Shown one piece after another: positions 1 through 64,000 of a stretch of DNA of 64,000 nucleotides. Source of the DNA: Halogeometricum sp. S1BR25-6 (GTDB lineage Archaea; Halobacteriota; Halobacteria; Halobacteriales; Haloferacaceae); the NCBI RefSeq assembly GCF_031624495.1, contig NZ_JAMQOP010000002.1, forward strand, positions 248,001-312,000. Direction: 5' to 3'. Positions within the stretch are counted from its first letter, which is position 1. Every line of letters starts with the position of its first letter. The notes beneath the pieces are model-generated. The model saw only the letters and a program-made list of their open reading frames with translations. It was not told the origin of the DNA and searched no databases. The position numbers and the translations under genes were made by a program.

Positions 1-78
1 GTAGGGCCGCTGAAAAGATACCCCTTCCCGCCCGCGCGGGTCCGTGGTTTCAACCCGCCGGGGGGCGACATTCCGCGT

Positions 79-1158
79 ATGCCGCGCACCACCGTCGCCG
101 AGTTCTCCGTGGAATCACTGGAAATCCTCGCCCCCGACGGGAGCGTCGACGAGGAGTTGGAACCGTCGCTCTCGGAGGAGACGCTGTTCGACATCTACCG
201 GACGATGCGCCGCGCGCGCCGCCTCGACGAACGCGCCGTCGCCCTCCAGCGACGGGGGGAGTTGGGAACGTACGCGCCCGGAACCGGCCAGGAAGCGGCG
301 CAGGTGGCGAGCGCCGCCGCCCTCGCCGAGGACGACTGGGTCGTCCCGGCGTTCAGAGAGCAGGCGGCCCTGCTGACGCGCGGGGCGTCGATGGAGAACA
401 TACTCGCCTACGCGATGGGACTCGAAGAGGGGGCCGAGAGTTCGGCCGAGGACCGGGCGCTGCCGCCGGCGATTCCCGTCGGGTCGCAGGCGCTCCACGC
501 CGTCGGCATCGGGTGGGCGCAGGCGATACGCGGCGATGACACCGCCGCCATCGCGTACTTCGGCGACGGCGCCACGTCGACGGGCGACGTGTACGAGGCG
601 CTGAACTCCGCCGGCGCCTACGGCGCGCACACCGTCTTCCTCTGTCAGAACAACCAGTACGCCATCTCGACGCCCCGCGAGAACCAGACGCGCGCGGAGA
701 CGCTGGCGCAGAAGGCCGTCGCCGCCGGTATCGACGGGATTCAGGTCGACGGCAACGACGCGCTGGCGGTGTACGAGGCGACGCGGTTGGCGCTCGAACG
801 CGCGCGCGAGGGCGACCCCGTGCTGGTCGAGGCGCTGACGTACCGCCGGTCGATGCACACCACCTCCGACGACCCGCGAAAGTACCGCGAGGAGGAAGAG
901 GAGGTCGACTGGGACCGCAAGGACCCCATCGCGCGGTTCGAGGCGTACCTCCGCGGACGCGGAATACTCACCGACGAGCGAGTCGAGGAACTCGCGGCGG
1001 AGATAGAGGCCGAACTCGAAGACGCCGTCGCGGGTGCGAGGGAGACGGCCGCCGAGGCCGACCCCGCCGACATGTTCGAGCACGCGTACGCGGAGACGCC
1101 GCCGTGGCTGGAACGTCAGGCGGCCGCGTTCGAGGGAGGTGACGCCGATGGCGAGTGA
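79..1158 (+). CDS. Thiamine-dependent 2-oxoacid dehydrogenase E1, alpha subunit
   Basis: This 359-aa protein is the alpha half of the E1 component of a pyruvate/branched-chain-type 2-oxoacid dehydrogenase, which decarboxylates a 2-oxoacid on thiamine diphosphate. The ThDP/magnesium motif is clear: GDGATSTGD near residue 161, followed about 29 residues later by the paired Asn of CQNNQYAIS. The conserved GSQALHAVGIGWA segment precedes it. The length is normal for the family. The gene overlaps the beta-subunit gene by 11 bp, so the two are coupled. No E2, E3 or lipoyl gene follows. The substrate cannot be read from the sequence; haloarchaea have several paralogous complexes of this type. The family call is very sure. 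Confidence 0.93.
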   Translation: MPRTTVAEFSVESLEILAPDGSVDEELEPSLSEETLFDIYRTMRRARRLDERAVALQRRGELGTYAPGTGQEAAQVASAAALAEDDWVVPAFREQAALLTRGASMENILAYAMGLEEGAESSAEDRALPPAIPVGSQALHAVGIGWAQAIRGDDTAAIAYFGDGATSTGDVYEALNSAGAYGAHTVFLCQNNQYAISTPRENQTRAETLAQKAVAAGIDGIQVDGNDALAVYEATRLALERAREGDPVLVEALTYRRSMHTTSDDPRKYREEEEEVDWDRKDPIARFEAYLRGRGILTDERVEELAAEIEAELEDAVAGARETAAEADPADMFEHAYAETPPWLERQAAAFEGGDADGE

Positions 1159-2116
1159 CCTGCGACTGGTCGAGGCGGTGAAGGCGACGCTCGGCGAGGA
1201 GATGGCGCGCGACGAGTCGGTCGTCCTCTACGGCGAGGACGTCGGCGTCGCGGGCGGCGTGTTCCGCGCGACGGACGGCCTGCTGGACGAGTTCCCGAAC
1301 CGCGTGTACGACTCCCCCCTCGGCGAGTCGGGCATCGTCGGCACCGGCGTCGGACTCGCCGCCGCCGGGATGCGGCCCGTCGCGGAGATACAGTTCCAGT
1401 CGTTCCTCTATCAAGGGTTCGCGCAACTGCAACAGCACGCCTCCCGCCTCCGGAGTCGGTCGCGCGGCGGGTTCTCCTGTCCGATGACGATTCGGACCCC
1501 GTACGGCGGCGGCATCCACGCGCTCGAACACCACTCCGAGAGCTTCGAGGCCGGATTCGCCCACGTGCCGGGGCTCAAGGTGGTGATTCCCTCCTCGCCC
1601 GCCGACGGCAAGGGGCTGCTCGCGGCATCGATTCGGGACCCCGACCCGGTCGTCTTCATGGAACCGACGCGGCTGTACCGCTCGCTCCGCGAGTCCGTCC
1701 CCGACGACGACCACGTGGTACCGCTGGGCGAGGCGGCGGTGGCCGAGGAGGGCGCGGACGTGACCGTCGTCGCGTGGGGGTCGATGCTCCAGCGGACGCT
1801 GAGCGCCGTCGACGACGTCGACGCGGACGTGGAAGTCGTCGACCCGCGGACCGTCTACCCCCTCGACACCGACACCATCACCGAGTCGGTGAAGAAGACG
1901 GGACGGTGCGTCGTGGTCCACGAGGCTCCCGGGACGGCCGGCTTCGGCGCCGAAATCGTCTCCCGACTCACCGAGACGGCGTTCTACCACCTCGAAGCGC
2001 CGCCCGAACGGGTCACGGGGTACGACGTGCCGGTACCGATGTTCGCCCGCGAGGACGCCTACCTCCCGGACGAGGAGCGCATCGCCGCCGGAATCCGCCG
2101 GGCCGTCGAGGCCTGA
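1148..2116 (+). CDS. Thiamine-dependent 2-oxoacid dehydrogenase E1, beta subunit
   Basis: This 322-aa protein partners the preceding alpha subunit in an alpha2beta2 E1 heterotetramer. The N-terminal transketolase-like pyrimidine-binding domain carries the typical GEDVGVAGGVF and DSPLGESGIVGTGVGLAAAG motifs and the conserved QLQQHASRLR stretch. The C-terminal transketolase domain includes VEVVDPRTVYPLD and HEAPGTAGFGAEI. I chose the ATG at 1148 because it begins the canonical SDLRLVEAVKATLGEEM start and lies inside the last codons of the alpha gene; longer readings in the same frame are low-complexity Arg/Pro text from the other gene. The next gene downstream is unrelated, so this E1 pair lacks an adjacent E2/E3. 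Confidence 0.93.
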   Translation: MASDLRLVEAVKATLGEEMARDESVVLYGEDVGVAGGVFRATDGLLDEFPNRVYDSPLGESGIVGTGVGLAAAGMRPVAEIQFQSFLYQGFAQLQQHASRLRSRSRGGFSCPMTIRTPYGGGIHALEHHSESFEAGFAHVPGLKVVIPSSPADGKGLLAASIRDPDPVVFMEPTRLYRSLRESVPDDDHVVPLGEAAVAEEGADVTVVAWGSMLQRTLSAVDDVDADVEVVDPRTVYPLDTDTITESVKKTGRCVVVHEAPGTAGFGAEIVSRLTETAFYHLEAPPERVTGYDVPVPMFAREDAYLPDEERIAAGIRRAVEA

Positions 2117-2329
2117 GACGGCGCGGACTGGGGGGAAGAAGAACGGGCAGTCGGGCGGTCGGGCGGTCGGCGCGTATCGACCCCGCGTCGGTCAGCCGCC
2201 GACCAAACGGTAATGGGAGTCGCCCCCGTGAGATTCGACAGCACGGTTCGGGTCGCCCGTCCTCACCGTCGGGCGGTCCCGTCGACGCCGCGACTCACCC
2301 GCGGACGATGGCCGGCGCCTCACGCTCCC

Positions 2330-2857
2330 ATGTACGAACACGACATCACGCTGACGGTGAACGGTGCGACGGAGGAACTGACGGTCGAGTCGCGCACGCT
2401 GCTCGTCCACGCCCTGCGCGACGGACTGGGATACACCGGCCCGAACGTCGGTTGCGAGAGCGGGAAGTGCGGCGCCTGCACGGTCCACCTCGACGGCGAC
2501 GCGGTCAAATCCTGCACCCTCCTGGCCGTCCAAGCCGACGGCGGAGCGGTGACGACGGTCGAGGGGATGGCGACGGCCGACGGCGCCGACGGCCCCGACG
2601 ACGCCGCGGACGCCCTCCACCCCATCCAGCGGGCGTTCCACGAGGAACACGGCCTCCAGTGCGGCTACTGCACCCCGGGGATGGTGATGACGGCGGCGCA
2701 GGTGCTCGAAGAGAATCCGGACCCCTCGCGCGAGGCGATTCGCGCCTCGCTGAAGGGGAACATCTGCCGCTGTACGGGCTATCACAACGTCGTGAACGCC
2801 GTCGAGTCGGCGGCCGACTCGTTGCGGAACCTCGATTCGTCGACGGAGGGCGAGTGA
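2330..2857 (+). CDS. Molybdenum hydroxylase small subunit, two [2Fe-2S] clusters
   Basis: This 175-aa protein is the iron-sulfur subunit of a xanthine dehydrogenase/CO dehydrogenase-family enzyme and passes electrons from the Mo site to FAD. The N-terminal plant-type ferredoxin domain has CESGKCGAC near residue 42 and a further Cys in VKSC. The C-terminal helical [2Fe-2S] domain has CGYCTPGM near residue 109 and CRCTGYHN near residue 146, so all eight cluster Cys are present. The ATG at 2330 gives the standard short N-terminus before ITLTVNG. The gene is 1 bp upstream of the medium-subunit gene, so the order is small-medium-large rather than the medium-small-large order of classical cox operons. 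Confidence 0.93.
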   Translation: MYEHDITLTVNGATEELTVESRTLLVHALRDGLGYTGPNVGCESGKCGACTVHLDGDAVKSCTLLAVQADGGAVTTVEGMATADGADGPDDAADALHPIQRAFHEEHGLQCGYCTPGMVMTAAQVLEENPDPSREAIRASLKGNICRCTGYHNVVNAVESAADSLRNLDSSTEGE

Positions 2858-2858
2858 G

Positions 2859-3821
2859 ATGTTCCCGCCGCAGTTCGGCTACCGGCGGGCGGGCAGCGTC
2901 GCGGAGGCGGTGGACCTCCTCGCGGAGTTCTCAGACCGGGACGCGCGGGTGCTGGCCGGCGGTCACGGTCTGCTGCCGGACCTGAAAGCCGGCCGCGAAG
3001 CCCCCGACGTACTCGTCGACGTCGGCGGCGTCGACGACCTGCGGTACGTCGAGGCGGAGGGCGGAGCGACGGCCGTCGGCGCCTTGACGACGTACGCCGA
3101 CGTCGACGAGAACGAGAGACTGTGGTCCCGCGCGACGGCGTTCGCGGAGGCCGTCTCACACGTCGGCGACGTGCAGATACGCAACCGCGGCACTGTCGGC
3201 GGCAACCTCGCGCAGGCCGACCCGTCGGCCGACCCGCCCGCGGCGGCCCTCGTTTCGGAGGCGACGCTCGTCGCCCGCGGTCCGGACGGGCGGCGCGACA
3301 TCGACGCTGCGGACTTCTTCGAGGGCGACGGCGGGACGACCCTGCGCGACGGGGAACTCCTAACCGAAGTTCGGATTCCGGCGGTGGACGATGGAAGCGA
3401 GGGTAGCGGGGCAACCGCCGGCGGCGCCTATCACAAGGAGACCCACCCCGCCTCGGGGTACGCGCTCGTCGGCGTCGCCGCCGCCGTCGTCGTCGAAGAC
3501 GGGGACGTGACCGACGCCCGCGTCGCGGTCAACGGCGTGACCGACCCGCCGCGCCGACTCGCGCCCGTCGAGGCGGCCCTCGACGGCGCGCCGGCGGACG
3601 CCGAGAGCGTCGAGGCCGCCGCCGACCGGGCGACGGAGGATATCGACCCCGGTGCGGCCGTCTCGGACGCGTACGCCTCCGGCGCCTACCGCGTCGAGGT
3701 GCTCCCCGTCCACGTCCGTCGGTCGCTGGAGACGGCGCTCGACCGGGCGACGGGCGCGGCGGCGACGCCGACCAGACCGCCGCACCGCCCCGCCGCCGAC
3801 GACGGGGGTGACCGCCGGTGA
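2859..3821 (+). CDS. Molybdenum hydroxylase medium subunit, FAD-binding
   Basis: This 320-aa protein is the flavoprotein subunit of the same enzyme. The N-terminal FAD-binding PCMH-type domain shows AGGHGLLPDLKAG (pyrophosphate loop) and the second FAD motif IRNRGTVGGNLAQADPSAD. The C-terminal CO dehydrogenase flavoprotein domain follows, with the typical 'Y..V.VAAAVVVEDG...ARVAVNGV' pattern. The length fits the family (about 280-320). The C-terminus carries a short Pro/Arg/Asp-rich tail beyond the domain. The stop codon overlaps the GTG start of the large-subunit gene, implying coupled translation of the heterotrimer. Confidence 0.92.
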   Translation: MFPPQFGYRRAGSVAEAVDLLAEFSDRDARVLAGGHGLLPDLKAGREAPDVLVDVGGVDDLRYVEAEGGATAVGALTTYADVDENERLWSRATAFAEAVSHVGDVQIRNRGTVGGNLAQADPSADPPAAALVSEATLVARGPDGRRDIDAADFFEGDGGTTLRDGELLTEVRIPAVDDGSEGSGATAGGAYHKETHPASGYALVGVAAAVVVEDGDVTDARVAVNGVTDPPRRLAPVEAALDGAPADAESVEAAADRATEDIDPGAAVSDAYASGAYRVEVLPVHVRRSLETALDRATGAAATPTRPPHRPAADDGGDRR

Positions 3822-6202
3822 GCGACGCGCGGGATGGACGCGCGAACGACGCGCGAGACGCCGGCGGCACACCGGACGGGTCGGCCTCGGAGGACCGACT
3901 CGTCGGACGGGGAATCGACCGCCGCGAGGACGCCGAACTGCTTACCGGGCGAGCGACGTACACCGACGACATCTCGGCGGACGCGGCGCACCTCGCGTTC
4001 GTCCGGAGCGCGGTCGGACACGGCCGAGTCGAGTCGATAGACGCGAGCGAGGCCGAGGAGATGGCGGGCGTCCTCGGCGTCTACACGTGGGACGACGTCG
4101 ACGCCTCGCCGTCGCCCGGCGTCCTCCCGATTCGGACCGAGTCGCTGGACTGCGAGGTGCCGGGGCATCCGGTGCTGGCGCGCGACCGGGTTCGCTACGA
4201 AGGGCAACCCATCGCCGCCGTCGTCGCCGAGGACCGCTACGTCGCCCGCGACGCCGTCGAGGCGGTGCACGTCGAGTACGGGACGCGCCCGGCCGTCGTC
4301 GACCCCGCCGAGGCGACCGAGGACGGTGCGCCGACGCTGTACGAAGGGGTACCGGACAACGTCGCCCTCGATGCCGAACTCGGGGACGAGACGACGACCG
4401 AGGAGGCGTTCGCGGCCGCCGACCGGGTGGTGGAACTCGACCTCGTGAACAACCGCCTCGTCGCCAGCGCACTCGAACCGCGGGCGGCCCTCGCCCGCTA
4501 CGACGCCGACAGGGACTACTTCACCGTCGAGTTGACCAGCCAATCGCCGCACGGCCACCGACGCAAGCTTTCGGAGACGCTCGGACTCGACGAGGAGCAG
4601 GTCCGGGTCGTCGTCCCGCGCGTCGGCGGCGGGTTCGGGCACAAGGGCCACCACCACCCGGGTGAGGCGATGGCCGCGTGGTGCGCGCGCGAACTCGACC
4701 GGTCGGTCAAGTGGACGGCGACTCGTTCGGAGAACTACCGAGAGGGGGCGCACGCCCGCGACCACCGGACGACCGCTGCAATCGCCGTCGACGACGACGG
4801 TACCGTGCGCGGACTGCGGGTCGACACGCGCGCCGCCGTCGGCGGCTACGGCCTCGGCGGCGGTGCGTCGATGCCGGGATGGTACGGCCGCCTGCTGTCC
4901 AGTCAGTACCGCATCCCTGCCATCTACTGCCGGACGCGCGCCGTCTTCACGAACACCGCGCCGGTCCACTCCTACCGCGGCGCGGGCCGCCCGGAAGCCA
5001 TCTACGTGACCGAGCGACTGATGGACGCCGCCGCGGACGAACTGGGCATCGACCCCGTCGAACTCCGACGCCGAAATCTCATCGAACCCGACGAGTTCCC
5101 CTACGAGACGGCCGTCGGCGCCTCCTACGACAGCGGCGACTACGAGACGGCCTTGGACGAGGCGCTGGACGCTATCGGGTACGGCGAGGCGCGCGAACGG
5201 GCGGGAGAACCGGGCGACGACGGCCGCTACCGGGGAGTGGGCGTCGCCTGCTTCACCGAGTCGACCGGCGGCGGATTCGAACGCGGCGTCGTCCGCGTCC
5301 GCCGCGACGGGAGCGTCGCCGTCTACGCGGGCACCCACTCGCACGGACAGGGTCACGAGACGACGTACGCCCAACTCGTCGCCGACGAACTCGGCGTTCC
5401 GTACGACGACGTCGAGGTGGCTGAGGGCGACACCGACGACACGGCCGACGGAACGGGCACGTTCGGCAGTCGGAGCACGATTACGGGGGGAAGCGCCGTC
5501 GTCGAGAGCGCGCGGGACGTGCTGCGGGCGGCCCGCGGCGTCGCGACCGACCTACTGGGCGTCGACGCCGCGGACGTCGTCTCCGAGGGGGGCGCGTTCC
5601 GCGTCGTCGGCCGGCCCGAACATTCGGTGTCGTTCGCGGACGTCGCGTGCGCCGCCGCCGAGGCGGAGAACGAAAGCGGGGACGAGAGCGACGCCGGCAT
5701 CGCCTTCGAGGCGTCGACGCGCTACGAACCCGACGGCACGGCCTACGCGTTCGGGACGCACACCGCCCTCGTCGCCGTCGACGCCGAGACGGGCGCCGTG
5801 GAGATAGAGCGGTACGTCGCCGTCGACGACTGCGGCGAACGCGTCAACCCGACCATCGTCGAAGGGCAGGTGCACGGCGGCGTCGCGCAGGGTATCGGAC
5901 AGGCGCGCTCGGAAGGGGCCGTCTACGGCGACGACGGGCGTCTCCTGACGGACTCGATGCTGTCGTACGCCCTGCCGCGGGCCTCCTCGCTTCCGGACAT
6001 CGAGACGCGCGCGACGGTGACGCCGAGTCCGCGCAATCCCCTCGGCGTCAAAGGTATCGGCGAAGCCGGCACCATCGCCGCCCCGCCGACGGTGGTGAGC
6101 GCCGTCGCCGACGCCCTCTCGTCGTTCGGCATCGCGCACGTCGACATGCCGCTGACCGAGGAGAACGTCCTCGCCGCGATACGCGAAGTCGACGGCGGAT
6201 AG
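3818..6202 (+). CDS. Molybdenum hydroxylase large subunit, form II (GAGR) type
   Basis: This 794-aa protein is the molybdopterin cytosine dinucleotide-binding catalytic subunit. After a disordered acidic N-terminus of about 30 residues comes VGRGIDRREDAELLTGRATYTDDI, which opens the aldehyde oxidase/xanthine dehydrogenase a/b hammerhead domain. The Mo-binding region has GGGFGHKG, the active-site loop SYRGAGRPEAIYV, and the catalytic Glu in KGIGEAGT near the C-terminus. True form-I CO dehydrogenases carry AYXCSFR in the active-site loop; here it is the GAGR form found in uncharacterised relatives, so the substrate is unknown and CO oxidation is unlikely. Start is GTG at 3818, overlapping the previous stop. 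No maturation genes (coxD/E/F, mobA-like) are adjacent. Confidence 0.92.
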   Translation: MSDARDGRANDARDAGGTPDGSASEDRLVGRGIDRREDAELLTGRATYTDDISADAAHLAFVRSAVGHGRVESIDASEAEEMAGVLGVYTWDDVDASPSPGVLPIRTESLDCEVPGHPVLARDRVRYEGQPIAAVVAEDRYVARDAVEAVHVEYGTRPAVVDPAEATEDGAPTLYEGVPDNVALDAELGDETTTEEAFAAADRVVELDLVNNRLVASALEPRAALARYDADRDYFTVELTSQSPHGHRRKLSETLGLDEEQVRVVVPRVGGGFGHKGHHHPGEAMAAWCARELDRSVKWTATRSENYREGAHARDHRTTAAIAVDDDGTVRGLRVDTRAAVGGYGLGGGASMPGWYGRLLSSQYRIPAIYCRTRAVFTNTAPVHSYRGAGRPEAIYVTERLMDAAADELGIDPVELRRRNLIEPDEFPYETAVGASYDSGDYETALDEALDAIGYGEARERAGEPGDDGRYRGVGVACFTESTGGGFERGVVRVRRDGSVAVYAGTHSHGQGHETTYAQLVADELGVPYDDVEVAEGDTDDTADGTGTFGSRSTITGGSAVVESARDVLRAARGVATDLLGVDAADVVSEGGAFRVVGRPEHSVSFADVACAAAEAENESGDESDAGIAFEASTRYEPDGTAYAFGTHTALVAVDAETGAVEIERYVAVDDCGERVNPTIVEGQVHGGVAQGIGQARSEGAVYGDDGRLLTDSMLSYALPRASSLPDIETRATVTPSPRNPLGVKGIGEAGTIAAPPTVVSAVADALSSFGIAHVDMPLTEENVLAAIREVDGG

Positions 6203-6520
6203 CGTCGGGAAAAACCGTGGCGGGCGTCGGTTCGGTTACCGCCGTCACGGGCTCTGAGTCGCGGCCGCGTCGCTCCAAGCGTGGAGTTGTCGGAAGATGT
6301 CGCCCGAGACACTAACGGCCGGTCTCATCCCGAGGCGGCGTGCCGCGTCGACCGGGAAACCCTCGTGTCAGGCGGTCCGTCTTTGCGGCGCGGACGGTCC
6401 GAACTGTCGCGCACCTGGGTTCTCCGCCTGTTCATCGCTCCCTGGTGGGACAACTCGGGCGGGGACTAACGGTGCGCACCGGACGTAGAGCGCCGACGAT
6501 AAAGGGCGTTCCGACTCCGC
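6203..6520. other. Convergent intergenic region, nothing recognised
   Basis: This 318-bp GC-rich stretch lies between two converging genes. I see no tRNA, no recognisable RNA gene, no repeat with known meaning and no short ORF with haloarchaeal codon character. It probably holds the terminators of both flanking transcripts. Confidence 0.5.
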
Positions 6521-7900
6521 TCAGAGGACGTACTCCTCTTCGGACAACTGGACGTAGCGGTCGTCGCGGAACTTCCGTTTCGTCTTCTTGTAGTTGGCGA
6601 CGAACCGGGCCGCCGAGAGGCCCGAGCGAATCTTCCCCATCTTGAACAGACCGTCGTCCGAACTGGCCGCCATGAGTTTCCGGGCGACGGAGAACGCGCG
6701 GTCCCAGTCGTCGGGGCCGTAGTCGCGGACGACTTCCGCGAAGGCGACGTTGCGCCGAACCTCCTCGCCGATGGCGTCCTTCCAGCGGTCGTTGTAGTCG
6801 GAGAGGTCGCCCGAGGCGGCGAGTTCGCCGGCGATGGCGCCGGTGCGGACGGCCACGTGGTCGCCGCCCTCGTGGAACGCCGAGGTGGCGCCCATCGCGC
6901 CGCCGGTGACGGCGATGCCCGCCGCCGTCGGAGAGTCGACCGGACGGGTCGACGATATCGCGTACGTCTCCGTTCCCTTCGTCTTCCCGCGGTCCTCGAC
7001 GAGGGGGAAGTCCTCGTCGATGTCGTACTCGTCGCCGTACTCCTGTTCGAGCAGTCGCCGGACGTACTCTTTGCCCCGCGGGACGCGTTCGTCGGAGTCG
7101 CGGAGCAGTTTGTACTTCTCTCTGGCCTCCACCTCCGAGAGGTCGATGCCGATGGGCATCGTCAGTCCGATGCGGGCGACGTTGTCGTCGTTCGGGAACA
7201 CCCACGGGTAGGCGGTGTGCCCGGGCATGTAGCCCCACCAGAACTTGATGGCGCCCTCGACGTCGCGGGCGACTTCCTCGGGCAGGCGGCGATGCTCCTG
7301 GTAGGCGATGTGGTTCACCTTCGTCGTCGCCAGTCTGTCGGTGACGTCGAAGTCGAGATAGCGGTCGAGCACCCGGTTCGTCACCTGTCGCTGCGGACCG
7401 TCCGCGAGGACGAGGAACTCGCCCGCCACGTCGTCGCCGTTCGCGAGGCGGACGGTGTGGCGCGGCGTCCCGTCCAAGTCCGTCTCCACGTCGCGAACGG
7501 AGGCCTTCACGCGGTACTCCGCGCCCGCCTCTTCGGCCCTGTCGCGGAGGAAGTCGTCGAAGCGCGCGCGGTTCATGCAGTAGCCGAAGTGGTCGTACGA
7601 GGCGTCGAACCCGGTTGTCCGCATCGTCAGCGACTCGTTCGGCCCGACGAACTCCGCGCGGTCCAGCGTCGAGAGGACGACTCCCTCCGGCATCTCGTCG
7701 GGGTGGATGCCCATGATGTCGACCCAGTAGTCGAGGATGCCCGCGGCGTCCGTCGAGTCGGGTCCGAGGCGGTCCGGGCGGTCCGCTCGCGGCACCCCTT
7801 TCTCCAGCACCACCGCCGACGCGCCCGACTCCGCGGCGGCGTGCGCGGCGGCCGACCCCGCGGGGCCGCCGCCGACGATGACGACGTCGAATCGCTCCAT
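6521..7900 (-). CDS. Geranylgeranyl reductase family flavoprotein
   Basis: This 459-aa FAD-dependent protein is likely to saturate isoprenoid chains, as digeranylgeranylglycerophospholipid reductase does for archaeal membrane lipids, or menaquinone side chains. The N-terminal Rossmann motif is VVIVGGGPAGSAAAHAAAESG. The second FAD contact is in the 'TAAGIAVTGGAMGATSAFHEGGDHVAVRTGAIAGE'-type region near residues 330-360 (motif GGDHVAVRTG). FLVLADGPQ near residue 160 matches the family's 'GADG' position. The length is usual for haloarchaeal members. It is transcribed alone, with convergent or divergent neighbours on both sides. The exact substrate among lipid, quinone or retinoid-type polyprenyls cannot be decided from sequence. 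Confidence 0.85.
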   Translation of the reverse strand: MERFDVVIVGGGPAGSAAAHAAAESGASAVVLEKGVPRADRPDRLGPDSTDAAGILDYWVDIMGIHPDEMPEGVVLSTLDRAEFVGPNESLTMRTTGFDASYDHFGYCMNRARFDDFLRDRAEEAGAEYRVKASVRDVETDLDGTPRHTVRLANGDDVAGEFLVLADGPQRQVTNRVLDRYLDFDVTDRLATTKVNHIAYQEHRRLPEEVARDVEGAIKFWWGYMPGHTAYPWVFPNDDNVARIGLTMPIGIDLSEVEAREKYKLLRDSDERVPRGKEYVRRLLEQEYGDEYDIDEDFPLVEDRGKTKGTETYAISSTRPVDSPTAAGIAVTGGAMGATSAFHEGGDHVAVRTGAIAGELAASGDLSDYNDRWKDAIGEEVRRNVAFAEVVRDYGPDDWDRAFSVARKLMAASSDDGLFKMGKIRSGLSAARFVANYKKTKRKFRDDRYVQLSEEEYVL

Positions 7901-8115
7901 GCCGATACTGGTTCTCGGTTCGGTATTAAACCCGGTGAACCGGCGACGGCGCCCTACTCGTCCTCGTCGGGGGCGGTCGATACGTCAGTGAAGGCGAACC
8001 GCATCCCGTCGCCCCCGTCGGCACGGTCGTGACACGACGGGAGTGCCACCGGAAACGGCACCGCCCGCCGGATGAGGTGGTCCTTTGTAGCCGCTTTCGG
8101 AAGGGAGTGCCAACG

Positions 8116-9081
8116 ATGAGTCAAGACGACGCGCCCGACATCGCAGTGCTTCGACAGAAGATTCACGGACTGTCCGCCGAGGAGTACGCGGAGACGCTCA
8201 GAGAGCGACTCCCGGAGAAGGATATCGCCCTCGCGCGGACGCCGACGGAGGAGCGGGACCTACTGAAGCGGGTGTCCGTCGCGACGGGCTTTTCCATCGA
8301 GGAGGACGCCCTCGCGGAGGCGGAGAACCTCGAACTGTTCGCCTGCGTGTTCGCCGGGACGGGCCACCTCCCCCTCGAGGCCCTCGACGAACGCGGCGTC
8401 GCCGTCACCAACGCCTCGGGCGTCCACGGCCCGAACATCGCCGAACAGGTGCTCGGCGGCATCCTCTCTTTCTCCCGCCGGTTCCACGTCGGGTGGCGGC
8501 AGAAACAGCGCAACGAGTGGCGCTCGTACCCTACCTACGAGCTACAGGGGTCGACGGTGACGGTGCTCGGCCTCGGCGCCATCGGGCAGGCCGTCGTCGA
8601 CCGTCTGGAACCGTTCGGCGTCGACACCATCGGCGTGCGCTACTCCCCGGAGAAGGGCGGCCCCACGGACGAAGTCGTCGGCTTCGAGGACGAGTCGGGC
8701 TTCCACGACGCCCTCGCTCGCTCGGACTACGTCGTCGTCGCCTGCCCCCTGACGGACACCACGCGCGGCATTCTGGACGCGGACGCGTTCAAGACGATGG
8801 ACCCCGAGACGGTCCTCATCAACGTCGGCCGCGGTCCCGTCGTCGACACCGACGCCCTCCTCGACGCCCTGCGCGGCAACGCCGTCCGCGGCGCGGCCCT
8901 CGACGTGACCGACCCCGAACCGCTCCCCGACGACCACGAACTGTGGGGCTTCGACAACGTGCTCATCACGCCGCACAACGCGGGTCACACGCCGGAGTAC
9001 TGGGAGCGCATGACGGACATCATCGAGGAGAACTTAGAGCGGTTGGAGTCGGGCGAGGAGGAACTGCGGAATCAGGTGTAG
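8116..9081 (+). CDS. D-2-hydroxyacid dehydrogenase (NAD(P)-dependent)
   Basis: This 321-aa oxidoreductase interconverts a 2-oxoacid and its D-2-hydroxyacid. It has the split catalytic domain and a central Rossmann NAD domain with GLGAIGQAVVDRL. The catalytic set is visible: Arg in NVGRGPVVD, Glu in TDPEPLPDDHELW, and His in ITPHNAGHTPEYW. The ATG at 8116 is preceded by a GGGAGTG-like ribosome-binding sequence and begins a typical haloarchaeal acidic N-terminus; the in-frame upstream extension is Arg-rich and unlikely. The substrate could be glyoxylate, hydroxypyruvate or phosphoglycerate-like. The gene stands alone between convergent neighbours. Confidence 0.9.
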   Translation: MSQDDAPDIAVLRQKIHGLSAEEYAETLRERLPEKDIALARTPTEERDLLKRVSVATGFSIEEDALAEAENLELFACVFAGTGHLPLEALDERGVAVTNASGVHGPNIAEQVLGGILSFSRRFHVGWRQKQRNEWRSYPTYELQGSTVTVLGLGAIGQAVVDRLEPFGVDTIGVRYSPEKGGPTDEVVGFEDESGFHDALARSDYVVVACPLTDTTRGILDADAFKTMDPETVLINVGRGPVVDTDALLDALRGNAVRGAALDVTDPEPLPDDHELWGFDNVLITPHNAGHTPEYWERMTDIIEENLERLESGEEELRNQV

Positions 9082-9187
9082 ACGGGACGACTCGGGCGTA
9101 CGGGCGCACCAAGCGGCCCGCGAGAGCCGCACGGCCTCGGAAGCCCTCCCGTTCCTTCCCGTCGCTTCGTCCCGTCAGGGCGTCCGA

Positions 9188-10975
9188 CTACTCGTTCGAC
9201 CCCCCTGTGACGACTTCGTAGGGCCGCATCATCTCCTGGTCCTCGTGTTCGAGGATGTGGCAGTGCCAGACGTACCGCCCGGCGAAGTTCCCGAACCGGC
9301 TGGCGATTCGGACCGTCTCGCCGGCGTACACGTTCACGGTGTCTTTGTTCCCTCGTTCGGTCGGTTCCGGGGCGTCGGTTCCGTTCGGGCCTCTCCCGAG
9401 GACTTGGAAATCCACGAGATGCAGGTGGATGGGATGGGCGTCGCCGGTCCGGTTCTCCAGTTCCCAGACCTCAGTGGTCCCGAGTTGGGGCTTGGTCAGC
9501 ACGGGGTCCCCCCAGTGTTCGCCCGGGGCGGGTCGGCCGCCCTCTTCGTCGAGGAAGTGGGTGTCCAATCCGTTCAGCGCCCCCGTGTCCAGCCCCATCC
9601 GTCGGGTCTGCACCGCCGCCTCCTCCTTGAGCACCTCCGGACCGGGCAGGCGAAGCGAGGTCGGGTCGACTGCGGGGTCCTGCGGCGTCTCGTCTCTCAC
9701 CGTGAACTGCGCCAACTCCGGGAGACCCGCGCCGTCCGTCCCGGTCGACGCACCGGGACTCTGGAACGGGAAGTCCGCGTCGTTGGTGACCGTCAGCGTC
9801 TCGCCGGCGAAATCGGAGAAGTCGACGACGACGTCCGCACGTTCGGCCGGCCCGAGGAGAAGCGACTCCGTGGCTTCGTCCGGTCCGATGGGAACCACGT
9901 CCCGGAGGAACCCGAGGTCGGTCCCGATCTGATACATCGTCGGCGGGTCTTCGCCGTCCTCGCTCTCCAGTCGGACGTTGAAGAACCGCCCGTTCGACCC
10001 GTTGAGGAACCGGAACCGGTACTGTCCGGGATCGACGCTGAAACGGGGCCACGCCTGTCCGTTGACTACGGAGACGTCGCCGGAGACTTCGGCTTCGAAG
10101 CTCGAGGGGTACTGGTACCTGTCGGGGGCATCGTCGTCCGGATCTCCATCGAATGCCCGGTCCTGAAAGAGAATCGGGACCTCCTTGTCACCGCTGGGGA
10201 GGCCGAGTCGCTCTTCCTGCGGACCTCGGAGGAGGAAGAAGCCGGCGAGTCCGGCGTAGACGTTGAGACGCGTCAGGCCGAGGGCGTGGTCGTGATACCA
10301 CAGCGTCGCCGGGTCCTGTCGGTTCGTGTAATCGTAGACGTCCTTGACGAACTGTGGTCCCTCGATGCCGTCCGGCGACGTCCACTGCTCGGGTAGGCCG
10401 TCGCTCGCGGACTCCACGTGGAGGCCGTGGGCGTGCGTCACCGCCCTGACCTCCGGAAATTCGCTGGAGTCTGCAAACTGGTCGGTCCACTCCGGATACC
10501 GGTCGCTGTAGTCCGACAGCTTCGTCCCGTGGACTTCCGTGTCGACGTCAAAGAGGTGACTCTCGGGGAGTTCGTTGACGAACTCGACCTTCATCGGCTG
10601 GTTCACGCGGCCCTCGATGGTCTTCCCCGGGTATTGACCCTCCTCGTCGTTCGGCCCCTTGTACCCCCAGACTGGGGTCGGGTCCATGGCCGGGTGGTGT
10701 TGGTGCATTCCGGGAGCCATCTCTATTCTGTAGTACGGTACCCCTCGGCGCGTCCCCGACGACGCCATGACGTCCGGTATCGCGTCCTCTATGTCGACGT
10801 CCTGCCACTCGAGGTCGTCGAGACCGAACCCCGGCGAGGTCAGATCGGTCGCCACCGCCGGCCTCGCGGCGACCGGGAGCATCGCGGCGGTTCCGAGTGC
10901 TGCGCCCGTCTTCAGGACCGTTCGGCGGTCGATTCTCCGGTTCGACTGTGAGTGCTCGTCTGTCATCGGTTTCAC
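9188..10975 (-). CDS. Tat-exported multicopper oxidase (laccase/bilirubin-oxidase-like)
   Basis: This 595-aa protein oxidises phenols, bilirubin-like compounds or metal ions and reduces O2 to water outside the cell. The N-terminus is a Tat signal (RRTVLKTGAALGTAAML, ending near AARPAVA). Three cupredoxin domains follow with all four copper motifs: HAHGLHVE, WYHDHALG, HPIHLHLVD and HCHILEHEDQEMM, the last supplying the type 1 Cys and axial Met. The architecture and size match CotA and the secreted laccase known from Haloferax volcanii. A second in-frame ATG nine bases in (10966) is an equally good start. An AT-rich stretch with TTTGTAATATTG about 40 bp upstream is a plausible promoter. Confidence 0.9.
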   Translation of the reverse strand: MKPMTDEHSQSNRRIDRRTVLKTGAALGTAAMLPVAARPAVATDLTSPGFGLDDLEWQDVDIEDAIPDVMASSGTRRGVPYYRIEMAPGMHQHHPAMDPTPVWGYKGPNDEEGQYPGKTIEGRVNQPMKVEFVNELPESHLFDVDTEVHGTKLSDYSDRYPEWTDQFADSSEFPEVRAVTHAHGLHVESASDGLPEQWTSPDGIEGPQFVKDVYDYTNRQDPATLWYHDHALGLTRLNVYAGLAGFFLLRGPQEERLGLPSGDKEVPILFQDRAFDGDPDDDAPDRYQYPSSFEAEVSGDVSVVNGQAWPRFSVDPGQYRFRFLNGSNGRFFNVRLESEDGEDPPTMYQIGTDLGFLRDVVPIGPDEATESLLLGPAERADVVVDFSDFAGETLTVTNDADFPFQSPGASTGTDGAGLPELAQFTVRDETPQDPAVDPTSLRLPGPEVLKEEAAVQTRRMGLDTGALNGLDTHFLDEEGGRPAPGEHWGDPVLTKPQLGTTEVWELENRTGDAHPIHLHLVDFQVLGRGPNGTDAPEPTERGNKDTVNVYAGETVRIASRFGNFAGRYVWHCHILEHEDQEMMRPYEVVTGGSNE

Positions 10976-11300
10976 GAGGGTCCCAACCCTCTCCCCCCGA
11001 CAATAGTTAGCATGGACTTTGTAATATTGACACTTCTCTGATAGACTATCGGGACACTACCGCTAACGTGGCAATTATTTCCGGGGGAAAGAGGATTCGC
11101 GGCAGAAGCGGGGCGACTCCATCGGGGTGCGGTTCTGAGGAAACGGACACTACCGTCCGGCGGACCCCGCCGGAAGCGGCGTGCCGCGAGCGGATAAACT
11201 CGACATTTATCTGAATTGAGACAAAGGTCCCGTCCTCAACGAGCGACCGAGGGACGGCCGGGACCGCTGTGCGGCGCCGTGCGACCCGACCAATCGACCC
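10976..11300. other. Upstream region of the multicopper oxidase gene
   Basis: This 325-bp interval separates two minus-strand genes. The half near 11,000-11,050 is AT-richer than its surroundings and probably holds the multicopper oxidase promoter. The other half is the downstream flank of asd. A second AT-rich patch (CGACATTTATCTGAATTGAG near 11,200-11,220) has no assigned role. No RNA gene or ORF was recognised. Confidence 0.4.
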
Positions 11301-12338
11301 TCAGACCCAGCCCTCTTCGACCAGCAGTTCTCCGTTCAGCAGGGAGGCGCCGGCCGCGCCGCGAATCGTGTTGTGCGCGAGGCAGTTGTACTTCAGACCC
11401 GTGCCCGTCGTCTGAATCCCGCCCGCGGAAATCTGCATGCCGTCGCCGCGGTCGCGGTCCAGACGCGGCTGGGGCCGCACGGGGTCCTCGAAGACCTGGA
11501 TGAGCTGTTCGGGGGCGCTGTGCAGGTCGACGCCCTCGTAGGAGCGCATCGCCTCGGCGGCGTCCTCGACCGTCGCCTCCTCGGCCGTCTCCGCGAAGAC
11601 GTTCTCCAGGTGGCCGTCGATGGTCGGGATGCGGTTGCAGGAGGCGGCGACCTCCATCCCGTGCAGTTCGACGTCGGCGCCGTCGAACTCGCCGAGCAGC
11701 TTTCTGGACTCGGTCTCCATCTTGTTCTCCTCGCCGCCGATGTGCGGGATGGCGTTGTCGATTATCTCCATCGACGTGACGCCGGAGTAGCCCGCGCCGG
11801 AGACGGCCTGGAGGGTGGAGACGCGGACGGATTCGAGGTCGAACGCGTCGTCGAGGGCGGCCAGCGTCGGCACCATCGTGATGGTCGAGCAGTTCGGGTT
11901 CTTCACGAGGGCGCCGTCCCAGCCGCGTTCGTCCCGTTGGACCTCGATGAGGTCGAGGTGGCCGGGGTTGATTTCGGGAATGGTAAGCGGCACGTCGGGA
12001 GCCATGCGGTCGTTCGAGGAGTTCGAGGAGACGACGTAGCCCTCGTGGAGGAACTCGGGTTCCACCTCGGTGGCGACGCCGGAGGGGAGCGAGGAGAACA
12101 GAAGGTCGACGTCGTCCGGGACGGCCTCCGGTTTCGTCGGCCCGACCTCCATCCCCGCGATATCGTCCGGGATGGGGGCGTTCACGCGCCACTTCGCCGC
12201 GTCGCGGTAGGTCTTGCCCGCGCTCTCCTCGCTGGCGGTCAGCGCCGCGAGTTCGAACGTCGGGTGGTCGTCGAGAAGTTGGATGAATCGCTGTCCGACC
12301 GCACCGGTCGCGCCGAGGATACCGACTCGTACTACCAT
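11301..12338 (-). CDS. asd: Aspartate-semialdehyde dehydrogenase
   Basis: This 345-aa enzyme reduces 4-aspartyl phosphate to aspartate semialdehyde with NADPH, the branch point to threonine, methionine and lysine. The NADP loop is GILGATGAVGQRFIQLL at the N-terminus. The active-site Cys is in KNPNCSTITMV, and the second catalytic region is SGAGYSGVTSMEI, typical of the archaeal/fungal class. The GGIQTTGTGLKYNCLAHNTIRG-like C-terminal part closes the substrate site. I start at 12338 (MVVRVGILG), because extending further upstream adds an unrelated segment. The gene is divergent from pccA, sharing about 200 bp. Confidence 0.94.
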   Translation of the reverse strand: MVVRVGILGATGAVGQRFIQLLDDHPTFELAALTASEESAGKTYRDAAKWRVNAPIPDDIAGMEVGPTKPEAVPDDVDLLFSSLPSGVATEVEPEFLHEGYVVSSNSSNDRMAPDVPLTIPEINPGHLDLIEVQRDERGWDGALVKNPNCSTITMVPTLAALDDAFDLESVRVSTLQAVSGAGYSGVTSMEIIDNAIPHIGGEENKMETESRKLLGEFDGADVELHGMEVAASCNRIPTIDGHLENVFAETAEEATVEDAAEAMRSYEGVDLHSAPEQLIQVFEDPVRPQPRLDRDRGDGMQISAGGIQTTGTGLKYNCLAHNTIRGAAGASLLNGELLVEEGWV

Positions 12339-12536
12339 TGCCGTGGCTTTCCGTGGCACACCCATAAGGCCGTTTGGATTCGAGGCGTATTTCACGAACG
12401 TTCACCTTCGAGGCCGCAGTCTCCCGCTCGACAGACGTTCGTCCACTCCGACGCCGCGACGGGTTCGACGGGCGTCGAAGCCGGAACCGTACCGAACCGA
12501 TAGAATGAGGTGCCGCGTTCGGGTATACTCCCGCAA

Positions 12537-14345
<1,809 letters not shown>

Positions 14346-14373
14346 CGGCCGCGAATCAGTTTCTTTCGAGTGG

Positions 14374-14580
14374 TCAGCGGTAGCCGGCGACGACGAGAAT
14401 CAGACCGAACACGACGCCGAGGACGATGAGCGCCGCGCCGCCGATGCCGTACAGTTCGGCGGCGGTGTACTGGAATCGCTCGCCGTAGCGCATAATTCCC
14501 GCCGACAGCAGTAACGTGATTCCCGAACCGGTCAGGACCGTCGCGATGTCGAAGCCGGCCGGGTTTCCGAAGTCAGGCAT
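14374..14580 (-). CDS. Small two-helix membrane protein, unknown function
   Basis: This 68-aa protein has two predicted transmembrane helices: ATVLTGSGITLLLSAGIMRYG, and a strongly hydrophobic segment, IGGAALIVLGVVFGLILVVA, near the C-terminus. The start at 14580 (MPDFGNPAGFD) is chosen because it gives a polar N-terminus; a longer form from 14616 is possible. It sits tail to tail with pccA and upstream of the next minus-strand gene. Proteins like this are common and uncharacterised in haloarchaea. I do not recognise a named family. Confidence 0.6.
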   Translation of the reverse strand: MPDFGNPAGFDIATVLTGSGITLLLSAGIMRYGERFQYTAAELYGIGGAALIVLGVVFGLILVVAGYR

Positions 14581-14631
14581 GCGTACTTCGAACACCCAGA
14601 ACGGGCAAAGACCCACCGGCCGTCGCCGGAC

Positions 14632-15204
14632 TCAGAGTTCCTTGACGACTTCGGCGGGGTTGCCCTGCACGACCACCTCGTCGGGTACGTCGCGGGTGAC
14701 GACGGCGCCCGAGGCGACCACGCTGTCGTCGCCGATGGTCACGCCGGGGTTGACGACGGCCCGCCCCCCGAACCACACCCGGTCGCCGACGGTGACCGGC
14801 TTGCCGTACTCCTCGCCGGCGACTCGTTCCGCCGCGTCGAGGGGGTGCGTCGCCGTGTAGACGTGGACGCCGGGGGCGAGCATGCAGTCGTCGCCGAACT
14901 CGACGGGACAGACGTCGAGAATCACGCAGTCGAAGTTGGCGAAGAAGCAGTCGCCGACGCGGACGTTGTAGCCGTAGTCGCACTTGAACGTCGGTTCGAC
15001 GAGCGGGTCCTCGCCGACGGAGCCGAACAGGTCCCGTAGGAGGGACTCCCGCCGGTCGTCCTCGTCGGCGCCCGTCGCGTTGTACGTCTCGGTCAGCCGA
15101 CGCGCCGCGCGGCGCTCTTCGACCAGCGTCGGGTCCGACGGGTCGTACAACTCCCCCGCCAGCATCTTCTCTTTCTCCGTCTCGCCGTCTCGCTCCGGGG
15201 ACAT
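14632..15204 (-). CDS. Sugar O-acetyltransferase (NodL/LacA/Maa type)
   Basis: This 190-aa left-handed beta-helix acetyltransferase transfers acetyl from acetyl-CoA to a sugar hydroxyl. The N-terminal Maa domain ([21 protein letters not shown]) is followed by hexapeptide repeats. Key family motifs are [38 protein letters not shown] with the catalytic His, [20 protein letters not shown] and [10 protein letters not shown]. The start at 15204 gives a standard N-terminus. The acceptor sugar (maltose, galactoside or other) is unknown. It is divergent from birA with 87 bp between them. Confidence 0.9.
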
Positions 15205-15291
15205 CGTTCGCCTCTCGTCGCCGCCCGACTTCGTTCTTGCGCGCCGCCGCGGACCCCCGGCGCTTTTGCCCTCGCTTGCCTCACCCCCGGT

Positions 15292-16332
15292 ATGAACGAG
15301 ACGCGCCGCGCCCTCCTCGACGCCCTCGCCGGGGGACCGACGGCCGGTCCCGAACTCGCCGAGCGACTCGGCGTCTCCCGCGCCGCCGTCTGGAAGCAGG
15401 TCGAGGCCCTCCGCGAGGAGGGGTTCGGAGTCGAGAGCGGCGACGACGGCTATCGGGTCACCGGCGTGCCCGAGTACGGCGCGGCGGCCCTCGCGTTCGG
15501 CCTCGACGCCCCCTACGAGGTGGAGTTCCACGAGCGACTCGGTAGCACGAACGACCGCGGGCGGGAACTCGCCGCTGCGGGCGCCTCGGACGTCGCCGTC
15601 GTCGCCGACGAACAGACCGGAAGCAGGGGTCGACTCCGCCGCGAGTGGACCGCTCCGGCCGGCGGCCTCTGGGTGAGTCTCGTCCTCCGACCGGAGATTC
15701 CGCCGGCGCACGCCCCCCTCTACACGCTCGCGGCGGCCGTCGCCGTGACGCGGGCGGCGCGCGAGGCCGGCGTGGACGCGTCGATAAAGTGGCCGAACGA
15801 CGTCCTCGTGAGTGAAACGAGCGAGAACACATCGGAGTCGTCCGACGGAGTGCCCGTGAGCGAGGGCACGTCAGTTAACGCTGACCTCGCGGACAGCGAC
15901 TCCGACTCGGCCCGCGGCGGCCGCAAACTCGCCGGCGTCCTCACCGAGATGGAGGGCGAGGCCGACCGGGTGTCGTGGGTCGTTGTCGGCATCGGCGCGA
16001 ACGTCAACGTCGACATTGAGGACTTACCGCCAGGGGCGACGAGCGTCCGCGAGGAAGTCGGCGACGCCGACCTGCGGGCGTTCTGTCAGCGCGTGCTGGA
16101 GGCGTTCGCCGAGTTGACCGCCGACCCCGACTCGATTCTTCCGGCGTGGCGCGAACACGCCGCGACGCTCGGTCGGTACGTGCGCGTCGAGACGCCTGGC
16201 GGCGTCGTCGAGGGCGAGGCCGTCGACGTGCGCACGCCGGGAGCGCTCGTCGTGCGGACCGACGAGGGCGAACGCATCGTCCACGCGGGCGACTGCGAGC
16301 ATCTCAGACCCGCCCGGTCGGAGGACCGGTAG
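15292..16332 (+). CDS. birA: Biotin-protein ligase/biotin operon repressor, with insertion
   Basis: This 346-aa protein activates biotin with ATP and attaches it to PccA, and its N-terminal helix-turn-helix suggests DNA-binding control. The wHTH is residues 1-60 ([23 protein letters not shown]). The ligase domain has [34 protein letters not shown] and KWPNDVLV, with [14 protein letters not shown] continuing the active site and [10 protein letters not shown] after it. Between WPNDVLV and GRKLAGVL sits an unusual stretch of about 38 Ser/Asp/Glu-rich residues that other BirA proteins lack. The C-terminal SH3-like domain is present. Placement between pccA and pccB-pccX fits its job. Confidence 0.92.
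15850..15869. repeat. Perfect hairpin inside the birA insertion
   Basis: GTGCCC and GGGCAC form a 6-bp perfect stem around the loop GTGAGCGA. It lies in the segment that encodes the extra Ser/Asp-rich loop of BirA. The surrounding text (CGTGAGTGAAACGAGCGAG) resembles the intergenic repeat near 34.6 kb, so the insertion may derive from a mobile or expanded repeat. Confidence 0.6.
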
Positions 16333-16345
16333 TCGTAGTCAGCAG

Positions 16346-16876
16346 TCAGTCGGCTTCGACGCCCGTCTCGGCGTCCCCGTCGGCGTCGGACTCGGTCCCG
16401 GCGTCCGATTCGGCCCCGAGAGCCTCCTCGGTCTCCGAGACGTCGCCGACCCGCACGGTGAGCACCGGCACCTCCGAGGCGCGAACCACCTTCTCCGCGA
16501 CGCTGCCGAGGAGCAGGCGGTCGATGCCGCCGCGACCGTGCGTCCCCATCACGATGAGGTCGCAGCCTTCCTGCTCGGCGAACGTGACTATCTCGCGGCT
16601 GGGCGTTCCCTCGGCGATCGTCGTCTCGACGGGGACGTCCGCCTCCGCCGCGGCGGCGCGGACCGCTTCCATCGCCGCTTCGCCGTCCGAGCGCAGCATC
16701 TCGTCCAGTCCCTCCCACGAGGACTCCATCGGGAGGCCGGCGAAGCTCCCGCTGTTGATGACGTACAGGGCGTGGACGGTCGCGCCGTGGACGGCCGCGA
16801 GTCCGACGGCGTGTTCGAGAACGCGCGCGGACCCGGCCGAACCGTCGGTCGGGACGAGGATGCGCTGGTACATCAT
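16346..16876 (-). CDS. Universal stress protein A family protein
   Basis: This 176-aa cytoplasmic protein has a single Usp domain that binds ATP. The N-terminus YQRILVPTDGSAGSARVLEHA and the nucleotide motif GTHGRGGIDRLLLGSVAEKV (the G-2x-G-9x-G-S/T pattern) are intact, followed by PVLTVRVG. A ~30-residue acidic tail (Glu/Asp/Ala-rich) extends beyond the normal 140-145 aa. Such proteins are numerous in haloarchaea and respond to stress, but the specific role is not readable here. It is convergent with birA. Confidence 0.92.
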   Translation of the reverse strand: MMYQRILVPTDGSAGSARVLEHAVGLAAVHGATVHALYVINSGSFAGLPMESSWEGLDEMLRSDGEAAMEAVRAAAAEADVPVETTIAEGTPSREIVTFAEQEGCDLIVMGTHGRGGIDRLLLGSVAEKVVRASEVPVLTVRVGDVSETEEALGAESDAGTESDADGDAETGVEAD

Positions 16877-16972
16877 GGTAACTCACCCCACGATAGTCGG
16901 CTCGGACGCTTAATTCTATCTCCAAAGACCGTTACGAACCGAAACCTCTCCGAGCGGCGACGAGCGAGCCGT

Positions 16973-17995
16973 TCAGAGCAGGACGTCGCTCACGTCCGCC
17001 TGCCCGGCGCGCCGGACGACGGCGCGGACGGGGTCCTTCGCGCCGGCGAGGTTGTCGGAGTCGCCGTCGAGGACGAGCAGTTTCGCCTCCCGCCCCGCCT
17101 CGACGACGCCGTAGTTCTTCCCCGCCAACTCGGCGCCGTTGACCGTCGCCATCCGCAGCACCTCGGCAGCGGACACGTCCGCGAGTTTGTCGAGAAACTC
17201 CATCTCGCGGAACATGGAGGGCGAGTTGAGCATCACGTTGTCCGTGCCGAGGGCGACGGTGGTCCGGTCGACCAACTCGCGCGCCGGCGCGACGCCGACG
17301 TTCGTGACGAGGTTCGACCGCGGGCAGAGCACTATCGGCACCTCGCTGTCCGCGATGCGCTCTAAGTGCGACTGCTCGGGGTGAACCATGTGGACCGCGA
17401 AGTCGGGGTCGAGGTCCAAGGCGGGGTCGATATCGAGCGAGTCGCGCTCGCCGGCGTGGATGCCGAACAGCTTCCCCGCCTCGCGCGTCGCCTCGCGGAG
17501 GTCGGCGAACTCGGCGTCGCGGGCGCCCGAGGCGCCGAACCCGTCCGACGCGCGCATCGCGTCGGCCGTCTCGCGCCCGAGGACGACCGGGTCGATGTCG
17601 AGTCCGTCCGCGGCCGCGCGGATGGCTTCGACGCCCTCGACGCCGCCCTCGCGGAACTCGATGCAGGTCGCCGTCCCCGTCGCCGCCATCATGCGCAGCG
17701 ACCGCCGCATCGCCTCGACCTTCTCCTCGCGACTCGCCGCGCGGAGCAGTCGGTGCTTCAGGCCGTCCGGCGGCGCGACCAACTCGTCCAAGGACAGCCC
17801 CGACCCCGCCTCCTTGGCGATGGAGTCGCCGATGTGGGTGTGGGCGTTGACGAACGCCGGCAGGACGATGTTCTCGGAATCGGTGCTCGCCTCTTCGACG
17901 GCCGAAATCTCGCCGTCTTCGACGACGACGCGCCCTTCGACCGGGTCGAAGTCGCGCCCGCGGAGGATGGTTCCCTCGACGATCATGGTCGACAC
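16973..17995 (-). CDS. Amidohydrolase-superfamily metal-dependent deaminase/hydrolase
   Basis: This 340-aa TIM-barrel hydrolase resembles cytosine/guanine deaminases. Metal-binding positions are visible: HTHIGDSI near residue 53, His in GIHAGERDS, VHMVHPEQSH and the late Asp in ALGTDNVMLNSP. The N-terminal beta-sandwich (GTILRGRDFDPVEGRVVVEDG) and the C-terminal part are as in the family. The start is either GTG at 17995 or the ATG at 17986. The substrate is unknown; the rather short length compared with typical cytosine deaminases (~420) argues against a firm name. The HD-domain gene lies 46 bp upstream on the same strand. Confidence 0.85.
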   Translation of the reverse strand: MSTMIVEGTILRGRDFDPVEGRVVVEDGEISAVEEASTDSENIVLPAFVNAHTHIGDSIAKEAGSGLSLDELVAPPDGLKHRLLRAASREEKVEAMRRSLRMMAATGTATCIEFREGGVEGVEAIRAAADGLDIDPVVLGRETADAMRASDGFGASGARDAEFADLREATREAGKLFGIHAGERDSLDIDPALDLDPDFAVHMVHPEQSHLERIADSEVPIVLCPRSNLVTNVGVAPARELVDRTTVALGTDNVMLNSPSMFREMEFLDKLADVSAAEVLRMATVNGAELAGKNYGVVEAGREAKLLVLDGDSDNLAGAKDPVRAVVRRAGQADVSDVLL

Positions 17996-18041
17996 TCGCC
18001 TCGGATACGGCTTGAAACTCCCGACCCGTTTGGACGACGAC

Positions 18042-19268
18042 TCACCCCGCGAACTCGTCGAGCGTCGCGTTGACGCCGTGGCGGACGTCCGAGACGAGGG
18101 CGCCGTCGATGTCGAGACCCATCTCCTCGACGGCGGCGCGGCCGACGGCCGCCGTCTCCCCGGCGGGCGCGTAGACGCCGAAGCGCCACTGCTGGCTCTG
18201 GGCGGTCCGGAGGGCGGACACGAGCGGCGACTGCTTGCCGAGCCGTCGTATCTCGCCGCTGACCATCACGCGCGTGGTCGACTCGGTCATCGACGGCCGC
18301 GGGGGGACGTCGACGATGACCGACTCGGGGTCGACGTCGACGCGGTCCGCGATGGCCGCCTCGAAGTCGCGGTAGACGGTATGGTCGGCGTCGATGACGT
18401 CGTCCGGGACGGCGTCCATCTCCGCCCAGACCGCCCGCTTGTACAGGTCGCGGCTGCCGAGGCGCTCGGCAAACGCGCTCGTCTCGGGCGTCATCCGGAG
18501 GGCGGCGACGAGGTCGTGGTCGTCCATCCGGCGGAGTCGGTCGGCCGTGAGGTCGGGTTGCCGCAGGAGTCGTTCGCTCGCCCGCCTGAGCATCGCCTTC
18601 GAGATTCGGGCGACGTGGTGCTGGTAGACGGTCGGGTTCATCAGCGCGCGGGCGAGCAGCAGGGACTCCGCGGTCTGGACGTTCCCCTCGTCGAGGACGA
18701 GTTCGCCGTCGACGAAGGTGAGTTCCCGAATCAGCCGCTCGTGGTCGATAGTGCCGTAGGGGACGCCGGTGTGGTGGGCGTCGCGCACGAGATAGTCCAT
18801 CCGGTCGACGTCCAACTCCCCCGACACCAGTTGGCCGTACTTCCCCTCGCCGGCGACGAGGTCGGCTATCGTCGCCGGCTCCAAGTCGTGGTCGCGGAGG
18901 ACGCGCCCCACCGCGCCCTCGGCGATGAGTTCGTGCACGTCGTCGTGGTACTTGCCCGTGTGGCGGTAGGTGACGCTCTCGACGTTGTGGCTGTACGGGC
19001 CGTGTCCCACGTCGTGGAGGAGGGAGGCGGCGCGGATTCGCTCGGCCTGCACGCCCCCGATGCCGAGGTGGTCGAGGGCGCGGGAGGCCAGGTGGTAGAC
19101 GCCCAGCGAGTGCTCGAAGCGCGTGTGGTTCGCCGACGGGTAGACGAGTTGGACCGTCCCCAACTGCTTGATGTGTCGGAGCCGTTGCACCTCCTCGGTG
19201 TCGAGGAGGGCCTCGGCGACGCCCTCGACCTCGATGTGGTCGTGGACGCTGTCCTTGATGGTCGTCAT
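18042..19268 (-). CDS. HD-domain phosphohydrolase (dGTPase/SAMHD1-like)
   Basis: This 408-aa protein belongs to the HD superfamily of nucleotide phosphohydrolases. The metal-binding motifs are HTRFEHSLGVYHLA near residue 55, the signature LLHDVGHGPYSH near residue 85, and a downstream Asp in the DRMDYLVRDAHHTG segment. That order is characteristic of the COG1078 group, whose bacterial and human relatives cleave dNTPs. A role in dNTP pool control is possible but is an inference. It probably shares a transcript with the amidohydrolase gene downstream. Confidence 0.88.
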   Translation of the reverse strand: MTTIKDSVHDHIEVEGVAEALLDTEEVQRLRHIKQLGTVQLVYPSANHTRFEHSLGVYHLASRALDHLGIGGVQAERIRAASLLHDVGHGPYSHNVESVTYRHTGKYHDDVHELIAEGAVGRVLRDHDLEPATIADLVAGEGKYGQLVSGELDVDRMDYLVRDAHHTGVPYGTIDHERLIRELTFVDGELVLDEGNVQTAESLLLARALMNPTVYQHHVARISKAMLRRASERLLRQPDLTADRLRRMDDHDLVAALRMTPETSAFAERLGSRDLYKRAVWAEMDAVPDDVIDADHTVYRDFEAAIADRVDVDPESVIVDVPPRPSMTESTTRVMVSGEIRRLGKQSPLVSALRTAQSQQWRFGVYAPAGETAAVGRAAVEEMGLDIDGALVSDVRHGVNATLDEFAG

Positions 19269-19358
19269 ACCGAGCGTTGTGTCGTCTTCGGATAAAAACC
19301 GTCGGGCGGGGGGTCGAACCGGCCGTCTCGCGACGTCGCCGAGCGCTCCCGCCCCGAC

Positions 19359-19748
19359 TCAGGCGGCCGGGCCGGGACGTCGCGTGCTGCCCGCGTCGGC
19401 CAGCGTTCCGCCCAACGCGCCGCCGAGGGCACCGGGGACGACGGTCACGACGACGAACAGCAGCGTCGCGAGACCGGCCGTGAGACCGAACGCGGTGGTG
19501 GCGTCGCCCAGGGCTAGCAGCACTCCCCCGAGCAGGAGGCTCCCCGCGGCGGCCGCCGCGACGCCGTAGGCGGCGTCGCGTCCCATCGTTCCGGCGTTGA
19601 CGTAGCCGGCGACGCCGCCGGCCAGAAGCCCCGAAAGCCCGGCGCCGAGCATCGGGAGGTCGGCCTCGGCGTAGGGAAGTCCCGGTCCGCCCAACAGTCC
19701 CACGGCGACGCCGACAAACAGCCCCGAGAGCAGCGCTCTGTCGTTCAT
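19359..19748 (-). CDS. Multi-helix membrane protein, DUF5518-like
   Basis: This 129-aa protein is made almost wholly of four hydrophobic Gly/Ala-rich helices (LLSGLFVGVAVGLLGG, LGAGLSGLLAGGVAGYV, AAAAAGSLLLGGVLLALG, LATLLFVVVTVVPGALGGALGG). The layout resembles the small haloarchaeal membrane family to which the 163-aa protein at 60.4-60.9 kb seems to belong. No catalytic residues are visible and the function is unknown. Confidence 0.65.
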   Translation of the reverse strand: MNDRALLSGLFVGVAVGLLGGPGLPYAEADLPMLGAGLSGLLAGGVAGYVNAGTMGRDAAYGVAAAAAGSLLLGGVLLALGDATTAFGLTAGLATLLFVVVTVVPGALGGALGGTLADAGSTRRPGPAA

Positions 19749-19890
19749 GGTCCCTCCGTACGCTGCGTCAGTACGTAAACGAGTTCGCGGCGTCCCGTGA
19801 CTGTCCGATTCTCAGTCGGGTGCGCGGGCGCGCCGGAGCGCCGGGGGTCGACTCGCCGGTCGCCGTCCCGACGTTCGGACCCGGCGCCGG

Positions 19891-20520
19891 TCACGCCGAT
19901 TCGCTCCGAACCCCTTCGAGCGTCCGCGACGCCGTCTCCTCGGCGACGACCGACGCGAGGTGACGCTCGTACGCCGGGCGCGAGACGAGGCCGGTCGCTC
20001 CATCTTCGAGTCGGTAGTCACCGGCGACGACGACGTCCGACCCGTTCCGCGAGTCGAAGCGAATCGGGTCGCCCGCGAGGGCCGCCGTCACGTGGTCTTC
20101 GTGCCCGTTCGCGTCGAAGGCGGTGCGCCACGTCACCGTCGCCGAGGGCGTCACCGGATTCCAGCGCGCGTCCCACGAGTCGACGGCGACGACGAGGACG
20201 GGCGACCCGTCGTCAGGAACCTCGGAGGCGACCGTCACGTCGAACCCGCGCTCGGCGAACGACTCGCGGAGGCTCCGTTCGAGGCGGGGTCGGACCGAGT
20301 CGGGCGCGCGAACGACCACCGTCGCGTCGGCGACGACCGGGCCGGACCCGTTCGTCGTCGCCGACGCCGTCGTCGTCGAACCGGTCGCCGAGGTGTTGAA
20401 CTCCGCGGCGGAGACGTCGGCGAGTGCGAGAACGCCGTACGTCGGCGCGGCGAGAGCAAGGAGGACGATGAGTGCGGCCGCGACGACGCGGACGCGGTCG
20501 CTCGAAGAACGGTCTGACAT
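19891..20520 (-). CDS. Secreted or membrane-anchored haloarchaeal protein, unknown
   Basis: This 209-aa protein has one N-terminal hydrophobic segment ([22 protein letters not shown]), then a Thr/Ser-rich linker and an extracellular domain of about 150 residues. The domain has several beta-like stretches ([40 protein letters not shown]). I do not recognise a named domain. Starts at 20520 or, by doubling the Met, at 20523. The Ser/Thr-rich linker after the anchor is typical of cell-surface proteins that are glycosylated in haloarchaea. It is divergent from cofD. Confidence 0.65.
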
Positions 20521-20610
20521 CATCTTCCTTTGGTCCCGCGGTCGGAAAGCCCTTGCCGGGACCGCTCCGTGAGCGAATGGTTGAAACCGCCCGTGGGCCT
20601 CTACGGGGAC

Positions 20611-21618
20611 ATGGTCACGTTTCTCGCCGGGGGGACGGGCACCCCGAAACTGCTCGACGGCGCGAGCGAGGTGTTCGACCCTGCGGAGACGACGGTGGTC
20701 GCCAACACCGGCGACGATATCGAACTCGGGGGGCACCTCGTCTGCCCGGACGTCGACACCGTCCTGTTCCACGGCGGCGGCGTCCTCGACACCGAGCGCT
20801 GGTGGGGCATCGAGGGCGACACGACGGCGACGGACGACGAACTCCACCGCCTCGCCGAGGCCGCCGGCCTCGACGGCGGTCCCCGCTATCTCGCCGACGA
20901 GGGGCAGGTCTCCGGGAGAGACATCGCCCGGTGGCGCCGCTTTTCAGGCGTGGCCGAGTTCATGGAAATCGGCGACAGGGACCGCGCCGTCCACCTCACT
21001 CGCACCTCCCTCCTCGACGAGGGGCACACACTCACCGAGGTGACGCGGACGCTCGCCGACGCGTTCGGTCTCGAACGCGAACTGCTCCCGATGTCGGACG
21101 ACCCCGTCGCCACTATCGTCCACACCGACGAGGGGACGATGCACTTTCAGGCGTACTGGGTCCACCGCCGCGCCGAACCCGCCGTCGAGGAAGTCGAGTT
21201 CCGCGGGGCGGGCGAGGCCGACCCCACCGACGCCGTCCTCGACGCCCTCGCGAACCCTGTCGTCGTCGGCCCGTCGAACCCCGTCACCAGCCTCGGGCCG
21301 ATGCTGGCAATGGACGCTTTCCGCGACGCCCTCGAATCGACGCCCGTCGTCGCCGTCTCGCCGTTCGTCGAGGACCGCGTGTTCTCCGGGCCGGCGGCGA
21401 AACTGATGGAGGGCGTCGGTCTCGATCCCTCCACCCGCGGCGTCGCCGACGCCTACCCGTTCGCCGACGCGTTCGTCCTGGACTCGGCGGACGGCACGGA
21501 GTTGAACCGGCCCGTCGTCAGAACCGATACGGAGATGGACGGCCCAGAGGACGCCGCGCGCGTCGCTCGCGCCGTCGAATCCGCGCTGGCGGAGGTCGGA
21601 GCGGAGGTGCCCCGATGA
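20611..21618 (+). CDS. cofD: 2-phospho-L-lactate (LPPG-type) transferase for coenzyme F420
   Basis: This 335-aa enzyme joins the phosphate-linked side-chain precursor to the deazaflavin Fo to make F420-0. The N-terminal nucleotide/phosphate loop [12 protein letters not shown], the [13 protein letters not shown] motif and the late [13 protein letters not shown] loop are the family signatures. The ATG at 20611 begins [13 protein letters not shown], the normal N-terminus. The stop overlaps the start of the next gene, opening a chain of four coupled genes (20.6-23.9 kb). No fbiC/cofG/cofH or cofE gene is in view. Confidence 0.93.
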
Positions 21619-22424
21619 CTCCGGACGTGAACTTCGACTTCGACCCCCGCCTCGCCCTCGCCAGCCTCAGCGGCGAGAGCGACGCCGCGTGGGCGCGGGC
21701 GGCCGCCCCCCACGCCGGGATGGCTGTTCTCGGCGGCGTCAGTCTGGACGGGGAGAGCAGAGACGCGGCGCGGGAACTCGTCGCGCGCGACCGAAACGAG
21801 TTCCTGCCCGCGGACCCCCTCGCGTTCGTCGCCGGCGAACTCGACGCCCTCGCCGACGTCGACGTCGAGGCCGCGGTCAACGTCCGGAGCGCGACGGTCG
21901 ACCCGGTGCGCGAGGCCGCCCGAGTCTGCGCCGACCGCGGCGCCGTCCTCGAAGTGAACGCCCACTGTCGACAGGACGAACTCCGCGCCGTCGGGTGCGG
22001 CGAGACGCTCCTCCGTGACACGGACAGACTGTGCGAGTACGTCGCCGCCGCGGCCGACGAGGGGGCGACGGTGAGCGCGAAAGTCCGCGCCGAAGTCGAC
22101 GGCGTGGACCTCGCGGAGACGGCGGAGCGAATCGCGGACGCGGGTGCTTCGCTGATACACGTCGACGCGATGGACTCCGAGGACGTCGTCGCGGAGGTGG
22201 CCGAGGCGCCCCTGTTCGTCGTCGCCAACAACGGCGTGCGAGGCGAGGCGAGCGTCCGCGAGTACCTCGGCCACGGCGCGGACGCGGTGAGCGTCGGCCG
22301 GCCGAGCACCGACCCGCGCGTCCTCCGTCGCGTCCGGCGGGCGGTCGACGACTGGTTCGACGGGGAACGAACGAGTGAGTCGGGGGCGGCGACGACGCCC
22401 GACCCATCGGAGGGCCGGCCGTGA
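21615..22424 (+). CDS. Dihydrouridine-synthase-like TIM-barrel flavoprotein
   Basis: This 269-aa protein resembles the archaeal branch of the tRNA-dihydrouridine synthase/FMN-binding TIM-barrel group. Recognisable patterns are [39 protein letters not shown]-like text (motif NAHCRQ with the catalytic-position Cys), [14 protein letters not shown] and VVANNGVRG followed by [10 protein letters not shown], the C-terminal phosphate-binding part. ATG at 21615 overlaps the cofD stop by 4 bp. Its constant coupling to cofD suggests a role other than general tRNA modification. The exact reaction is unknown. Confidence 0.75.
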
Positions 22425-23278
22425 GCGGAGTTGCAGAACGGCAGCATCCCCGAACGTCCGCCGAGAACGCCCAACTCGCGCTCCTGCTCGAACTCGCCGG
22501 GACGCCGAAACCCGGCAACGTCGACCGCGCGCGCGACCTCTCTGACCTCCGCTTCGAGCACTTCCTCGCGGGCGCCGTCGGGTCGGCCGAGGGCCTCCGC
22601 CGGGCCGAGTCCGGCGCGCCCGTCGGCGTCGCCTTCGAACGCGCCGTCCGCGGGATGCGCCACCAGGAAGGAGGCAACACGCAGTTCGGCTGTCTGCTCC
22701 TGCTCGTCCCCCTCGTGCGCGCGGCGGCCGCGGGCGACCTCTCGCCCGCCGGCGTCACCGAAATCGTCGAGTCGACCACCGTCGCCGACGCCGCGGACTT
22801 CTACCGGGCGTTCGAGCACGTCGACGTCGCCGTCGACGACCCGCCGGAGTCGATGTCCGACCTCGACGTCCGCCGCGGGAGCGACGCGGTGCCGGCGCTC
22901 AGAGCGCGTGGGATGACGCTGTCCGACGTGATGGCCGCGAGCGAGGGCGACGGCAACGCCGCCGAGTGGAGGGACGGCTTCGCCGCCACGTTCGAGACGG
23001 CGGAGACCATCCGCGCGGACGACGGCCCCGTCCCGGACCGAATCGCCCGGGCGTTCGTGGACCGCCTCGCCGACGGGGAGGACAGCCTCGTGCGGACGAA
23101 CCACGGTCCCGAGACGGCCGCGGAGGTGCGCCGCCGGGCGGCCGAGGCCCGCGGCGACAGGGCGGAGGTGACCGAACTGGCCGAGGCGCTCGTCGCGGAG
23201 GGTATCAACCCGGGAACGACCGCCGACCTCGTCTGCGCGGCGGCGTTCGTCGCCCTCGAACGGGGGGTGTCCGTGTGA
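22421..23278 (+). CDS. CitG/MdcB-like triphosphoribosyl-dephospho-CoA synthase homologue
   Basis: This 285-aa protein belongs to the CitG family (COG1767), whose bacterial members make the 2'-(5''-triphosphoribosyl)-3'-dephospho-CoA prosthetic group. Signature text includes LLLELAGTPKPGNVDR near residue 27, HQEGGNTQFGCLLLLVPL near residue 82 and EGINPGTTADLVCAAAF at the C-terminus. Haloarchaea do not have citrate or malonate lyase acyl carriers of that type, so the real substrate is probably another nucleotide- or pterin-related compound. GTG start at 22421, overlapping the preceding stop by 4 bp. Confidence 0.85.
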   Translation: MSGVAERQHPRTSAENAQLALLLELAGTPKPGNVDRARDLSDLRFEHFLAGAVGSAEGLRRAESGAPVGVAFERAVRGMRHQEGGNTQFGCLLLLVPLVRAAAAGDLSPAGVTEIVESTTVADAADFYRAFEHVDVAVDDPPESMSDLDVRRGSDAVPALRARGMTLSDVMAASEGDGNAAEWRDGFAATFETAETIRADDGPVPDRIARAFVDRLADGEDSLVRTNHGPETAAEVRRRAAEARGDRAEVTELAEALVAEGINPGTTADLVCAAAFVALERGVSV

Positions 23279-23889
23279 GCGACTCGGAACCCGAGGCCGA
23301 CGGGTGGCCCGTCGCCCTCCGCGGCGTCACCGAGTCGGTGGTGACGACGCTCGGTCCGAACGACCGCTGGAACGTCGCCGCCCTCGGTCTGCGCGCGCCG
23401 GACGAACCGGGGGAACCGGTGACCGCGACGACGTGGGGGAACACGCGCACGCGGCGAAACTTCCACCGGCGCGGGGGCGGCGTCGTCCAGTTCGTCTCGG
23501 ACCCCCGCGAGTTCGTCTCCGCGGCGATGACCGTCCGCGAGGAGGACGCCCCGGTCCTCGACGCCGCGCACGCGTGGGTCGAAGTGGAGGTCCGCCGCGT
23601 CGACGGCGGCGAACGCGGCGGCACGCGCTGGGAGGAGTGGGAGCTTCGACCCGCCGACGCGCGCGTCGTCTCCGAGACGGTGCCCACCATCAACCGCGGG
23701 TTCGCCGCCGTGATAGACGCCACCGTCGCGGCGTCGCGCCTCGACGTGCCCGCCTACGACACCGACGAACTGCTCTCCAGACTCGACTACTTCGCGGACA
23801 CCGTCGAGCGGTGCGGCGGCGCGGCGGAGAAAGAGGCGTTCGAGACGATAGACGAGGTGTCGGGGTGGCGGGAGCGCCGGCGCGACTGA
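23275..23889 (+). CDS. DUF447 family protein (FMN-binding split-barrel-like)
   Basis: This 204-aa protein matches the archaeal/methylotroph DUF447 family as I know it: ESVVTTLGPNDRWNVAALGL at the N-terminus, TTWGNTRTRRNFHRRGGGVVQF, and a conserved acidic middle (VEVEVRRV..RWEEWELRP) followed by VPTINRGFAAVIDATVAASRL. The family has a flavin-binding split-barrel fold and no established reaction. GTG start at 23275 overlaps the CitG-like stop by 4 bp. This is the last of four coupled genes. Confidence 0.8.
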   Translation: MSDSEPEADGWPVALRGVTESVVTTLGPNDRWNVAALGLRAPDEPGEPVTATTWGNTRTRRNFHRRGGGVVQFVSDPREFVSAAMTVREEDAPVLDAAHAWVEVEVRRVDGGERGGTRWEEWELRPADARVVSETVPTINRGFAAVIDATVAASRLDVPAYDTDELLSRLDYFADTVERCGGAAEKEAFETIDEVSGWRERRRD

Positions 23890-23953
23890 CCCCGCCCGAC
23901 CCTCCGATGACCCCTGCCACGCCCTCTCGCGCTGGCGGGCGCGGAACGAATCG

Positions 23954-23959
23954 TTTTAG
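23954..23959 (+). promoter_or_regulatory. TATA-like element of rps17e
   Basis: TTTTAG lies 25-30 bp upstream of the S17e ATG. At the archaeal TATA-to-start distance this would give a leaderless or near-leaderless message. Seen in sequence; function inferred. Confidence 0.5.
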
Positions 23960-23983
23960 TGCGCTCTGTGGGTATCGTCGGGC

Positions 23984-24178
23984 ATGGCTATCAAACCCAA
24001 ATACGTCAAACAGCTCGGAAAGGTGCTGCTGGAGAAGTATCCGCAGGCGTTCAACGCCGACTTCGAGACGAACAAGGAGAGCGTCAACAAACTCACGAAC
24101 GTCGAGTCGAAGGGCGTGCGAAACCGCATCGCCGGGTACATCACGCGAAAGAAGGGCGGCGCGGCCAAGACGGCGTAG
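23984..24178 (+). CDS. rps17e: 30S ribosomal protein S17e
   Basis: This 64-aa protein is the archaeal/eukaryotic small-subunit protein S17e. The sequence AIKPKYVKQLGKVLLEKYP followed by FNADFETNKESVNKL and VRNRIAGYITRKK is characteristic, and the length is right for the archaeal form. Basic composition contrasts with its acidic neighbours, as expected of an rRNA-binding protein. Confidence 0.97.
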   Translation: MAIKPKYVKQLGKVLLEKYPQAFNADFETNKESVNKLTNVESKGVRNRIAGYITRKKGGAAKTA

Positions 24179-24234
24179 ACGGGGGCGCTTTCTCGACGCG
24201 ACATCGGTCGACCGGAGAGCGGCGCGCTCCGGAG

Positions 24235-24519
24235 CTACTCGATTTCGAGGCTGCCGCCGCTCCCGCCGTCGCCGCCGTCCTCGTCCCACTCCAACTCGAA
24301 CTCCACGCTCAGTTCGCCGGGTTTCCCCGTCGGTCCCTCGCGTTCGGCCTTCACCTCGAAGGTCAGTCGGGGCGGCGGGTCCATCGTCACCGACTGGTCG
24401 CCGGCGCGCAGGCTCAGCGACTTCCCGCTTTCGAGGTTATCGGCCACTTTCCGCAGATACGACGCGATTTCGTCTCTGTCCTGCGTGCTCTCGGATTTGA
24501 ACAGCGTCTCTTCGGGCAT
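24235..24519 (-). CDS. Amphi-Trp domain protein
   Basis: This 94-aa acidic protein has the layout of the haloarchaeal amphi-Trp family: a short N-terminal 'EETLFKSESTQDRDEIASYLRKVADNLESG' helix pair, then two beta-strands containing a phenylalanine/tryptophan pair (LTFEVKAERE, LSVEFELEWDED). A Gly/Asp-rich tail ends the protein. The function is unknown; related proteins occur beside gas-vesicle and general metabolic genes. It is convergent with rps17e. Confidence 0.75.
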   Translation of the reverse strand: MPEETLFKSESTQDRDEIASYLRKVADNLESGKSLSLRAGDQSVTMDPPPRLTFEVKAEREGPTGKPGELSVEFELEWDEDGGDGGSGGSLEIE

Positions 24520-24695
24520 ACGCCGTCACCTACGGGGCGAGCGCGAATAAGGGCACCTGGTGGCCGACGTCCGGGTGACGACTCCACCAGCAGGTCGGTC
24601 GTCGTCGCCGTCCTCGCACACGGTCTCCGGGCGCTGCTCACGGCGTGAACGCGCTCGTCGACCGCGAACGGTTCGCGGGAGACGGCGCCCCCGAC

Positions 24696-24965
24696 TCAGA
24701 ATCGGTCGGTGCGCCCGGCGGCGGTCCACCCGTCGCGCGGCGCGCCCGTCGGAACGCGCGCGGCCCGACGGCCGACGCCGTCCAACCGGCCGGCGAACGA
24801 CCAGCGCTGGCCGTCCCACGAGTCGTCCTCGCCCTCCGACGCCGCGGCGGCCGCGGCGGCCGCCCGCCTGTCGCGGAGGTGCGCGGCGACGGCGGCGGCG
24901 ATGGCCGCCGCCTCGTCGTCGTCGGCCGTCTCCGGAATCGTGAGTTCGGACTTCTCGACGGTCAT
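24696..24965 (-). CDS. pccX: Propionyl-CoA carboxylase small subunit PccX
   Basis: This 89-aa protein is the third subunit seen in haloarchaeal propionyl-CoA carboxylase (described in Haloferax mediterranei). The N-terminus [32 protein letters not shown] resembles the epsilon-type small subunits of acyl-CoA carboxylases, with a helix of repeated Ala and a [14 protein letters not shown] motif near residue 50. Its ATG overlaps the pccB stop by 4 bp, so it is coupled. The rest of the C-terminus is Arg/Gly-rich and probably unstructured. It likely helps assemble PccA with PccB. Confidence 0.85.
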
Positions 24966-26506
24966 ATCGGGATGTTCCCGTGTTTCTTGTCGGGCAGGGA
25001 CTTCCGCTTCGAGCGCAGCATCTCCAAGTCCTCGACGAGGCGCGCCCGCGTCTCCGTCGGTTCGAGCACGTCGTCGAGGAATCCCCTGTCCGCCGCCGTG
25101 TAGGGGTTGGCGAACTCCTCGCGGTACTCCTCGATGAGTTCGTCCCGGCGGGCGTCGGGGTCCTCCGCGGCGTCGAGTTCGTCGCTGTAGAGGATGTTCA
25201 CCGCGCCCTGCGGTCCCATCACGGCGATTTCGGCCGTCGGCCACGCGTAGTTGACGTCTGCGCCGAGGTGCTTCGACGCCATCACGTCGTAGGCGCCGCC
25301 GTAGGCCTTCCGCGTGATGACGGTCATCAGCGGCACCGTCGCCTCCGAGTAGGCGTAGAGTAGTTTCGCGCCGTGGCGGATGATGCCGCCGTGCTCTTGG
25401 TCCGTGCCGGGCAGGAACCCGGGCACGTCGACGAACGTCACGATGGGGATGTTGAACGAGTCACAGAAGCGCACGAAGCGCGCCGCCTTCTCGGAGGCTT
25501 CGATGTCCAGCGTTCCGGCGTTCACGCGCGGTTGGTTGGCGACGACGCCGACGGAGTGGCCGTCGAGGCGGGCGAAGCCGACGACGATGTTCTTAGCGAA
25601 CTCCTCGTGGACGCCGAAGAACGAGCCCTCGTCGAGGACACCGTCGATGACGTCGTGGGCGTCGTAGGGCTTTCGGGGTTGGTCGGGGACGACGGAGTTG
25701 AGCGACTCGTCGGCGCGTTCGGGGTCGTCCCACGGTTCGACGCGCGGGGGGTCCTCCACGTTGTTCGGCGGGAGGTACGACAGCAGGAGTCGAATCTGGT
25801 CCAATGCCTGCTCCTCGGAGTCGCAGGCGAAGTGCGCCACGCCCGACTCTGAGGCGTGCGTCATCGCGCCGCCGAGTTCCTCGAAGGTCACCTCCTCACC
25901 GGTGACCGTCTTGATGACGTCCGGGCCGGTGATGAACATGTGGCTGGTGTCTTTCACCATGAAGGTGAAGTCGGTGATGGCGGGCGAGTAGACGGCGCCG
26001 CCGGCGCACGGTCCCATGATGGCCGAAATCTGCGGGACCACGCCGGAGGCTTCGGTGTTCCGTCTGAATATCTCGCCGAACCCGCCGAGCGACTGGACGC
26101 CCTCCTGGATGCGGGCGCCGGCGGAGTCGTTGAGGCCGATGACGGGCGCGCCGACGTCGACGGCCTTGTCCATCACCTTCGACACCTTCTCGGCGAACAC
26201 CTCGCCGAGAGACCCGCCGAAGACGGTGAAGTCGTGGGCGAAGACGAACGTCTTGCGCCCGTCGACTTCGCCGTAGCCCGTGACGACGCCGTCGCCGGGC
26301 AGTTGCTTTTCCTCCATTCCGAACTTGTGGTTGCGGTGCGTTCGGAACTGGTCGAACTCGTTGAACGTCCCGTCGTCGAGGAAGTAGTCGATCCGCTCTC
26401 GGGCGGTCATCTTCCCCTTGTCGTGCTGGGACTCGATGCGGTCTTCGCCGCCGCCTTTTCGCGCGCGCTCGCGCTTTTCGCGGAGTTCGTCGATACGGTC
26501 GTCCAT
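24962..26506 (-). CDS. pccB: Propionyl/acetyl-CoA carboxylase carboxyltransferase subunit
   Basis: This 514-aa carboxyltransferase takes the carboxyl from biotinylated PccA and adds it to propionyl-CoA or acetyl-CoA. Two crotonase-like halves are visible: the N-terminal one with [19 protein letters not shown] and [17 protein letters not shown], the C-terminal one with [23 protein letters not shown] and [12 protein letters not shown]. The start at 26506 ([19 protein letters not shown]) is typical. It is co-transcribed with pccX and lies ~10 kb from pccA and ~8 kb from birA. Confidence 0.94.
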
Positions 26507-26865
26507 CGTCACGCCGGACCACCTGCACTCATTATCACGAACGTCCAGACGGGACGCAAAAGGGTTTCCGCAATACGGCAATCGAGGGTTCGACGTCCGT
26601 CGTGATTTTTATCCGTCACTACGCCCCGAATCGCCGTCGAATCCGGTCGCGGACGGAGATGCAGCCGCCCCCTCAGAGTTGCACGATACCATTGCACGGG
26701 AGAAGTGGTACTAGCGACCGGAAGAGCGAACCGTCGAGACGGCGGGAGCGACCGCGACTTCGACGTCCGGGCGGCGCGACGCGCGCGGTCCGCCGACTCG
26801 GTTTCTCCCGACCGGGAGGGACGACCGCCGTCACCCTTAGGCGCCACCGGTCGGTATCGGCGACC
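26507..26865. other. Divergent promoter region upstream of pccB
   Basis: This 359-bp interval separates the divergent pccB and the acidic coiled-coil gene. GTGATTTTTATCC near 26,602 reads as a TATA-like GATAAAAAT on the minus strand but lies about 100 bp from pccB, which would imply a leader. No RNA gene was recognised. Confidence 0.4.
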
Positions 26866-27702
26866 GTGTCCCACCGCTACACCGGCGACGACGACGACGA
26901 GGAGTCGGAAGCGTTCGACCAGGACGCGTCCCGCCGCTCGGACGACCGTCGCTCGGGCGAGGACGTCGACAGCGACACGACCGTCACCAGCCGCGAGGCG
27001 TCGGGCGCCGGCACGGACGCCGCCAGCAGTCCGGACCCCGCCGACGGTTCGACGGCCGACGAGGCGGCCGCCGAGAAGACGGACGCCGACGAATCCGGGG
27101 CGCACGAACTCCCCCCCATTCTCGACGTGCGGGACGCGCTGGACCGCATCGAACGCGAGTCCGACGCCGACGTCTCCGACCAACTGGACCGCGTCCGCTC
27201 GCTCCTCGACGAGTACGAGGGCCGCGAGGCCGACGCCAGCACCTCGCAGGCGTCGCTGGTCGACGACGTCGACGGCGTCGTCGTCTCGATGCGCGAACGG
27301 CTCTCCGGCGACGCCGACAGGCTGGCGGAGGGCATCGAGAACCGCCTCCAGATCTACCGCGACTCGCGGAGCGACGCCTCCGAGACCCTCTACGCTTCCG
27401 GGGCCGGTCTCTCCGACAACGGCGGCGACGTCGAGTCGGCGAAGGCCGTCCGCGGCGAGGCGGTGACGCTCGAAGCGACGCTCGTCAACCAGGGCGAACC
27501 CCGCGACGGCGCGGTCCGCCTCACCTTCTACGACGAATCGAACGCCCCCGTCCTCCGGGTCGAGCGCCGCGAGACCGACCTCCGACCCGACGACAACCGA
27601 CAGGTGAGCCAGCGGGTGTTCGTTCCCGAGGAGGCCGAGTACTTCGACGTCACTGCGCTGGACGCGGCGGAAACGGCGGCGAGCGCGTCCACAAACGCCT
27701 GA
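26866..27702 (+). CDS. Acidic coiled-coil/beta protein, haloarchaeal, unknown
   Basis: This 278-aa protein starts at a GTG (VSHRYTGDDDDEE). Residues 1-85 are disordered and extremely acidic, residues 85-165 look helical and coiled-coil-like (ILDVRDALDRIERESDADV...LDRVRSLLDEYEGRE), and the C-terminal ~100 residues form an Ig-like beta domain (AVTLEATLVNQGEPRDGAVRLTFYDES). I do not recognise a specific function. The in-frame text upstream of the GTG is Arg-rich and does not look haloarchaeal-coding. Confidence 0.65.
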   Translation: MSHRYTGDDDDEESEAFDQDASRRSDDRRSGEDVDSDTTVTSREASGAGTDAASSPDPADGSTADEAAAEKTDADESGAHELPPILDVRDALDRIERESDADVSDQLDRVRSLLDEYEGREADASTSQASLVDDVDGVVVSMRERLSGDADRLAEGIENRLQIYRDSRSDASETLYASGAGLSDNGGDVESAKAVRGEAVTLEATLVNQGEPRDGAVRLTFYDESNAPVLRVERRETDLRPDDNRQVSQRVFVPEEAEYFDVTALDAAETAASASTNA

Positions 27703-27768
27703 ACCGCTCGATTCTTCGGTCTCTGATTTCGGTTTCCCGTTCTCCGCTTTTCGTCCTCTTACCCGTTC

Positions 27769-28665
27769 TCACACCGCCACCAGCGCCGCGCCCGCCACGA
27801 CCAGCACCGCCCCGGCGACGATGCCGCGGGTGACGCGTTCGAGGTCCGAGAGCAGGAAGTACGAGAACACGGTCGTGAACAGCGGCGCGGTGGCGATGAG
27901 GGGGTCGACGACGGCGACGCGACCCTCCGGCAGCGCCAGCGCGGTGAACATCGCCAACAGCGCGACGGCGGTCATCGTCCCGCTGACGGCGAAGACGCCG
28001 TAGGTTCGCCGCGGCGCCTCCAGCACGTCGCGGCGGCCGGCGACGAGGACGTAGCCGCCGAGGGCGACGAGCGCCGCGAACTCGTTGAGCGCGACGGCTT
28101 CGAGCGCCGTGGTGTCCCCCAGTCCGAGACCGAACCGGCGGAGGACGTTGCCGATGGCGAACGTGACGGCGGCGGCGAGCGGCATCAGCAGGTCCCGGGT
28201 GTCCCACCCGGAGATGTCGCCGCCCTTCGCCAAGGAGAGCACCGCAAGGCCGACGACGAGGACGAGGACGCCCGCGGCCGTGGCGAGCGAGACCGGTTCG
28301 TCCAAGAACCCGACGGCGAGGGCGGTGGCGAACAGCGGTCGGGCGCTGACGACGGCGCTGGAGACGCTGGCGCCGACGCGGTCGTTGCCGGCGAAGATGG
28401 CCAACCGACCGAGGGCGGTGCCGAAGACGCCGGCGGCGACGAACACCGCGGCGGTTTCGAGCGGAAGGCCGACGAACGGCACGGTTCCGCGCGCGAGGAG
28501 GGCCAGCGAGTACAGGAGGGTGTCGACGACCACCACGACGAGCGACGCCTGCAGGGGCCGGCCGCCGCCCGAGAGCGCGCGCTTCTCGATGACGGGGGTG
28601 AACCCCCACAGCACCGCGGGGCCGAGCGAGAGGAGGAGGACGAGCGGCGAGACGGAGACGTTCAC
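27769..28665 (-). CDS. EamA/DMT-superfamily transporter
   Basis: This 298-aa membrane protein has about ten hydrophobic helices in two EamA repeats; the first begins LGPAVLWGFTPVIEKRAL, the typical 'WG..f......l' DMT motif, and the second begins near GWDTRDLLMPLAAAVTFAIGN. Substrates of this superfamily range over amino acids, nucleosides and metabolites; nothing in the sequence narrows the choice. The next gene, an NSS transporter, lies 66 bp upstream on the same strand. Confidence 0.88.
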   Translation of the reverse strand: MNVSVSPLVLLLSLGPAVLWGFTPVIEKRALSGGGRPLQASLVVVVVDTLLYSLALLARGTVPFVGLPLETAAVFVAAGVFGTALGRLAIFAGNDRVGASVSSAVVSARPLFATALAVGFLDEPVSLATAAGVLVLVVGLAVLSLAKGGDISGWDTRDLLMPLAAAVTFAIGNVLRRFGLGLGDTTALEAVALNEFAALVALGGYVLVAGRRDVLEAPRRTYGVFAVSGTMTAVALLAMFTALALPEGRVAVVDPLIATAPLFTTVFSYFLLSDLERVTRGIVAGAVLVVAGAALVAV

Positions 28666-28731
28666 GTGCGTCGGTCCGGCGGCGGCGGGGAAAACGTGCT
28701 GATAGCGGAAGCGAAGGCTGGAAAAAGCGGT

Positions 28732-30150
28732 TCAGACGAGCGAGCGCTCGCCGCGCAGGCCCGCGAAGGCGGCGCCGGCGACGGCGACGGCGGCGGCGAC
28801 GGTGGGCCAGAACCCGATTTCGGCGTCGACGTTGAACGTCGTCAGGAGGGTGAACACGAGGAACGTCGGGAGCAGGACGCCGACGGCGAACAGCCACGGC
28901 GTCGCGACGGCGCGGCCGACGGGGCCGGCGCCCTTCCGGAACTCGACGAGCGCGTCCCGACCCATCACCCAGCCGACGAAGACGAGACAGACCGCCAGCC
29001 CGATGGTGAGCAGGATGTCGACGAGGGTGCCCGCGACGAACCCGAACACGCCGGCGTTCAGCGCGCAGACGGAGCCGGTGACGGCGACGAGGCCGCCGAC
29101 AGTCGCCGCGGCGCGGCGGCGCGGGAGGTCGTACTCGTCGACGAGGAAGGAGACGGAGATTTCGAGGATGCTGATGGCCGAGGAGAGCGCCGCGAGGGCG
29201 ACGACGGCGAAGAACGCCGTCGCCACGAGCGCACCGGCGGGAAGCTGCGCGAACGCGCCCGCGAGGCCGACGAACAGCGCGCCCGCGCCGGTACCCGTCT
29301 CGCCGGGTTCGATGCCGAGCGAGAACAGGAGCGGGAAGACGACCAGACCCGCGAGGACGCCGACGACGGTGTTGAGGACGGCGACGCTCGCGCCGTCGAA
29401 CGGCAGCGAGCGGTCCTCGTCGAGGTAGGAGGCGTACGTTATCATCGTGCCGACGCCGAGCGAGAGGGTGAACAGCGCCTGCCCCGCCGCGGGGCCGAGC
29501 AGGCCGAAGAAGTTCTCCCGGATGACGCTCGTGTCGAACCGGAGGTAGAACGCGTACGCCTCGGCGGCGCCGGCCTGCGTGGAGGCCCACGCCGCGAGGC
29601 CGACGAGCAGGGCGAAGATGGCGGGCATCATCCACTTCGTGGCGACTTCGATGCCCCGCCGGATGCCGGCGACGACGACGAACGCCGTCAGCGCGAGGAA
29701 GACGAGGTGGAACGCGACGGCGTCGAGTCCGACGGACGCCGCGCCGAACGACGCGCCGGGGTCCGCGAAGTAGGGGGCGCTCCCGGCGACGACGCCGAGG
29801 AGGCTCTCGCCGAGGTACCGCAGTATCCAGCCGCCGACGACGCTGTAAAAGGAGATGAGCACCAGCGAGCTGAAGACGAGAAAGCCGCCCGCGAGGCCCC
29901 AGCGGTCCGACCCCGAGAGCTGTTGCAGGGCGCCGACGGGGTTGCGCTTGGCGCGCCGCCCGACGACGAACATCGCGAGGAGGCCGGGGACGCCCACCAG
30001 AAGGACGATACCGAGGTACATCGCCAGGAAGGCGCTTCCGCCGTTCTCGGCCGTCACCCACGGGAACCGCCAGATGTTCCCGAGGCCCACCGCGCTCCCG
30101 ACGGCGGCGAGGATGAATCCGACGCGCGTCGCCCACGTCTCTCGTGCCAT
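28732..30150 (-). CDS. Sodium-dependent transporter, NSS/SNF family (copy 1)
   Basis: This 472-aa membrane protein belongs to the neurotransmitter:sodium symporter family (LeuT fold). The N-terminal sodium-site signature AAVGSAVGLGNIWRFPWV is intact, and about 11-12 helices follow, including TLSLGVGTMITYASY (helix 6 region). Bacterial relatives import amino acids with sodium, so amino-acid uptake is the likely role. A paralogue lies immediately upstream. Confidence 0.9.
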   Translation of the reverse strand: MARETWATRVGFILAAVGSAVGLGNIWRFPWVTAENGGSAFLAMYLGIVLLVGVPGLLAMFVVGRRAKRNPVGALQQLSGSDRWGLAGGFLVFSSLVLISFYSVVGGWILRYLGESLLGVVAGSAPYFADPGASFGAASVGLDAVAFHLVFLALTAFVVVAGIRRGIEVATKWMMPAIFALLVGLAAWASTQAGAAEAYAFYLRFDTSVIRENFFGLLGPAAGQALFTLSLGVGTMITYASYLDEDRSLPFDGASVAVLNTVVGVLAGLVVFPLLFSLGIEPGETGTGAGALFVGLAGAFAQLPAGALVATAFFAVVALAALSSAISILEISVSFLVDEYDLPRRRAAATVGGLVAVTGSVCALNAGVFGFVAGTLVDILLTIGLAVCLVFVGWVMGRDALVEFRKGAGPVGRAVATPWLFAVGVLLPTFLVFTLLTTFNVDAEIGFWPTVAAAVAVAGAAFAGLRGERSLV

Positions 30151-30347
30151 TGACTCGCAATCCCCCGCTCGGGCTAAAAGCGCTTACGGACCGAGGATTC
30201 GTCAACCGGCAAATGTAACGGATAAACTGCGGTCAGAATGCGATATTCGTCGAGAATCGAGACGGAAATCGGTCGTTCGGTGACGATTCCTCGACGGCGG
30301 GGTGAGCCGAGTCGGCGCCCGCGGAGTCGACGTCGGCCCGCGCGGCG

Positions 30348-31730
30348 TCAGAGCGGCGGGACGATGGCCGGGTCGGGGCCGCCGAACAGCGTGATGAGGC
30401 CGAGCACCAGCGTGAGGACGACGCCGAGGAGGACGACGGTGCGGACCAGCCACAGCCACAGCGAGCCGATTCCGCCGCCGAAGCCGGTGCCGCGGAGGAG
30501 TTCGTCGACGGCCGGGCGGCCGAACACCCAGCCGACGAAGACGAGGATGCCGAGCACCGAGAGGGGGAGCAGCAGCGAGTAGGCGAGGTTGTCGAACCAC
30601 GTCAGCCACGCCGTGTCCCACGCCGAGGGGAGGCCGAGGACGAAGATGGCGGCGCCGAGGCCGGCGGCCACCTGCGGACGGGAGACGGCGTAGTTGTCGA
30701 CGGCGTAGGAGACGACGACTTCGAGCAGGCTGATGGCCGACGACAGGGCGGCCACGAGCACGACGAGGAAGAAGACGAAGCCGACGACGCGGCCAAACGG
30801 GATGGTCGCGAACGCGCCGGCGACGCTGACGAACAGGGCGCCGGCCCCGCCGGCGCCGGGTTCGGCCCCCTGCGCGAACAGGAGGGGGATGACGACCAGA
30901 CCCGCGAGGATGCCGATGAGACTGTTGAAGACGACGATGGTGACGCTGTCGCCGAACAGGCTCTCGTCGCCGTCGATGTAGGAGGCGTAGGTTATCATCG
31001 CGCCCATTCCGAGCGACAGCGAGAAGAACGCCTGCGAGACGGCGAACGGGATGATTTCGGCGAGGGGGCCGCTGAAGGCGACGAACGGGAAGACGTTCGT
31101 GAAGACCACCGACAGGCGGAGTTGGCTCAGGTCGGGCGAGAGGAAGTAGGCGTAGCCGGGACCGGACCCGGGGAGCGTGAACGCCCAGACGGCGAGGGCG
31201 ACGAGGATGACGAGGATGCTCGGCACCATCAGCTTCGTCGCCTTCTCGATGCCGTCCTCGATGCCGAAGGCGACGATGCCGACGACCAGGGCCATGAAGA
31301 CGGCGTGCAGGGCGACGGCCGGGAGGCCGGCGGAGACGGCGCCGAAGTACGCGCCGGCGTCGCCGAAGTACGCACCGGTGAGGCTACCGCCGACGTAACG
31401 GAGCACCCACCCGCCGACGACGCTGTAGTACGAGAGGATCCAAAAGCCCGTCAGCAGACCGATGATGCCGACGACGCGCCACTGGCGGTAGCCGAGTCGC
31501 TCGAACGCGCCGATGGTGTTGAGGTTGCTCTTCCGGCCGATGACGAACTCCGAGAGCATCGCCGGAAGCCCGATACCGAACGCCGCCACGAGGTAGACGA
31601 CGAGGAACGTCGCGCCGCCGAACTGCGCCGTTTTGAACGGGAACTGCCAGATGTTCCCGAGGCCGACGGCGCTTCCGACGGCGGCGAGGATGAACCCCGC
31701 CCTCGTCGCCCACGTCTCTCGTTCGCTCAT
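30348..31730 (-). CDS. Sodium-dependent transporter, NSS/SNF family (copy 2)
   Basis: This 460-aa paralogue of the preceding protein has AAVGSAVGLGNIWQFPFK at the N-terminus and SLSLGMGAMITYASYIDG in the helix 6 region. The two proteins align along their full length, indicating tandem duplication followed by divergence: the first begins ARETWATRVGFILAAVG and this one SERETWATRAGFILAAVG. The 197-bp gap between the two genes has an AT-richer patch that may hold a separate promoter for copy 1. Substrate unknown. Confidence 0.9.
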   Translation of the reverse strand: MSERETWATRAGFILAAVGSAVGLGNIWQFPFKTAQFGGATFLVVYLVAAFGIGLPAMLSEFVIGRKSNLNTIGAFERLGYRQWRVVGIIGLLTGFWILSYYSVVGGWVLRYVGGSLTGAYFGDAGAYFGAVSAGLPAVALHAVFMALVVGIVAFGIEDGIEKATKLMVPSILVILVALAVWAFTLPGSGPGYAYFLSPDLSQLRLSVVFTNVFPFVAFSGPLAEIIPFAVSQAFFSLSLGMGAMITYASYIDGDESLFGDSVTIVVFNSLIGILAGLVVIPLLFAQGAEPGAGGAGALFVSVAGAFATIPFGRVVGFVFFLVVLVAALSSAISLLEVVVSYAVDNYAVSRPQVAAGLGAAIFVLGLPSAWDTAWLTWFDNLAYSLLLPLSVLGILVFVGWVFGRPAVDELLRGTGFGGGIGSLWLWLVRTVVLLGVVLTLVLGLITLFGGPDPAIVPPL

Positions 31731-31967
31731 GTCTGTCTCTCCGTACCAGACGAAAACGTGATAAACAACACGATGTGCGTCCGAAATCGGCCGAGAAATC
31801 GACGGGTTCGTTCGCAGCCGCCCCCTGAAGAAACGTTCGTCAGTTTCTGTCGCTCCGCGGTGATGTGCGTGACCGTGTGTACCGCGTTACGAAGGCGCGG
31901 GAACCGCGACGCCGTTCGCGCCGGGCGCGCACGTAGGCTTATGTCGGCGGCGTATCAGTAGTAGCGT

Positions 31968-32363
31968 ATGGCAGACGACTCCGAGACGACCACCGACGCG
32001 ACGCGTTCCCTGTCGACGCTCGGCCGCGTGCTGTTCGGCCTCGGTCTGGCGCTGCAGGCCTCCGAGGACTTCCGAGACATGGAGGGGAACATAGAGTACG
32101 CCGAGTCCGCGGGCGTGCCGATGCCCGAACTGGCCGCACCGTTCGCCTCCGGGATGATGTTCACGAGCGGACTGCTCCTCGCCGCCTGGCGGCTTCCCCG
32201 CCTCGCCACCGGGGCCGTCGTCACCTTCCTCGCGGTGGTGACGACGACGATGCACGACTTCTGGAACGAGGAGGGCGACGCCAGCGGCGAGCGTCTCGCC
32301 TTCTTCGGCAATCTGGCGATGTTCGGCGCGGCGCTGGTGTACCTCCGCGAGGCGTACCGCTGA
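31968..32363 (+). CDS. DoxX-like small membrane protein
   Basis: This 131-aa protein has four predicted helices and the DoxX/DoxD-like layout: LGRVLFGLGLALQASEDF in helix 1, MEGNIEYAESAGVPMPELAAP between helices 1 and 2, LATGAVVTFLAVVTTTMHDFW in helix 3 with the conserved HDFW, and LAFFGNLAMFGAALVYLRE in helix 4. The family's biochemical role in haloarchaea is unknown. The first ~20 residues are Thr/Asp-rich and soluble. Confidence 0.85.
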   Translation: MADDSETTTDATRSLSTLGRVLFGLGLALQASEDFRDMEGNIEYAESAGVPMPELAAPFASGMMFTSGLLLAAWRLPRLATGAVVTFLAVVTTTMHDFWNEEGDASGERLAFFGNLAMFGAALVYLREAYR

Positions 32364-32367
32364 GGCG

Positions 32368-32403
32368 GCGAACGCGGACACGGTCGCGAACGCGGACACA
32401 GTC
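32368..32403. repeat. Two tandem 18-bp units after the DoxX gene
   Basis: GCGAACGCGGACACGGTC is followed directly by a copy differing at one base (A for the penultimate G cluster). It begins 5 bp after the DoxX stop codon. A simple local duplication; no function assigned. Confidence 0.6.
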
Positions 32404-32426
32404 GCGGCGCCCTCGACGCCGCACGC

Positions 32427-32564
32427 TCAGGTTCCGATTCTCGTCACACCCAGAATCGCGCCGCACTCCGAACACTCCCACACCCTGCCGGTGCTGAACT
32501 TCGCCGACGTGCCGCTCTCGACCACTTCGACCAACTCCTCGCCGCAGTCGGGACAGTGACCCAT
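32427..32564 (-). CDS. Small zinc-ribbon protein (45 aa)
   Basis: This short ORF encodes 45 residues with two CPxCG-type knuckles, HCPDCGEE near residue 4 and WECSECGAIL near residue 31, a textbook zinc ribbon. Small proteins of this kind are abundant in haloarchaea and are often missed by annotation because of length; several in Haloferax volcanii affect growth or motility. Codon use is haloarchaeal. The role here is unknown. Confidence 0.75.
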   Translation of the reverse strand: MGHCPDCGEELVEVVESGTSAKFSTGRVWECSECGAILGVTRIGT

Positions 32565-32626
32565 GGCGGCCGCTTTCGCAGACGTGACAAATAACTGTCT
32601 GCTCCGGCGAGACGGGTCGACGCCGC

Positions 32627-33583
32627 TCAGGGGACGAGCACGAGTTTGCCGACGAAACTGTCGTTGAGGACGGCCCGTTGGGCGTCGGCGGCCGCTTCAA
32701 GGGCGTAGGTGTCGTGGACGACCGGTTCGACGTCGCCGCGGACGAGGAGTTCGTTGAGGCGCGCGAGCACGTCGCTCGGATACGGCGTGTTGAACATCGA
32801 CATGAACTGATAGCGCAGTTCCTTCGACTTCGTGGCGCCGATGTCGTCGAACCCGCCCTCGGCGGTGTCGTTGCCGACGCCGACGATGCGGGCGCCGTCG
32901 GCGGCGACGTCCGCGTTCAGTTGGAGGTAGCGGTCCATGTGGGTGTCGAGGACGACGTCCGGGGCGCCCGCCTCCGAAATCATGGACTGGAGGTCGTCCC
33001 GACGGTAGTCGAAGACGGGGTCGGCGCCGAGGTTCCGCAGGGCGTCGTGGTGGTCGGGAGAGGCCGTGGCGACGACGCGCGCCCCCATCGTCCGCGCCAG
33101 TTGGACGGCGACGTGCCCGACGCCGCCGCTCCCGCCGTGGACTAACACCGTCTCGGCGGGTTCGACGCCCGCGTGGTGGACGAGGGCGCGCCACGCCGTC
33201 GTGCCGACGAGAGCGAGTGCGGCCGCGTCGGTCAACTCCGCGTCGTCCGAGAGATGGGCGAGCGAGTCGACGGGCGCCGCCACCTGTTCCGCGTAGGTGC
33301 CCGGCCGGCCGTTGCCGAGGCCCGTGCCGAACACCCGGTCGCCGAGGGAGAATCGCTCGACGCCGTCGCCGACGTCGACGACGGTCCCTGCGAGGTCGGA
33401 CCCGGGGACGAACGGGAGACTCGGAACCGGATACGCCCCCTCGCGGAAGTACGTGTCCACCGGGTTGACGCCGGCCGCGCCGACCTCGACGACGACCTCT
33501 CCGTGTCCCGGTTCGGGTTCGGCTACGTCGTCGACGGCCAGTACGTCCGGGCCTCCGTGCTCGTGGAATCTGACTGCGCGCAT
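32627..33583 (-). CDS. NADPH:quinone reductase-like MDR oxidoreductase
   Basis: This 318-aa zinc-independent medium-chain oxidoreductase has a GroES-like N-terminal domain (VVVEVGAAGVNPVDTYFREG, PFVPGSDLAGTV) and a Rossmann domain with VLVHGGSGGVGHVAVQLA. The first motif is typical of quinone oxidoreductase/zeta-crystallin members, and no structural-zinc Cys cluster is present. The enzyme probably reduces quinones or enones with NADPH. It is a single-gene unit on the minus strand. Confidence 0.9.
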   Translation of the reverse strand: MRAVRFHEHGGPDVLAVDDVAEPEPGHGEVVVEVGAAGVNPVDTYFREGAYPVPSLPFVPGSDLAGTVVDVGDGVERFSLGDRVFGTGLGNGRPGTYAEQVAAPVDSLAHLSDDAELTDAAALALVGTTAWRALVHHAGVEPAETVLVHGGSGGVGHVAVQLARTMGARVVATASPDHHDALRNLGADPVFDYRRDDLQSMISEAGAPDVVLDTHMDRYLQLNADVAADGARIVGVGNDTAEGGFDDIGATKSKELRYQFMSMFNTPYPSDVLARLNELLVRGDVEPVVHDTYALEAAADAQRAVLNDSFVGKLVLVP

Positions 33584-33697
33584 GGGCCGCGTTCGACAGC
33601 GGGCATCATAAATGAGTGCGGCGGAGTCTCGGGCGTGCCCGGAACGTGCCCCGAATGCGGCCTCGTCCGCCTCTACGCGGACTGAGGGGTTCTCGCT

Positions 33698-34477
33698 TCA
33701 GCGGACCATGTACCCGCCGTCGACGACGACGGACGCGCCGGTGACGTACCGGGCGGCGTCGCTGGCGAGGTAGACCACGGTGGGCGCGACGTCCTCCGGC
33801 GGCGCGATTTCCTCCATCAGCATCTCCCCCTTCCACACCTCGTCGATGTCGGGGTCGACGGCGTCGGCCTGGTCGGTGTTGTCCGTCCGTATGTAGCCCG
33901 GCGCGACGGTGTTCACGCGCACGTCGTATTCGGCCCACTCGGAGGCTAGCTGTCGGGTGAAGGACTCGACACCACCTTTCGAAGCGTTGTAGGCGACCTG
34001 TCGCTGGGGGTAGTTGGCGATGAACGCCGACATCGAGGAGACGCTGACGATGGACCCGCCGTCGCCGGCGCGCATCGGTTCGCCCGCGTACTTCGAGCAG
34101 AGGAACACGCCCGTGAGGTTCGTCTCCACGACTCGGTTCCACTCGTCGAGGGTCATGTCCTCGATGCCCTCGTGGACGACGATGCCGGCGTTGTTCACCA
34201 GCACGTCGACGTCGCCGAACGCCTCCAAGGTCGCGTTCACCATCGACCGCACCGAGTCCTCGTCGGCCACGTCGACGGGGACGGCGAGCGTCTCCGCGCC
34301 CGTCGAGTCGGCTATCTCCTCGGCGGCGACGGCCCCCGAGTCGGCGTTCCGGTTCGCCACGACCACGTCGGCGCCCGCCTCCCCCAACGCCTGCGCGATG
34401 GCGCGGCCGATGCCGCGGTTGCCGCCGGTCACGATGGCCGTCTCGCCGTCGAGTCTGAATCGGTCGATAACTCCCAT
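33698..34477 (-). CDS. Short-chain dehydrogenase/reductase
   Basis: This 259-aa SDR has the NAD(P) motif TGGNRGIGRAIAQALGEAG near residue 16, the structural NNAGIVVHEG near residue 90, the catalytic Ser in VSVSSMSAF, and the YNASKGG catalytic Tyr/Lys pair near residue 158. The C-terminus ends with TGASVVVDGGYMVR as in glucose dehydrogenase and sugar/acyl reductase branches. Substrate not determinable. Two more oxidoreductases and a sugar kinase follow in this minus-strand run. Confidence 0.92.
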   Translation of the reverse strand: MGVIDRFRLDGETAIVTGGNRGIGRAIAQALGEAGADVVVANRNADSGAVAAEEIADSTGAETLAVPVDVADEDSVRSMVNATLEAFGDVDVLVNNAGIVVHEGIEDMTLDEWNRVVETNLTGVFLCSKYAGEPMRAGDGGSIVSVSSMSAFIANYPQRQVAYNASKGGVESFTRQLASEWAEYDVRVNTVAPGYIRTDNTDQADAVDPDIDEVWKGEMLMEEIAPPEDVAPTVVYLASDAARYVTGASVVVDGGYMVR

Positions 34478-34578
34478 ACCGAGGCGTCGACGGCGGGTGG
34501 CATAAGTTGTCGTCGTCGGTTCCGCGTTCCGTCGGCGTCGCTGAACGGGAACCCGCCGCGGGCGGGACTGGAAGGGGC

Positions 34579-34658
34579 CGCGCTGTCAGCCAGCCCCGAC
34601 GAAGCAAGCACGTGAGTGAAGCGAACGCGCGCAGCGAGTCGCGGCGGCTGACAGCGCG
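34579..34658. repeat. 13-bp perfect inverted repeat, 80-bp hairpin unit
   Basis: CGCGCTGTCAGCC at 34579-34591 and its exact reverse complement GGCTGACAGCGCG at 34646-34658 enclose 54 bp containing GTGAGTGAAGCGAACGCGCG. It sits between two minus-strand genes (ADH stop at 34708, SDR start at 34477). It could be a small mobile repeat, a processing site or a terminator of the upstream ADH gene. Confidence 0.75.
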
Positions 34659-34707
34659 GGGGCTTCCGAGTTGTTCTCTATCGTTCAGTCGGCGAGTTTG
34701 TCGTCTC

Positions 34708-35730
34708 TCACGCGGAATCGTTCGTCACGACGAGTTTCCCGACGCTCTCTCGTTCCTCCATCGCGCGGAACGCCTCGCCCGTCTCTTCTAACGGGTAGGT
34801 CTCGTCTATCTCCGGGACCAACTCGCCGTCGGCGACGAGGCCGACCAGTCGCTCCAACTCCGTCTGCGTGCCCATCGTGCTCCCCAGCACCTCGTTGTGC
34901 TGTAGGAACAACTGCGGGATGTCTATCTCGGAGTAGCGCCCCGCCGTCCGCCCGCAGACGGCCATCCGGCCGCCGCGGCGGAGGGTATCGAGGCCGAGTT
35001 GGGTGTACTCGCCGCCGAGATGGTTGACGACGGCGTCGGCCGGTCCCACGTCCTCGACGGCCTCGCGCAGTTCGTCGGGGTCGGTACCCTCGACGGCGTG
35101 GTCGAGACCCAACTCGGTCATCCGGTCGAGTTTCGACGCCGAGGAGGAGGTGCCGACGCTCCGCGCGCCGAGGGCGTCGGCGAGTTGGACGGCTGCGACG
35201 CCGACGCCGCCCGTCGCGCCCGGAACGAACACGAGGTCGTTCGCCCCCACGTCGGCCTTCCGGAGCATGTGGTAGGCGGTCATGTACGCGGTGGGGAGGG
35301 CGGCGGCCGTCGTCGACTCGACCGAATCGGGCAGGGTGACGAGTCTGTCCGCCCGCACGCGCGCCCGTTCGGCGAGGCCGCCGTGGTAGAGCGAGAAGTT
35401 CTCGCAGAGGTTCTCCGGTCCCTCGCGGCAGAAGCGACACGTCCCGCAGGTCTCGTTCGGGCAGAGGACGACTCGGTCGCCGGGGTCGACGGCGGTCACG
35501 CCGTCGGCGACGGCGCGCACCGTCCCCGCCACGTCGAGACCGCTGACGAACGGCAGGTCGTCGGCGTCGACCATCGCGGAGTCGCCGTCGAGAATCCAGA
35601 GGTCGTGGCGGTTGATGGAACAGGCGTCCACGTCGACGACGGCCTCGCCCGGCCCCGGGTCAGGGTCCTCGCGATCGACCATCTCGACGCCGTCCGGTCC
35701 GGTGAGTTCGGCGAATGCTGCGGCGCGCAT
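34708..35730 (-). CDS. Zinc-containing alcohol dehydrogenase (MDR)
   Basis: This 340-aa medium-chain dehydrogenase has a GroES-like N-terminal domain (VDVDACSINRHDLWILDGD, LPFVSGLDVAGTV) and the structural-zinc cluster CPNETCGTCRFCREGPENLC near residues 91-110. The Rossmann loop is VFVPGATGGVGVAAVQLA. The normal start is the ATG at 35730 (MRAAAFAELTGPDG). The substrate is unknown. It is the middle gene of a minus-strand set (SDR, ADH, PfkB kinase) separated by 95 to 230 bp, so co-regulation is possible but not shown. Confidence 0.9.
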   Translation of the reverse strand: MRAAAFAELTGPDGVEMVDREDPDPGPGEAVVDVDACSINRHDLWILDGDSAMVDADDLPFVSGLDVAGTVRAVADGVTAVDPGDRVVLCPNETCGTCRFCREGPENLCENFSLYHGGLAERARVRADRLVTLPDSVESTTAAALPTAYMTAYHMLRKADVGANDLVFVPGATGGVGVAAVQLADALGARSVGTSSSASKLDRMTELGLDHAVEGTDPDELREAVEDVGPADAVVNHLGGEYTQLGLDTLRRGGRMAVCGRTAGRYSEIDIPQLFLQHNEVLGSTMGTQTELERLVGLVADGELVPEIDETYPLEETGEAFRAMEERESVGKLVVTNDSA

Positions 35731-35824
35731 GGTGCGCGATTGCGGCGTGAGACCGATAACGCTGATGACGGGACGACTCCGACCGGCACGAGAGCGGCCC
35801 GCAACCGACCCCCCACGCGATCTG

Positions 35825-36841
35825 TCAGGCTTGGTCGGCGTACTCGGCGAGGGACTCCCCCGTACCCGTCTCGCCGGTTTCGACGTGGTAGGACGCGCAG
35901 AGGTTGCCCAGTCCGAGCGCGTTCTCCCACTCCCACCCCGCGGCGAGGCCGTGAGCGAGGCCGCCGGTGAAGCGGTCGCCCGACCCGGTCTGTCGCCTCT
36001 TCCCGTCCGCCTCGACGTTCGGAACCGTGAGTCGACCGTCGGCCGTCGCGGCGGCCGCCTCCGACTTCCCGTGGCGGACGACGCCGGCGATTCCGACCCG
36101 CTCTCGGAGATCCGCGAGGTCCGAACTGTCGTCCGTCTCCCCGACGGAGAGCACCCGCAGGAGGTGCGCGATTTCGTCGCCGTTCGCGCTGAGGACGACG
36201 TCGTACGTTGCTTCGAGGTCGCCGAGCGCATCGCAGAGTCGAGTTATCGGGTCCGCTCGGACGCCCGTCAGGTCGCCGGGGTCGAGGACGAACAGGCCGC
36301 CGTCGAAGCCGCGGGAGGCGAGTCGGTCGAGCGCGTCCGTCATCGAGTCGAACGAAACCCAGTTCACGCAACAGACCGCGTCGGCGGTGAGACGGCCCTC
36401 GAAGGCGTCGCCCGCGACCGCTCTCAGGTCCGAGAACGACCAATCGGGCATCTCTTCCGACCCCTCGGCGAACATCAGGTCGCCGTCGTCGAACTCGTAG
36501 ACGGACACCGACGCCGGGGCGCCCATCGACGCCGTCTCGAAGTCGAGGCCGTCGAACACCGGGTCGTCGAGGTGGCCGAACAGCCTCGTCTCGTCGCCGA
36601 GCGCGTGCGTCTGTCGGGCGGTGTTGACCGCCTGCCCGCCGGGTTTCTGCTCCGCGCGGTCGACCGCGAAGGAGTCCGCGTCGTCGATGATTCGCTCGCC
36701 GAACTCGACGCGCGAGTCGATTCTGTCGCCCCCGTTGTCGCGCACCTCGTAGAACGTGTCGACGCTGCCGTCCGGGAACACCGTCACCTCGCCGCGGGAC
36801 TGGTCCTCTCTGAGCCTCCTCGCGAGTCCGGCGTAGTCCAT
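35825..36841 (-). CDS. PfkB-family carbohydrate kinase
   Basis: This 338-aa protein is a ribokinase-like sugar or nucleoside kinase. The substrate-binding GGQAVNTARQTHALGDET motif is near residue 70 and the C-terminal anion-hole signature is GSGDRFTGGLAHGLAAG near residue 285, where the usual GAGD is GSGD with the catalytic Asp retained. A fairly acidic sequence with normal family length. The substrate is not predictable. Confidence 0.87.
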   Translation of the reverse strand: MDYAGLARRLREDQSRGEVTVFPDGSVDTFYEVRDNGGDRIDSRVEFGERIIDDADSFAVDRAEQKPGGQAVNTARQTHALGDETRLFGHLDDPVFDGLDFETASMGAPASVSVYEFDDGDLMFAEGSEEMPDWSFSDLRAVAGDAFEGRLTADAVCCVNWVSFDSMTDALDRLASRGFDGGLFVLDPGDLTGVRADPITRLCDALGDLEATYDVVLSANGDEIAHLLRVLSVGETDDSSDLADLRERVGIAGVVRHGKSEAAAATADGRLTVPNVEADGKRRQTGSGDRFTGGLAHGLAAGWEWENALGLGNLCASYHVETGETGTGESLAEYADQA

Positions 36842-36968
36842 TCGAGTTTCCCTTACGGAACCTCGTGACTTAGCGGGTTCGCCCGTCGTGGCGGGTCGCT
36901 CCCGTCGAGTCGAGACAGGTCAGTTCTCGCGGGTATTCGGAGGGAGTTCCGGTACCGGATGAACGGGA

Positions 36969-36974
36969 TTTAAG
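36969..36974 (+). promoter_or_regulatory. TATA box of sucCD
   Basis: TTTAAG lies 27-32 bp upstream of the sucC ATG, the standard archaeal distance from TATA to the transcription start. This predicts a leaderless sucC transcript. The element stands out in GC-rich flanks. Confidence 0.65.
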
Positions 36975-37000
36975 CGCGCGTCATTCGCACACATCAGTGC

Positions 37001-38146
37001 ATGAAACTCCACGAGTACCAGGCGAAGGATATCTTCGCCGAGGCGGGGATTCCGGTGCCAGAGTCCCGCCTCGCGGCGTCGGTCGACGAAGTGATGGAGG
37101 CTGTCGAGGAGATCGGATACCCGGCCGCTATCAAGGCGCAGGTCCACGTCGGCGGCCGCGGCAAGGCGGGCGGCATCAAGATAGCGACGAGCGAGGAGGA
37201 GGCCCGCGAGGCCGCCGAGGACATCCTCGGCATGGACCTCAAGGGCTACACCGTCGAGAAGGTGCTCGTCGAGGCCGGCGTCGACTTCGAGAACGAACTC
37301 TACGTCGGCGTCACGATGGACCGCGGCGAGGGCGAACCCGTGGCGATGGTGTCGACGCAGGGCGGCGTCAACATCGAGGAGGTCGCAGAGGAGAACCCCG
37401 AGGCCATCGCGCGCGAGCACATCGACCCCGCGTTCGGTCTGCACCCCTACCAGGCGCGGAAGGTCGTCTACGACGCGGGCATCGACCGCGACGTGGCGAA
37501 CGACGTGGCGTCCATCCTGACGACGCTGTACGACCTCTACGAGGAGAGAGACGCCTCCGACATCGAGATCAACCCGGTGATGATCACGTCGGACGGCGAC
37601 GTCGTCGCGGCCGACGCCGTCATGAACATCGACGACGACGCCCTGTTCCGGCAACCCGACCTCGCGGAGATGGAGGACGAGGCGGCCGAGGACGACCTCG
37701 AACGCAAGGCGAACGACTACGGCTTCGACTACGTCCGCCTGTCGGGTAACGTCGGCATCATCGGCAACGGCGCCGGTCTCGTCATGACGACGCTGGACCT
37801 CGTCGACCACTACGGCGGCGAACCCGCGAACTTCCTCGACATCGGCGGCGGCGCGAAGGCCGAACGCGTGACGAACGCCCTCGACATGGTGTTCTCCGAC
37901 GAGAACGTCGACGCCGTCGTGTTCAACATCTTCGGCGGCATCACCCGCGGCGACGAGGTGGCCAAGGGCATCAACGAGGCGCTCGAAGCGTTCGACGAGA
38001 TACCGAAGAAAGTGGTCGTCCGACTGGCGGGCACCAACGCGGAGGAGGGCATGGAGATTCTGAACACCGACCTCGTGGAGGTCGAGAAGACGCTCGAAGA
38101 CGCGGTCCAACGGGCCGTCGAGAACGCACAGGAGGCGAACCAATGA
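37001..38146 (+). CDS. sucC: Succinyl-CoA synthetase (ADP-forming), beta subunit
   Basis: This 381-aa subunit binds nucleotide and succinate in the TCA-cycle step that makes ATP from succinyl-CoA. The N-terminus [20 protein letters not shown] is diagnostic. The ATP-grasp region has [15 protein letters not shown] near residue 48 and [18 protein letters not shown] near residue 190; the C-terminal ligase domain has [12 protein letters not shown] and [15 protein letters not shown]. Its stop overlaps the start of sucD by 4 bp, ensuring equal synthesis. Confidence 0.97.
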
Positions 38147-39012
38147 GCATACTGGTCGACGACGACACGCGCGTGGTTGTACAGGGCATCACCGGCGGCG
38201 AGGGCAAGTTCCACACCCAGCAGATGGTGGAGTACGGCACGAACGTCGTCGCCGGCACCTCGCCCGGCAAGGGCGGTCAGGACGTCGACGGCATCCCCGT
38301 CTACGACACGGTCGACGAGGCCGTCGACGAGGAGGACGCCGACGCCTCCGTCGTGTTCGTCCCGCCGGCGTTCGCGGGCGACGCCGTCTTCGAGGCCCTC
38401 GACACGGACCTCGACCTCGTGGTGGCCATCACCGAGGGAATCCCGACGCAGGACATGGCGAAGGTGAACAAACGACTCACGGAGGTCGACACCCGCCTCA
38501 TCGGGCCGAACTGCCCCGGCATCATCACGCCCGGCGAGGCAAAACTCGGCATTCTGCCCGGCAACATCTTCGAGTCGGGTAACGTCGGTCTCGTCTCCCG
38601 GTCGGGCACCCTGACCTACCAGGTCGTCTCGAACCTCACCGAGCGCGGTATCGGCCAGACGACGGCCATCGGCATCGGCGGCGACCCCATCATCGGCACG
38701 TCGTTCGTCGACGCCCTCGAACTGTTCGAGGCCGACGAGAACACCGACGCCGTCGTGATGTGCGGCGAAATCGGCGGCGAGGACGAGGAGCAGGCCGCCC
38801 ACTACATCGCGGAGAACATGGACACGCCCGTCGCGGGCTTCATCGCGGGCCGCACCGCGCCGCCGGGCAAGCGCATGGGTCACGCCGGCGCCATCGTCTC
38901 CGGGTCCGGCACCGGGACCGCGGAGTCGAAGATTTCGGCGCTCAACGACGCCGGCGTCCCCGTCGGCGACACGCCGAACGAAGTCGCGGAACACGTCGAA
39001 GACTTCCTGTAG
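38143..39012 (+). CDS. sucD: Succinyl-CoA synthetase (ADP-forming), alpha subunit
   Basis: This 289-aa subunit carries the CoA-binding Rossmann domain ([29 protein letters not shown]) and the phosphorylated active-site His in [11 protein letters not shown] near residue 245. [16 protein letters not shown] near residue 125 is the second CoA-ligase signature. Length and motifs are standard. ATG at 38143 overlaps sucC. Confidence 0.97.
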
Positions 39013-39025
39013 AGCCGTTCGGACG

Positions 39026-39055
39026 TCTCGACTCGACTCGACTCGACCCGACTCG
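39026..39055. repeat. CGACT pentamer tract after sucD
   Basis: The unit (T/C)CGAC is repeated about six times (TCTCGACTCGACTCGACTCG and so on) directly downstream of sucD. A simple tandem repeat; it may vary in copy number between strains. Confidence 0.6.
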
Positions 39056-39098
39056 AACGACTCGGTCCACTTCTTTCGCGCTCGAACCCGACTACGGC

Positions 39099-39449
39099 TC
39101 ACTTCGTTATCTTCGCCAGACAGACGCCGCAGAAGCGGGTGTACTCCGGGTTCGGCGCGCCGCACCGCGAGCACGTCGGCCCGTCGCCGACCGCCCGTCC
39201 GTCCCGTCCGTTCGTTCGGTCGGCGTCGGACCCCGGCAGCGACGGCGCGAACGCGCGCCACGCGCCCCCCTTCGGACCTCCCTCGGCGCCGGACCCGGAT
39301 TCGGCCTCGTCCATCTGCAACAGCACCTGCTCGACGAACGGGTCGTCGCGGAGTCGTTCCAGGCCGCGGACGAGTCCGACGTACAGAAGGGTCGGGGCGA
39401 CGACGCAGAACGCCGACAGGAGAAGCGCGAACCCGACCTGCCACTCCAT
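39099..39449 (-). CDS. Membrane-anchored zinc-ribbon protein
   Basis: This 116-aa protein has one N-terminal transmembrane helix (WQVGFALLLSAFCVVAPTLLYVGL), a short amphipathic helix, an acidic/Gly-rich linker, and a C-terminal zinc ribbon (CSRCGAPNPEYTRFCGVC, a four-Cys double knuckle of the 'DZR' style). Haloarchaeal proteins of this pattern are common and of unknown function. It is convergent with sucD. Confidence 0.75.
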   Translation of the reverse strand: MEWQVGFALLLSAFCVVAPTLLYVGLVRGLERLRDDPFVEQVLLQMDEAESGSGAEGGPKGGAWRAFAPSLPGSDADRTNGRDGRAVGDGPTCSRCGAPNPEYTRFCGVCLAKITK

Positions 39450-39704
39450 AAGGGCACCAAGCGGTAGATAGACTTGGCTTTATCGCCGCTGTGGGCGCGG
39501 ACGGGCGTGCTGGCGTCCACGCCGGATGGACCGCTCGCACGAATCGGGACCGCGGACGTCGCCGCCCGCGACGAAGGGGATGGCCGAGAAACCGATGGCC
39601 CGTGGGGCATCCGTTCTGTCCGCGTCTATAAGCAGGCGCGAGTAACAGATATAGAGAATGTTTCCTAGAGAGGATTTTCTCAATAGCTGCGAACGAATGT
39701 GACA

Positions 39705-39710
39705 TTTAAG
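39705..39710 (+). promoter_or_regulatory. TATA box of the HalOD1 gene
   Basis: TTTAAG is centred 27 bp upstream of the ATG at 39735, in an AT-rich 100-bp stretch. A leaderless transcript is predicted. The 39450-39734 gap otherwise shows no gene. Confidence 0.65.
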
Positions 39711-39734
39711 AATCCCAACTACTACTGTTGAGTC

Positions 39735-40007
39735 ATGAGGACCGACCGTACGACACCCGCGACGCCCGACTCGCTCCCGGAGGCCATCGTGTCGCTGGTC
39801 GCGGAGCTAGACGGCGTCGCAGTCACCGACATCCCGCCGCTCGCGTCCGTCGTCGACCCGGACGCCCTCGTCGCCCTGTTCGACGGACGCGAGACCGCCG
39901 CGAGCGACGTGGAGTTCGACTACGCGGGCTATCGCATCCACCTTCGCGGCGACGGCGACGTCCACGTGCTCGAAGCGACGCCCGCGAAACGCTGCGGCGC
40001 CGACTGA
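39735..40007 (+). CDS. HalOD1 output-domain protein
   Basis: This 90-aa protein is a stand-alone HalOD1 domain, a haloarchaeal output domain often found attached to receivers or alone. The pattern SLPEAIVSLVAELDGVAVTDIPPLASVVDPDALVALF followed by EFDYAGYRIHLRGDGDV is typical. The biochemical role of the domain is not established; it is inferred to be a signalling output module. The predicted transcript is leaderless. Confidence 0.8.
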   Translation: MRTDRTTPATPDSLPEAIVSLVAELDGVAVTDIPPLASVVDPDALVALFDGRETAASDVEFDYAGYRIHLRGDGDVHVLEATPAKRCGAD

Positions 40008-40280
40008 CCGACCGGGTCCCTCCCGCCGCCCCTCCCAACTGTCACGACAGTCACGACACTCTCGTGTCAATACGGACGATGCGGTGGCGACACCGGACGT
40101 TCGCACGCGTCCGCCCCCTCCGCCCCGGCGCCTCGCCGCCGGATGCGGACGCGTGCCGACGTCCCCGCCGACGCCGCGGGCCGCCCCCGGCCCGGCGGTT
40201 CGGCCCTCCCCCTTCGTCCGCTTTCTTCCCGTCCGCGCCCCCTTCCGAAGATTCATGTAGGTCATCGAACCACTTCGACT

Positions 40281-41114
40281 ATGGACAGCGGACTCCCCTC
40301 CGGCCGACGGGTGCACGTCGCACCCCTCGGGTACGAACGCGACCGGGTCGTCGAACCCGTTCGCGCCGAGGCCGCGGACCTGGTCTACCTCCTCGTCGAC
40401 GACCCAAATCGGACCGACGCCGAGTGCGGCGACGTGGACGCCGACGCCGACTGGTCCGCTCCCGAAACCGAACACGTCCCCTGGGAAGAGACGACGGCGT
40501 ACCAACGCGCCGCGCGCGAGGAACTCGACTCGCTGTGCGAGGCCCGCGGCGTCCCCGTCGACATCCACAACGTCTACGACGTGATGGGCGTCACGACCAC
40601 CGTCGCCGCCGCGCACCCCGACGACCAGGTGTTCGTCAACATCTCGTCGGGAACGAACGTCGCCGCCGTCGGCGCCGCCATCGCCTGCATGACGACGGCC
40701 GCCCTCCCCTACAGCGTCGAACCGGAGTCCTACGGCCACGACGTCGACACCGAACCGCTCTCGCGGGGCGTCGCCGGCATCGACCGCGTCCCCGACTACC
40801 CCATCGAGGCGCCGACACGCGAGCAGGTTCACATCATGGGCTACCTGTACGAGCAGACCGTCGAGAAGCCCTACACGCTGAACAAGCGGAGTCTCATCCA
40901 ACGCGCGAACGACTACGGGCTTCCCTTCCTCGCGAACTACTCGACGGAGAGCAGGCAGTCGGAGTACCGCCGCCTCGACGCCGCCATCGTCGACCCGCTG
41001 GTCGAGAAGGGGTACGTTCGGCTCGAACCCGCCGGCAAGCGGAAGAACGTCGTGCTGACCGAGACGGGCGTCAGCGTCTACCGGGCGTTCCAGCACAAGG
41101 TCGAACTGGACTGA
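40281..41114 (+). CDS. HFX_2341-type regulator: CARF-like domain plus winged helix
   Basis: This 277-aa protein resembles the haloarchaeal HFX_2341 family. The N-terminal ~150 residues form a Rossmann-like domain (VHVAPLGYERDRVVEPV at the start, FVNISSGTNVAAVGAAIACM in the middle) that resembles CARF ligand-binding domains of CRISPR-linked regulators. The C-terminal half is a winged helix (SLIQRANDYGL.., PLVEKGYVRLEPAGKRKNVVLTETG). No cas gene is in the window, so any ligand and target are unknown. The upstream 273 bp contains no other gene. Confidence 0.8.
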   Translation: MDSGLPSGRRVHVAPLGYERDRVVEPVRAEAADLVYLLVDDPNRTDAECGDVDADADWSAPETEHVPWEETTAYQRAAREELDSLCEARGVPVDIHNVYDVMGVTTTVAAAHPDDQVFVNISSGTNVAAVGAAIACMTTAALPYSVEPESYGHDVDTEPLSRGVAGIDRVPDYPIEAPTREQVHIMGYLYEQTVEKPYTLNKRSLIQRANDYGLPFLANYSTESRQSEYRRLDAAIVDPLVEKGYVRLEPAGKRKNVVLTETGVSVYRAFQHKVELD

Positions 41115-41251
41115 ACTGAACGCTCGACGTCGTCTGGAACGCCGCCGGAGTCCCCGTCGAATCCCCCCGCCCGTTCGCAAACGTCATCCCCGCCGAACCG
41201 CTAGGACCGACAACGACGCCCGTCCGCACCGCGGGCGGGACCGTACACCCA

Positions 41252-42325
41252 ATGGCTCCGAAACTCACCCGCCGTCGCCTCCTCGGAACGCTCGGCACCG
41301 GCGCGCTCGCGGGCACCGCGGGCTGTATGAGCGCCCTCGGGTTCGAGACGCAGTCGGCGTGGCGCGACCCGCCGCTGGTCGAGGACCGACCCGACGCCGT
41401 CTACGTCCCCGCCATCACCGAAGGGATGAAGCTGTACGGGACGACGACCGCCGGGCCGTACGGCGTGGCGCTGACGTACTCGTACCCGCACCGCTTCTGG
41501 ACGCTCACGGGGACGGAGTTCTCGAAGACGGTCGTCGAGTCCGACGACTCGATACACCTCATGGTGTCGCTGTGGGACGCCGAGACGGGCATGGTCCTCC
41601 CAATCGACTCCGGTCTCACCCTCGAAATTCTTCGGGACGGGAGCCTCGTCAGCGAGGAGCTAGCCTACCCGATGCTCTCCCAGCAGATGGGGCTGCACTA
41701 CGGGTCGAACTACGCGCTGGACGGCGAGGGGAGCTACGAAGTGACCGTCCGCGTCGGCGGCGTCTCCCTCCGCCGAACCGGCGCGTTCGAGGGGCGCTTC
41801 GGGCAGGCCGAGACGGCGACCTTCGATATCGAGTTCGACACGGACGAACTGTACGACGTGCCCCTCACGAACCCCGAGAACCCGGGGTCCCGAGGGGCTA
41901 TCTCCCCGATGGAGATGGCGAACGTCCCCGTCGGCCGGGCGCCGGACCCCGAGTCGCTGCCGGGTCGACACCTCGGGCGGGCGAGGAGCGGCGACGCCGT
42001 CTTCCACGCGTTCGCCGTCGACGCCGACCGCTTCGGCGACGGCACCTACCTCTACGTCTCCCCGCGGACGCCGCACAACGGAATCGTCCTGCCGATGATG
42101 GGACTGACGGCGACGGTGCCGGGCGGCGGCGGAACGGCGGAGACCGACCTGACTCGGACGCTCGACCCCGAACTCGGATACCACTACGGAACGAGCGTCG
42201 ACGCCCTCGCGGCGGGCGACGAAGTCCGCGTCGTCGTCGCCGTGCCGCCGCAGGTGGCCCGCCACGACGGCTACGAGACGGCGTTCGTGGAGATGTCACC
42301 GATGACGTTCTCCGTCCCGTCATGA
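41252..42325 (+). CDS. Tat lipoprotein, P19/Tp34-like metal-binding domains
   Basis: This 357-aa protein has a Tat signal with a lipobox (TRRRLLGTLGTGALAGTAGC, Cys near residue 25) and is anchored outside the membrane. MLSQQMGLHYGSNYAL near residue 145 resembles the 'M..DGPHYG.N' signature of P19/Tp34 iron/copper transport-associated proteins; a second similar block (LDPELGYHYGTSVDAL) appears near residue 310, suggesting two related beta domains. Metal capture at the cell surface is inferred. Two membrane-associated genes follow downstream in the same direction. Confidence 0.7.
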   Translation: MAPKLTRRRLLGTLGTGALAGTAGCMSALGFETQSAWRDPPLVEDRPDAVYVPAITEGMKLYGTTTAGPYGVALTYSYPHRFWTLTGTEFSKTVVESDDSIHLMVSLWDAETGMVLPIDSGLTLEILRDGSLVSEELAYPMLSQQMGLHYGSNYALDGEGSYEVTVRVGGVSLRRTGAFEGRFGQAETATFDIEFDTDELYDVPLTNPENPGSRGAISPMEMANVPVGRAPDPESLPGRHLGRARSGDAVFHAFAVDADRFGDGTYLYVSPRTPHNGIVLPMMGLTATVPGGGGTAETDLTRTLDPELGYHYGTSVDALAAGDEVRVVVAVPPQVARHDGYETAFVEMSPMTFSVPS

Positions 42326-42410
42326 ACGCGGCCGAACGCCGGAGCGAACGCACGCGGCGGCCGGAACGGAAAGCCTCAGGCGCGTCTGGAACGAAGACCG
42401 GAGCGAGTCC

Positions 42411-42725
42411 ATGACGGAGACGACGCGCGGCGCCGCCGAGGGGCCGACCGACGCGGGCGTGGATGCGAAGGCGGACGCGACCCCCGAGGACTCCGAGAGC
42501 AGCGTCTGTCGGGTGTGCGGGCGGACGTTCCCGGAACCGAGGCTGCTCGTCCTCCACCGCGGCGTCCGTCATGCGGGCGCGCTCACCGACGAGGAGAAGG
42601 AAGCGTACACCGAGGCGTACAGGGACGAAGAGGCCGCCCTGCACTCCTTCCGAATCCGGGCGCTGGCCGTGCTGGTCGTCCTCTACTTCGGCGTGCTGTT
42701 CCTCTACATCGGCTTCGCGGGGTGA
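42411..42725 (+). CDS. C2H2 zinc-finger protein with one membrane helix
   Basis: This 104-aa protein has an acidic N-terminus, a C2H2-type finger (CRVCGRTFPEPRLLVLHRGVRH, Cys-x2-Cys and His-x4-His) near residues 33-55, and a C-terminal transmembrane helix (IRALAVLVVLYFGVLFLYIG). Its stop overlaps the GTG of the next membrane protein by 4 bp, so the two are coupled. A zinc finger tethered to a membrane is unusual and the function is unknown. Confidence 0.75.
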   Translation: MTETTRGAAEGPTDAGVDAKADATPEDSESSVCRVCGRTFPEPRLLVLHRGVRHAGALTDEEKEAYTEAYRDEEAALHSFRIRALAVLVVLYFGVLFLYIGFAG

Positions 42726-44191
42726 CGAGAACGGTGACATCCCCTCCCTCTCGCACCGCCGGTCGCCGCCTCGTCGGCCGCGCGCTGACCCTCTGTCTCG
42801 CCGCCGTCGGCTTCCTCCTCCTCGCCCGCGGCGTCGCGGCCAGCAACGCCGCCGTCGGCCTCGGACAGGCCTCCCGCGACTCGCTGAGCGTCCCGCGGTG
42901 GCTCTACGTCGCCACCGGCGGCGCGACCATCGGCGCCTCCGCCCTCCTCGCCAGTTTCGTCACCGACCGCCGGTTCGTCCTCTCCATCCACCGCTGGCGG
43001 GAGACGCTGCCGGGTCGGGAGACCGCTCTCCGGGCGGGCACCGCCGCGCTGAACGTCCTCGGCCTCGTCCTCCTCGCCCTCGTCATCTATCGAGGGTTCA
43101 CCGGTCCACAGATACCGACCGTCAACTTCGCCGTCGTGTTCGTCTTCGCGGGTCTGCGCGCCGGACTGACGATGGTCGCCTACCTCGTCGGCAACCCCTG
43201 GCCCGCGCTGAACCCGTGGCGCACCGTCGCCGAGCGACTGCCGAACGGCTTCCTCGACTACCCCGAGGCGTTCGGTCGGTGGCCCGCCGTCGCCGGCCTC
43301 CTCGCCCTCGTCTGGGTGGAGACGACGACAGCGGTGACGAACGACCCGGCGCTGCTCGCCGCGGCCGTGGCCACTTACTCCGTGCTCACGGTCGCCGGCG
43401 CCCTCGCCGTCGGCGTCGACGACTGGTTCCGGAACGTCGACCCCGTGTCGGTGTTCTTCGCGTTCTACGGACGCGCGGCCCCCGTCTCGCGGGAGGACGG
43501 CCGCCTCCGACTCCACCTGCCGGGGATGCGACTCGTCGGCGACGACGGCTACGGCGACGGGGGCGGGAGCGAACCCGTGTCCCCCTCGTGGGGCATGGAC
43601 GACGTCGCGTTCGCCGTCGCCCTCGTCTGGGAACTCACCTACAGCGGGTTCGTGACCACCGCGCAGGGCGGGGCGTTCGTCCGCGCCCTCGTCGGCGTCG
43701 GCCTTCCCGCCGCCGTCGTCTACGGCGGCCTCTTCCTCGCCGGATTCGCGGCGTTCTACGGCGTGTACGCCCTCGCGGCCCGCGTGTCGGCCTCGCGCCT
43801 GCGGACGTACCGCGGGGCGCGGGAACTCGCCGTCCGCTTCGCGCCGGCGCTGCTCGCCATCGCGGCCGGTTACCACCTCGCACACTACTTCGCGTTCTTC
43901 GTCTCGCTGTCGCCGTCGCTGGTCGCCGTCCTCGCCTCGCCGCTGTCCGTCCCGCCGAACCCGCTCGTCCTCACGCTGCCGGCGTGGATGGGCGCGCTCA
44001 ACATCGCGTTCGTCCTCGGCGGTCACCTGCTCGCCATCTGGGTAGCGCACTCCACGGCGTACCGCCTGTTCCCGAGTCGGTTGCAGGCCATCGAGAGCCA
44101 GTACCCGTTCGTCTTCGTGATGATGGCGTACACGGCCGTCAGCCTCTGGCTCATCTCGCTGCCGACGGCGTCGCCGCCGTTCCTCCCCTGA
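42722..44191 (+). CDS. Polytopic membrane protein, unknown function
   Basis: This 489-aa protein has about ten to twelve transmembrane helices and a Tyr/Trp-rich conserved-looking loop, VGNPWPALNPWRTVAERLP near residue 160. One large soluble loop near residues 235-285 is acidic and Gly-rich. The GTG start at 42722 overlaps the preceding stop. It lacks the REXXE motif of FTR1 iron permeases, so the neighbouring P19-like lipoprotein may feed a different permease. The substrate is unknown. Confidence 0.75.
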   Translation: MTRTVTSPPSRTAGRRLVGRALTLCLAAVGFLLLARGVAASNAAVGLGQASRDSLSVPRWLYVATGGATIGASALLASFVTDRRFVLSIHRWRETLPGRETALRAGTAALNVLGLVLLALVIYRGFTGPQIPTVNFAVVFVFAGLRAGLTMVAYLVGNPWPALNPWRTVAERLPNGFLDYPEAFGRWPAVAGLLALVWVETTTAVTNDPALLAAAVATYSVLTVAGALAVGVDDWFRNVDPVSVFFAFYGRAAPVSREDGRLRLHLPGMRLVGDDGYGDGGGSEPVSPSWGMDDVAFAVALVWELTYSGFVTTAQGGAFVRALVGVGLPAAVVYGGLFLAGFAAFYGVYALAARVSASRLRTYRGARELAVRFAPALLAIAAGYHLAHYFAFFVSLSPSLVAVLASPLSVPPNPLVLTLPAWMGALNIAFVLGGHLLAIWVAHSTAYRLFPSRLQAIESQYPFVFVMMAYTAVSLWLISLPTASPPFLP

Positions 44192-44287
44192 GCGGGTCCG
44201 ACGACGCGGCGAGCGAGAACCGCGCCCGCGTTCCGCCGTCGCTTTCGCAACCGCTTTCACCCCGGACCGTCAGGCGTACGAGGGAAC

Positions 44288-45598
44288 ATGCTCCTCGCCG
44301 GAACCGTCATCGCCGACCCTTCGACCGTCATCGACGACGGTGCCGTCGTCGTCGAGGCAGACCGAATCGTCGCCGTCGGCGAGCGAGCGACGCTGACGGA
44401 GAGCCACCCGGACCACCGGGTACGGGAGTTCGACCTGCTGATTCCGGGCCTCGTCGGCGGCCACGTCCACTCCGTGCAGAGCCTCGGACGCGGCATCGCC
44501 GACGACACCTCGCTGCTCGATTGGCTGTTCGACCACGTCCTCCCGATGGAGGCGTCGCTGGACGCCGAGGGGATGCGGACGGCCGCCGAGTTGGGCTACC
44601 TCGAACTGCTGGAGAACGGAACGACCACCGTGGTCGACCACCTCTCCGTCGCGCACGCCGAGGAGGCGTTCGAGGCGGCGGGCGAACTCGGCATTCGAGG
44701 CCGACTCGGGAAGGTGCTGATGGACCAACGCGCCCCGGACGGACTGACCGAGGACACCGACGACGCCCTCGCGGAGACGGAGCGACTCATCCAGACGTAC
44801 CACGGCTCGTTCGACGACCGGATTCGCTACGCCGTCACGCCACGCTTCGCCGTCAGTTGCACCGAAGACTGCCTGCGCGGGGCGCGCGAACTCGCCGACC
44901 GGTACGACGGCGTCACCATCCACACCCACGCCAGCGAGAACACGGACGAGGTGGCGACGGTCGAAGAGGACACCGGGATGCGCAACATCGAGTGGCTCCA
45001 CGAGGTGGGACTGACGGGCGAAGACGTCGTCTTGGCCCACTGCGTCCACACGACCGAGGTCGAGCGCGAACTTCTCGCGGAGACGGGCACGACCGTCACC
45101 TACTGCCCCTCCTCGAACATGAAACTCGCCTCCGGCGTCGCGCCGATAGCCGACTACCTCGACCGGGGGGTCACCGTCGCCCTCGGCAACGACGGCCCGC
45201 CGTGCAACAACACGCTGGATCCGTTCACCGAGATGCGGCAGGCCAGCCTCCTCCAGAAGGTCGAAGAGATGGACCCGACGACGACCCCCGCGGCGGCCGT
45301 CTTCGAGATGGCGACGCTCGGCGGCGCGCGGGCCGCCGGGTTCGAAAAAGTTGGCGCGCTCCGCGAGGGGTGGAAGGCCGATATCGTCGCCCTCGACACC
45401 GACATTACGCGCGCGACGCCGTTGCACGACGCGCTCTCGCACCTCGTGTTCGCCGCCCACGGCGACGACGTGACGTTCACGATGGTCGACGGCGACGTCG
45501 TCTACGACGAGGCGTTCGGCGGCCTCCAGACCGCCGACGCCGACGACGTCCGTCGCCGCGCCCGCGAGGTAGAGTTCGACGGTAAGCCGGCTCCGTAG
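44288..45598 (+). CDS. Amidohydrolase, SAH/MTA/5'-deoxyadenosine deaminase-like
   Basis: This 436-aa zinc hydrolase of the chlorohydrolase/adenosine-deaminase-like group has GLVGGHVHSVQSLGRG (metal His pair) near residue 60, THASENTDE near residue 218, the catalytic His in LAHCVHTTEVE and the metal Asp in ALGNDGPPCNN near residue 300. Relatives deaminate S-adenosylhomocysteine, methylthioadenosine or 5'-deoxyadenosine in archaea, so a nucleoside-salvage role is likely. Full family length. Confidence 0.87.
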   Translation: MLLAGTVIADPSTVIDDGAVVVEADRIVAVGERATLTESHPDHRVREFDLLIPGLVGGHVHSVQSLGRGIADDTSLLDWLFDHVLPMEASLDAEGMRTAAELGYLELLENGTTTVVDHLSVAHAEEAFEAAGELGIRGRLGKVLMDQRAPDGLTEDTDDALAETERLIQTYHGSFDDRIRYAVTPRFAVSCTEDCLRGARELADRYDGVTIHTHASENTDEVATVEEDTGMRNIEWLHEVGLTGEDVVLAHCVHTTEVERELLAETGTTVTYCPSSNMKLASGVAPIADYLDRGVTVALGNDGPPCNNTLDPFTEMRQASLLQKVEEMDPTTTPAAAVFEMATLGGARAAGFEKVGALREGWKADIVALDTDITRATPLHDALSHLVFAAHGDDVTFTMVDGDVVYDEAFGGLQTADADDVRRRAREVEFDGKPAP

Positions 45599-45629
45599 GG
45601 CGGAACGACTCGGTACGGCACGCCGCCGG

Positions 45630-46763
45630 TTATACCGTCTCGTGCGTGGCGACCCACGCGTCCCCCTCGCGCCGCACCTCGGAGACGGTTCGGAACCGGA
45701 GCCGCCGTTCCTGTTTCGTCACGACGGGGAAGTCGTAGTGCTCGGCCTCGTAGCCCGGCGGACTCCCCTGCTCCCGTCGCTCCGCGACGAACTCGCGGTG
45801 AGCGCCGAGTCGGTCGGCGACGACGGCGCGCGAGAGAGACGGGGCGCGCCTCGCCCGAGTATCGAACGCCTCGACGAACGCTTCTTCGAGTTCGTACCCC
45901 ACCGAGTCGCGCCCGGCGACCATCGCGGCCAGCGAGGTGGTGCCAGTGCCGAAGAAGGGGTCCAAGACGGTGTCGCCGTAGACGGAGTACATGTTTATCA
46001 GCCGGTAGGGAATGTCGAAGGGGTACGCCGCCGTCCGGTCCCTGAGTTCGTCGCTCGCGTCCGCACTCGCGCCCGTGCCCGCACTCGCGCTCTCGGCGTC
46101 CCCGCCGTCGCTCGAAACCGTCGGCGGGTCGTCGAACCGCTTCGTCGCCTCGGCGACGCGCTGGTCGGTGCCCGCCACGTCCGTCCAGACGTCGGTGAAC
46201 CACGCGTTCCGCTCCTCCCAGAAGTAGGCCGACTCGTAGCGCCCGTCCGCGCCGGGAACGAACGACCGCGACCCGGTGCCGTTGCGGAACACCAGCACGT
46301 ACTCGTGCTCCAAGGTGACGTAGGCGTTCGGCGGGAGCATCCCGCTGCCCATGAACTTCGCGGCGCTGTTGGTCGGTTTGCGCCAGAGAACGTCCGGGAG
46401 CGGGTCGAACCCGAGGTCGACGAACGCGTCGACGACGCGGGCGTGATTCGGGTAGACCCGGAAACTGTCGCCGACCGTTCGGGTGGCGTCGCCGACGTTC
46501 ACGCAGGCGATGCCGCCGGGGACGAGGACGCGCCGGAGTTCGGCCCACACCTCGTCTAAGACGCGGTGCATCGCCTCGAACGCCGCCTCGCCGTCGCCGT
46601 CTTCGAGGGCCGGACCGACGCCGTCGGCGAGGTCCGAGAAGAGGTCGTCCCACATCTCCACCATCGGGTACGGCGGCGAGGTGACGACGAGTTCGACGGC
46701 GTCGTCGGCGAGGCCGCTCATCTCCCGCGCGTCACCGACGATAGCCCGATGTCGAGACTCCAC
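45630..46763 (-). CDS. Orphan DNA methyltransferase (N4-cytosine/N6-adenine type), CTAG candidate
   Basis: This 377-aa beta-class methyltransferase carries the catalytic TSPPYPMVEMWDDLF motif near residue 33 before the AdoMet loop DPFFGTGTTSLAAMVAGRD near residue 285, an order typical of this class. No restriction enzyme gene lies beside it, so it is an orphan. Haloarchaea widely carry an orphan enzyme (HVO_0794 in Haloferax volcanii) that methylates CTAG, and the size and motif layout fit. Assignment to CTAG is inference. A Ser/Ala/Gly-rich loop near residues 225-250 is low-complexity. Confidence 0.82.
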   Translation of the reverse strand: MESRHRAIVGDAREMSGLADDAVELVVTSPPYPMVEMWDDLFSDLADGVGPALEDGDGEAAFEAMHRVLDEVWAELRRVLVPGGIACVNVGDATRTVGDSFRVYPNHARVVDAFVDLGFDPLPDVLWRKPTNSAAKFMGSGMLPPNAYVTLEHEYVLVFRNGTGSRSFVPGADGRYESAYFWEERNAWFTDVWTDVAGTDQRVAEATKRFDDPPTVSSDGGDAESASAGTGASADASDELRDRTAAYPFDIPYRLINMYSVYGDTVLDPFFGTGTTSLAAMVAGRDSVGYELEEAFVEAFDTRARRAPSLSRAVVADRLGAHREFVAERREQGSPPGYEAEHYDFPVVTKQERRLRFRTVSEVRREGDAWVATHETV

Positions 46764-46859
46764 GCTGCCGACGCTACGTCGCTACGTCTGATATAACCTC
46801 GCACTCCCGGCGTCCGCCGCCACAGCGAGCGACGGCCGGGAGCGAGAGGGCGTCCGCCG

Positions 46860-47066
46860 CTACGCGTCCTCGTCTTCGGCCTCGGCGTCGGCCTTCATCT
46901 CGCCCAGTCGGTCGACGAGGGCGTCCGTCGACACGTCGCTCTCGACGCTGACTTCCCCGTCGTGTTCGTGCTCGTGGGCGTCGACGCCCTCTGCCGCTTC
47001 CTCGTCGTCGTTCGACTGTTGACGCTCCTGCTCGGATTCGTCGTAGCTTCCGAAGCCCATGGGCAC
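46860..47066 (-). CDS. DUF5786-like small acidic protein
   Basis: This 68-aa protein starts MGFGSYDESEQERQ (Met at 47060; a second start lies 6 bp upstream), the hallmark of a small haloarchaeal family of unknown function. The middle is Glu/His-rich (EHEHDGEV) and the C-terminus ends with ALVDRLGEMKADA. Intrinsically acidic; no function known. Confidence 0.8.
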   Translation of the reverse strand: MPMGFGSYDESEQERQQSNDDEEAAEGVDAHEHEHDGEVSVESDVSTDALVDRLGEMKADAEAEDEDA

Positions 47067-47114
47067 CGATTGCGCGGTCGCACTGAAGAACCAACCGATG
47101 TCCCCGCCGCCCTC

Positions 47115-47450
47115 TCAGACCTCGCTCGCCCGCGCCGCCCGATGGGCGTCCAGCCACCGGTCGACGTAGTAGTCGACGGCTTCGGACAGCGGAACCGACG
47201 CCTCGGCGACGGTGCGTGCGAGCGCCGCCCGCGTCTCCGCTGTCGGGTGGGAATCGCCGTCGCCGTCGCCGTCGCCGAGTTCCCGCTCGAACTCGGAGAC
47301 GAGCCACCGTAGCTCCGCGAGCTTTCGGTAGGTGTCGTCCCGCGAGAGCAGTTCGTACTCGTGGTGGGTCATCCCGCCCGCCGCGGCGCGGCACCGCTCG
47401 TTCTCGTACGGCTTCAACCCCGCGTACTGGAACCGGTTTTGGAATGTCAC
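47115..47450 (-). CDS. Hypothetical haloarchaeal protein
   Basis: Up to 111 residues from a GTG at 47450, or 85 residues from the ATG at 47372 (MTHHEYELLSRDDTYRKL). The conserved-looking core EYELLSRDDTYRKLAELRWLVSEFERELG is helical, followed by a Gly/Asp-rich loop (GDGDGDGDS) and a second helix ending in DRWLDAHRAARASEV. I do not recognise the family. The true start cannot be settled here. Confidence 0.6.
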   Translation of the reverse strand: MTFQNRFQYAGLKPYENERCRAAAGGMTHHEYELLSRDDTYRKLAELRWLVSEFERELGDGDGDGDSHPTAETRAALARTVAEASVPLSEAVDYYVDRWLDAHRAARASEV

Positions 47451-47517
47451 ACCGTCTCACACGCACCGCGTGAGGTATGTGCTCACTGCTTGAGTATGCC
47501 GGGTCCGCCGTCGCCCC

Positions 47518-47910
47518 TCAGACGCTGTCGGCCCGCTTCAGAACCTTCACCGCCGCCTCGTACCCGGAGAGATCACCGGCCGGCTCCTCCCCCCGAACGG
47601 CGCTGAACGCCGCCGGGTTCGACTCCGTCCCCGCCCGTCCGCGCGCGGTGAACTTCGCGTCCTTCGCTCCGTAGTCGAGTTTCACCACGACCGACTCGCC
47701 CTCGTATCGGTCGGGGGCATCGAGTTCCTGCACGCGGCTATCGACGAGAACGGCGGGGCTTCCGCCGTCGCCGCCGTCCGTTTCGAGTGTGCCCGCTGCG
47801 ACTTCTCCGGTGACCAAGTCGTACACGTTATCCTCGTGTTCGATCCGCGCGCCGAACCCCGGCGTGTCGACGGAGACGACGACTTCCGCGTCGAAGCTTT
47901 CTCGTTCCAT
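47518..47910 (-). CDS. Hypothetical haloarchaeal beta-rich protein
   Basis: This 130-aa protein has an SH3- or OB-like beta pattern (AEVVVSVDTPGFGARIEHEDNVYDLVTGEV, VVVKLDYGAKDAKFTARGRAG) and a helical C-terminus (LSGYEAAVKVLKRADSV). I do not recognise a named family. It is divergent from the small gene at 48049 across 138 bp and is the last clearly chromosomal minus-strand gene before the island. Confidence 0.65.
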   Translation of the reverse strand: MERESFDAEVVVSVDTPGFGARIEHEDNVYDLVTGEVAAGTLETDGGDGGSPAVLVDSRVQELDAPDRYEGESVVVKLDYGAKDAKFTARGRAGTESNPAAFSAVRGEEPAGDLSGYEAAVKVLKRADSV

Positions 47911-48017
47911 ACTGCAATCGACCGAACAGCGTCACATGACCCTATCGGCCTCCCGGGTTTCGGTAGCGAACTGCTGGTTCCGACTGATAGTGACAAACTC
48001 TGGGATTGTAGAAAGCG

Positions 48018-48028
48018 TATATGTATAT
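48018..48028 (+). promoter_or_regulatory. TATA box of the 55-aa gene
   Basis: TATATGTATAT stands out in an AT-rich 40-bp patch, about 27 bp before the ATG at 48049. A leaderless transcript is expected. Confidence 0.6.
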
Positions 48029-48048
48029 CCAAAATTGTATATCTATTG

Positions 48049-48216
48049 ATGCATCTGGCGGACGAGACGTACTGGCGGCTCGACGAAGCGAGCGAGACGA
48101 TCAGTATCACGACCAGTAAACCGGTGTACGAACAGATGGACGTCGACAAGGCACGAGAGGTCCGCGACACGCTCTCGGAACTGATTGCGGAACTGGAAGC
48201 CCGCGAGAACGACTGA
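48049..48216 (+). CDS. Small conserved-looking protein (55 aa)
   Basis: This 55-aa ORF (starts MHLADETYWRLDEASETIS, ends ELEAREND) is acidic, begins at a well-placed leaderless ATG, and has haloarchaeal codon use. The pattern of a short beta segment plus a C-terminal helix suggests a small regulatory or antitoxin-like protein, but no partner is adjacent. No family recognised. Confidence 0.55.
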   Translation: MHLADETYWRLDEASETISITTSKPVYEQMDVDKAREVRDTLSELIAELEAREND

Positions 48217-48604
48217 ACCGAGTCGGGAGCGAAGGTCGGGTTTCGCGGCCGGGTGGTGTTCCCCGAGACAGCGACACCTCCGTAGGTGGCAGGAGTGGGT
48301 CGAGACGATTTGTGCTTCCTTTAGGTTCGTCAGAAGAACGAGTGGGTTGGGGCGGATTCGCCCTGATGCAAGACGGCTTCAGACAGGGGTCTTTCGCCGA
48401 CTTGCTGACCCCCCGGTTCGCAAGCTCACCCCGGGACGCCGGCCTGCATGTACCTATAGGCACCCAGTCAGTGACGGTGCATGCGCATGAGAGCCTCCCG
48501 ATCATCCTAGACTCCGACTCTGGTTCTGCCTCGATGCCGATCAGCTCCTGTGTCGGATCAAGACACGATGGCTATTGTCCCTGTTTGCTGGTTGCTATCA
48601 GACA
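48217..48604. other. Island junction region with several hairpins, no gene
   Basis: This 388-bp stretch joins the high-GC chromosome to the island. Visible structures are the stem GGGCG-GATT-CGCCC near 48,350, GGGGTC paired with GACCCC across about 48,387-48,413, and the near-palindrome GTACCTATAGGCAC at about 48,450. I found no tRNA-like cloverleaf. It may be a remnant of an IS200/IS605-type end or the left attachment region. Confidence 0.45.
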
Positions 48605-49642
48605 ATGCACGATTCAGCCGTCACACCGACAAGTGCGGTCGAACAGTATCTTGAAGCACGCGAGTACGAACTCGCTGAGTCAAGCATTCAGAATATGCGG
48701 TACAGGCTCAAGCAGTTCACGAAATGGGCCGAGATGAAGGAGTTAACCGATATGCGGGAACTCAATGGCCGGCACGTCGAGCAATATAAGCTCTGGAGGC
48801 AAGACGATGATCTGGCACCGATAACCGTTCAGCAACAGCTTCAGACTCTACGTGTGTTCCTGAAGTGGTGTGAATCCCAAGAGTTTGCCCAGCCGGGCGT
48901 CGCAGATCTGGTGAGAATACCGACTGTCAGCAAGGCCAATCGGACTCGAGACGACGCGATTAGCTCAGTCACGGCAAATGATATTCTTAGCTTCTTTCAG
49001 AAGTACGATTATGCTTCTAGAGACCACGTCGTATTCCATCTGCTCTGGCACACGGGTATCCGTCTCGGGTCGCTTAGGGCACTGGACCTCTCCGATTGGT
49101 GCGTAGAGTACTCAGACGGTAGGGAGGACGCCTACCTCGCGATCCGCCACCGGCCAAATACCGGAACTCCGCTCAAACTGCAAGAAATGGGTGAGAGAAA
49201 TATATCCATTCTTGATAAAGATCTGATCAATGCAGTACAAGACTACATCGATCGAAACCGAGCTGAGATAACGGATGATAATGGGAGAGAACCGCTGATT
49301 ACGACCAATCAGGGGCGAATAAGCAAAAACAGCGTTCGGTACACTGTCTACCGCGCTACTCACCCATGTCAGTACCGCGGGGAGTGTCCACACGACCGAG
49401 CAGAATCCGATTGTGACGCTCGTTCCAACGTGAGTGAGGCATCGAAGTGCCCGTCAGCAGTTGGCCCTCACGCCATACGACGATCCGCTATCACCGCACA
49501 CTTAGACGCAGACGTTCCGAAGGAGATCGCCTCGGAACGAATGGCTGTCTCGCCAGATACCCTCGAGGACCACTATGACGTCCGTACGAATGAGCAGAAG
49601 CGGACTCGGCGTCAGAGATACCTCCACGATCTCAACATCTAA
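48605..49642 (+). CDS. Tyrosine recombinase/integrase (XerC/D-like)
   Basis: This 345-aa protein catalyses site-specific recombination. Residues 1-110 are the SAM-like core-binding domain (SAVEQYLEAREYELAESSIQNM...). The catalytic domain has the first Arg in LLWHTGIRLGSLRALDL, the HxxR in GPHAIRRSAITAHL and the final Tyr in LEDHYDVRTN. A Cys/His-rich insert (CQYRGECPHDRAESDC...) before the HxxR box is typical of haloarchaeal integrases and probably binds zinc. ATG at 48605 gives a sensible start; an extension to 48575 is possible. It defines the left edge of the island and lies 1 bp from the next gene. Confidence 0.93.
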   Translation: MHDSAVTPTSAVEQYLEAREYELAESSIQNMRYRLKQFTKWAEMKELTDMRELNGRHVEQYKLWRQDDDLAPITVQQQLQTLRVFLKWCESQEFAQPGVADLVRIPTVSKANRTRDDAISSVTANDILSFFQKYDYASRDHVVFHLLWHTGIRLGSLRALDLSDWCVEYSDGREDAYLAIRHRPNTGTPLKLQEMGERNISILDKDLINAVQDYIDRNRAEITDDNGREPLITTNQGRISKNSVRYTVYRATHPCQYRGECPHDRAESDCDARSNVSEASKCPSAVGPHAIRRSAITAHLDADVPKEIASERMAVSPDTLEDHYDVRTNEQKRTRRQRYLHDLNI

Positions 49643-49643
49643 A

Positions 49644-50255
49644 ATGAAATCACACTTCGAAGACGAGCGAGAATTCAGTCAGTGGCTCTCAGATCGGCTG
49701 GACGGCGCCACTGTGATACGAAGTGTAATAGATCCAACTACTGGTGACCGAACGGGGTTCACACTGAAGACAACTCATCAGTCGGGAGTAGCGCGGAACG
49801 ACACAGAAAGACCCGACATCGAGATGTTCCACAACATCGACTTCGATCACACCTGGTCGCAGCGGGAGGAGTACGCGTACCCACCAACGAATCCTGTCTA
49901 CATCGAATGTAAGATCGGTGATGCATTCCGTGAGCGAGGGGAACAGGTGGCGGATCGATCAGACACGGGGATCCCTGCAATTCAGCGCGCGCTCCCCGGC
50001 CAACTCCGTGACTACCAGAATGGGGACAGTAAATCTCTAACAGGTGCAGGGCCCGATTCCGATATCAAGTGGACAGTGCTCGTGACTTGCCCCTTCATGC
50101 TTGATGGAGTTCTCTCCGAGAAGGCGATCTCGGGTTTCTCCCTCGAGCAGTTCAAGCAAACGTTACGTGCTTTGAGTCTCGGATGGGTCTACCGGCACGA
50201 ACACGGCATTGTCCTCCAGATGGATGCCCTCAACTCGTACTTGGTGTTAGACTGA
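49644..50255 (+). CDS. PD-(D/E)XK nuclease-like protein beside the integrase
   Basis: This 203-aa protein starts 1 bp after the integrase stop. Around residues 60-95 the pattern RPDIEMFHNIDF followed by PVYIECKIGDAF gives Asp ... Glu-x-Lys spaced as in PD-(D/E)XK nucleases. The rest is mixed alpha/beta with a Trp/Tyr-rich C-terminus (LGWVYRHEHGIVLQMD). Possible roles are a restriction-like defence nuclease or a resolvase-type accessory of the island. No family was recognised, so the nuclease call is motif-based. Confidence 0.6.
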   Translation: MKSHFEDEREFSQWLSDRLDGATVIRSVIDPTTGDRTGFTLKTTHQSGVARNDTERPDIEMFHNIDFDHTWSQREEYAYPPTNPVYIECKIGDAFRERGEQVADRSDTGIPAIQRALPGQLRDYQNGDSKSLTGAGPDSDIKWTVLVTCPFMLDGVLSEKAISGFSLEQFKQTLRALSLGWVYRHEHGIVLQMDALNSYLVLD

Positions 50256-50343
50256 GCGGATCGTTCGACGAGTCTCGGCCGATCGCTTACCCCTTTCTTT
50301 TGAATGACACAGATGGAACTCTATGCCCGCTCGCAACACCGAT

Positions 50344-50418
50344 TTCGGTGTAGCTGATCTTCTCTCGGGTCAGAGCGGTGTATCGGTCGATATCGGCAGT
50401 CTGAGTGGGGTTCAGTAG
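50344..50418 (+). pseudogene. Remnant A: 3' end of a Rep-like gene
   Basis: In the frame ending at the TAG 50416-50418 the sequence reads ...LLSGQ...VDIGSLSGVQ, matching the C-terminus of the intact Rep-like protein (LPVEFEGMSGFE) and remnant B (LFSGQ...LPVDIDGLSGME). No start or catalytic region is present upstream, so this is a truncated copy. Confidence 0.75.
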
Positions 50419-50422
50419 TGCT

Positions 50423-50439
50423 GTTGGGACAGGTATTCT
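50423..50439 (+). repeat. 17-bp site, copy A
   Basis: GTTGGGACAGGTATTCT lies 4 bp after the remnant A stop codon. The same 17 bases recur exactly at 50922 and 60331. Confidence 0.9.
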
Positions 50440-50666
50440 GAGACGAGCTCGTGTGAGAATCCATCAACTTCCTAGAATGCTTGATCTCAAGCAGTAGACA
50501 ACGAATCAACTGCTCGGTCTGCTCTACTTTGTGATCGCTTCTGGGTGACTGACCCTTAGTGGAGTTCGACTGCTATCCGTTTACCCCTGTGTCCATATCC
50601 CATTCGTCCAAGATAATACCAAACAGCGAATGTTGGACGTTAGCTAAAACCGGATGATTCCAGTGG

Positions 50667-50765
50667 TACGTATGATACGTAAAATACGAGTAAAGTAGAT
50701 ACCACGAGTTACCTGAGCAATTCATCTAATACGTATAACACGCATGATACGGGTGAAACGTGTTG
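50667..50765. repeat. Two clusters of 9-bp iterons
   Basis: Three units in direct tandem (TACGTATGA, TACGTAAAA, TACGAGTAA; 50667-50693), then 36 bp, then four units (TACGTATAA, CACGCATGA, TACGGGTGA, AACGTGTTG; 50730-50765). The consensus is TACGnnTnA with a strict 9-bp period, much like plasmid replication iterons or the operator of a ribbon-helix-helix protein. Confidence 0.8.
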
Positions 50766-50842
50766 TGTGGCCCTGAATTCAAAGCGCAAGTCGGTCAGAA
50801 GATATGACTCGCTCAGCCTTTCCTCGCTCACCCCAGAAGAGA

Positions 50843-50917
50843 GTTGACACGACTGATCTCTTCTCAGGTCAGATCGATCTACCGGTCGATATCGACGGTT
50901 TGAGTGGGATGGAGTGG
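50843..50917 (+). pseudogene. Remnant B: 3' end of a Rep-like gene
   Basis: In frame it reads VDTTDLFSGQIDLPVDIDGLSGMEW, homologous to the intact Rep-like C-terminus and remnant A. The stop seen in the intact copy (TAG) is TGG here, so this copy is also decayed past its end. No upstream coding region remains. Confidence 0.75.
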
Positions 50918-50921
50918 TGCT

Positions 50922-50938
50922 GTTGGGACAGGTATTCT
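50922..50938 (+). repeat. 17-bp site, copy B
   Basis: Exact copy of GTTGGGACAGGTATTCT just past remnant B. It shares extra flanking bases with copy A (TGC before and G after). Confidence 0.9.
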
Positions 50939-51066
50939 GGAGCGCTCGTGAAGTATATCTCGACTAGCAGTCGGTGAGTGCTTCTTTACGGGCGCTATAC
51001 TCAGATTATGAGCCTTCTACGTGACGAGCTTCATTGATAACATAGAATATACCAACGACTTGCTTC

Positions 51067-51090
51067 GGAGGAAGTTATCACAGAGGGGGA
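51067..51090. repeat. 24-bp dispersed repeat, copy 1
   Basis: GGAGGAAGTTATCACAGAGG and the following four bases match 62294-62317 at 22 of 24 positions. In both places it lies about 100-130 bp downstream of the 17-bp site, so the two repeats form one module. Confidence 0.7.
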
Positions 51091-51114
51091 GTCAACCAGC
51101 CGTCCAGTAGGAAA

Positions 51115-51846
51115 TCAAACAGAGAGAGTACGGCCGTTCAGTCGAAGCCACTCGCGCCGACTCTCGTAATCTGGAACGATAGAACCGACCGCATTCCAGA
51201 ATCCCCGGGAATGCTGCTCGTGCTCATAGTGAGCCAACTCATGGACAACGACGTAGTCCTGGATTCGGACTGGCGCGAGAATGAGACGCCAGTGGAGTCG
51301 CACTGTTCCGTTCTGAAATTCGCCCCAGTTCCGTTCTAACTCGGTCACCTCTATGGGCCGATCCGACGCTCCGAATTTCGGAGAATAGAGGTCGACTCGG
51401 TCCACGAGCTCGTCCTTCGCACGAGAGACATACCAATCGACGACAGCCTGTCGTTTCCGTCGGACGCTTACATCGTCGCTCGGTTTGTCGAGTTGATGGA
51501 CTTCGAGCGTAAACGTATGATCGTCGAACGACAGTCGGGGTTCCGAGACGTCCGCCTCTTCGACTTTGAGTGGATACTGTCGCCCCCGATACGGAAGTTT
51601 CTCCCCGCTTAGGAATTCGCGATCGCCCTGTGGGTCCGCTCCCTCTTCTAAGTGGTAGAGTTTCTCTAGCAACCATCCTTGTTTCTCACCAAGTACAGAC
51701 TCTACTTCGTCGTACGTCGCACGCATCGGAGCCTTCACGGTGAGAGTCATTGATTCATCCATCGAGAGCCCGATGGTGGACCGCTCCTGCGACCAATCGA
51801 TCTTATACGGGATCACGGTCTGACCGATGTGGTACGTTCGGCTCAT
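51115..51846 (-). CDS. YgjP/DUF45-type metallopeptidase linked to type I RM
   Basis: This 243-aa protein has the zinc-metallopeptidase signature VVHELAHYEHEQHSRGFW near residue 200, where HExxH supplies two metal ligands and a third His lies in the following QHSRGFW. The preceding RPIEVTELERNWGEFQ is typical of YgjP-like (DUF45/SprT-related) proteins. Genes of this family are frequent neighbours of hsdR in type I systems. Its ATG overlaps the hsdR stop by 4 bp, so it is coupled. The peptidase role in the RM system is unknown. Confidence 0.88.
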   Translation of the reverse strand: MSRTYHIGQTVIPYKIDWSQERSTIGLSMDESMTLTVKAPMRATYDEVESVLGEKQGWLLEKLYHLEEGADPQGDREFLSGEKLPYRGRQYPLKVEEADVSEPRLSFDDHTFTLEVHQLDKPSDDVSVRRKRQAVVDWYVSRAKDELVDRVDLYSPKFGASDRPIEVTELERNWGEFQNGTVRLHWRLILAPVRIQDYVVVHELAHYEHEQHSRGFWNAVGSIVPDYESRREWLRLNGRTLSV

Positions 51847-54812
51847 TCGTAGTGTGCCCGGGCAAGTTCGATAACGCGATTCGTGAGCTCGTCGCGTTCG
51901 TCCGAACTGAGATCGATGTCAGAACGGAAAAGCTGGATCTTCACCTGCTTCCGCATCCGATCTTGAACGTGCACCTTCTGTTTCCACTCGACAACTCTAG
52001 CCAGCTTTTCGACCTCGTCGATGATCTCGCTCGTGAGCTCTAAGAGCTGATCTTCGCCAACATCGCGGTTGTCGCCTCGGAGAACGTCTTCCAGCGCGTG
52101 ATAGAACGAGAGTTCCGTAGTGTCATTCAGTCCCTTCTTCTGCGCTGCTCGATTCCGGGAGCGCATGTCGTCAAGAACATCACGGAGTTCCTCGATGATC
52201 TGTTTGTCCGAGAGACGCTTCTGCCGGTACTCCTCGATCAGCTCCTCGACTCGTTCCCGAAGCGAACTGAAATGGACAGGGTCCTCATCGTATCGAACGC
52301 TCAGTTCGTGCTTGACCGCGTTCTGCATCTCGCTAGCTCGCGCCTCGTCGTCGTCCATCTTATCGAGACGGGTGTCGAACTCCGATTTGTCCATCACGGA
52401 TACCGGCTCTTCGTTGAGAACCTCGATACCGGACGAACTGAGATGCTCCTGAATGAGCTCTCGCACTTTCTCACCGCACCCCTCCAAATTCATCGAATCA
52501 TCGCGATAGCGCTGCTTCGCACGGGCGTGGATCTCGCTGAGTCGGTTCAGATCTTCTTTGTAGGGGTTCGCGAGGGGGTTCGGAAGGACAATGTCCATCA
52601 GCTTCGAGAAGCGCTTGAACGCGTTCTGGAACTCGATACGGACGTCGTCCGGTTCAAGGGTCCGGAGACAGGCCTCCACGTCGTCCAGGTCGTCGAAGAA
52701 CGAGATCGCTTTCCGGTGAGAAGCCTCCAGTTCGGGCTCCTTGTCTTCGAGGGGAACCATGGCGTGACGGACGTCTTCCTCGCTGAACATCGCCAGCGCC
52801 TCGCGTAGGTCGTCTGAGACGCCGTAGTAGTCGATGATGATTCCGTGGTTCTTCTCCGCGTACGGTCGATTGACTCGCGCGATAGCCTGCAGGAGATTGT
52901 GCTCCTTCAGCGGTTTGTCGAGGTACATCGCCTGCGCGATTGGCGCGTCGAAACCGGTGAGGAGCATATCACAGACGATGAGGAGTTCGACGTCGCCGTT
53001 ATCGTCGACGAAAGACTCCTTGTAGTCCCGGAGTTCGGAGTCGGTCGGTGCCCACTTCTTGACGTCCTCGGGGTCGTTATGGGCCTTCGAGATGACGACC
53101 CGCGACTCGGGGCCGTTGAACTGATCGAGCTTCTTCTTGTAGCGAATCGCTGCACGCTTGCTGGTCGTGACGACCATTCCCTTGAACGGGCGAGCGATCT
53201 CGTTCTCGAAGTGCTCGATGACGTCGAGAGCGACACGTTCGATCCGCGACTCCGCCTCTGCGAGGTCCTGTTCTCGAGCGTATCGCTTCTTGATCTCGGC
53301 TTTCTCCTCCTCGGTGTACTCATCGAACACGCGATCGAAGATGACGTCAAGGTCCGCTCCTTCGAGGTGGATATCGGCCAGCCTCCCCTGATAGAGAATC
53401 TCGACGGTCGTGTCGTCCTCCAGCGACTGGTCGATAGTGTATGTGTCGATGTAGGTTCCGAAGGTCCGCCGTGTGTCGCGCTCTTCCTTCTCGATCGGCG
53501 TTCCGGTGAAGCCAATATAGTACGCTTCCGGGAGCGCAGTGCGCATGTTGTTCGCGAGTGATTTGTACTGGGTTCGATGGGCCTCGTCAACCATCACGTA
53601 GATGTCGTCGTCACGAGAGAGAACCGGGAAGTCACCTTCCTCGTCATCACGAAGCTGGAACTTCTGGATGAGACTCGTAATTGTTTCGCCGGCGTTGTTC
53701 TTGAGTTTCTCTCGGAGGTCCTTGATGTCGCCGGCTCGCTTCGGATTCGGGAAACCACAGCGTTCGAATGTCCCATGTATCTGTTTGTCAAGTGACCTTC
53801 TGTCGGTGACGAGCAACAGTGTCGGATCGGACTTCGCACGGCGGAGCTTCAGCGCAAGGAACAGCATCGTGAGCGACTTCCCAGATCCCTGCGTGTGCCA
53901 GATGACGCCACCCTGTGCCTCACGTGATCCTCGGTGATTGATCTGTTCCAGTGCTTTCTCGACCGCTCGATACTGCTGGTACCGGGCAACGAGTTTCGCC
54001 GTCCCGCTCTTCTTAGTGTCGTAGACGGTGAAGTGTCGAAGCTGATCGAGCAATCGGCTTGGCTCGAACAGCGCGTACAGCATCCGGTGCTGTGGGGAGA
54101 CGTAGTCGGTCCCGAAGAGACCCGATAGGTGCTCGTCGTCTGCGGGGTACGCGTCGCGCCACGGTTTGTACTGATTCCTCGGCGTTCCGTACGTGCCCAT
54201 AACGGCCCCCTCGTACCACGTCGCAACAGAGAACTGGTTGTAGCGGAAGAGTTCCTCTGCTCCTTCAGATCCCGTCTCTTCACGCTCGTTCTGGTACCGC
54301 TGGAGTTGTTCGAGCGCCTCGCTTCGGGGTTCGGCGATAGTCGGAGCCTTGCATTCGATGACGCCGAGCGGGAGACCGTTGACGAACAGAACGATGTCGG
54401 GTTTGACCACCTCTATCGGACCCTCCACTCGGAACTGATTTAGTGCGAAGAAGTCGTTGTTCTCGGGATCTTCGTAGTCGATGTACCGAACTGTCTGGTG
54501 CTTCAGCCCGTGACCTCGATCCTGCTGGACCGACGTGTGCCGAACGAGTTTCTCGTGAATCTGTTCGTTCTCGTCCATCGCGCTCGCCCCGCCGATTTGC
54601 TGAATCTCACGGACGACCTTGTTTAGGTTGTTCTCGTCAATCCACGGGTTCAGCCGTTCGACGGCGTCGCGAAGGCGGTTTTCGAGTACAGCCGAGGACT
54701 CGGTCTCGCGAGGATCGAGCCAAGTGGAGCGTTGCTGGTCAGCGACCTTCCAGCCCAGTTGGTGGAGAACCGTGAGAGCGGGGCGTTCGGTCTCGGTGTA
54801 CTCATCAGACAT
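51843..54812 (-). CDS. hsdR: Type I restriction enzyme R subunit
   Basis: This 989-aa ATP-dependent restriction and translocation subunit cleaves unmodified foreign DNA with HsdM and HsdS. The N-terminal nuclease domain has PDIVLFVNGLPLGVIECKAP (Asp, Glu-x-Lys) near residue 145. The helicase motor has the Walker A TQGSGKSLTMLFLA near residue 315, DEAHRTQY, and TGFDAPIAQAMYLDKPL later. The C-terminus has a long helical region that contacts the M subunit. The gene follows hsdS with 2 bp between. Codon use and GC are those of the island. Confidence 0.94.
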   Translation of the reverse strand: MSDEYTETERPALTVLHQLGWKVADQQRSTWLDPRETESSAVLENRLRDAVERLNPWIDENNLNKVVREIQQIGGASAMDENEQIHEKLVRHTSVQQDRGHGLKHQTVRYIDYEDPENNDFFALNQFRVEGPIEVVKPDIVLFVNGLPLGVIECKAPTIAEPRSEALEQLQRYQNEREETGSEGAEELFRYNQFSVATWYEGAVMGTYGTPRNQYKPWRDAYPADDEHLSGLFGTDYVSPQHRMLYALFEPSRLLDQLRHFTVYDTKKSGTAKLVARYQQYRAVEKALEQINHRGSREAQGGVIWHTQGSGKSLTMLFLALKLRRAKSDPTLLLVTDRRSLDKQIHGTFERCGFPNPKRAGDIKDLREKLKNNAGETITSLIQKFQLRDDEEGDFPVLSRDDDIYVMVDEAHRTQYKSLANNMRTALPEAYYIGFTGTPIEKEERDTRRTFGTYIDTYTIDQSLEDDTTVEILYQGRLADIHLEGADLDVIFDRVFDEYTEEEKAEIKKRYAREQDLAEAESRIERVALDVIEHFENEIARPFKGMVVTTSKRAAIRYKKKLDQFNGPESRVVISKAHNDPEDVKKWAPTDSELRDYKESFVDDNGDVELLIVCDMLLTGFDAPIAQAMYLDKPLKEHNLLQAIARVNRPYAEKNHGIIIDYYGVSDDLREALAMFSEEDVRHAMVPLEDKEPELEASHRKAISFFDDLDDVEACLRTLEPDDVRIEFQNAFKRFSKLMDIVLPNPLANPYKEDLNRLSEIHARAKQRYRDDSMNLEGCGEKVRELIQEHLSSSGIEVLNEEPVSVMDKSEFDTRLDKMDDDEARASEMQNAVKHELSVRYDEDPVHFSSLRERVEELIEEYRQKRLSDKQIIEELRDVLDDMRSRNRAAQKKGLNDTTELSFYHALEDVLRGDNRDVGEDQLLELTSEIIDEVEKLARVVEWKQKVHVQDRMRKQVKIQLFRSDIDLSSDERDELTNRVIELARAHYE

Positions 54813-54814
54813 CG

Positions 54815-56125
54815 CTAGTCAGTCTTGACGCGGACCTTTCCGGTGAGGAGGTCTTGCATGAGCCCACGTTTGAGATCTGACAGTTGGCTCCGTCTTTCAT
54901 TTTCGAGATCAATAGTTCTGTTTACAACAGATAACATCTCAATTATTTCTTCCTGCTCCTCGATAGGTGGTAGGGGAATAATCAATTGTTTCACAATTTT
55001 GTTGTTCAGCCCTTTGCGAGAGGACCCATAACTCAGTGACTGGATTTGGAGGCGTATCAGGTTGGAACTGTTAATTACTAATGATAGAAACTCTGGAAGA
55101 CAGACAGAGTCCGGTCGTATCCGAATCAAGCTGTCACTTATTATCCCTTCCTTAGCGTTTTCGGGGAATACCGTGGACTTTCCGATCGTGCCACGTCTTG
55201 TTACCAAGACGTCACCGGGTATAGGAGCAGCAGATTCTAATTGCTCAAATTTGTCCTCGGAGATGTAGTCGTCGCGCAAGCTAAAGTCATCATTTATCAC
55301 ATGGTCCTGAACATATATTTTGTACCCTTGTTCAACTCTGTTCCCCTTTTTTATCCTGCTACCTGGTGGCCCCCCTCGCAGACCATCTTTCCCAGGTAGA
55401 ATGATGTCATCAATCGCCTCCAACTCCCACGATTTCGGTACTTGGATGCTGATCGGCCCGACTCTCAAAGAGTTGTACTTGTTGTGGCCGATACCATTCT
55501 TTAGCAGGTTCTGAAGTAGCCCTTCTCGTAGCTCAGTCCGCGTCTCGATTATTCCGTCTGTCTGCTGAATCTGTTCCTCAACCGTCGAGAGTATGTCGGC
55601 AATACGGCGTTGTTCGGGGAGTGAGGGAAGCGGAATAAGTGTTTTTTCCAGATCCTTCCATGAAGTCCGTGGGAGGTTTGTCCCTTCCATCGTTGAGACA
55701 ACTCGGTCTCGGATGAGCTTCGAGTGCATTAGGTGAGGTAGGTATTGCTGATGTGTATCCTCCTTAGCGTATAATGGGATAATATCTGAGGAGCAGACGC
55801 CCGAAAACGGTGCGATGGCAGCCTTATTCAGGTTCGGACGAAGTTTCCCGAAGAGGACATCACCTTTACGAAAGACCCTCGAACTACTGCGTTCTCGTCC
55901 ATCCTCGTCGTAGCCGTTGATTTTGAGTTGTCCGCTGTCAAGGTGTTTAAGACCGACGTACCGGATTTCTCCATCTTCGAGATCGTCTACGGAAGCGCGC
56001 CTACGCTGATATACGTTCCCAAACCGCTCAGTCGACCAGTCGCTCGGAACGATAAACGTCTTCGGTCCAAGTTGAACCTCTTCGTATCCCTCACGAAGGT
56101 CAGACTGCTCCAAGGCTTCACTCAT
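54815..56125 (-). CDS. hsdS: Type I specificity subunit
   Basis: This 436-aa protein decides the target sequence. Two target-recognition domains are visible (residues ~20-165 and ~225-375), each followed by a conserved helical spacer: LPSLPEQRRIADILSTVEEQI near residue 165 and LPPIEEQEEIIEMLSVVNRTI near residue 375. The second domain region is notably AT-rich (about 54,950-55,400), suggesting recent exchange of the recognition part. The two TRDs differ, implying an asymmetric bipartite target. It overlaps hsdM by 4 bp. Confidence 0.93.
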   Translation of the reverse strand: MSEALEQSDLREGYEEVQLGPKTFIVPSDWSTERFGNVYQRRRASVDDLEDGEIRYVGLKHLDSGQLKINGYDEDGRERSSSRVFRKGDVLFGKLRPNLNKAAIAPFSGVCSSDIIPLYAKEDTHQQYLPHLMHSKLIRDRVVSTMEGTNLPRTSWKDLEKTLIPLPSLPEQRRIADILSTVEEQIQQTDGIIETRTELREGLLQNLLKNGIGHNKYNSLRVGPISIQVPKSWELEAIDDIILPGKDGLRGGPPGSRIKKGNRVEQGYKIYVQDHVINDDFSLRDDYISEDKFEQLESAAPIPGDVLVTRRGTIGKSTVFPENAKEGIISDSLIRIRPDSVCLPEFLSLVINSSNLIRLQIQSLSYGSSRKGLNNKIVKQLIIPLPPIEEQEEIIEMLSVVNRTIDLENERRSQLSDLKRGLMQDLLTGKVRVKTD

Positions 56126-57687
56126 TGATACTCCAACTCCTCCATGTACTGCTGCAGTTCCTCCTTGGTATTCCGACGTTTTGTCTCCAATTCATCAATC
56201 TCCCTGAGCTTCTCACTCACGTCGATTGGCTCCTCGGGCTCTGTCGTGTCGACGTAGCGAGGTACACTCAAACTCCAGTCGTTCTCTTCGATCTCCTCCA
56301 TATCGACCAGCCGACTATGATGCTCCTCTTCGCGCCCGGTGAGGTGCGTCTCAGCGAGGTACGCGACACCATCCTGTGTGAGCTGATTCTGATTCGAGAG
56401 CTCCTCGAAAATCTGCACCCCCGACTCCCGGAGCGTCTGGTCCTCGGCGTAGATGAACTGGACCTTGTCCTTGCGCTCTGCAGGCTTGTCCTTGTTCATG
56501 ATGAGGATACACCCCGGGGACGAGGTGTTGTAGAAGAGGTTCTCAGGTAGCGCGATGACGGCCTCGATCAGGTCGGCTTCCAGAACCGGCTTGCGGATTT
56601 TCTTTTCCGAACGGGACCGGAACAACACGCCGTTGTCCATCACGATGCCCGCCTTACCCGTCTCCGATAGCGACGCGATCATGAGCTGAATCCACGCCCA
56701 ATCGCCTCGATTCTTCGGCGGGAGTCCGTGTGGGAATCGATTGTACGGCTCGTTCTCTTCGACCCACTCTTTGTTCCAACTCTTCTGGTTCCACGGCGGA
56801 TTCGCGACGACGCGGTCGAACGGTTCGAGTTCGTCATGCTCTGTGACGAATTTCGGCGTCCGTATCGTGTCGCCCTTCGCGATGTCGGCGTCCTGTAGCT
56901 CGTGGAGGAGAACGTTCATTTGGCCGATCGCCCATGTATTCAGGTTCTTCTCCTGCCCGTAGAGAGAGATGTCGTCCCGGTCGCCACCTTCCTCTTCTAC
57001 GTGTTGGGCCGAATAGATGAGCATCCCACCGGAGCCACACGCCGGGTCGTATACGCGGTCCCCGGGTTCCGGATCGACGCACTCGACGAGTAACTGAACG
57101 ATCTCACGGGGCGTGTAGAACTCGCCACCCTTCTTCCCGGCGTCGTCGGCGAACTGGCGGATGAGGTACTCGTACGCGCGACCGAAGATGTCCGGGTCGA
57201 CGAGGTCCTCGTTCCGATAGCGATGCTTCGAGAAGTGAGTGACCAGTTCGTCAAGCGTTGCGTCCGATAGCCTATCCTTGTCGTTGAAGTCAACCGAGGT
57301 GAGGACCCGATCAGCGATGACGTCGTTCTCGTCCTCAACTGCTTCGAGCGCTTTGTTGAGGGTCGCCCCGATGTCCGATTCCTGTGCGCTGATGTGGCTC
57401 CAACGAGCTCGCTCCGGCACCCAGAACTCGTCGTGGAGGTCGCGGTCGGTCTTCACGATGTCCTCGGGGATGTCGTGCTTCTCGGACATCTCCTCCGTCT
57501 CTTCTTCGAACCGGTCGTTGATCCGCTTCAGAAACAGGATGCCGAAGATGTAGTTCTTGTAGTCCGCTGCGTCGATGCTCCCCCGCAAAATGTCTGCAGC
57601 CCCCCAGAGATGGGTTTCCAGAGTGTCGAGATCGAGAGTCTCCGACTCGGTGTCGATGCCGGAGAGCGTCTCTTGGTCCGAGTCCAT
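56122..57687 (-). CDS. hsdM: Type I N6-adenine methyltransferase subunit
   Basis: This 521-aa methyltransferase protects host DNA at the HsdS target. AdoMet motif I is DPACGSGGMLIYSAQH near residue 210 and the catalytic motif is NPPWNQKSWN near residue 280. The N-terminal helical domain (LETHLWGAADILRGSIDAADYKNYIFGILFLKRINDRF) is typical. A TATA box sits 25-32 bp upstream of the ATG, predicting a leaderless message and one promoter for hsdM-S-R plus the peptidase gene. Confidence 0.95.
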   Translation of the reverse strand: MDSDQETLSGIDTESETLDLDTLETHLWGAADILRGSIDAADYKNYIFGILFLKRINDRFEEETEEMSEKHDIPEDIVKTDRDLHDEFWVPERARWSHISAQESDIGATLNKALEAVEDENDVIADRVLTSVDFNDKDRLSDATLDELVTHFSKHRYRNEDLVDPDIFGRAYEYLIRQFADDAGKKGGEFYTPREIVQLLVECVDPEPGDRVYDPACGSGGMLIYSAQHVEEEGGDRDDISLYGQEKNLNTWAIGQMNVLLHELQDADIAKGDTIRTPKFVTEHDELEPFDRVVANPPWNQKSWNKEWVEENEPYNRFPHGLPPKNRGDWAWIQLMIASLSETGKAGIVMDNGVLFRSRSEKKIRKPVLEADLIEAVIALPENLFYNTSSPGCILIMNKDKPAERKDKVQFIYAEDQTLRESGVQIFEELSNQNQLTQDGVAYLAETHLTGREEEHHSRLVDMEEIEENDWSLSVPRYVDTTEPEEPIDVSEKLREIDELETKRRNTKEELQQYMEELEYQ

Positions 57688-57711
57688 ATCTAACGGTTCT
57701 ATCCTTCGACT

Positions 57712-57719
57712 GGTATATC
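57712..57719 (-). promoter_or_regulatory. TATA box of the hsd operon
   Basis: On the minus strand GATATACC is centred about 28 bp before the hsdM ATG at 57687. This fits a leaderless promoter for the four-gene operon. Confidence 0.65.
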
Positions 57720-57892
57720 TCTTTACCTATGGTTTCTCGCTGTCCGCCTTCTCCCCTTACGGAGACTCAGACCGAGTATTGGTAGACGCTCTGTCTATCG
57801 AATTCACACCCTAGTCTACTGTATTCAGGAAAAAGACGTCGAGACTACGCAGCAAATAGCGTGTCCCGACTCAAGAGGTACCGGCGAGATGA

Positions 57893-58909
57893 TTAGAGGT
57901 GATGCTGTTGAACGGTGACGTCTCCGCCCTTGACCGAGATCATCTCGACGCTGGGTTGGAGACCGCCCTTCGTATCTCCCAGAGCCCCGGTCGACCCACC
58001 CGAGAGACCTCGGTGTCGTCCGACTGTAGTCTCTTTCCTGGTGTGAACGTGGCCAGTAATAGTCAGATCTATCGGTACATTCGACGTGTTCATCAAATCG
58101 CGGAACGAACAGTCCGGATTCTTCTTCGCGGTAAACGGCGAAACTGACTGGTGGATGAACAGAACCGTCGGGACCGCAGATGGAGGACGTTCAAGCTCGA
58201 ACCCTGTCCACTCGTACTGGTGGTCAACTCCGTAGATAGACACCGTATCGGAAATTATCTCAGGTCGGGAACTGAGATGAGTCGCGATGCCATCTTCGAC
58301 TAGTTCTTCCATCTCCCGACGCCCTGCTTCTCGTTCGTGATTGCCGTAGATGTAGTAGAACGGGATGTTGTGTACGAACAGATCAGAAAGTTTCTCTCGG
58401 CACAGAGTGACATCTTCGTCCGTAATGCCGGTCTTCGAGTTGTGATAGAGGTCCCCGCCGTGGACGACTGCATTGACGTTCCTGTTCACGGCGTAATCGA
58501 TCGCGTCACTGAATCCAGCCTCGGGCGAGACAGACCATGTGTTCCGACCGTATCCGTGGGTCGTCTTTCCGAGGTGGCTATCGGTCATGTACAGAATTTC
58601 TACTCGGTTCTCCTCGCCACCTCTCTCGAGGCGGTTGATTTTCAGTCGAGATGTACCGTGTATCAACGTTCCCGCTGGCCAGACGTTGGCCGAAATCCCA
58701 CTGAGTCGGTACCAGCATCCTTCCTTCCATTCGTAACTGCTTCCGAGAGTAGATTTCTCCCACACGATGAACTCGAATTCGGTCCCATTAACGTCTGAGA
58801 CAGTCATCTCGTACGCTCGATTCTTTATATGTGATTTCCTGCACTTCACGACCTGAACGGGCAGTTCATAGGTCCCTTCATTTCCGAGATCCTCGTACGT
58901 CGCAGTCAT
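57893..58909 (-). CDS. OB-fold plus Mre11-type metallophosphoesterase
   Basis: This 338-aa protein joins an N-terminal OB-fold domain of about 95 residues (VQVVKCRKSHIKNRAYEMTV, FEFIVWEKSTL) to a phosphoesterase. The five metal motifs of Mre11/SbcD nucleases are present: TDSHLGK, VHGGDLYH, YGNHERE, FIHQSV and TGHVHTRKE. The architecture also recalls DP1, the small subunit of archaeal polymerase D, but the length is much shorter. A DNA-end nuclease or repair/defence role is likely. It has its own promoter and an 11-aa leader ORF, and ends 206 bp before hsdM. Confidence 0.82.
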   Translation of the reverse strand: MTATYEDLGNEGTYELPVQVVKCRKSHIKNRAYEMTVSDVNGTEFEFIVWEKSTLGSSYEWKEGCWYRLSGISANVWPAGTLIHGTSRLKINRLERGGEENRVEILYMTDSHLGKTTHGYGRNTWSVSPEAGFSDAIDYAVNRNVNAVVHGGDLYHNSKTGITDEDVTLCREKLSDLFVHNIPFYYIYGNHEREAGRREMEELVEDGIATHLSSRPEIISDTVSIYGVDHQYEWTGFELERPPSAVPTVLFIHQSVSPFTAKKNPDCSFRDLMNTSNVPIDLTITGHVHTRKETTVGRHRGLSGGSTGALGDTKGGLQPSVEMISVKGGDVTVQQHHL

Positions 58910-58941
58910 GCGATTAGCTGATAGAGATCAGTACGTTCCAT
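58906..58941 (-). CDS. 11-aa leader ORF overlapping the phosphoesterase start
   Basis: ATG at 58941 begins MERTDLYQLIA and the stop overlaps the ATG of the phosphoesterase gene (ATGA). The TATA box at 58971-58980 places the transcript start just before this ATG, so this would be the first ORF read on a near-leaderless message, with the large protein made by coupling. Sequence supports the arrangement; translation is inferred. Confidence 0.4.
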   Translation of the reverse strand: MERTDLYQLIA

Positions 58942-58970
58942 GACTAGTAATCTTTTCTGTAAGTCTTTAT

Positions 58971-58980
58971 TTTATATAAC
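58971..58980 (-). promoter_or_regulatory. TATA box of the OB/Mre11-like gene
   Basis: Minus-strand GTTATATAAA is a strong AT-rich TATA box. At the usual ~27-bp spacing the transcript begins near 58,948, close to the leader ORF at 58941. Confidence 0.65.
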
Positions 58981-59209
58981 TACAGTCATAGCACGACTGA
59001 GTCGGCTCAGATGGTGGAGTAATCCGAGGATATAGCAACCAGTCTACCGGTCGACACCCAGAACCTGAGTGAAGTCCTCAGAAGGTCAATACAACTAGTG
59101 CACAGTGGCTGCATGGAACTCTGTCCAATCTACGTCTAGCTTATAACGGTCGCTATGACTACGGATGATATGAGTACGAGAGGGCACAGTCTCTCGACAT
59201 ACTCTATTC

Positions 59210-59377
59210 ATGACTCAAGCGAAACGAACCACAATTATGATCTACGACAGCGAGAAGCGGGCTCTCAACGAATACGCCGAGAAAGTTTTCGGCCACAGTG
59301 ACATCCCCTACCGGAGCATCGTCGTCTCTCTTCTCCACAACGCGGATATCTCCGTCGAATCCGAAATCAGCGAATAA
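59210..59377 (+). CDS. Small conserved-looking protein (55 aa) upstream of rep
   Basis: This 55-aa ORF reads MTQAKRTTIMIYDSEKRALN and continues with EYAEKVFGHSDIPYRSIVVSLL. The early beta-strand (TTIMIYD) and two helices resemble a ribbon-helix-helix DNA-binding protein, the class that often controls plasmid copy number. It precedes the Rep-like gene by 94 bp. This makes it a candidate to bind the 9-bp iterons. The family was not recognised for certain. Confidence 0.6.
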   Translation: MTQAKRTTIMIYDSEKRALNEYAEKVFGHSDIPYRSIVVSLLHNADISVESEISE

Positions 59378-59471
59378 GCTCTGAGCTGAGCTCAATTCGC
59401 CCCTCACACGTCGCAATGAGATCCGATACACAACCGAGTCGTCCAGAGAGATTTCCCTGCTCGGGGGTAGA

Positions 59472-60326
59472 ATGACCCTCACTGACATCGCTCGTCAGTT
59501 CCAACCGGGAAACGATCCCGAGGAAACTCTGCTGCCAAAGGGGACGATATCGGATGTTCTCTCGACAGACCCGGATATCGTGGGGCCCGAGGAATTACGC
59601 GGTCTGACGATATCGGACGCTGAAGACGCTTACGTCGGAGTGCGGAGAGCTGAGGCCATAAACACGAGCTACCACTCCGGCACGAAACACGAGCGCGCAA
59701 AGCGCCAGTACCGACTGCTGCTACAGATCGACCGAGTCGCCCGTCAACAGTTCGAGCAGCCAGCCGTCGGCATGCAGACGGTCGTTTTCGATCCCACGCA
59801 ATTCGACCGTGTGCTCGATCCGATCGCACAAGCGACGATTACGACCGAAGGGGTAGAGAGATCGATTCGACGAACACGGGATCGGCTTGACGGAGAGAGA
59901 TACGTCTACTTCGGAGTTCGAGATATCGATAGCAACGGTCAGAGTCACTGGCACGTGTATTGGTGTCTCGACCAGGTGGTCGTCGCTGGTGATTCACTCG
60001 ACCTGTATGCTGGGATTGAGGCTCACATTCGACATGCCACTGGAGCAGATTACTCGAATCATCCTGCCACTGAGGCTGTGAAGTGGGACCCGTATCCGAA
60101 CCAAACTGCTGAGGAATGGGGGTCAGACAGAATGAACGGTGGTGCTGTACATCCGTGCGCGCGCTATGTGGCTGGGAGTCTGCCTCATATTGGAGTCGAT
60201 GGGGAGATGAGTCCGAAGCAAATCAGGCACGGTGTGGTCGAGTGGGGTCGGTCGGATCGAACCGTTCGAGTTTCTCGTCGGAACGCTCTTCCTGTCGAAT
60301 TCGAGGGGATGAGTGGGTTCGAGTAG
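59472..60326 (+). CDS. HUH-type Rep-like replication/transposition initiator
   Basis: This 284-aa protein has the HUH metal motif in GQSHWHVYW (residues ~157-163), preceded by the beta-strand YVYFGVRDID, and a Tyr in CARYVAGSL (residue ~232) in the right place for the nicking Tyr of rolling-circle Rep proteins. Motif 1 may be MQTVVFDPTQF near residue 101. Its C-terminus (LPVEFEGMSGFE) recurs in two broken copies at 50.3 and 50.9 kb, and the 17-bp site follows 4 bp after its stop. A plasmid-like or transposon-like origin is inferred. Confidence 0.65.
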   Translation: MTLTDIARQFQPGNDPEETLLPKGTISDVLSTDPDIVGPEELRGLTISDAEDAYVGVRRAEAINTSYHSGTKHERAKRQYRLLLQIDRVARQQFEQPAVGMQTVVFDPTQFDRVLDPIAQATITTEGVERSIRRTRDRLDGERYVYFGVRDIDSNGQSHWHVYWCLDQVVVAGDSLDLYAGIEAHIRHATGADYSNHPATEAVKWDPYPNQTAEEWGSDRMNGGAVHPCARYVAGSLPHIGVDGEMSPKQIRHGVVEWGRSDRTVRVSRRNALPVEFEGMSGFE

Positions 60327-60330
60327 TCCA

Positions 60331-60347
60331 GTTGGGACAGGTATTCT
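60331..60347 (+). repeat. 17-bp site, copy C
   Basis: Exact copy of GTTGGGACAGGTATTCT, 4 bp after the stop of the intact Rep-like gene, the same spacing as copies A and B. Confidence 0.9.
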
Positions 60348-60404
60348 CTATTTCAATTGTTTTGGAGTTGAGGCGCCCACAATCTCATCTGCACTATATC
60401 CGCT

Positions 60405-60896
60405 CTATTCGTGAGCTTCTTGATCAAAGAACCATCCGATAAGTCCCCCACCGACTATCCCCCCAATCAATTTCAGAATGATACCAGAGATCAATCCGAA
60501 TATCGCAATAATGATCCAGCCAGTAGTATCGTTCGAGGGATTTCCTTGGGATGACAATACAGCTATGTTAAGAAATGTCCCGACAATGACACCAATTATG
60601 GAAGAAGGAATCCCTCCAATTATTGCGACTAGTAGCCCATATTTTGCTCCATCTCTGCCTCCTTTCCTTCTCAGGTAACCGACTGTCGCGCCACCAGCGA
60701 ACCCACCTCCCAAGGTGAAAATCCATCCAATGAGTACCCCCAGCGCTGGAATTACTACACCGAGCGAGATGAGAAATACGATTCCCGAGCCGATTAGTAT
60801 GTCCCTTTGCCTACTCGTGATTCTGTCTAAGGCACCTGACGGGGATTGTTTATTTGCATGTGTATCTGAGCTCCAATCTTCACTTGTCATCTTCAA
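60405..60896 (-). CDS. DUF5518-like four-helix membrane protein
   Basis: This 163-aa protein has a polar N-terminus of ~30 residues and four Gly-rich hydrophobic helices (ILIGSGIVFLISLGVVIPAL, WIFTLGGGFAGGATVGYL, YGLLVAIIGGIPSSIIGVIV, WIIIAIFGLISGIILKLIGG). The arrangement matches a small haloarchaeal membrane family and resembles the 129-aa chromosomal protein at 19.4 kb. Start is either 60896 or 60890. AT-rich codon use shows island origin. Function unknown. Confidence 0.75.
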   Translation of the reverse strand: MKMTSEDWSSDTHANKQSPSGALDRITSRQRDILIGSGIVFLISLGVVIPALGVLIGWIFTLGGGFAGGATVGYLRRKGGRDGAKYGLLVAIIGGIPSSIIGVIVGTFLNIAVLSSQGNPSNDTTGWIIIAIFGLISGIILKLIGGIVGGGLIGWFFDQEAHE

Positions 60897-61001
60897 CTAC
60901 ATTATCTTTTTCCTATATAAGATTTCTGAGTTTCGGAGAATACCTGCGTGACTATAGTCGCACGACCAGATCTCATCTGACGGTAGAGCGAATCAGAACT
61001 C

Positions 61002-62147
61002 CTACCGGAGTATATCAAAGACACCGCTCGCCTCGTACTGCCTCCCTGTCTGCCTTCCGGTCACTTCTCGTATCAACCCTGATCTGTCGAGTTCATCAAC
61101 GGCTTTGTATACGGTCGGACGCGAGACGCCGAGAACATCTACCAAGTCGGGCGGAGCAAAGTACGGGTGTTGGAGCAATTGACGAGCGAGTTTGTCCGTC
61201 GCACTATCGCCATTGTAGCGTTCACTGTACTCGGCTTGCAGCTCATGCAACTCCCGTATGCGTTCGTACGTGTGTTCCGCTTGGGACCGAATCCCCTCAA
61301 CGAAGAACTCGAACCATTCGTTCCACGCTCCCTCATCGCTGACAGCGCGCATTCTCTGGACATAGTCGTATTTGTTCTGATTGAGATACTCACTCTGGCA
61401 GATGTAGACACTCTCTGGGTAGCCTTCTTGCATCAGATACAGGATGGTGAGCAGTCGACCGAGACGACCGTTTCCATCCGAGAAGGGGTGGACTGTCTCG
61501 AAGAAGTAGTGGATAACTGCTGCATCGATGATCGCGTGGTGTGCCCCACCGGCCTGTGCGTAGGACGTCAGTGACTCTACTAATGGTTCAACGCTCTCTG
61601 GCGTAGGTGGAACAAACGAGCGTTGGCCGAGATCTGGACTTGGTAGGTGGACCATGTGGTCTCGGAAGTTACCGACGACGTCACCGTCGCTGCTGACACC
61701 GTCTAAAAGAACCTCGTGGAGTCGTTTGATCAGATCCGGTGTGATCGCTTCGTGTCTCCCTGTGTTGCCGGTAGCCAATGAGATTGCCTCCTCGCAGTTG
61801 ACTGCCTCTCGGGTATCCTTCGGCACCGCAGGGGGGTCCGTATCGTCAGCATAGCGAGTACGGTACGCTTCGACATCGGTGAGGGTTACGTCCGCGCCCT
61901 CGATACGGGCTGATTCGACTGCTTCTATCCGACGCAATCTCGTGCATATTGAGTCAGAGAAATCGCTCGCGGAGAGAGCTCCGTCGACACGACCGAGTTG
62001 ATGTGCAGCTTCGATGGCGAGTTCGTGTACCTCGTCGGTGATCTCGAGCCCAGATTCTACGGAGAGGGGCTCGGGGCGGAAATACGAATGAGGATGAGAC
62101 GGTACGTATTCGCCCGGTGGCTCATGGGATGAATCCTCATTCTGCAT
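61002..62147 (-). CDS. Fic-domain protein with inhibitory motif and C-terminal wHTH
   Basis: This 381-aa protein has the Fic catalytic motif HPFSDGNGRLGRLLTI near residue 213, which AMPylates target proteins. ESARIEGADVT near residue 76 fits the (S/T)xxxE(G/N) self-inhibitory motif of class II Fic proteins. The C-terminal ~65 residues form a winged helix (LVDVLGVSRPTVYKAVDELDRSGLI). Self-repression or control of the island is possible. Start at 62147 (MQNEDSSHEPPG) avoids the divergent-looking upstream text; a longer form from 62180 would include the variant 17-bp site D. Confidence 0.9.
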   Translation of the reverse strand: MQNEDSSHEPPGEYVPSHPHSYFRPEPLSVESGLEITDEVHELAIEAAHQLGRVDGALSASDFSDSICTRLRRIEAVESARIEGADVTLTDVEAYRTRYADDTDPPAVPKDTREAVNCEEAISLATGNTGRHEAITPDLIKRLHEVLLDGVSSDGDVVGNFRDHMVHLPSPDLGQRSFVPPTPESVEPLVESLTSYAQAGGAHHAIIDAAVIHYFFETVHPFSDGNGRLGRLLTILYLMQEGYPESVYICQSEYLNQNKYDYVQRMRAVSDEGAWNEWFEFFVEGIRSQAEHTYERIRELHELQAEYSERYNGDSATDKLARQLLQHPYFAPPDLVDVLGVSRPTVYKAVDELDRSGLIREVTGRQTGRQYEASGVFDILR

Positions 62148-62171
62148 AACGCGTACTCTTCGTACTATCGG

Positions 62172-62190
62172 ATGGGACAAAGGTATTCTC
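62172..62190 (+). repeat. Variant of the 17-bp site (copy D)
   Basis: ATGGGACAAAGGTATTCTC differs from the consensus GTTGGGACAGGTATTCT by two extra A and a changed 5' end. It lies just upstream of the fic start, overlapping the region that would hold its promoter. Confidence 0.55.
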
Positions 62191-62293
62191 GCGCGCGGGT
62201 TTTTTGCTCAACTGGTGTTCTGGACGGACGACAGAAGCGTTTTATCCCCAATATTCTACAAACCCCATATACTCTAGTAATGATGGTTGTTCT

Positions 62294-62317
62294 GGAGGAA
62301 GTTAACACAGAAGGGGA
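62294..62317. repeat. 24-bp dispersed repeat, copy 2
   Basis: GGAGGAAGTTAACACAGAAG and the next four bases match 51067-51090 at 22 of 24 positions. It is ~104 bp downstream of site D, just as copy 1 is ~128 bp downstream of site B. Confidence 0.7.
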
Positions 62318-62693
62318 GAGGAGCAGTCCTGGCGATAGTAGTCAACGAACAACTCGCCCGATCTCGGGGTCAACATCGTTCAAGGAATGATGAAGCGGTC
62401 ACGAGATACGATTTCGTCTTCGGTCTCTAATATGCGATTCGCGAGCGATCGAGAACACTTGAAACGTACTCTCCCCCCTCGATCCCGACCAAAATGTGGC
62501 CCGAGCGAAGTCATCAGTGATGACCGCCACGATCATTGTCCTCAGGTTCTCAACGTTCTGGACGACGGCTATGACGTTTAACCCTCCATACTTGAATGAC
62601 GCGTAGTAACAACCCCGGTACTCAGTGGTCTAACTTTCTAATCTGAAATTGTCCATCAGACGGGAGCTGAATCGGCTATCCGTGTATCCACAA

Positions 62694-62956
62694 CGAATCA
62701 CTCACTCTGGATACTCCGCTGATGGACACTGGTCTGTTGCCCCCCCAATCCCAACTGGTCAGCTGTCAACCAGACCACGTCGCCTCCCCCGAGGCGACGT
62801 TCATCCTGCGACGACAGTTAGTCTGCCGTCGCTTACGTCTATTCCGACTACGCATCTCACTGCAACAGCGACGAGCGGAGAGTTCATACATGTTCCCTGT
62901 TAACGTCCACTGTGGAAATCGTGTGCCAGCAGTGTAGCTGGTCAGTGAGTGATTCG
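62694..62956. mobile_element. MITE-like element, 263 bp
   Basis: CGAATCACTCACT at 62694-62706 and its exact reverse complement AGTGAGTGATTCG at 62944-62956 form 13-bp terminal inverted repeats. The interior contains a perfect 10-bp hairpin (ACGTCGCCTC, CCCC, GAGGCGACGT at 62777-62800) and no ORF. The layout is that of a short non-autonomous transposon. No target duplication is evident. Confidence 0.7.
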
Positions 62957-63121
62957 GGCGATCTGACGCCCTGTGAGTTCAACAGGCGGTCGATAGAGCA
63001 CTTCGTAGAGACGGGCCATTCAGTCTGTAGTACCGACCATCATCCGAGAGAAAGGGGCTATTAGCTCCGACTACCTGATTATTTATTTCCGACGGTGGGG
63101 TATCGCAGTAGACTGTAACTG

Positions 63122-63337
63122 CTATACTCGTTCGGGGTGTGCGTGACTGCAGTATGCACACTCGTAGACTCGGTGCGGTTTTCTGGCGCACTTCTCGTTT
63201 TCCGGCTTCACGTTGTCTCGCCGTATCACCGGCGTAATCGTCAGCGATATCTCGTGCTCGCGTTCCCCTCCGCAGTTCGAGCAGTGTCTGAGTACCATTC
63301 CATCCCGTTCCGACCATTCGAGGTTTTCTTTTGACAT
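63122..63337 (-). CDS. Small zinc-ribbon protein (71 aa)
   Basis: This 71-aa protein has two Cys pairs, HCSNCGGE near residue 18 and YECAYCSH near residue 58, giving a zinc ribbon of the type common on haloarchaeal plasmids and proviruses (annotated elsewhere as DUF7835-like). The middle ISLTITPVIRR is a beta hairpin. It is transcribed alone, on the minus strand. Function unknown. Confidence 0.7.
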   Translation of the reverse strand: MSKENLEWSERDGMVLRHCSNCGGEREHEISLTITPVIRRDNVKPENEKCARKPHRVYECAYCSHAHPERV

Positions 63338-63422
63338 CTTTATGCGGGGTTACTGCTGAGCGGTTGACCATCAGAAGCGATCGTTGGGAGAGACACGAAC
63401 GCCATACGCTGGATACGGTGCA

Positions 63423-63767
63423 TCAATCATCCACGGCCTCTGGAGCACGAACTGACCGACTGGATTCGTAATCAAATACCGCGTCTATCTTCTCGTCGCC
63501 GTTGTACTGGACGCTCTCGGCTCGATCATCGAAGTCGATAACACCGTAGTCAGCCAGTATCGGAAGGTGACGGTGGTGCAGGTCGATGGCGACGGCCTCT
63601 CTGTCCGGTGCCGACGACTGTCCCTCCCGTTCGGTTACGTAGTCGACGAGGTCGTCGAACGATGCAGTATCGTCGTCGCTGTTCCGAAAGTAGCCGAGGA
63701 TGTGCCGTCGACGTTCGTCTGCGAGGCACCGGAACACCGAATCAGAGGTGGGATCTTCCATCCGCAT
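63423..63767 (-). CDS. DUF7344-like winged-helix regulator
   Basis: This 114-aa protein has the haloarchaeal winged-helix pattern: VFRCLADERRRHILGYF at the N-terminus, FDDLVDYVTERE, DLHHRHLPILADYGVIDFD near residue 65 (recognition helix and wing) and an acidic C-terminus. Such proteins are abundant in haloarchaeal genomes and accessory regions and are thought to regulate transcription. The target is unknown. Confidence 0.8.
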   Translation of the reverse strand: MRMEDPTSDSVFRCLADERRRHILGYFRNSDDDTASFDDLVDYVTEREGQSSAPDREAVAIDLHHRHLPILADYGVIDFDDRAESVQYNGDEKIDAVFDYESSRSVRAPEAVDD

Positions 63768-63868
63768 CGTTCATCTCTGGTTCACTCGTCCGGTTCAACT
63801 ACCTGCTTGACATATCTTCTCTGCCTCTCCCTACCGGATATGGAAAGCCATTTTAAGTAGAACTGATA

Positions 63869-64000
63869 TCACGACTCGTTGGTCGACTCGAAATTCTCAG
63901 CGACGAGACCAATCAACGACTTTCGGAGGACTGTCTCGGCTCCACGCCGGACACGCTCGGAGGTGGCTTGCCTGCTGATGCCCAATTGATCGGCGATCTC
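63869..64000 (-). CDS. HTH_10 (Bat-like) regulator, C-terminal end only
   Basis: Only the last 43 residues are in the window; the gene continues beyond 64000. EIADQLGISRQATSERVRRGAETVL is the helix-turn-helix of the bacterio-opsin activator-like HTH_10 family, followed by a short C-terminus ending NFESTNES. The stop is at 63869-63871. These proteins normally carry PAS/GAF sensor domains upstream, which cannot be seen here. Confidence 0.75.
   Translation of the reverse strand, partial: EIADQLGISRQATSERVRRGAETVLRKSLIGLVAENFESTNES

What the first reader, a model, noticed from the sequence alone, without database searches (positions are those of the whole stretch)
50344..60347. Exact 17-bp site after three Rep-like 3' ends
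GTTGGGACAGGTATTCT occurs at 50423, 50922 and 60331, each time 4-5 bp after the C-terminal end (LPVxIxGLSGxE) of a Rep-like gene. At two of the three places the gene is only a truncated remnant, and the coding part has diverged to about half identity while the 17 bases are unchanged. That pattern says the DNA site, not the protein, is under selection. It could be the nick site or terminus of a rolling-circle or HUH-type transposon, like terminus/origin sites beside IS91-type transposases. I know of no described element with this site.
Basis: partly seen in the sequence, partly recalled or inferred. Interest (0 to 1): 0.8.

Follow-up and report, generated by a model that had tools for sequence, protein, structure and literature searches.

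The report
Plasmid Rep gene's putative origin site
A 17-letter DNA sequence found only three times in a salt-loving archaeon's genome follows the end of a rolling-circle plasmid replication gene (or a leftover of one) each time, and is most likely the DNA site that protein recognises and cuts; relatives suggest such genes are often bracketed by two copies of their own site.

Summary
GTTGGGACAGGTATTCT occurs at 50423, 50922 and 60331 and nowhere else in the 4.5-Mb genome within one mismatch. The gene at 59472-60326 belongs with the haloarchaeal rolling-circle Rep family (Pfam DUF1424, e.g. pZMX201), with an HxH motif and a conserved Tyr. Its closest homolog (53%, Halomicroarcula SYNS111) has the site's 11-bp core ACAGGTATTCT at its own stop codon. 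There the 69 bp upstream are only 49-59% identical, yet spacing to an upstream palindrome-like segment is kept. The sites are not the att of the tyrosine integrase. They lie inside a 25-kb tRNA-Val island (20-bp att repeats 48341/73375) that is absent from relatives. In related islands the integrase-ORF226-primase backbone is compact. In distant DUF1424 Reps, exact direct repeats (29/29, 26/26) or near-exact ones bracket the rep gene: one copy in its 5' coding region, where the known TCTCGGC origin of pZMX201 lies, and one near its 3' end. Best reading: the 17-mer is the nick/recognition half of a bipartite rolling-circle origin, and the extra copies are footprints of site-mediated integration or recombination of related replicons. 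Nicking and mobility were not tested, and membership in IS91 is not supported.

The parts
48341..48360 (.). Left 20-bp att repeat of the enclosing island; partner is at 73375-73394 (beyond the window, in L054), the 3' end of tRNA-Val(cac)
   Evidence: exact 20/20 repeat; tRNA-Val at L054:13376-13451; the interval is absent in relative G391
48575..49642 (+). Tyrosine integrase of the enclosing tRNA-Val island
   Evidence: Pfam Phage_int_SAM (2e-6) and weak Phage_integrase
49575..50255 (+). ORF226, island backbone gene; ends just before site 1
   Evidence: homologs lie between an integrase and an NrS-1-type primase in G364 and G108
50354..50422 (+). Rep-like 3' tail remnant in front of site 1, with palindrome-like TCGATATCGG at 50387-50396
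   Evidence: 80% nt identity to the site-2 tail, 61% to the intact rep
50423..50439 (+). Site 1, exact 17-mer
50853..50921 (+). Rep-like 3' tail remnant in front of site 2 (LPVDIDGLSGME; stop codon changed to TGG), palindrome TCGATATCGA at 50886-50895
   Evidence: 67% nt identity to the intact rep
50922..50938 (+). Site 2, exact 17-mer
50939..60347 (+). Unit between site 2 and site 3 (9.4 kb): inferred former circle carrying cargo plus rep
   Evidence: bounded by direct copies of tail and site; inference
51115..51846 (-). YgjP/SprT-like metallopeptidase, part of the restriction cassette
   Evidence: Pfam YgjP-like 2e-45
51843..54812 (-). HsdR, type I restriction subunit (cargo)
   Evidence: Pfam
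54815..56125 (-). HsdS, specificity subunit (cargo)
   Evidence: Pfam
56122..57687 (-). HsdM, methyltransferase (cargo)
   Evidence: Pfam
57893..58909 (-). Calcineurin-like phosphoesterase (cargo)
   Evidence: Pfam
59210..59377 (+). Small 55-aa gene upstream of rep, possibly a ribbon-helix-helix protein (fold not tested); conserved with rep in Halomicroarcula
   Evidence: 70% identity over 37 aa to L023:9249-9359
59472..60326 (+). Rep, 284 aa, HxH (H159, H161) and conserved Y232
   Evidence: 53% to Halomicroarcula rep; profile E 1.4e-31 to pZMX201-type Reps through its family
60295..60304 (.). Palindrome TCGAATTCGA, 36 bp start-to-start before site 3; candidate Rep binding half
   Evidence: same 36-bp spacing at sites 1 and 2; centre differs but stays palindromic at sites 2 and 3
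60331..60347 (+). Site 3, exact 17-mer, 4 bp after the rep stop codon
62171..62189 (+). Site 4, degenerate copy GATGGGACAAAGGTATTCT with related downstream sequence at 62287-62318

Best explanation
The gene at 59472-60326 is a rolling-circle replication initiator of the haloarchaeal HUH (DUF1424) kind. The 3' end of the gene plus the 17-mer is its bipartite cis-acting origin: a short palindrome inside the last codons (probable binding half) and, 36 bp further on, the 17-mer (probable nick half). The two extra tail-plus-site copies are left-hand junctions made when related circular replicons carrying this origin joined an already present copy by recombination at the site, catalysed by Rep or by host recombination. 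The last arrival would be the 9.4-kb unit 50939-60347 with a type I restriction system as cargo. All of it sits inside a larger island that moved by its own tyrosine integrase into tRNA-Val. Shown: the site's rarity, its link to rep ends in two genera, conservation beyond the coding context, the island boundaries, and the compact backbone elsewhere. Inferred: nicking, which half is bound or cut, and the integration route.
For: Site only at rep ends in this genome. Core ACAGGTATTCT at the stop codon of the only close homolog, in another genus, single in that genome; core 11/11 while 69 bp upstream are 49-59% identical. The four tail-site blocks align without a gap over 87 bp although the reading frames end differently. 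Rep family assignment. Distant Reps carry their own direct repeats: 29/29 in L020, 26/26 in L070 (read in two frames), 17/19 in G087, 12/12 in L074; the 5' copy lies where TCTCGGC lies in pZMX201 and pSN. In G073 and G249 those repeats occur nowhere else in the genome. Literature: haloarchaeal RCR origins with TCTCGGC, and DSOs in the rep 5' coding region as a typical feature (PMC9569500); an origin of inverted repeat plus hairpin directly downstream of rep in SNJ2 (PMC13107129). int-ORF226-primase backbone compact in G364 and G108.
Against: No stable hairpin at the site (z -0.5 to -1.7), whereas known RCR nick sites often lie in one. The site is present in only 2 of 391 haloarchaeal genomes, so conservation rests on few independent cases. 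No 5' copy in this rep. The 9.4-kb unit was not found as a free circle or alone elsewhere, and its restriction cassette moves without this rep. Site-mediated integration is inferred from junction structure only. The AlphaFold model was too poor to confirm the HUH fold.
Confidence: 0.55

Rival explanations
1. The block (tail plus 17-mer) is a terminus of a rolling-circle transposon in the sense of IS91/ISCR: Rep moves the adjacent DNA one-ended from this site, and the remnants are abandoned ends.
For: HUH-type protein with the site directly at its 3' end; right boundary of homology is sharp at TATTCT (no downstream similarity between sites 1, 2 and 3); rep genes bracketed by two site copies in distant relatives.
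Against: All copies are confined to one island and there is none elsewhere in the genome; no defined second terminus; closest homolog sits in a 6-kb tRNA-Gly integrative element with its own integrase and one site; named relatives are RCR plasmids of 1.7-2.5 kb.
Confidence: 0.15
2. The 17-mer is the crossover core (att) of the island's tyrosine integrase, which targets rep 3' ends as others target tRNA genes.
For: Integrase lies 0.8 kb left of site 1; direct repeats flank cargo.
Against: The island's att is a 20-bp tRNA-Val repeat with empty sites in relatives; the homologous rep in Halomicroarcula sits in an element with a tRNA-Gly repeat pair while its site core is internal and single.
Confidence: 0.05
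3. The site is not under selection: the rep 3' end was duplicated recently by ordinary recombination or gene conversion, and the identical 17 bp are leftover identity.
For: Between sites 1 and 2 alone, identity of 17/17 given 80% upstream is only mildly unusual (P 0.02).
Against: Against site 3 the same figure is 2e-4 to 1e-3, and the core is intact in another genus where upstream identity is 49-59%; spacing to the palindrome is kept.
Confidence: 0.12
4. The site is a regulatory or transcription-termination element of the rep gene rather than its origin.
For: Position just after the stop codon.
Against: No T-run or stable hairpin; a probable version of the motif lies on the opposite strand in L020, with a second copy inside the coding region.
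Confidence: 0.1

Closest known systems
Haloarchaeal rolling-circle plasmids of the pZMX201/pSN kind (Rep = DUF1424)
   Same: Homologous Rep with HxH motif and conserved Tyr; cis-acting origin linked to the rep gene
   Different: Known origin TCTCGGC lies in the 5' coding region of rep; here the candidate site has another sequence, lies at the 3' end, and the replicon is integrated and carries cargo
SNJ2 / betapleolipovirus replication module (Rep-Arvir)
   Same: Origin directly downstream of rep, made of a palindrome followed by a conserved nick element (PMC13107129)
   Different: Rep-Arvir is a different, non-HUH family according to that paper; its nick element is a stable hairpin, absent here
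IS91/ISCR rolling-circle transposons
   Same: HUH nuclease gene next to a cis site where replication is thought to start
   Different: No ter end, no dispersed copies, direct repeats of one site instead of distinct ori and ter; family membership not supported
tRNA-integrated haloarchaeal genomic islands (tyrosine integrase type)
   Same: The whole region is one: integrase, tRNA-Val att repeats, NrS-1-type primase
   Different: The 17-mer sites are an additional, independent recombination-like feature inside it

Membership tests
DUF1424 / HUH rolling-circle Rep | Sequence homology to DUF1424 Reps | tested here: met
   Window protein itself has no Pfam hit, but its single-sequence relatives L010 and L012 hit DUF1424 at 7e-12 and 3e-13; family profile against pZMX201-type profile E 1.4e-31
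DUF1424 / HUH rolling-circle Rep | HUH (HxH) motif and downstream catalytic Tyr | tested here: met
   H159-W-H161 and Y232 invariant in the 9-member alignment
DUF1424 / HUH rolling-circle Rep | HUH endonuclease fold | tested here: inconclusive
   AlphaFold on 2 sequences gave pLDDT 38; sequence search of PDB found nothing
Rolling-circle double-strand origin | Cis site specific to the Rep, beside its gene and kept with it | tested here: met
   small number of independent cases
Rolling-circle double-strand origin | Known haloarchaeal nick sequence TCTCGGC in the rep 5' region | tested here: not met
   none on the rep strand in or near this rep
Rolling-circle double-strand origin | Hairpin at the nick site | tested here: not met
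   folding z-scores -0.5 to -1.7
Rolling-circle double-strand origin | Nicking by the Rep | not testable with these tools
   needs purified protein
IS91/ISCR transposon | Distinct ori and ter ends with insertions at dispersed loci | tested here: not met
   only one locus in the genome; no second terminus seen
Tyrosine-integrase att site | Site coincides with the ends of the integrated element and is restored in empty sites | tested here: not met
   ends are the tRNA-Val 20-bp repeats

The most novel reading that the evidence does not exclude
Haloarchaeal DUF1424 rep genes are themselves mobile units: a rep bracketed by two direct copies of its own nick site (site-rep-site, about 0.8 kb) can be released as a rolling-circle product and home into the origin of other replicons, replacing their rep and capturing cargo between sites. 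The window would show such homing events stacked in one island, with cargo (a restriction system) caught between two sites.
Probability: 0.15. Interest if true: 0.75.

Novelty: new variant of a known kind. Interest (0 to 1): 0.5.

Why it matters
It gives a concrete candidate for the origin site of a haloarchaeal Rep subfamily for which no origin was found described in the papers searched. It also suggests that rolling-circle origins serve as landing sites by which plasmids and their defence cargo accumulate inside integrase islands. The bracketing of rep genes by direct repeats of a site, seen in several distant relatives, was not met in the papers searched and can be tested directly with oligos and shuttle vectors.

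Tried and rejected
Tyrosine-integrase att site: rejected. Hairpin structure at the site: not significant. A further tail-like sequence at 59043-59071: within the noise of the island. A 5' copy of the site in this rep: none. Viral contigs: no rep homolog and no exact 17-mer; 14-mer and 18-bp motif hits are unrelated to rep. Plasmid and phage collections: no direct homolog of this rep. AlphaFold with 2 sequences: useless; no permitted homologs from viral contigs to deepen it. A DNA profile of tail plus site over 391 genomes: only the known four at E below 1e-18, the rest noise. The restriction cassette as a guide to element borders: it occurs in other plasmids with other neighbours.
Full report
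Observation. The 17-mer GTTGGGACAGGTATTCT is present at 50423, 50922 and 60331 on the + strand and has no other match with up to 3 substitutions in the window; 100 shuffles gave a mean of 0.07 matches and never three. In the whole genome (4.5 Mb, 9 contigs) only these three lie within one mismatch. Each copy begins 4 nt after the final codon position of an LPVxIxGLSGxE-like tail. The tail ends in TAG at 50423 and 60331, but at 50922 the stop is TGG and the small frame reads through. Only the copy at 60331 follows an intact gene (59472-60326).

What the gene is. The 284-aa protein has no direct Pfam or PHROGs match. A single-sequence search of 391 class genomes finds a 53-54% homolog (Halomicroarcula sp. 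SYNS111) and weaker ones at 21-33%. Several of these match Pfam DUF1424 'putative rep protein' (7e-12, 3e-13, 2e-8). A nine-member alignment keeps HxH (H159, H161) and Y232 invariant. The family profile matches a separate profile of pZMX201-type Reps at E 1.4e-31; pZMX201 Rep itself is DUF1424 at 4e-63. It therefore belongs with the rolling-circle Reps of haloarchaeal plasmids. The HUH fold itself could not be modelled.

Where it lies. An exact 20-bp repeat, 48341-48360 and 73375-73394, is the 3' end of a tRNA-Val gene. The interval is absent in relative G391, and in other relatives the flanking genes are likewise close to the tRNA-Val. Its GC content (0.49-0.59) is well below the flanks (about 0.70). 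This is a 25-kb island with its own integrase (48575-49642) and an NrS-1-type primase near the far end. In G364 and G108 the order integrase - ORF226 - primase is compact (about 6 kb in G364). In the window about 22 kb, including all site copies, the type I restriction system, rep and a Fic gene, separate ORF226 (end 50255) from the primase (72115). The site copies are therefore in cargo inserted into an integrase island and are not the integrase att.

Constraint on DNA. Between the three window copies and the Halomicroarcula rep end, 69 bp upstream are 49-80% identical while the 11-bp core ACAGGTATTCT is identical in all, and the 17-mer is identical in the three window copies. The four 87-bp blocks align without gaps although the reading frames end at different places. 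A palindrome TCGATATCGA or TCGAATTCGA lies 36 bp (start to start) before sites 2 and 3, and TCGATATCGG at the same spacing before site 1. Downstream similarity stops at once after TATTCT. In Halomicroarcula the core is single in the genome, in an element with a tRNA-Gly repeat pair and its own integrase. A small gene upstream of rep is also shared (70%).

A family-wide pattern. In L020 (23% identical Rep) a 29-bp exact repeat lies in the rep 5' coding region and right after its stop, 829 bp apart. It contains AGAACACCTGT, one mismatch from the reverse complement of the window core. In L070 a 26-bp exact repeat lies in the 5' coding region and near the 3' end, read in two different frames. In G087 it is 17/19. 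In L074 it is 12/12, and L075 and L069 carry related copies at matching places, with inverted copies as well; L074 alone does not exceed its shuffles. The L020 and L070 repeats occur nowhere else in their genomes. In pZMX201 and pSN the motif TCTCGGC, reported as the origin of haloarchaeal RCR plasmids (PMC9569500), lies at the same 5' place (+105, +63). An origin directly downstream of rep, palindrome plus nick hairpin, is established by mutagenesis for SNJ2, a different Rep family (PMC13107129). The 5' and 3' repeats are thus plausible Rep sites. Why both occur is not known.

Mechanism, with status. Shown: rarity and rep linkage of the site, DNA-level conservation, island boundaries, cargo position. 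Inferred: the 17-mer is the nick or recognition half of the Rep origin; the palindrome in the last codons is the binding half; the remnants are left junctions from earlier joining of related replicons at the site; the 9.4-kb unit 50939-60347 was the last such replicon. In that reading the circle would be rep - site - cargo, and integration at an existing tail-plus-site copy would give exactly the order seen: remnant tail, site, cargo, intact rep, site.

Limits. The close Rep group has two members in the genomes held, so conservation rests on few cases. No stable hairpin was found. The 9.4-kb circle was not observed. Its restriction cassette is found in other plasmids with other neighbours. The IS91 idea is not supported as membership, because there are no dispersed copies and no second terminus. 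How haloarchaeal DUF1424 Reps relate to SNJ1 RepA, published as an IS91-transposase homolog (reference seen), was not tested here.

Noticed in passing
L076 and L077 (G205, G355), rep-like ORFs: These DUF1424-related proteins have lost the HxH motif (PHEH is replaced by PREY) and lack the 5' copy of their site while keeping ATGACTATG at the stop; possibly inactivated or repurposed Reps.
   Followed up: partly
L088 (G339 contig C21, 12472 bp): Two identical rep 3' regions 2.9 kb apart in direct orientation, and a 55-bp terminal overlap of the contig; may be a circular plasmid with a tandem duplication, or an assembly effect.
   Followed up: no
window 51115-57687: YgjP/SprT - HsdR - HsdS - HsdM cassette is 73% identical at DNA level to cassettes on Haloferax gibbonsii pHGLR3 and a Natronosalvus plasmid, with unrelated neighbours: it moves as a unit.
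   Followed up: yes
G331, G359, G391 at the tRNA-Val locus: Two or three tandem copies of the tRNA-Val att 3' end about 120-130 bp apart remain in relatives, suggesting repeated visits by integrases.
   Followed up: partly
window 50640-50770: AT-rich stretch with repeated TACGTATGATACG-like elements between sites 1 and 2, like operator or iteron repeats.
   Followed up: no
window 62287-62318 and 51060-51091: Related 32-bp segments (84%) lie about 115-140 bp after the degenerate site 4 and after site 2, hinting that both begin related replicon remnants.
   Followed up: partly
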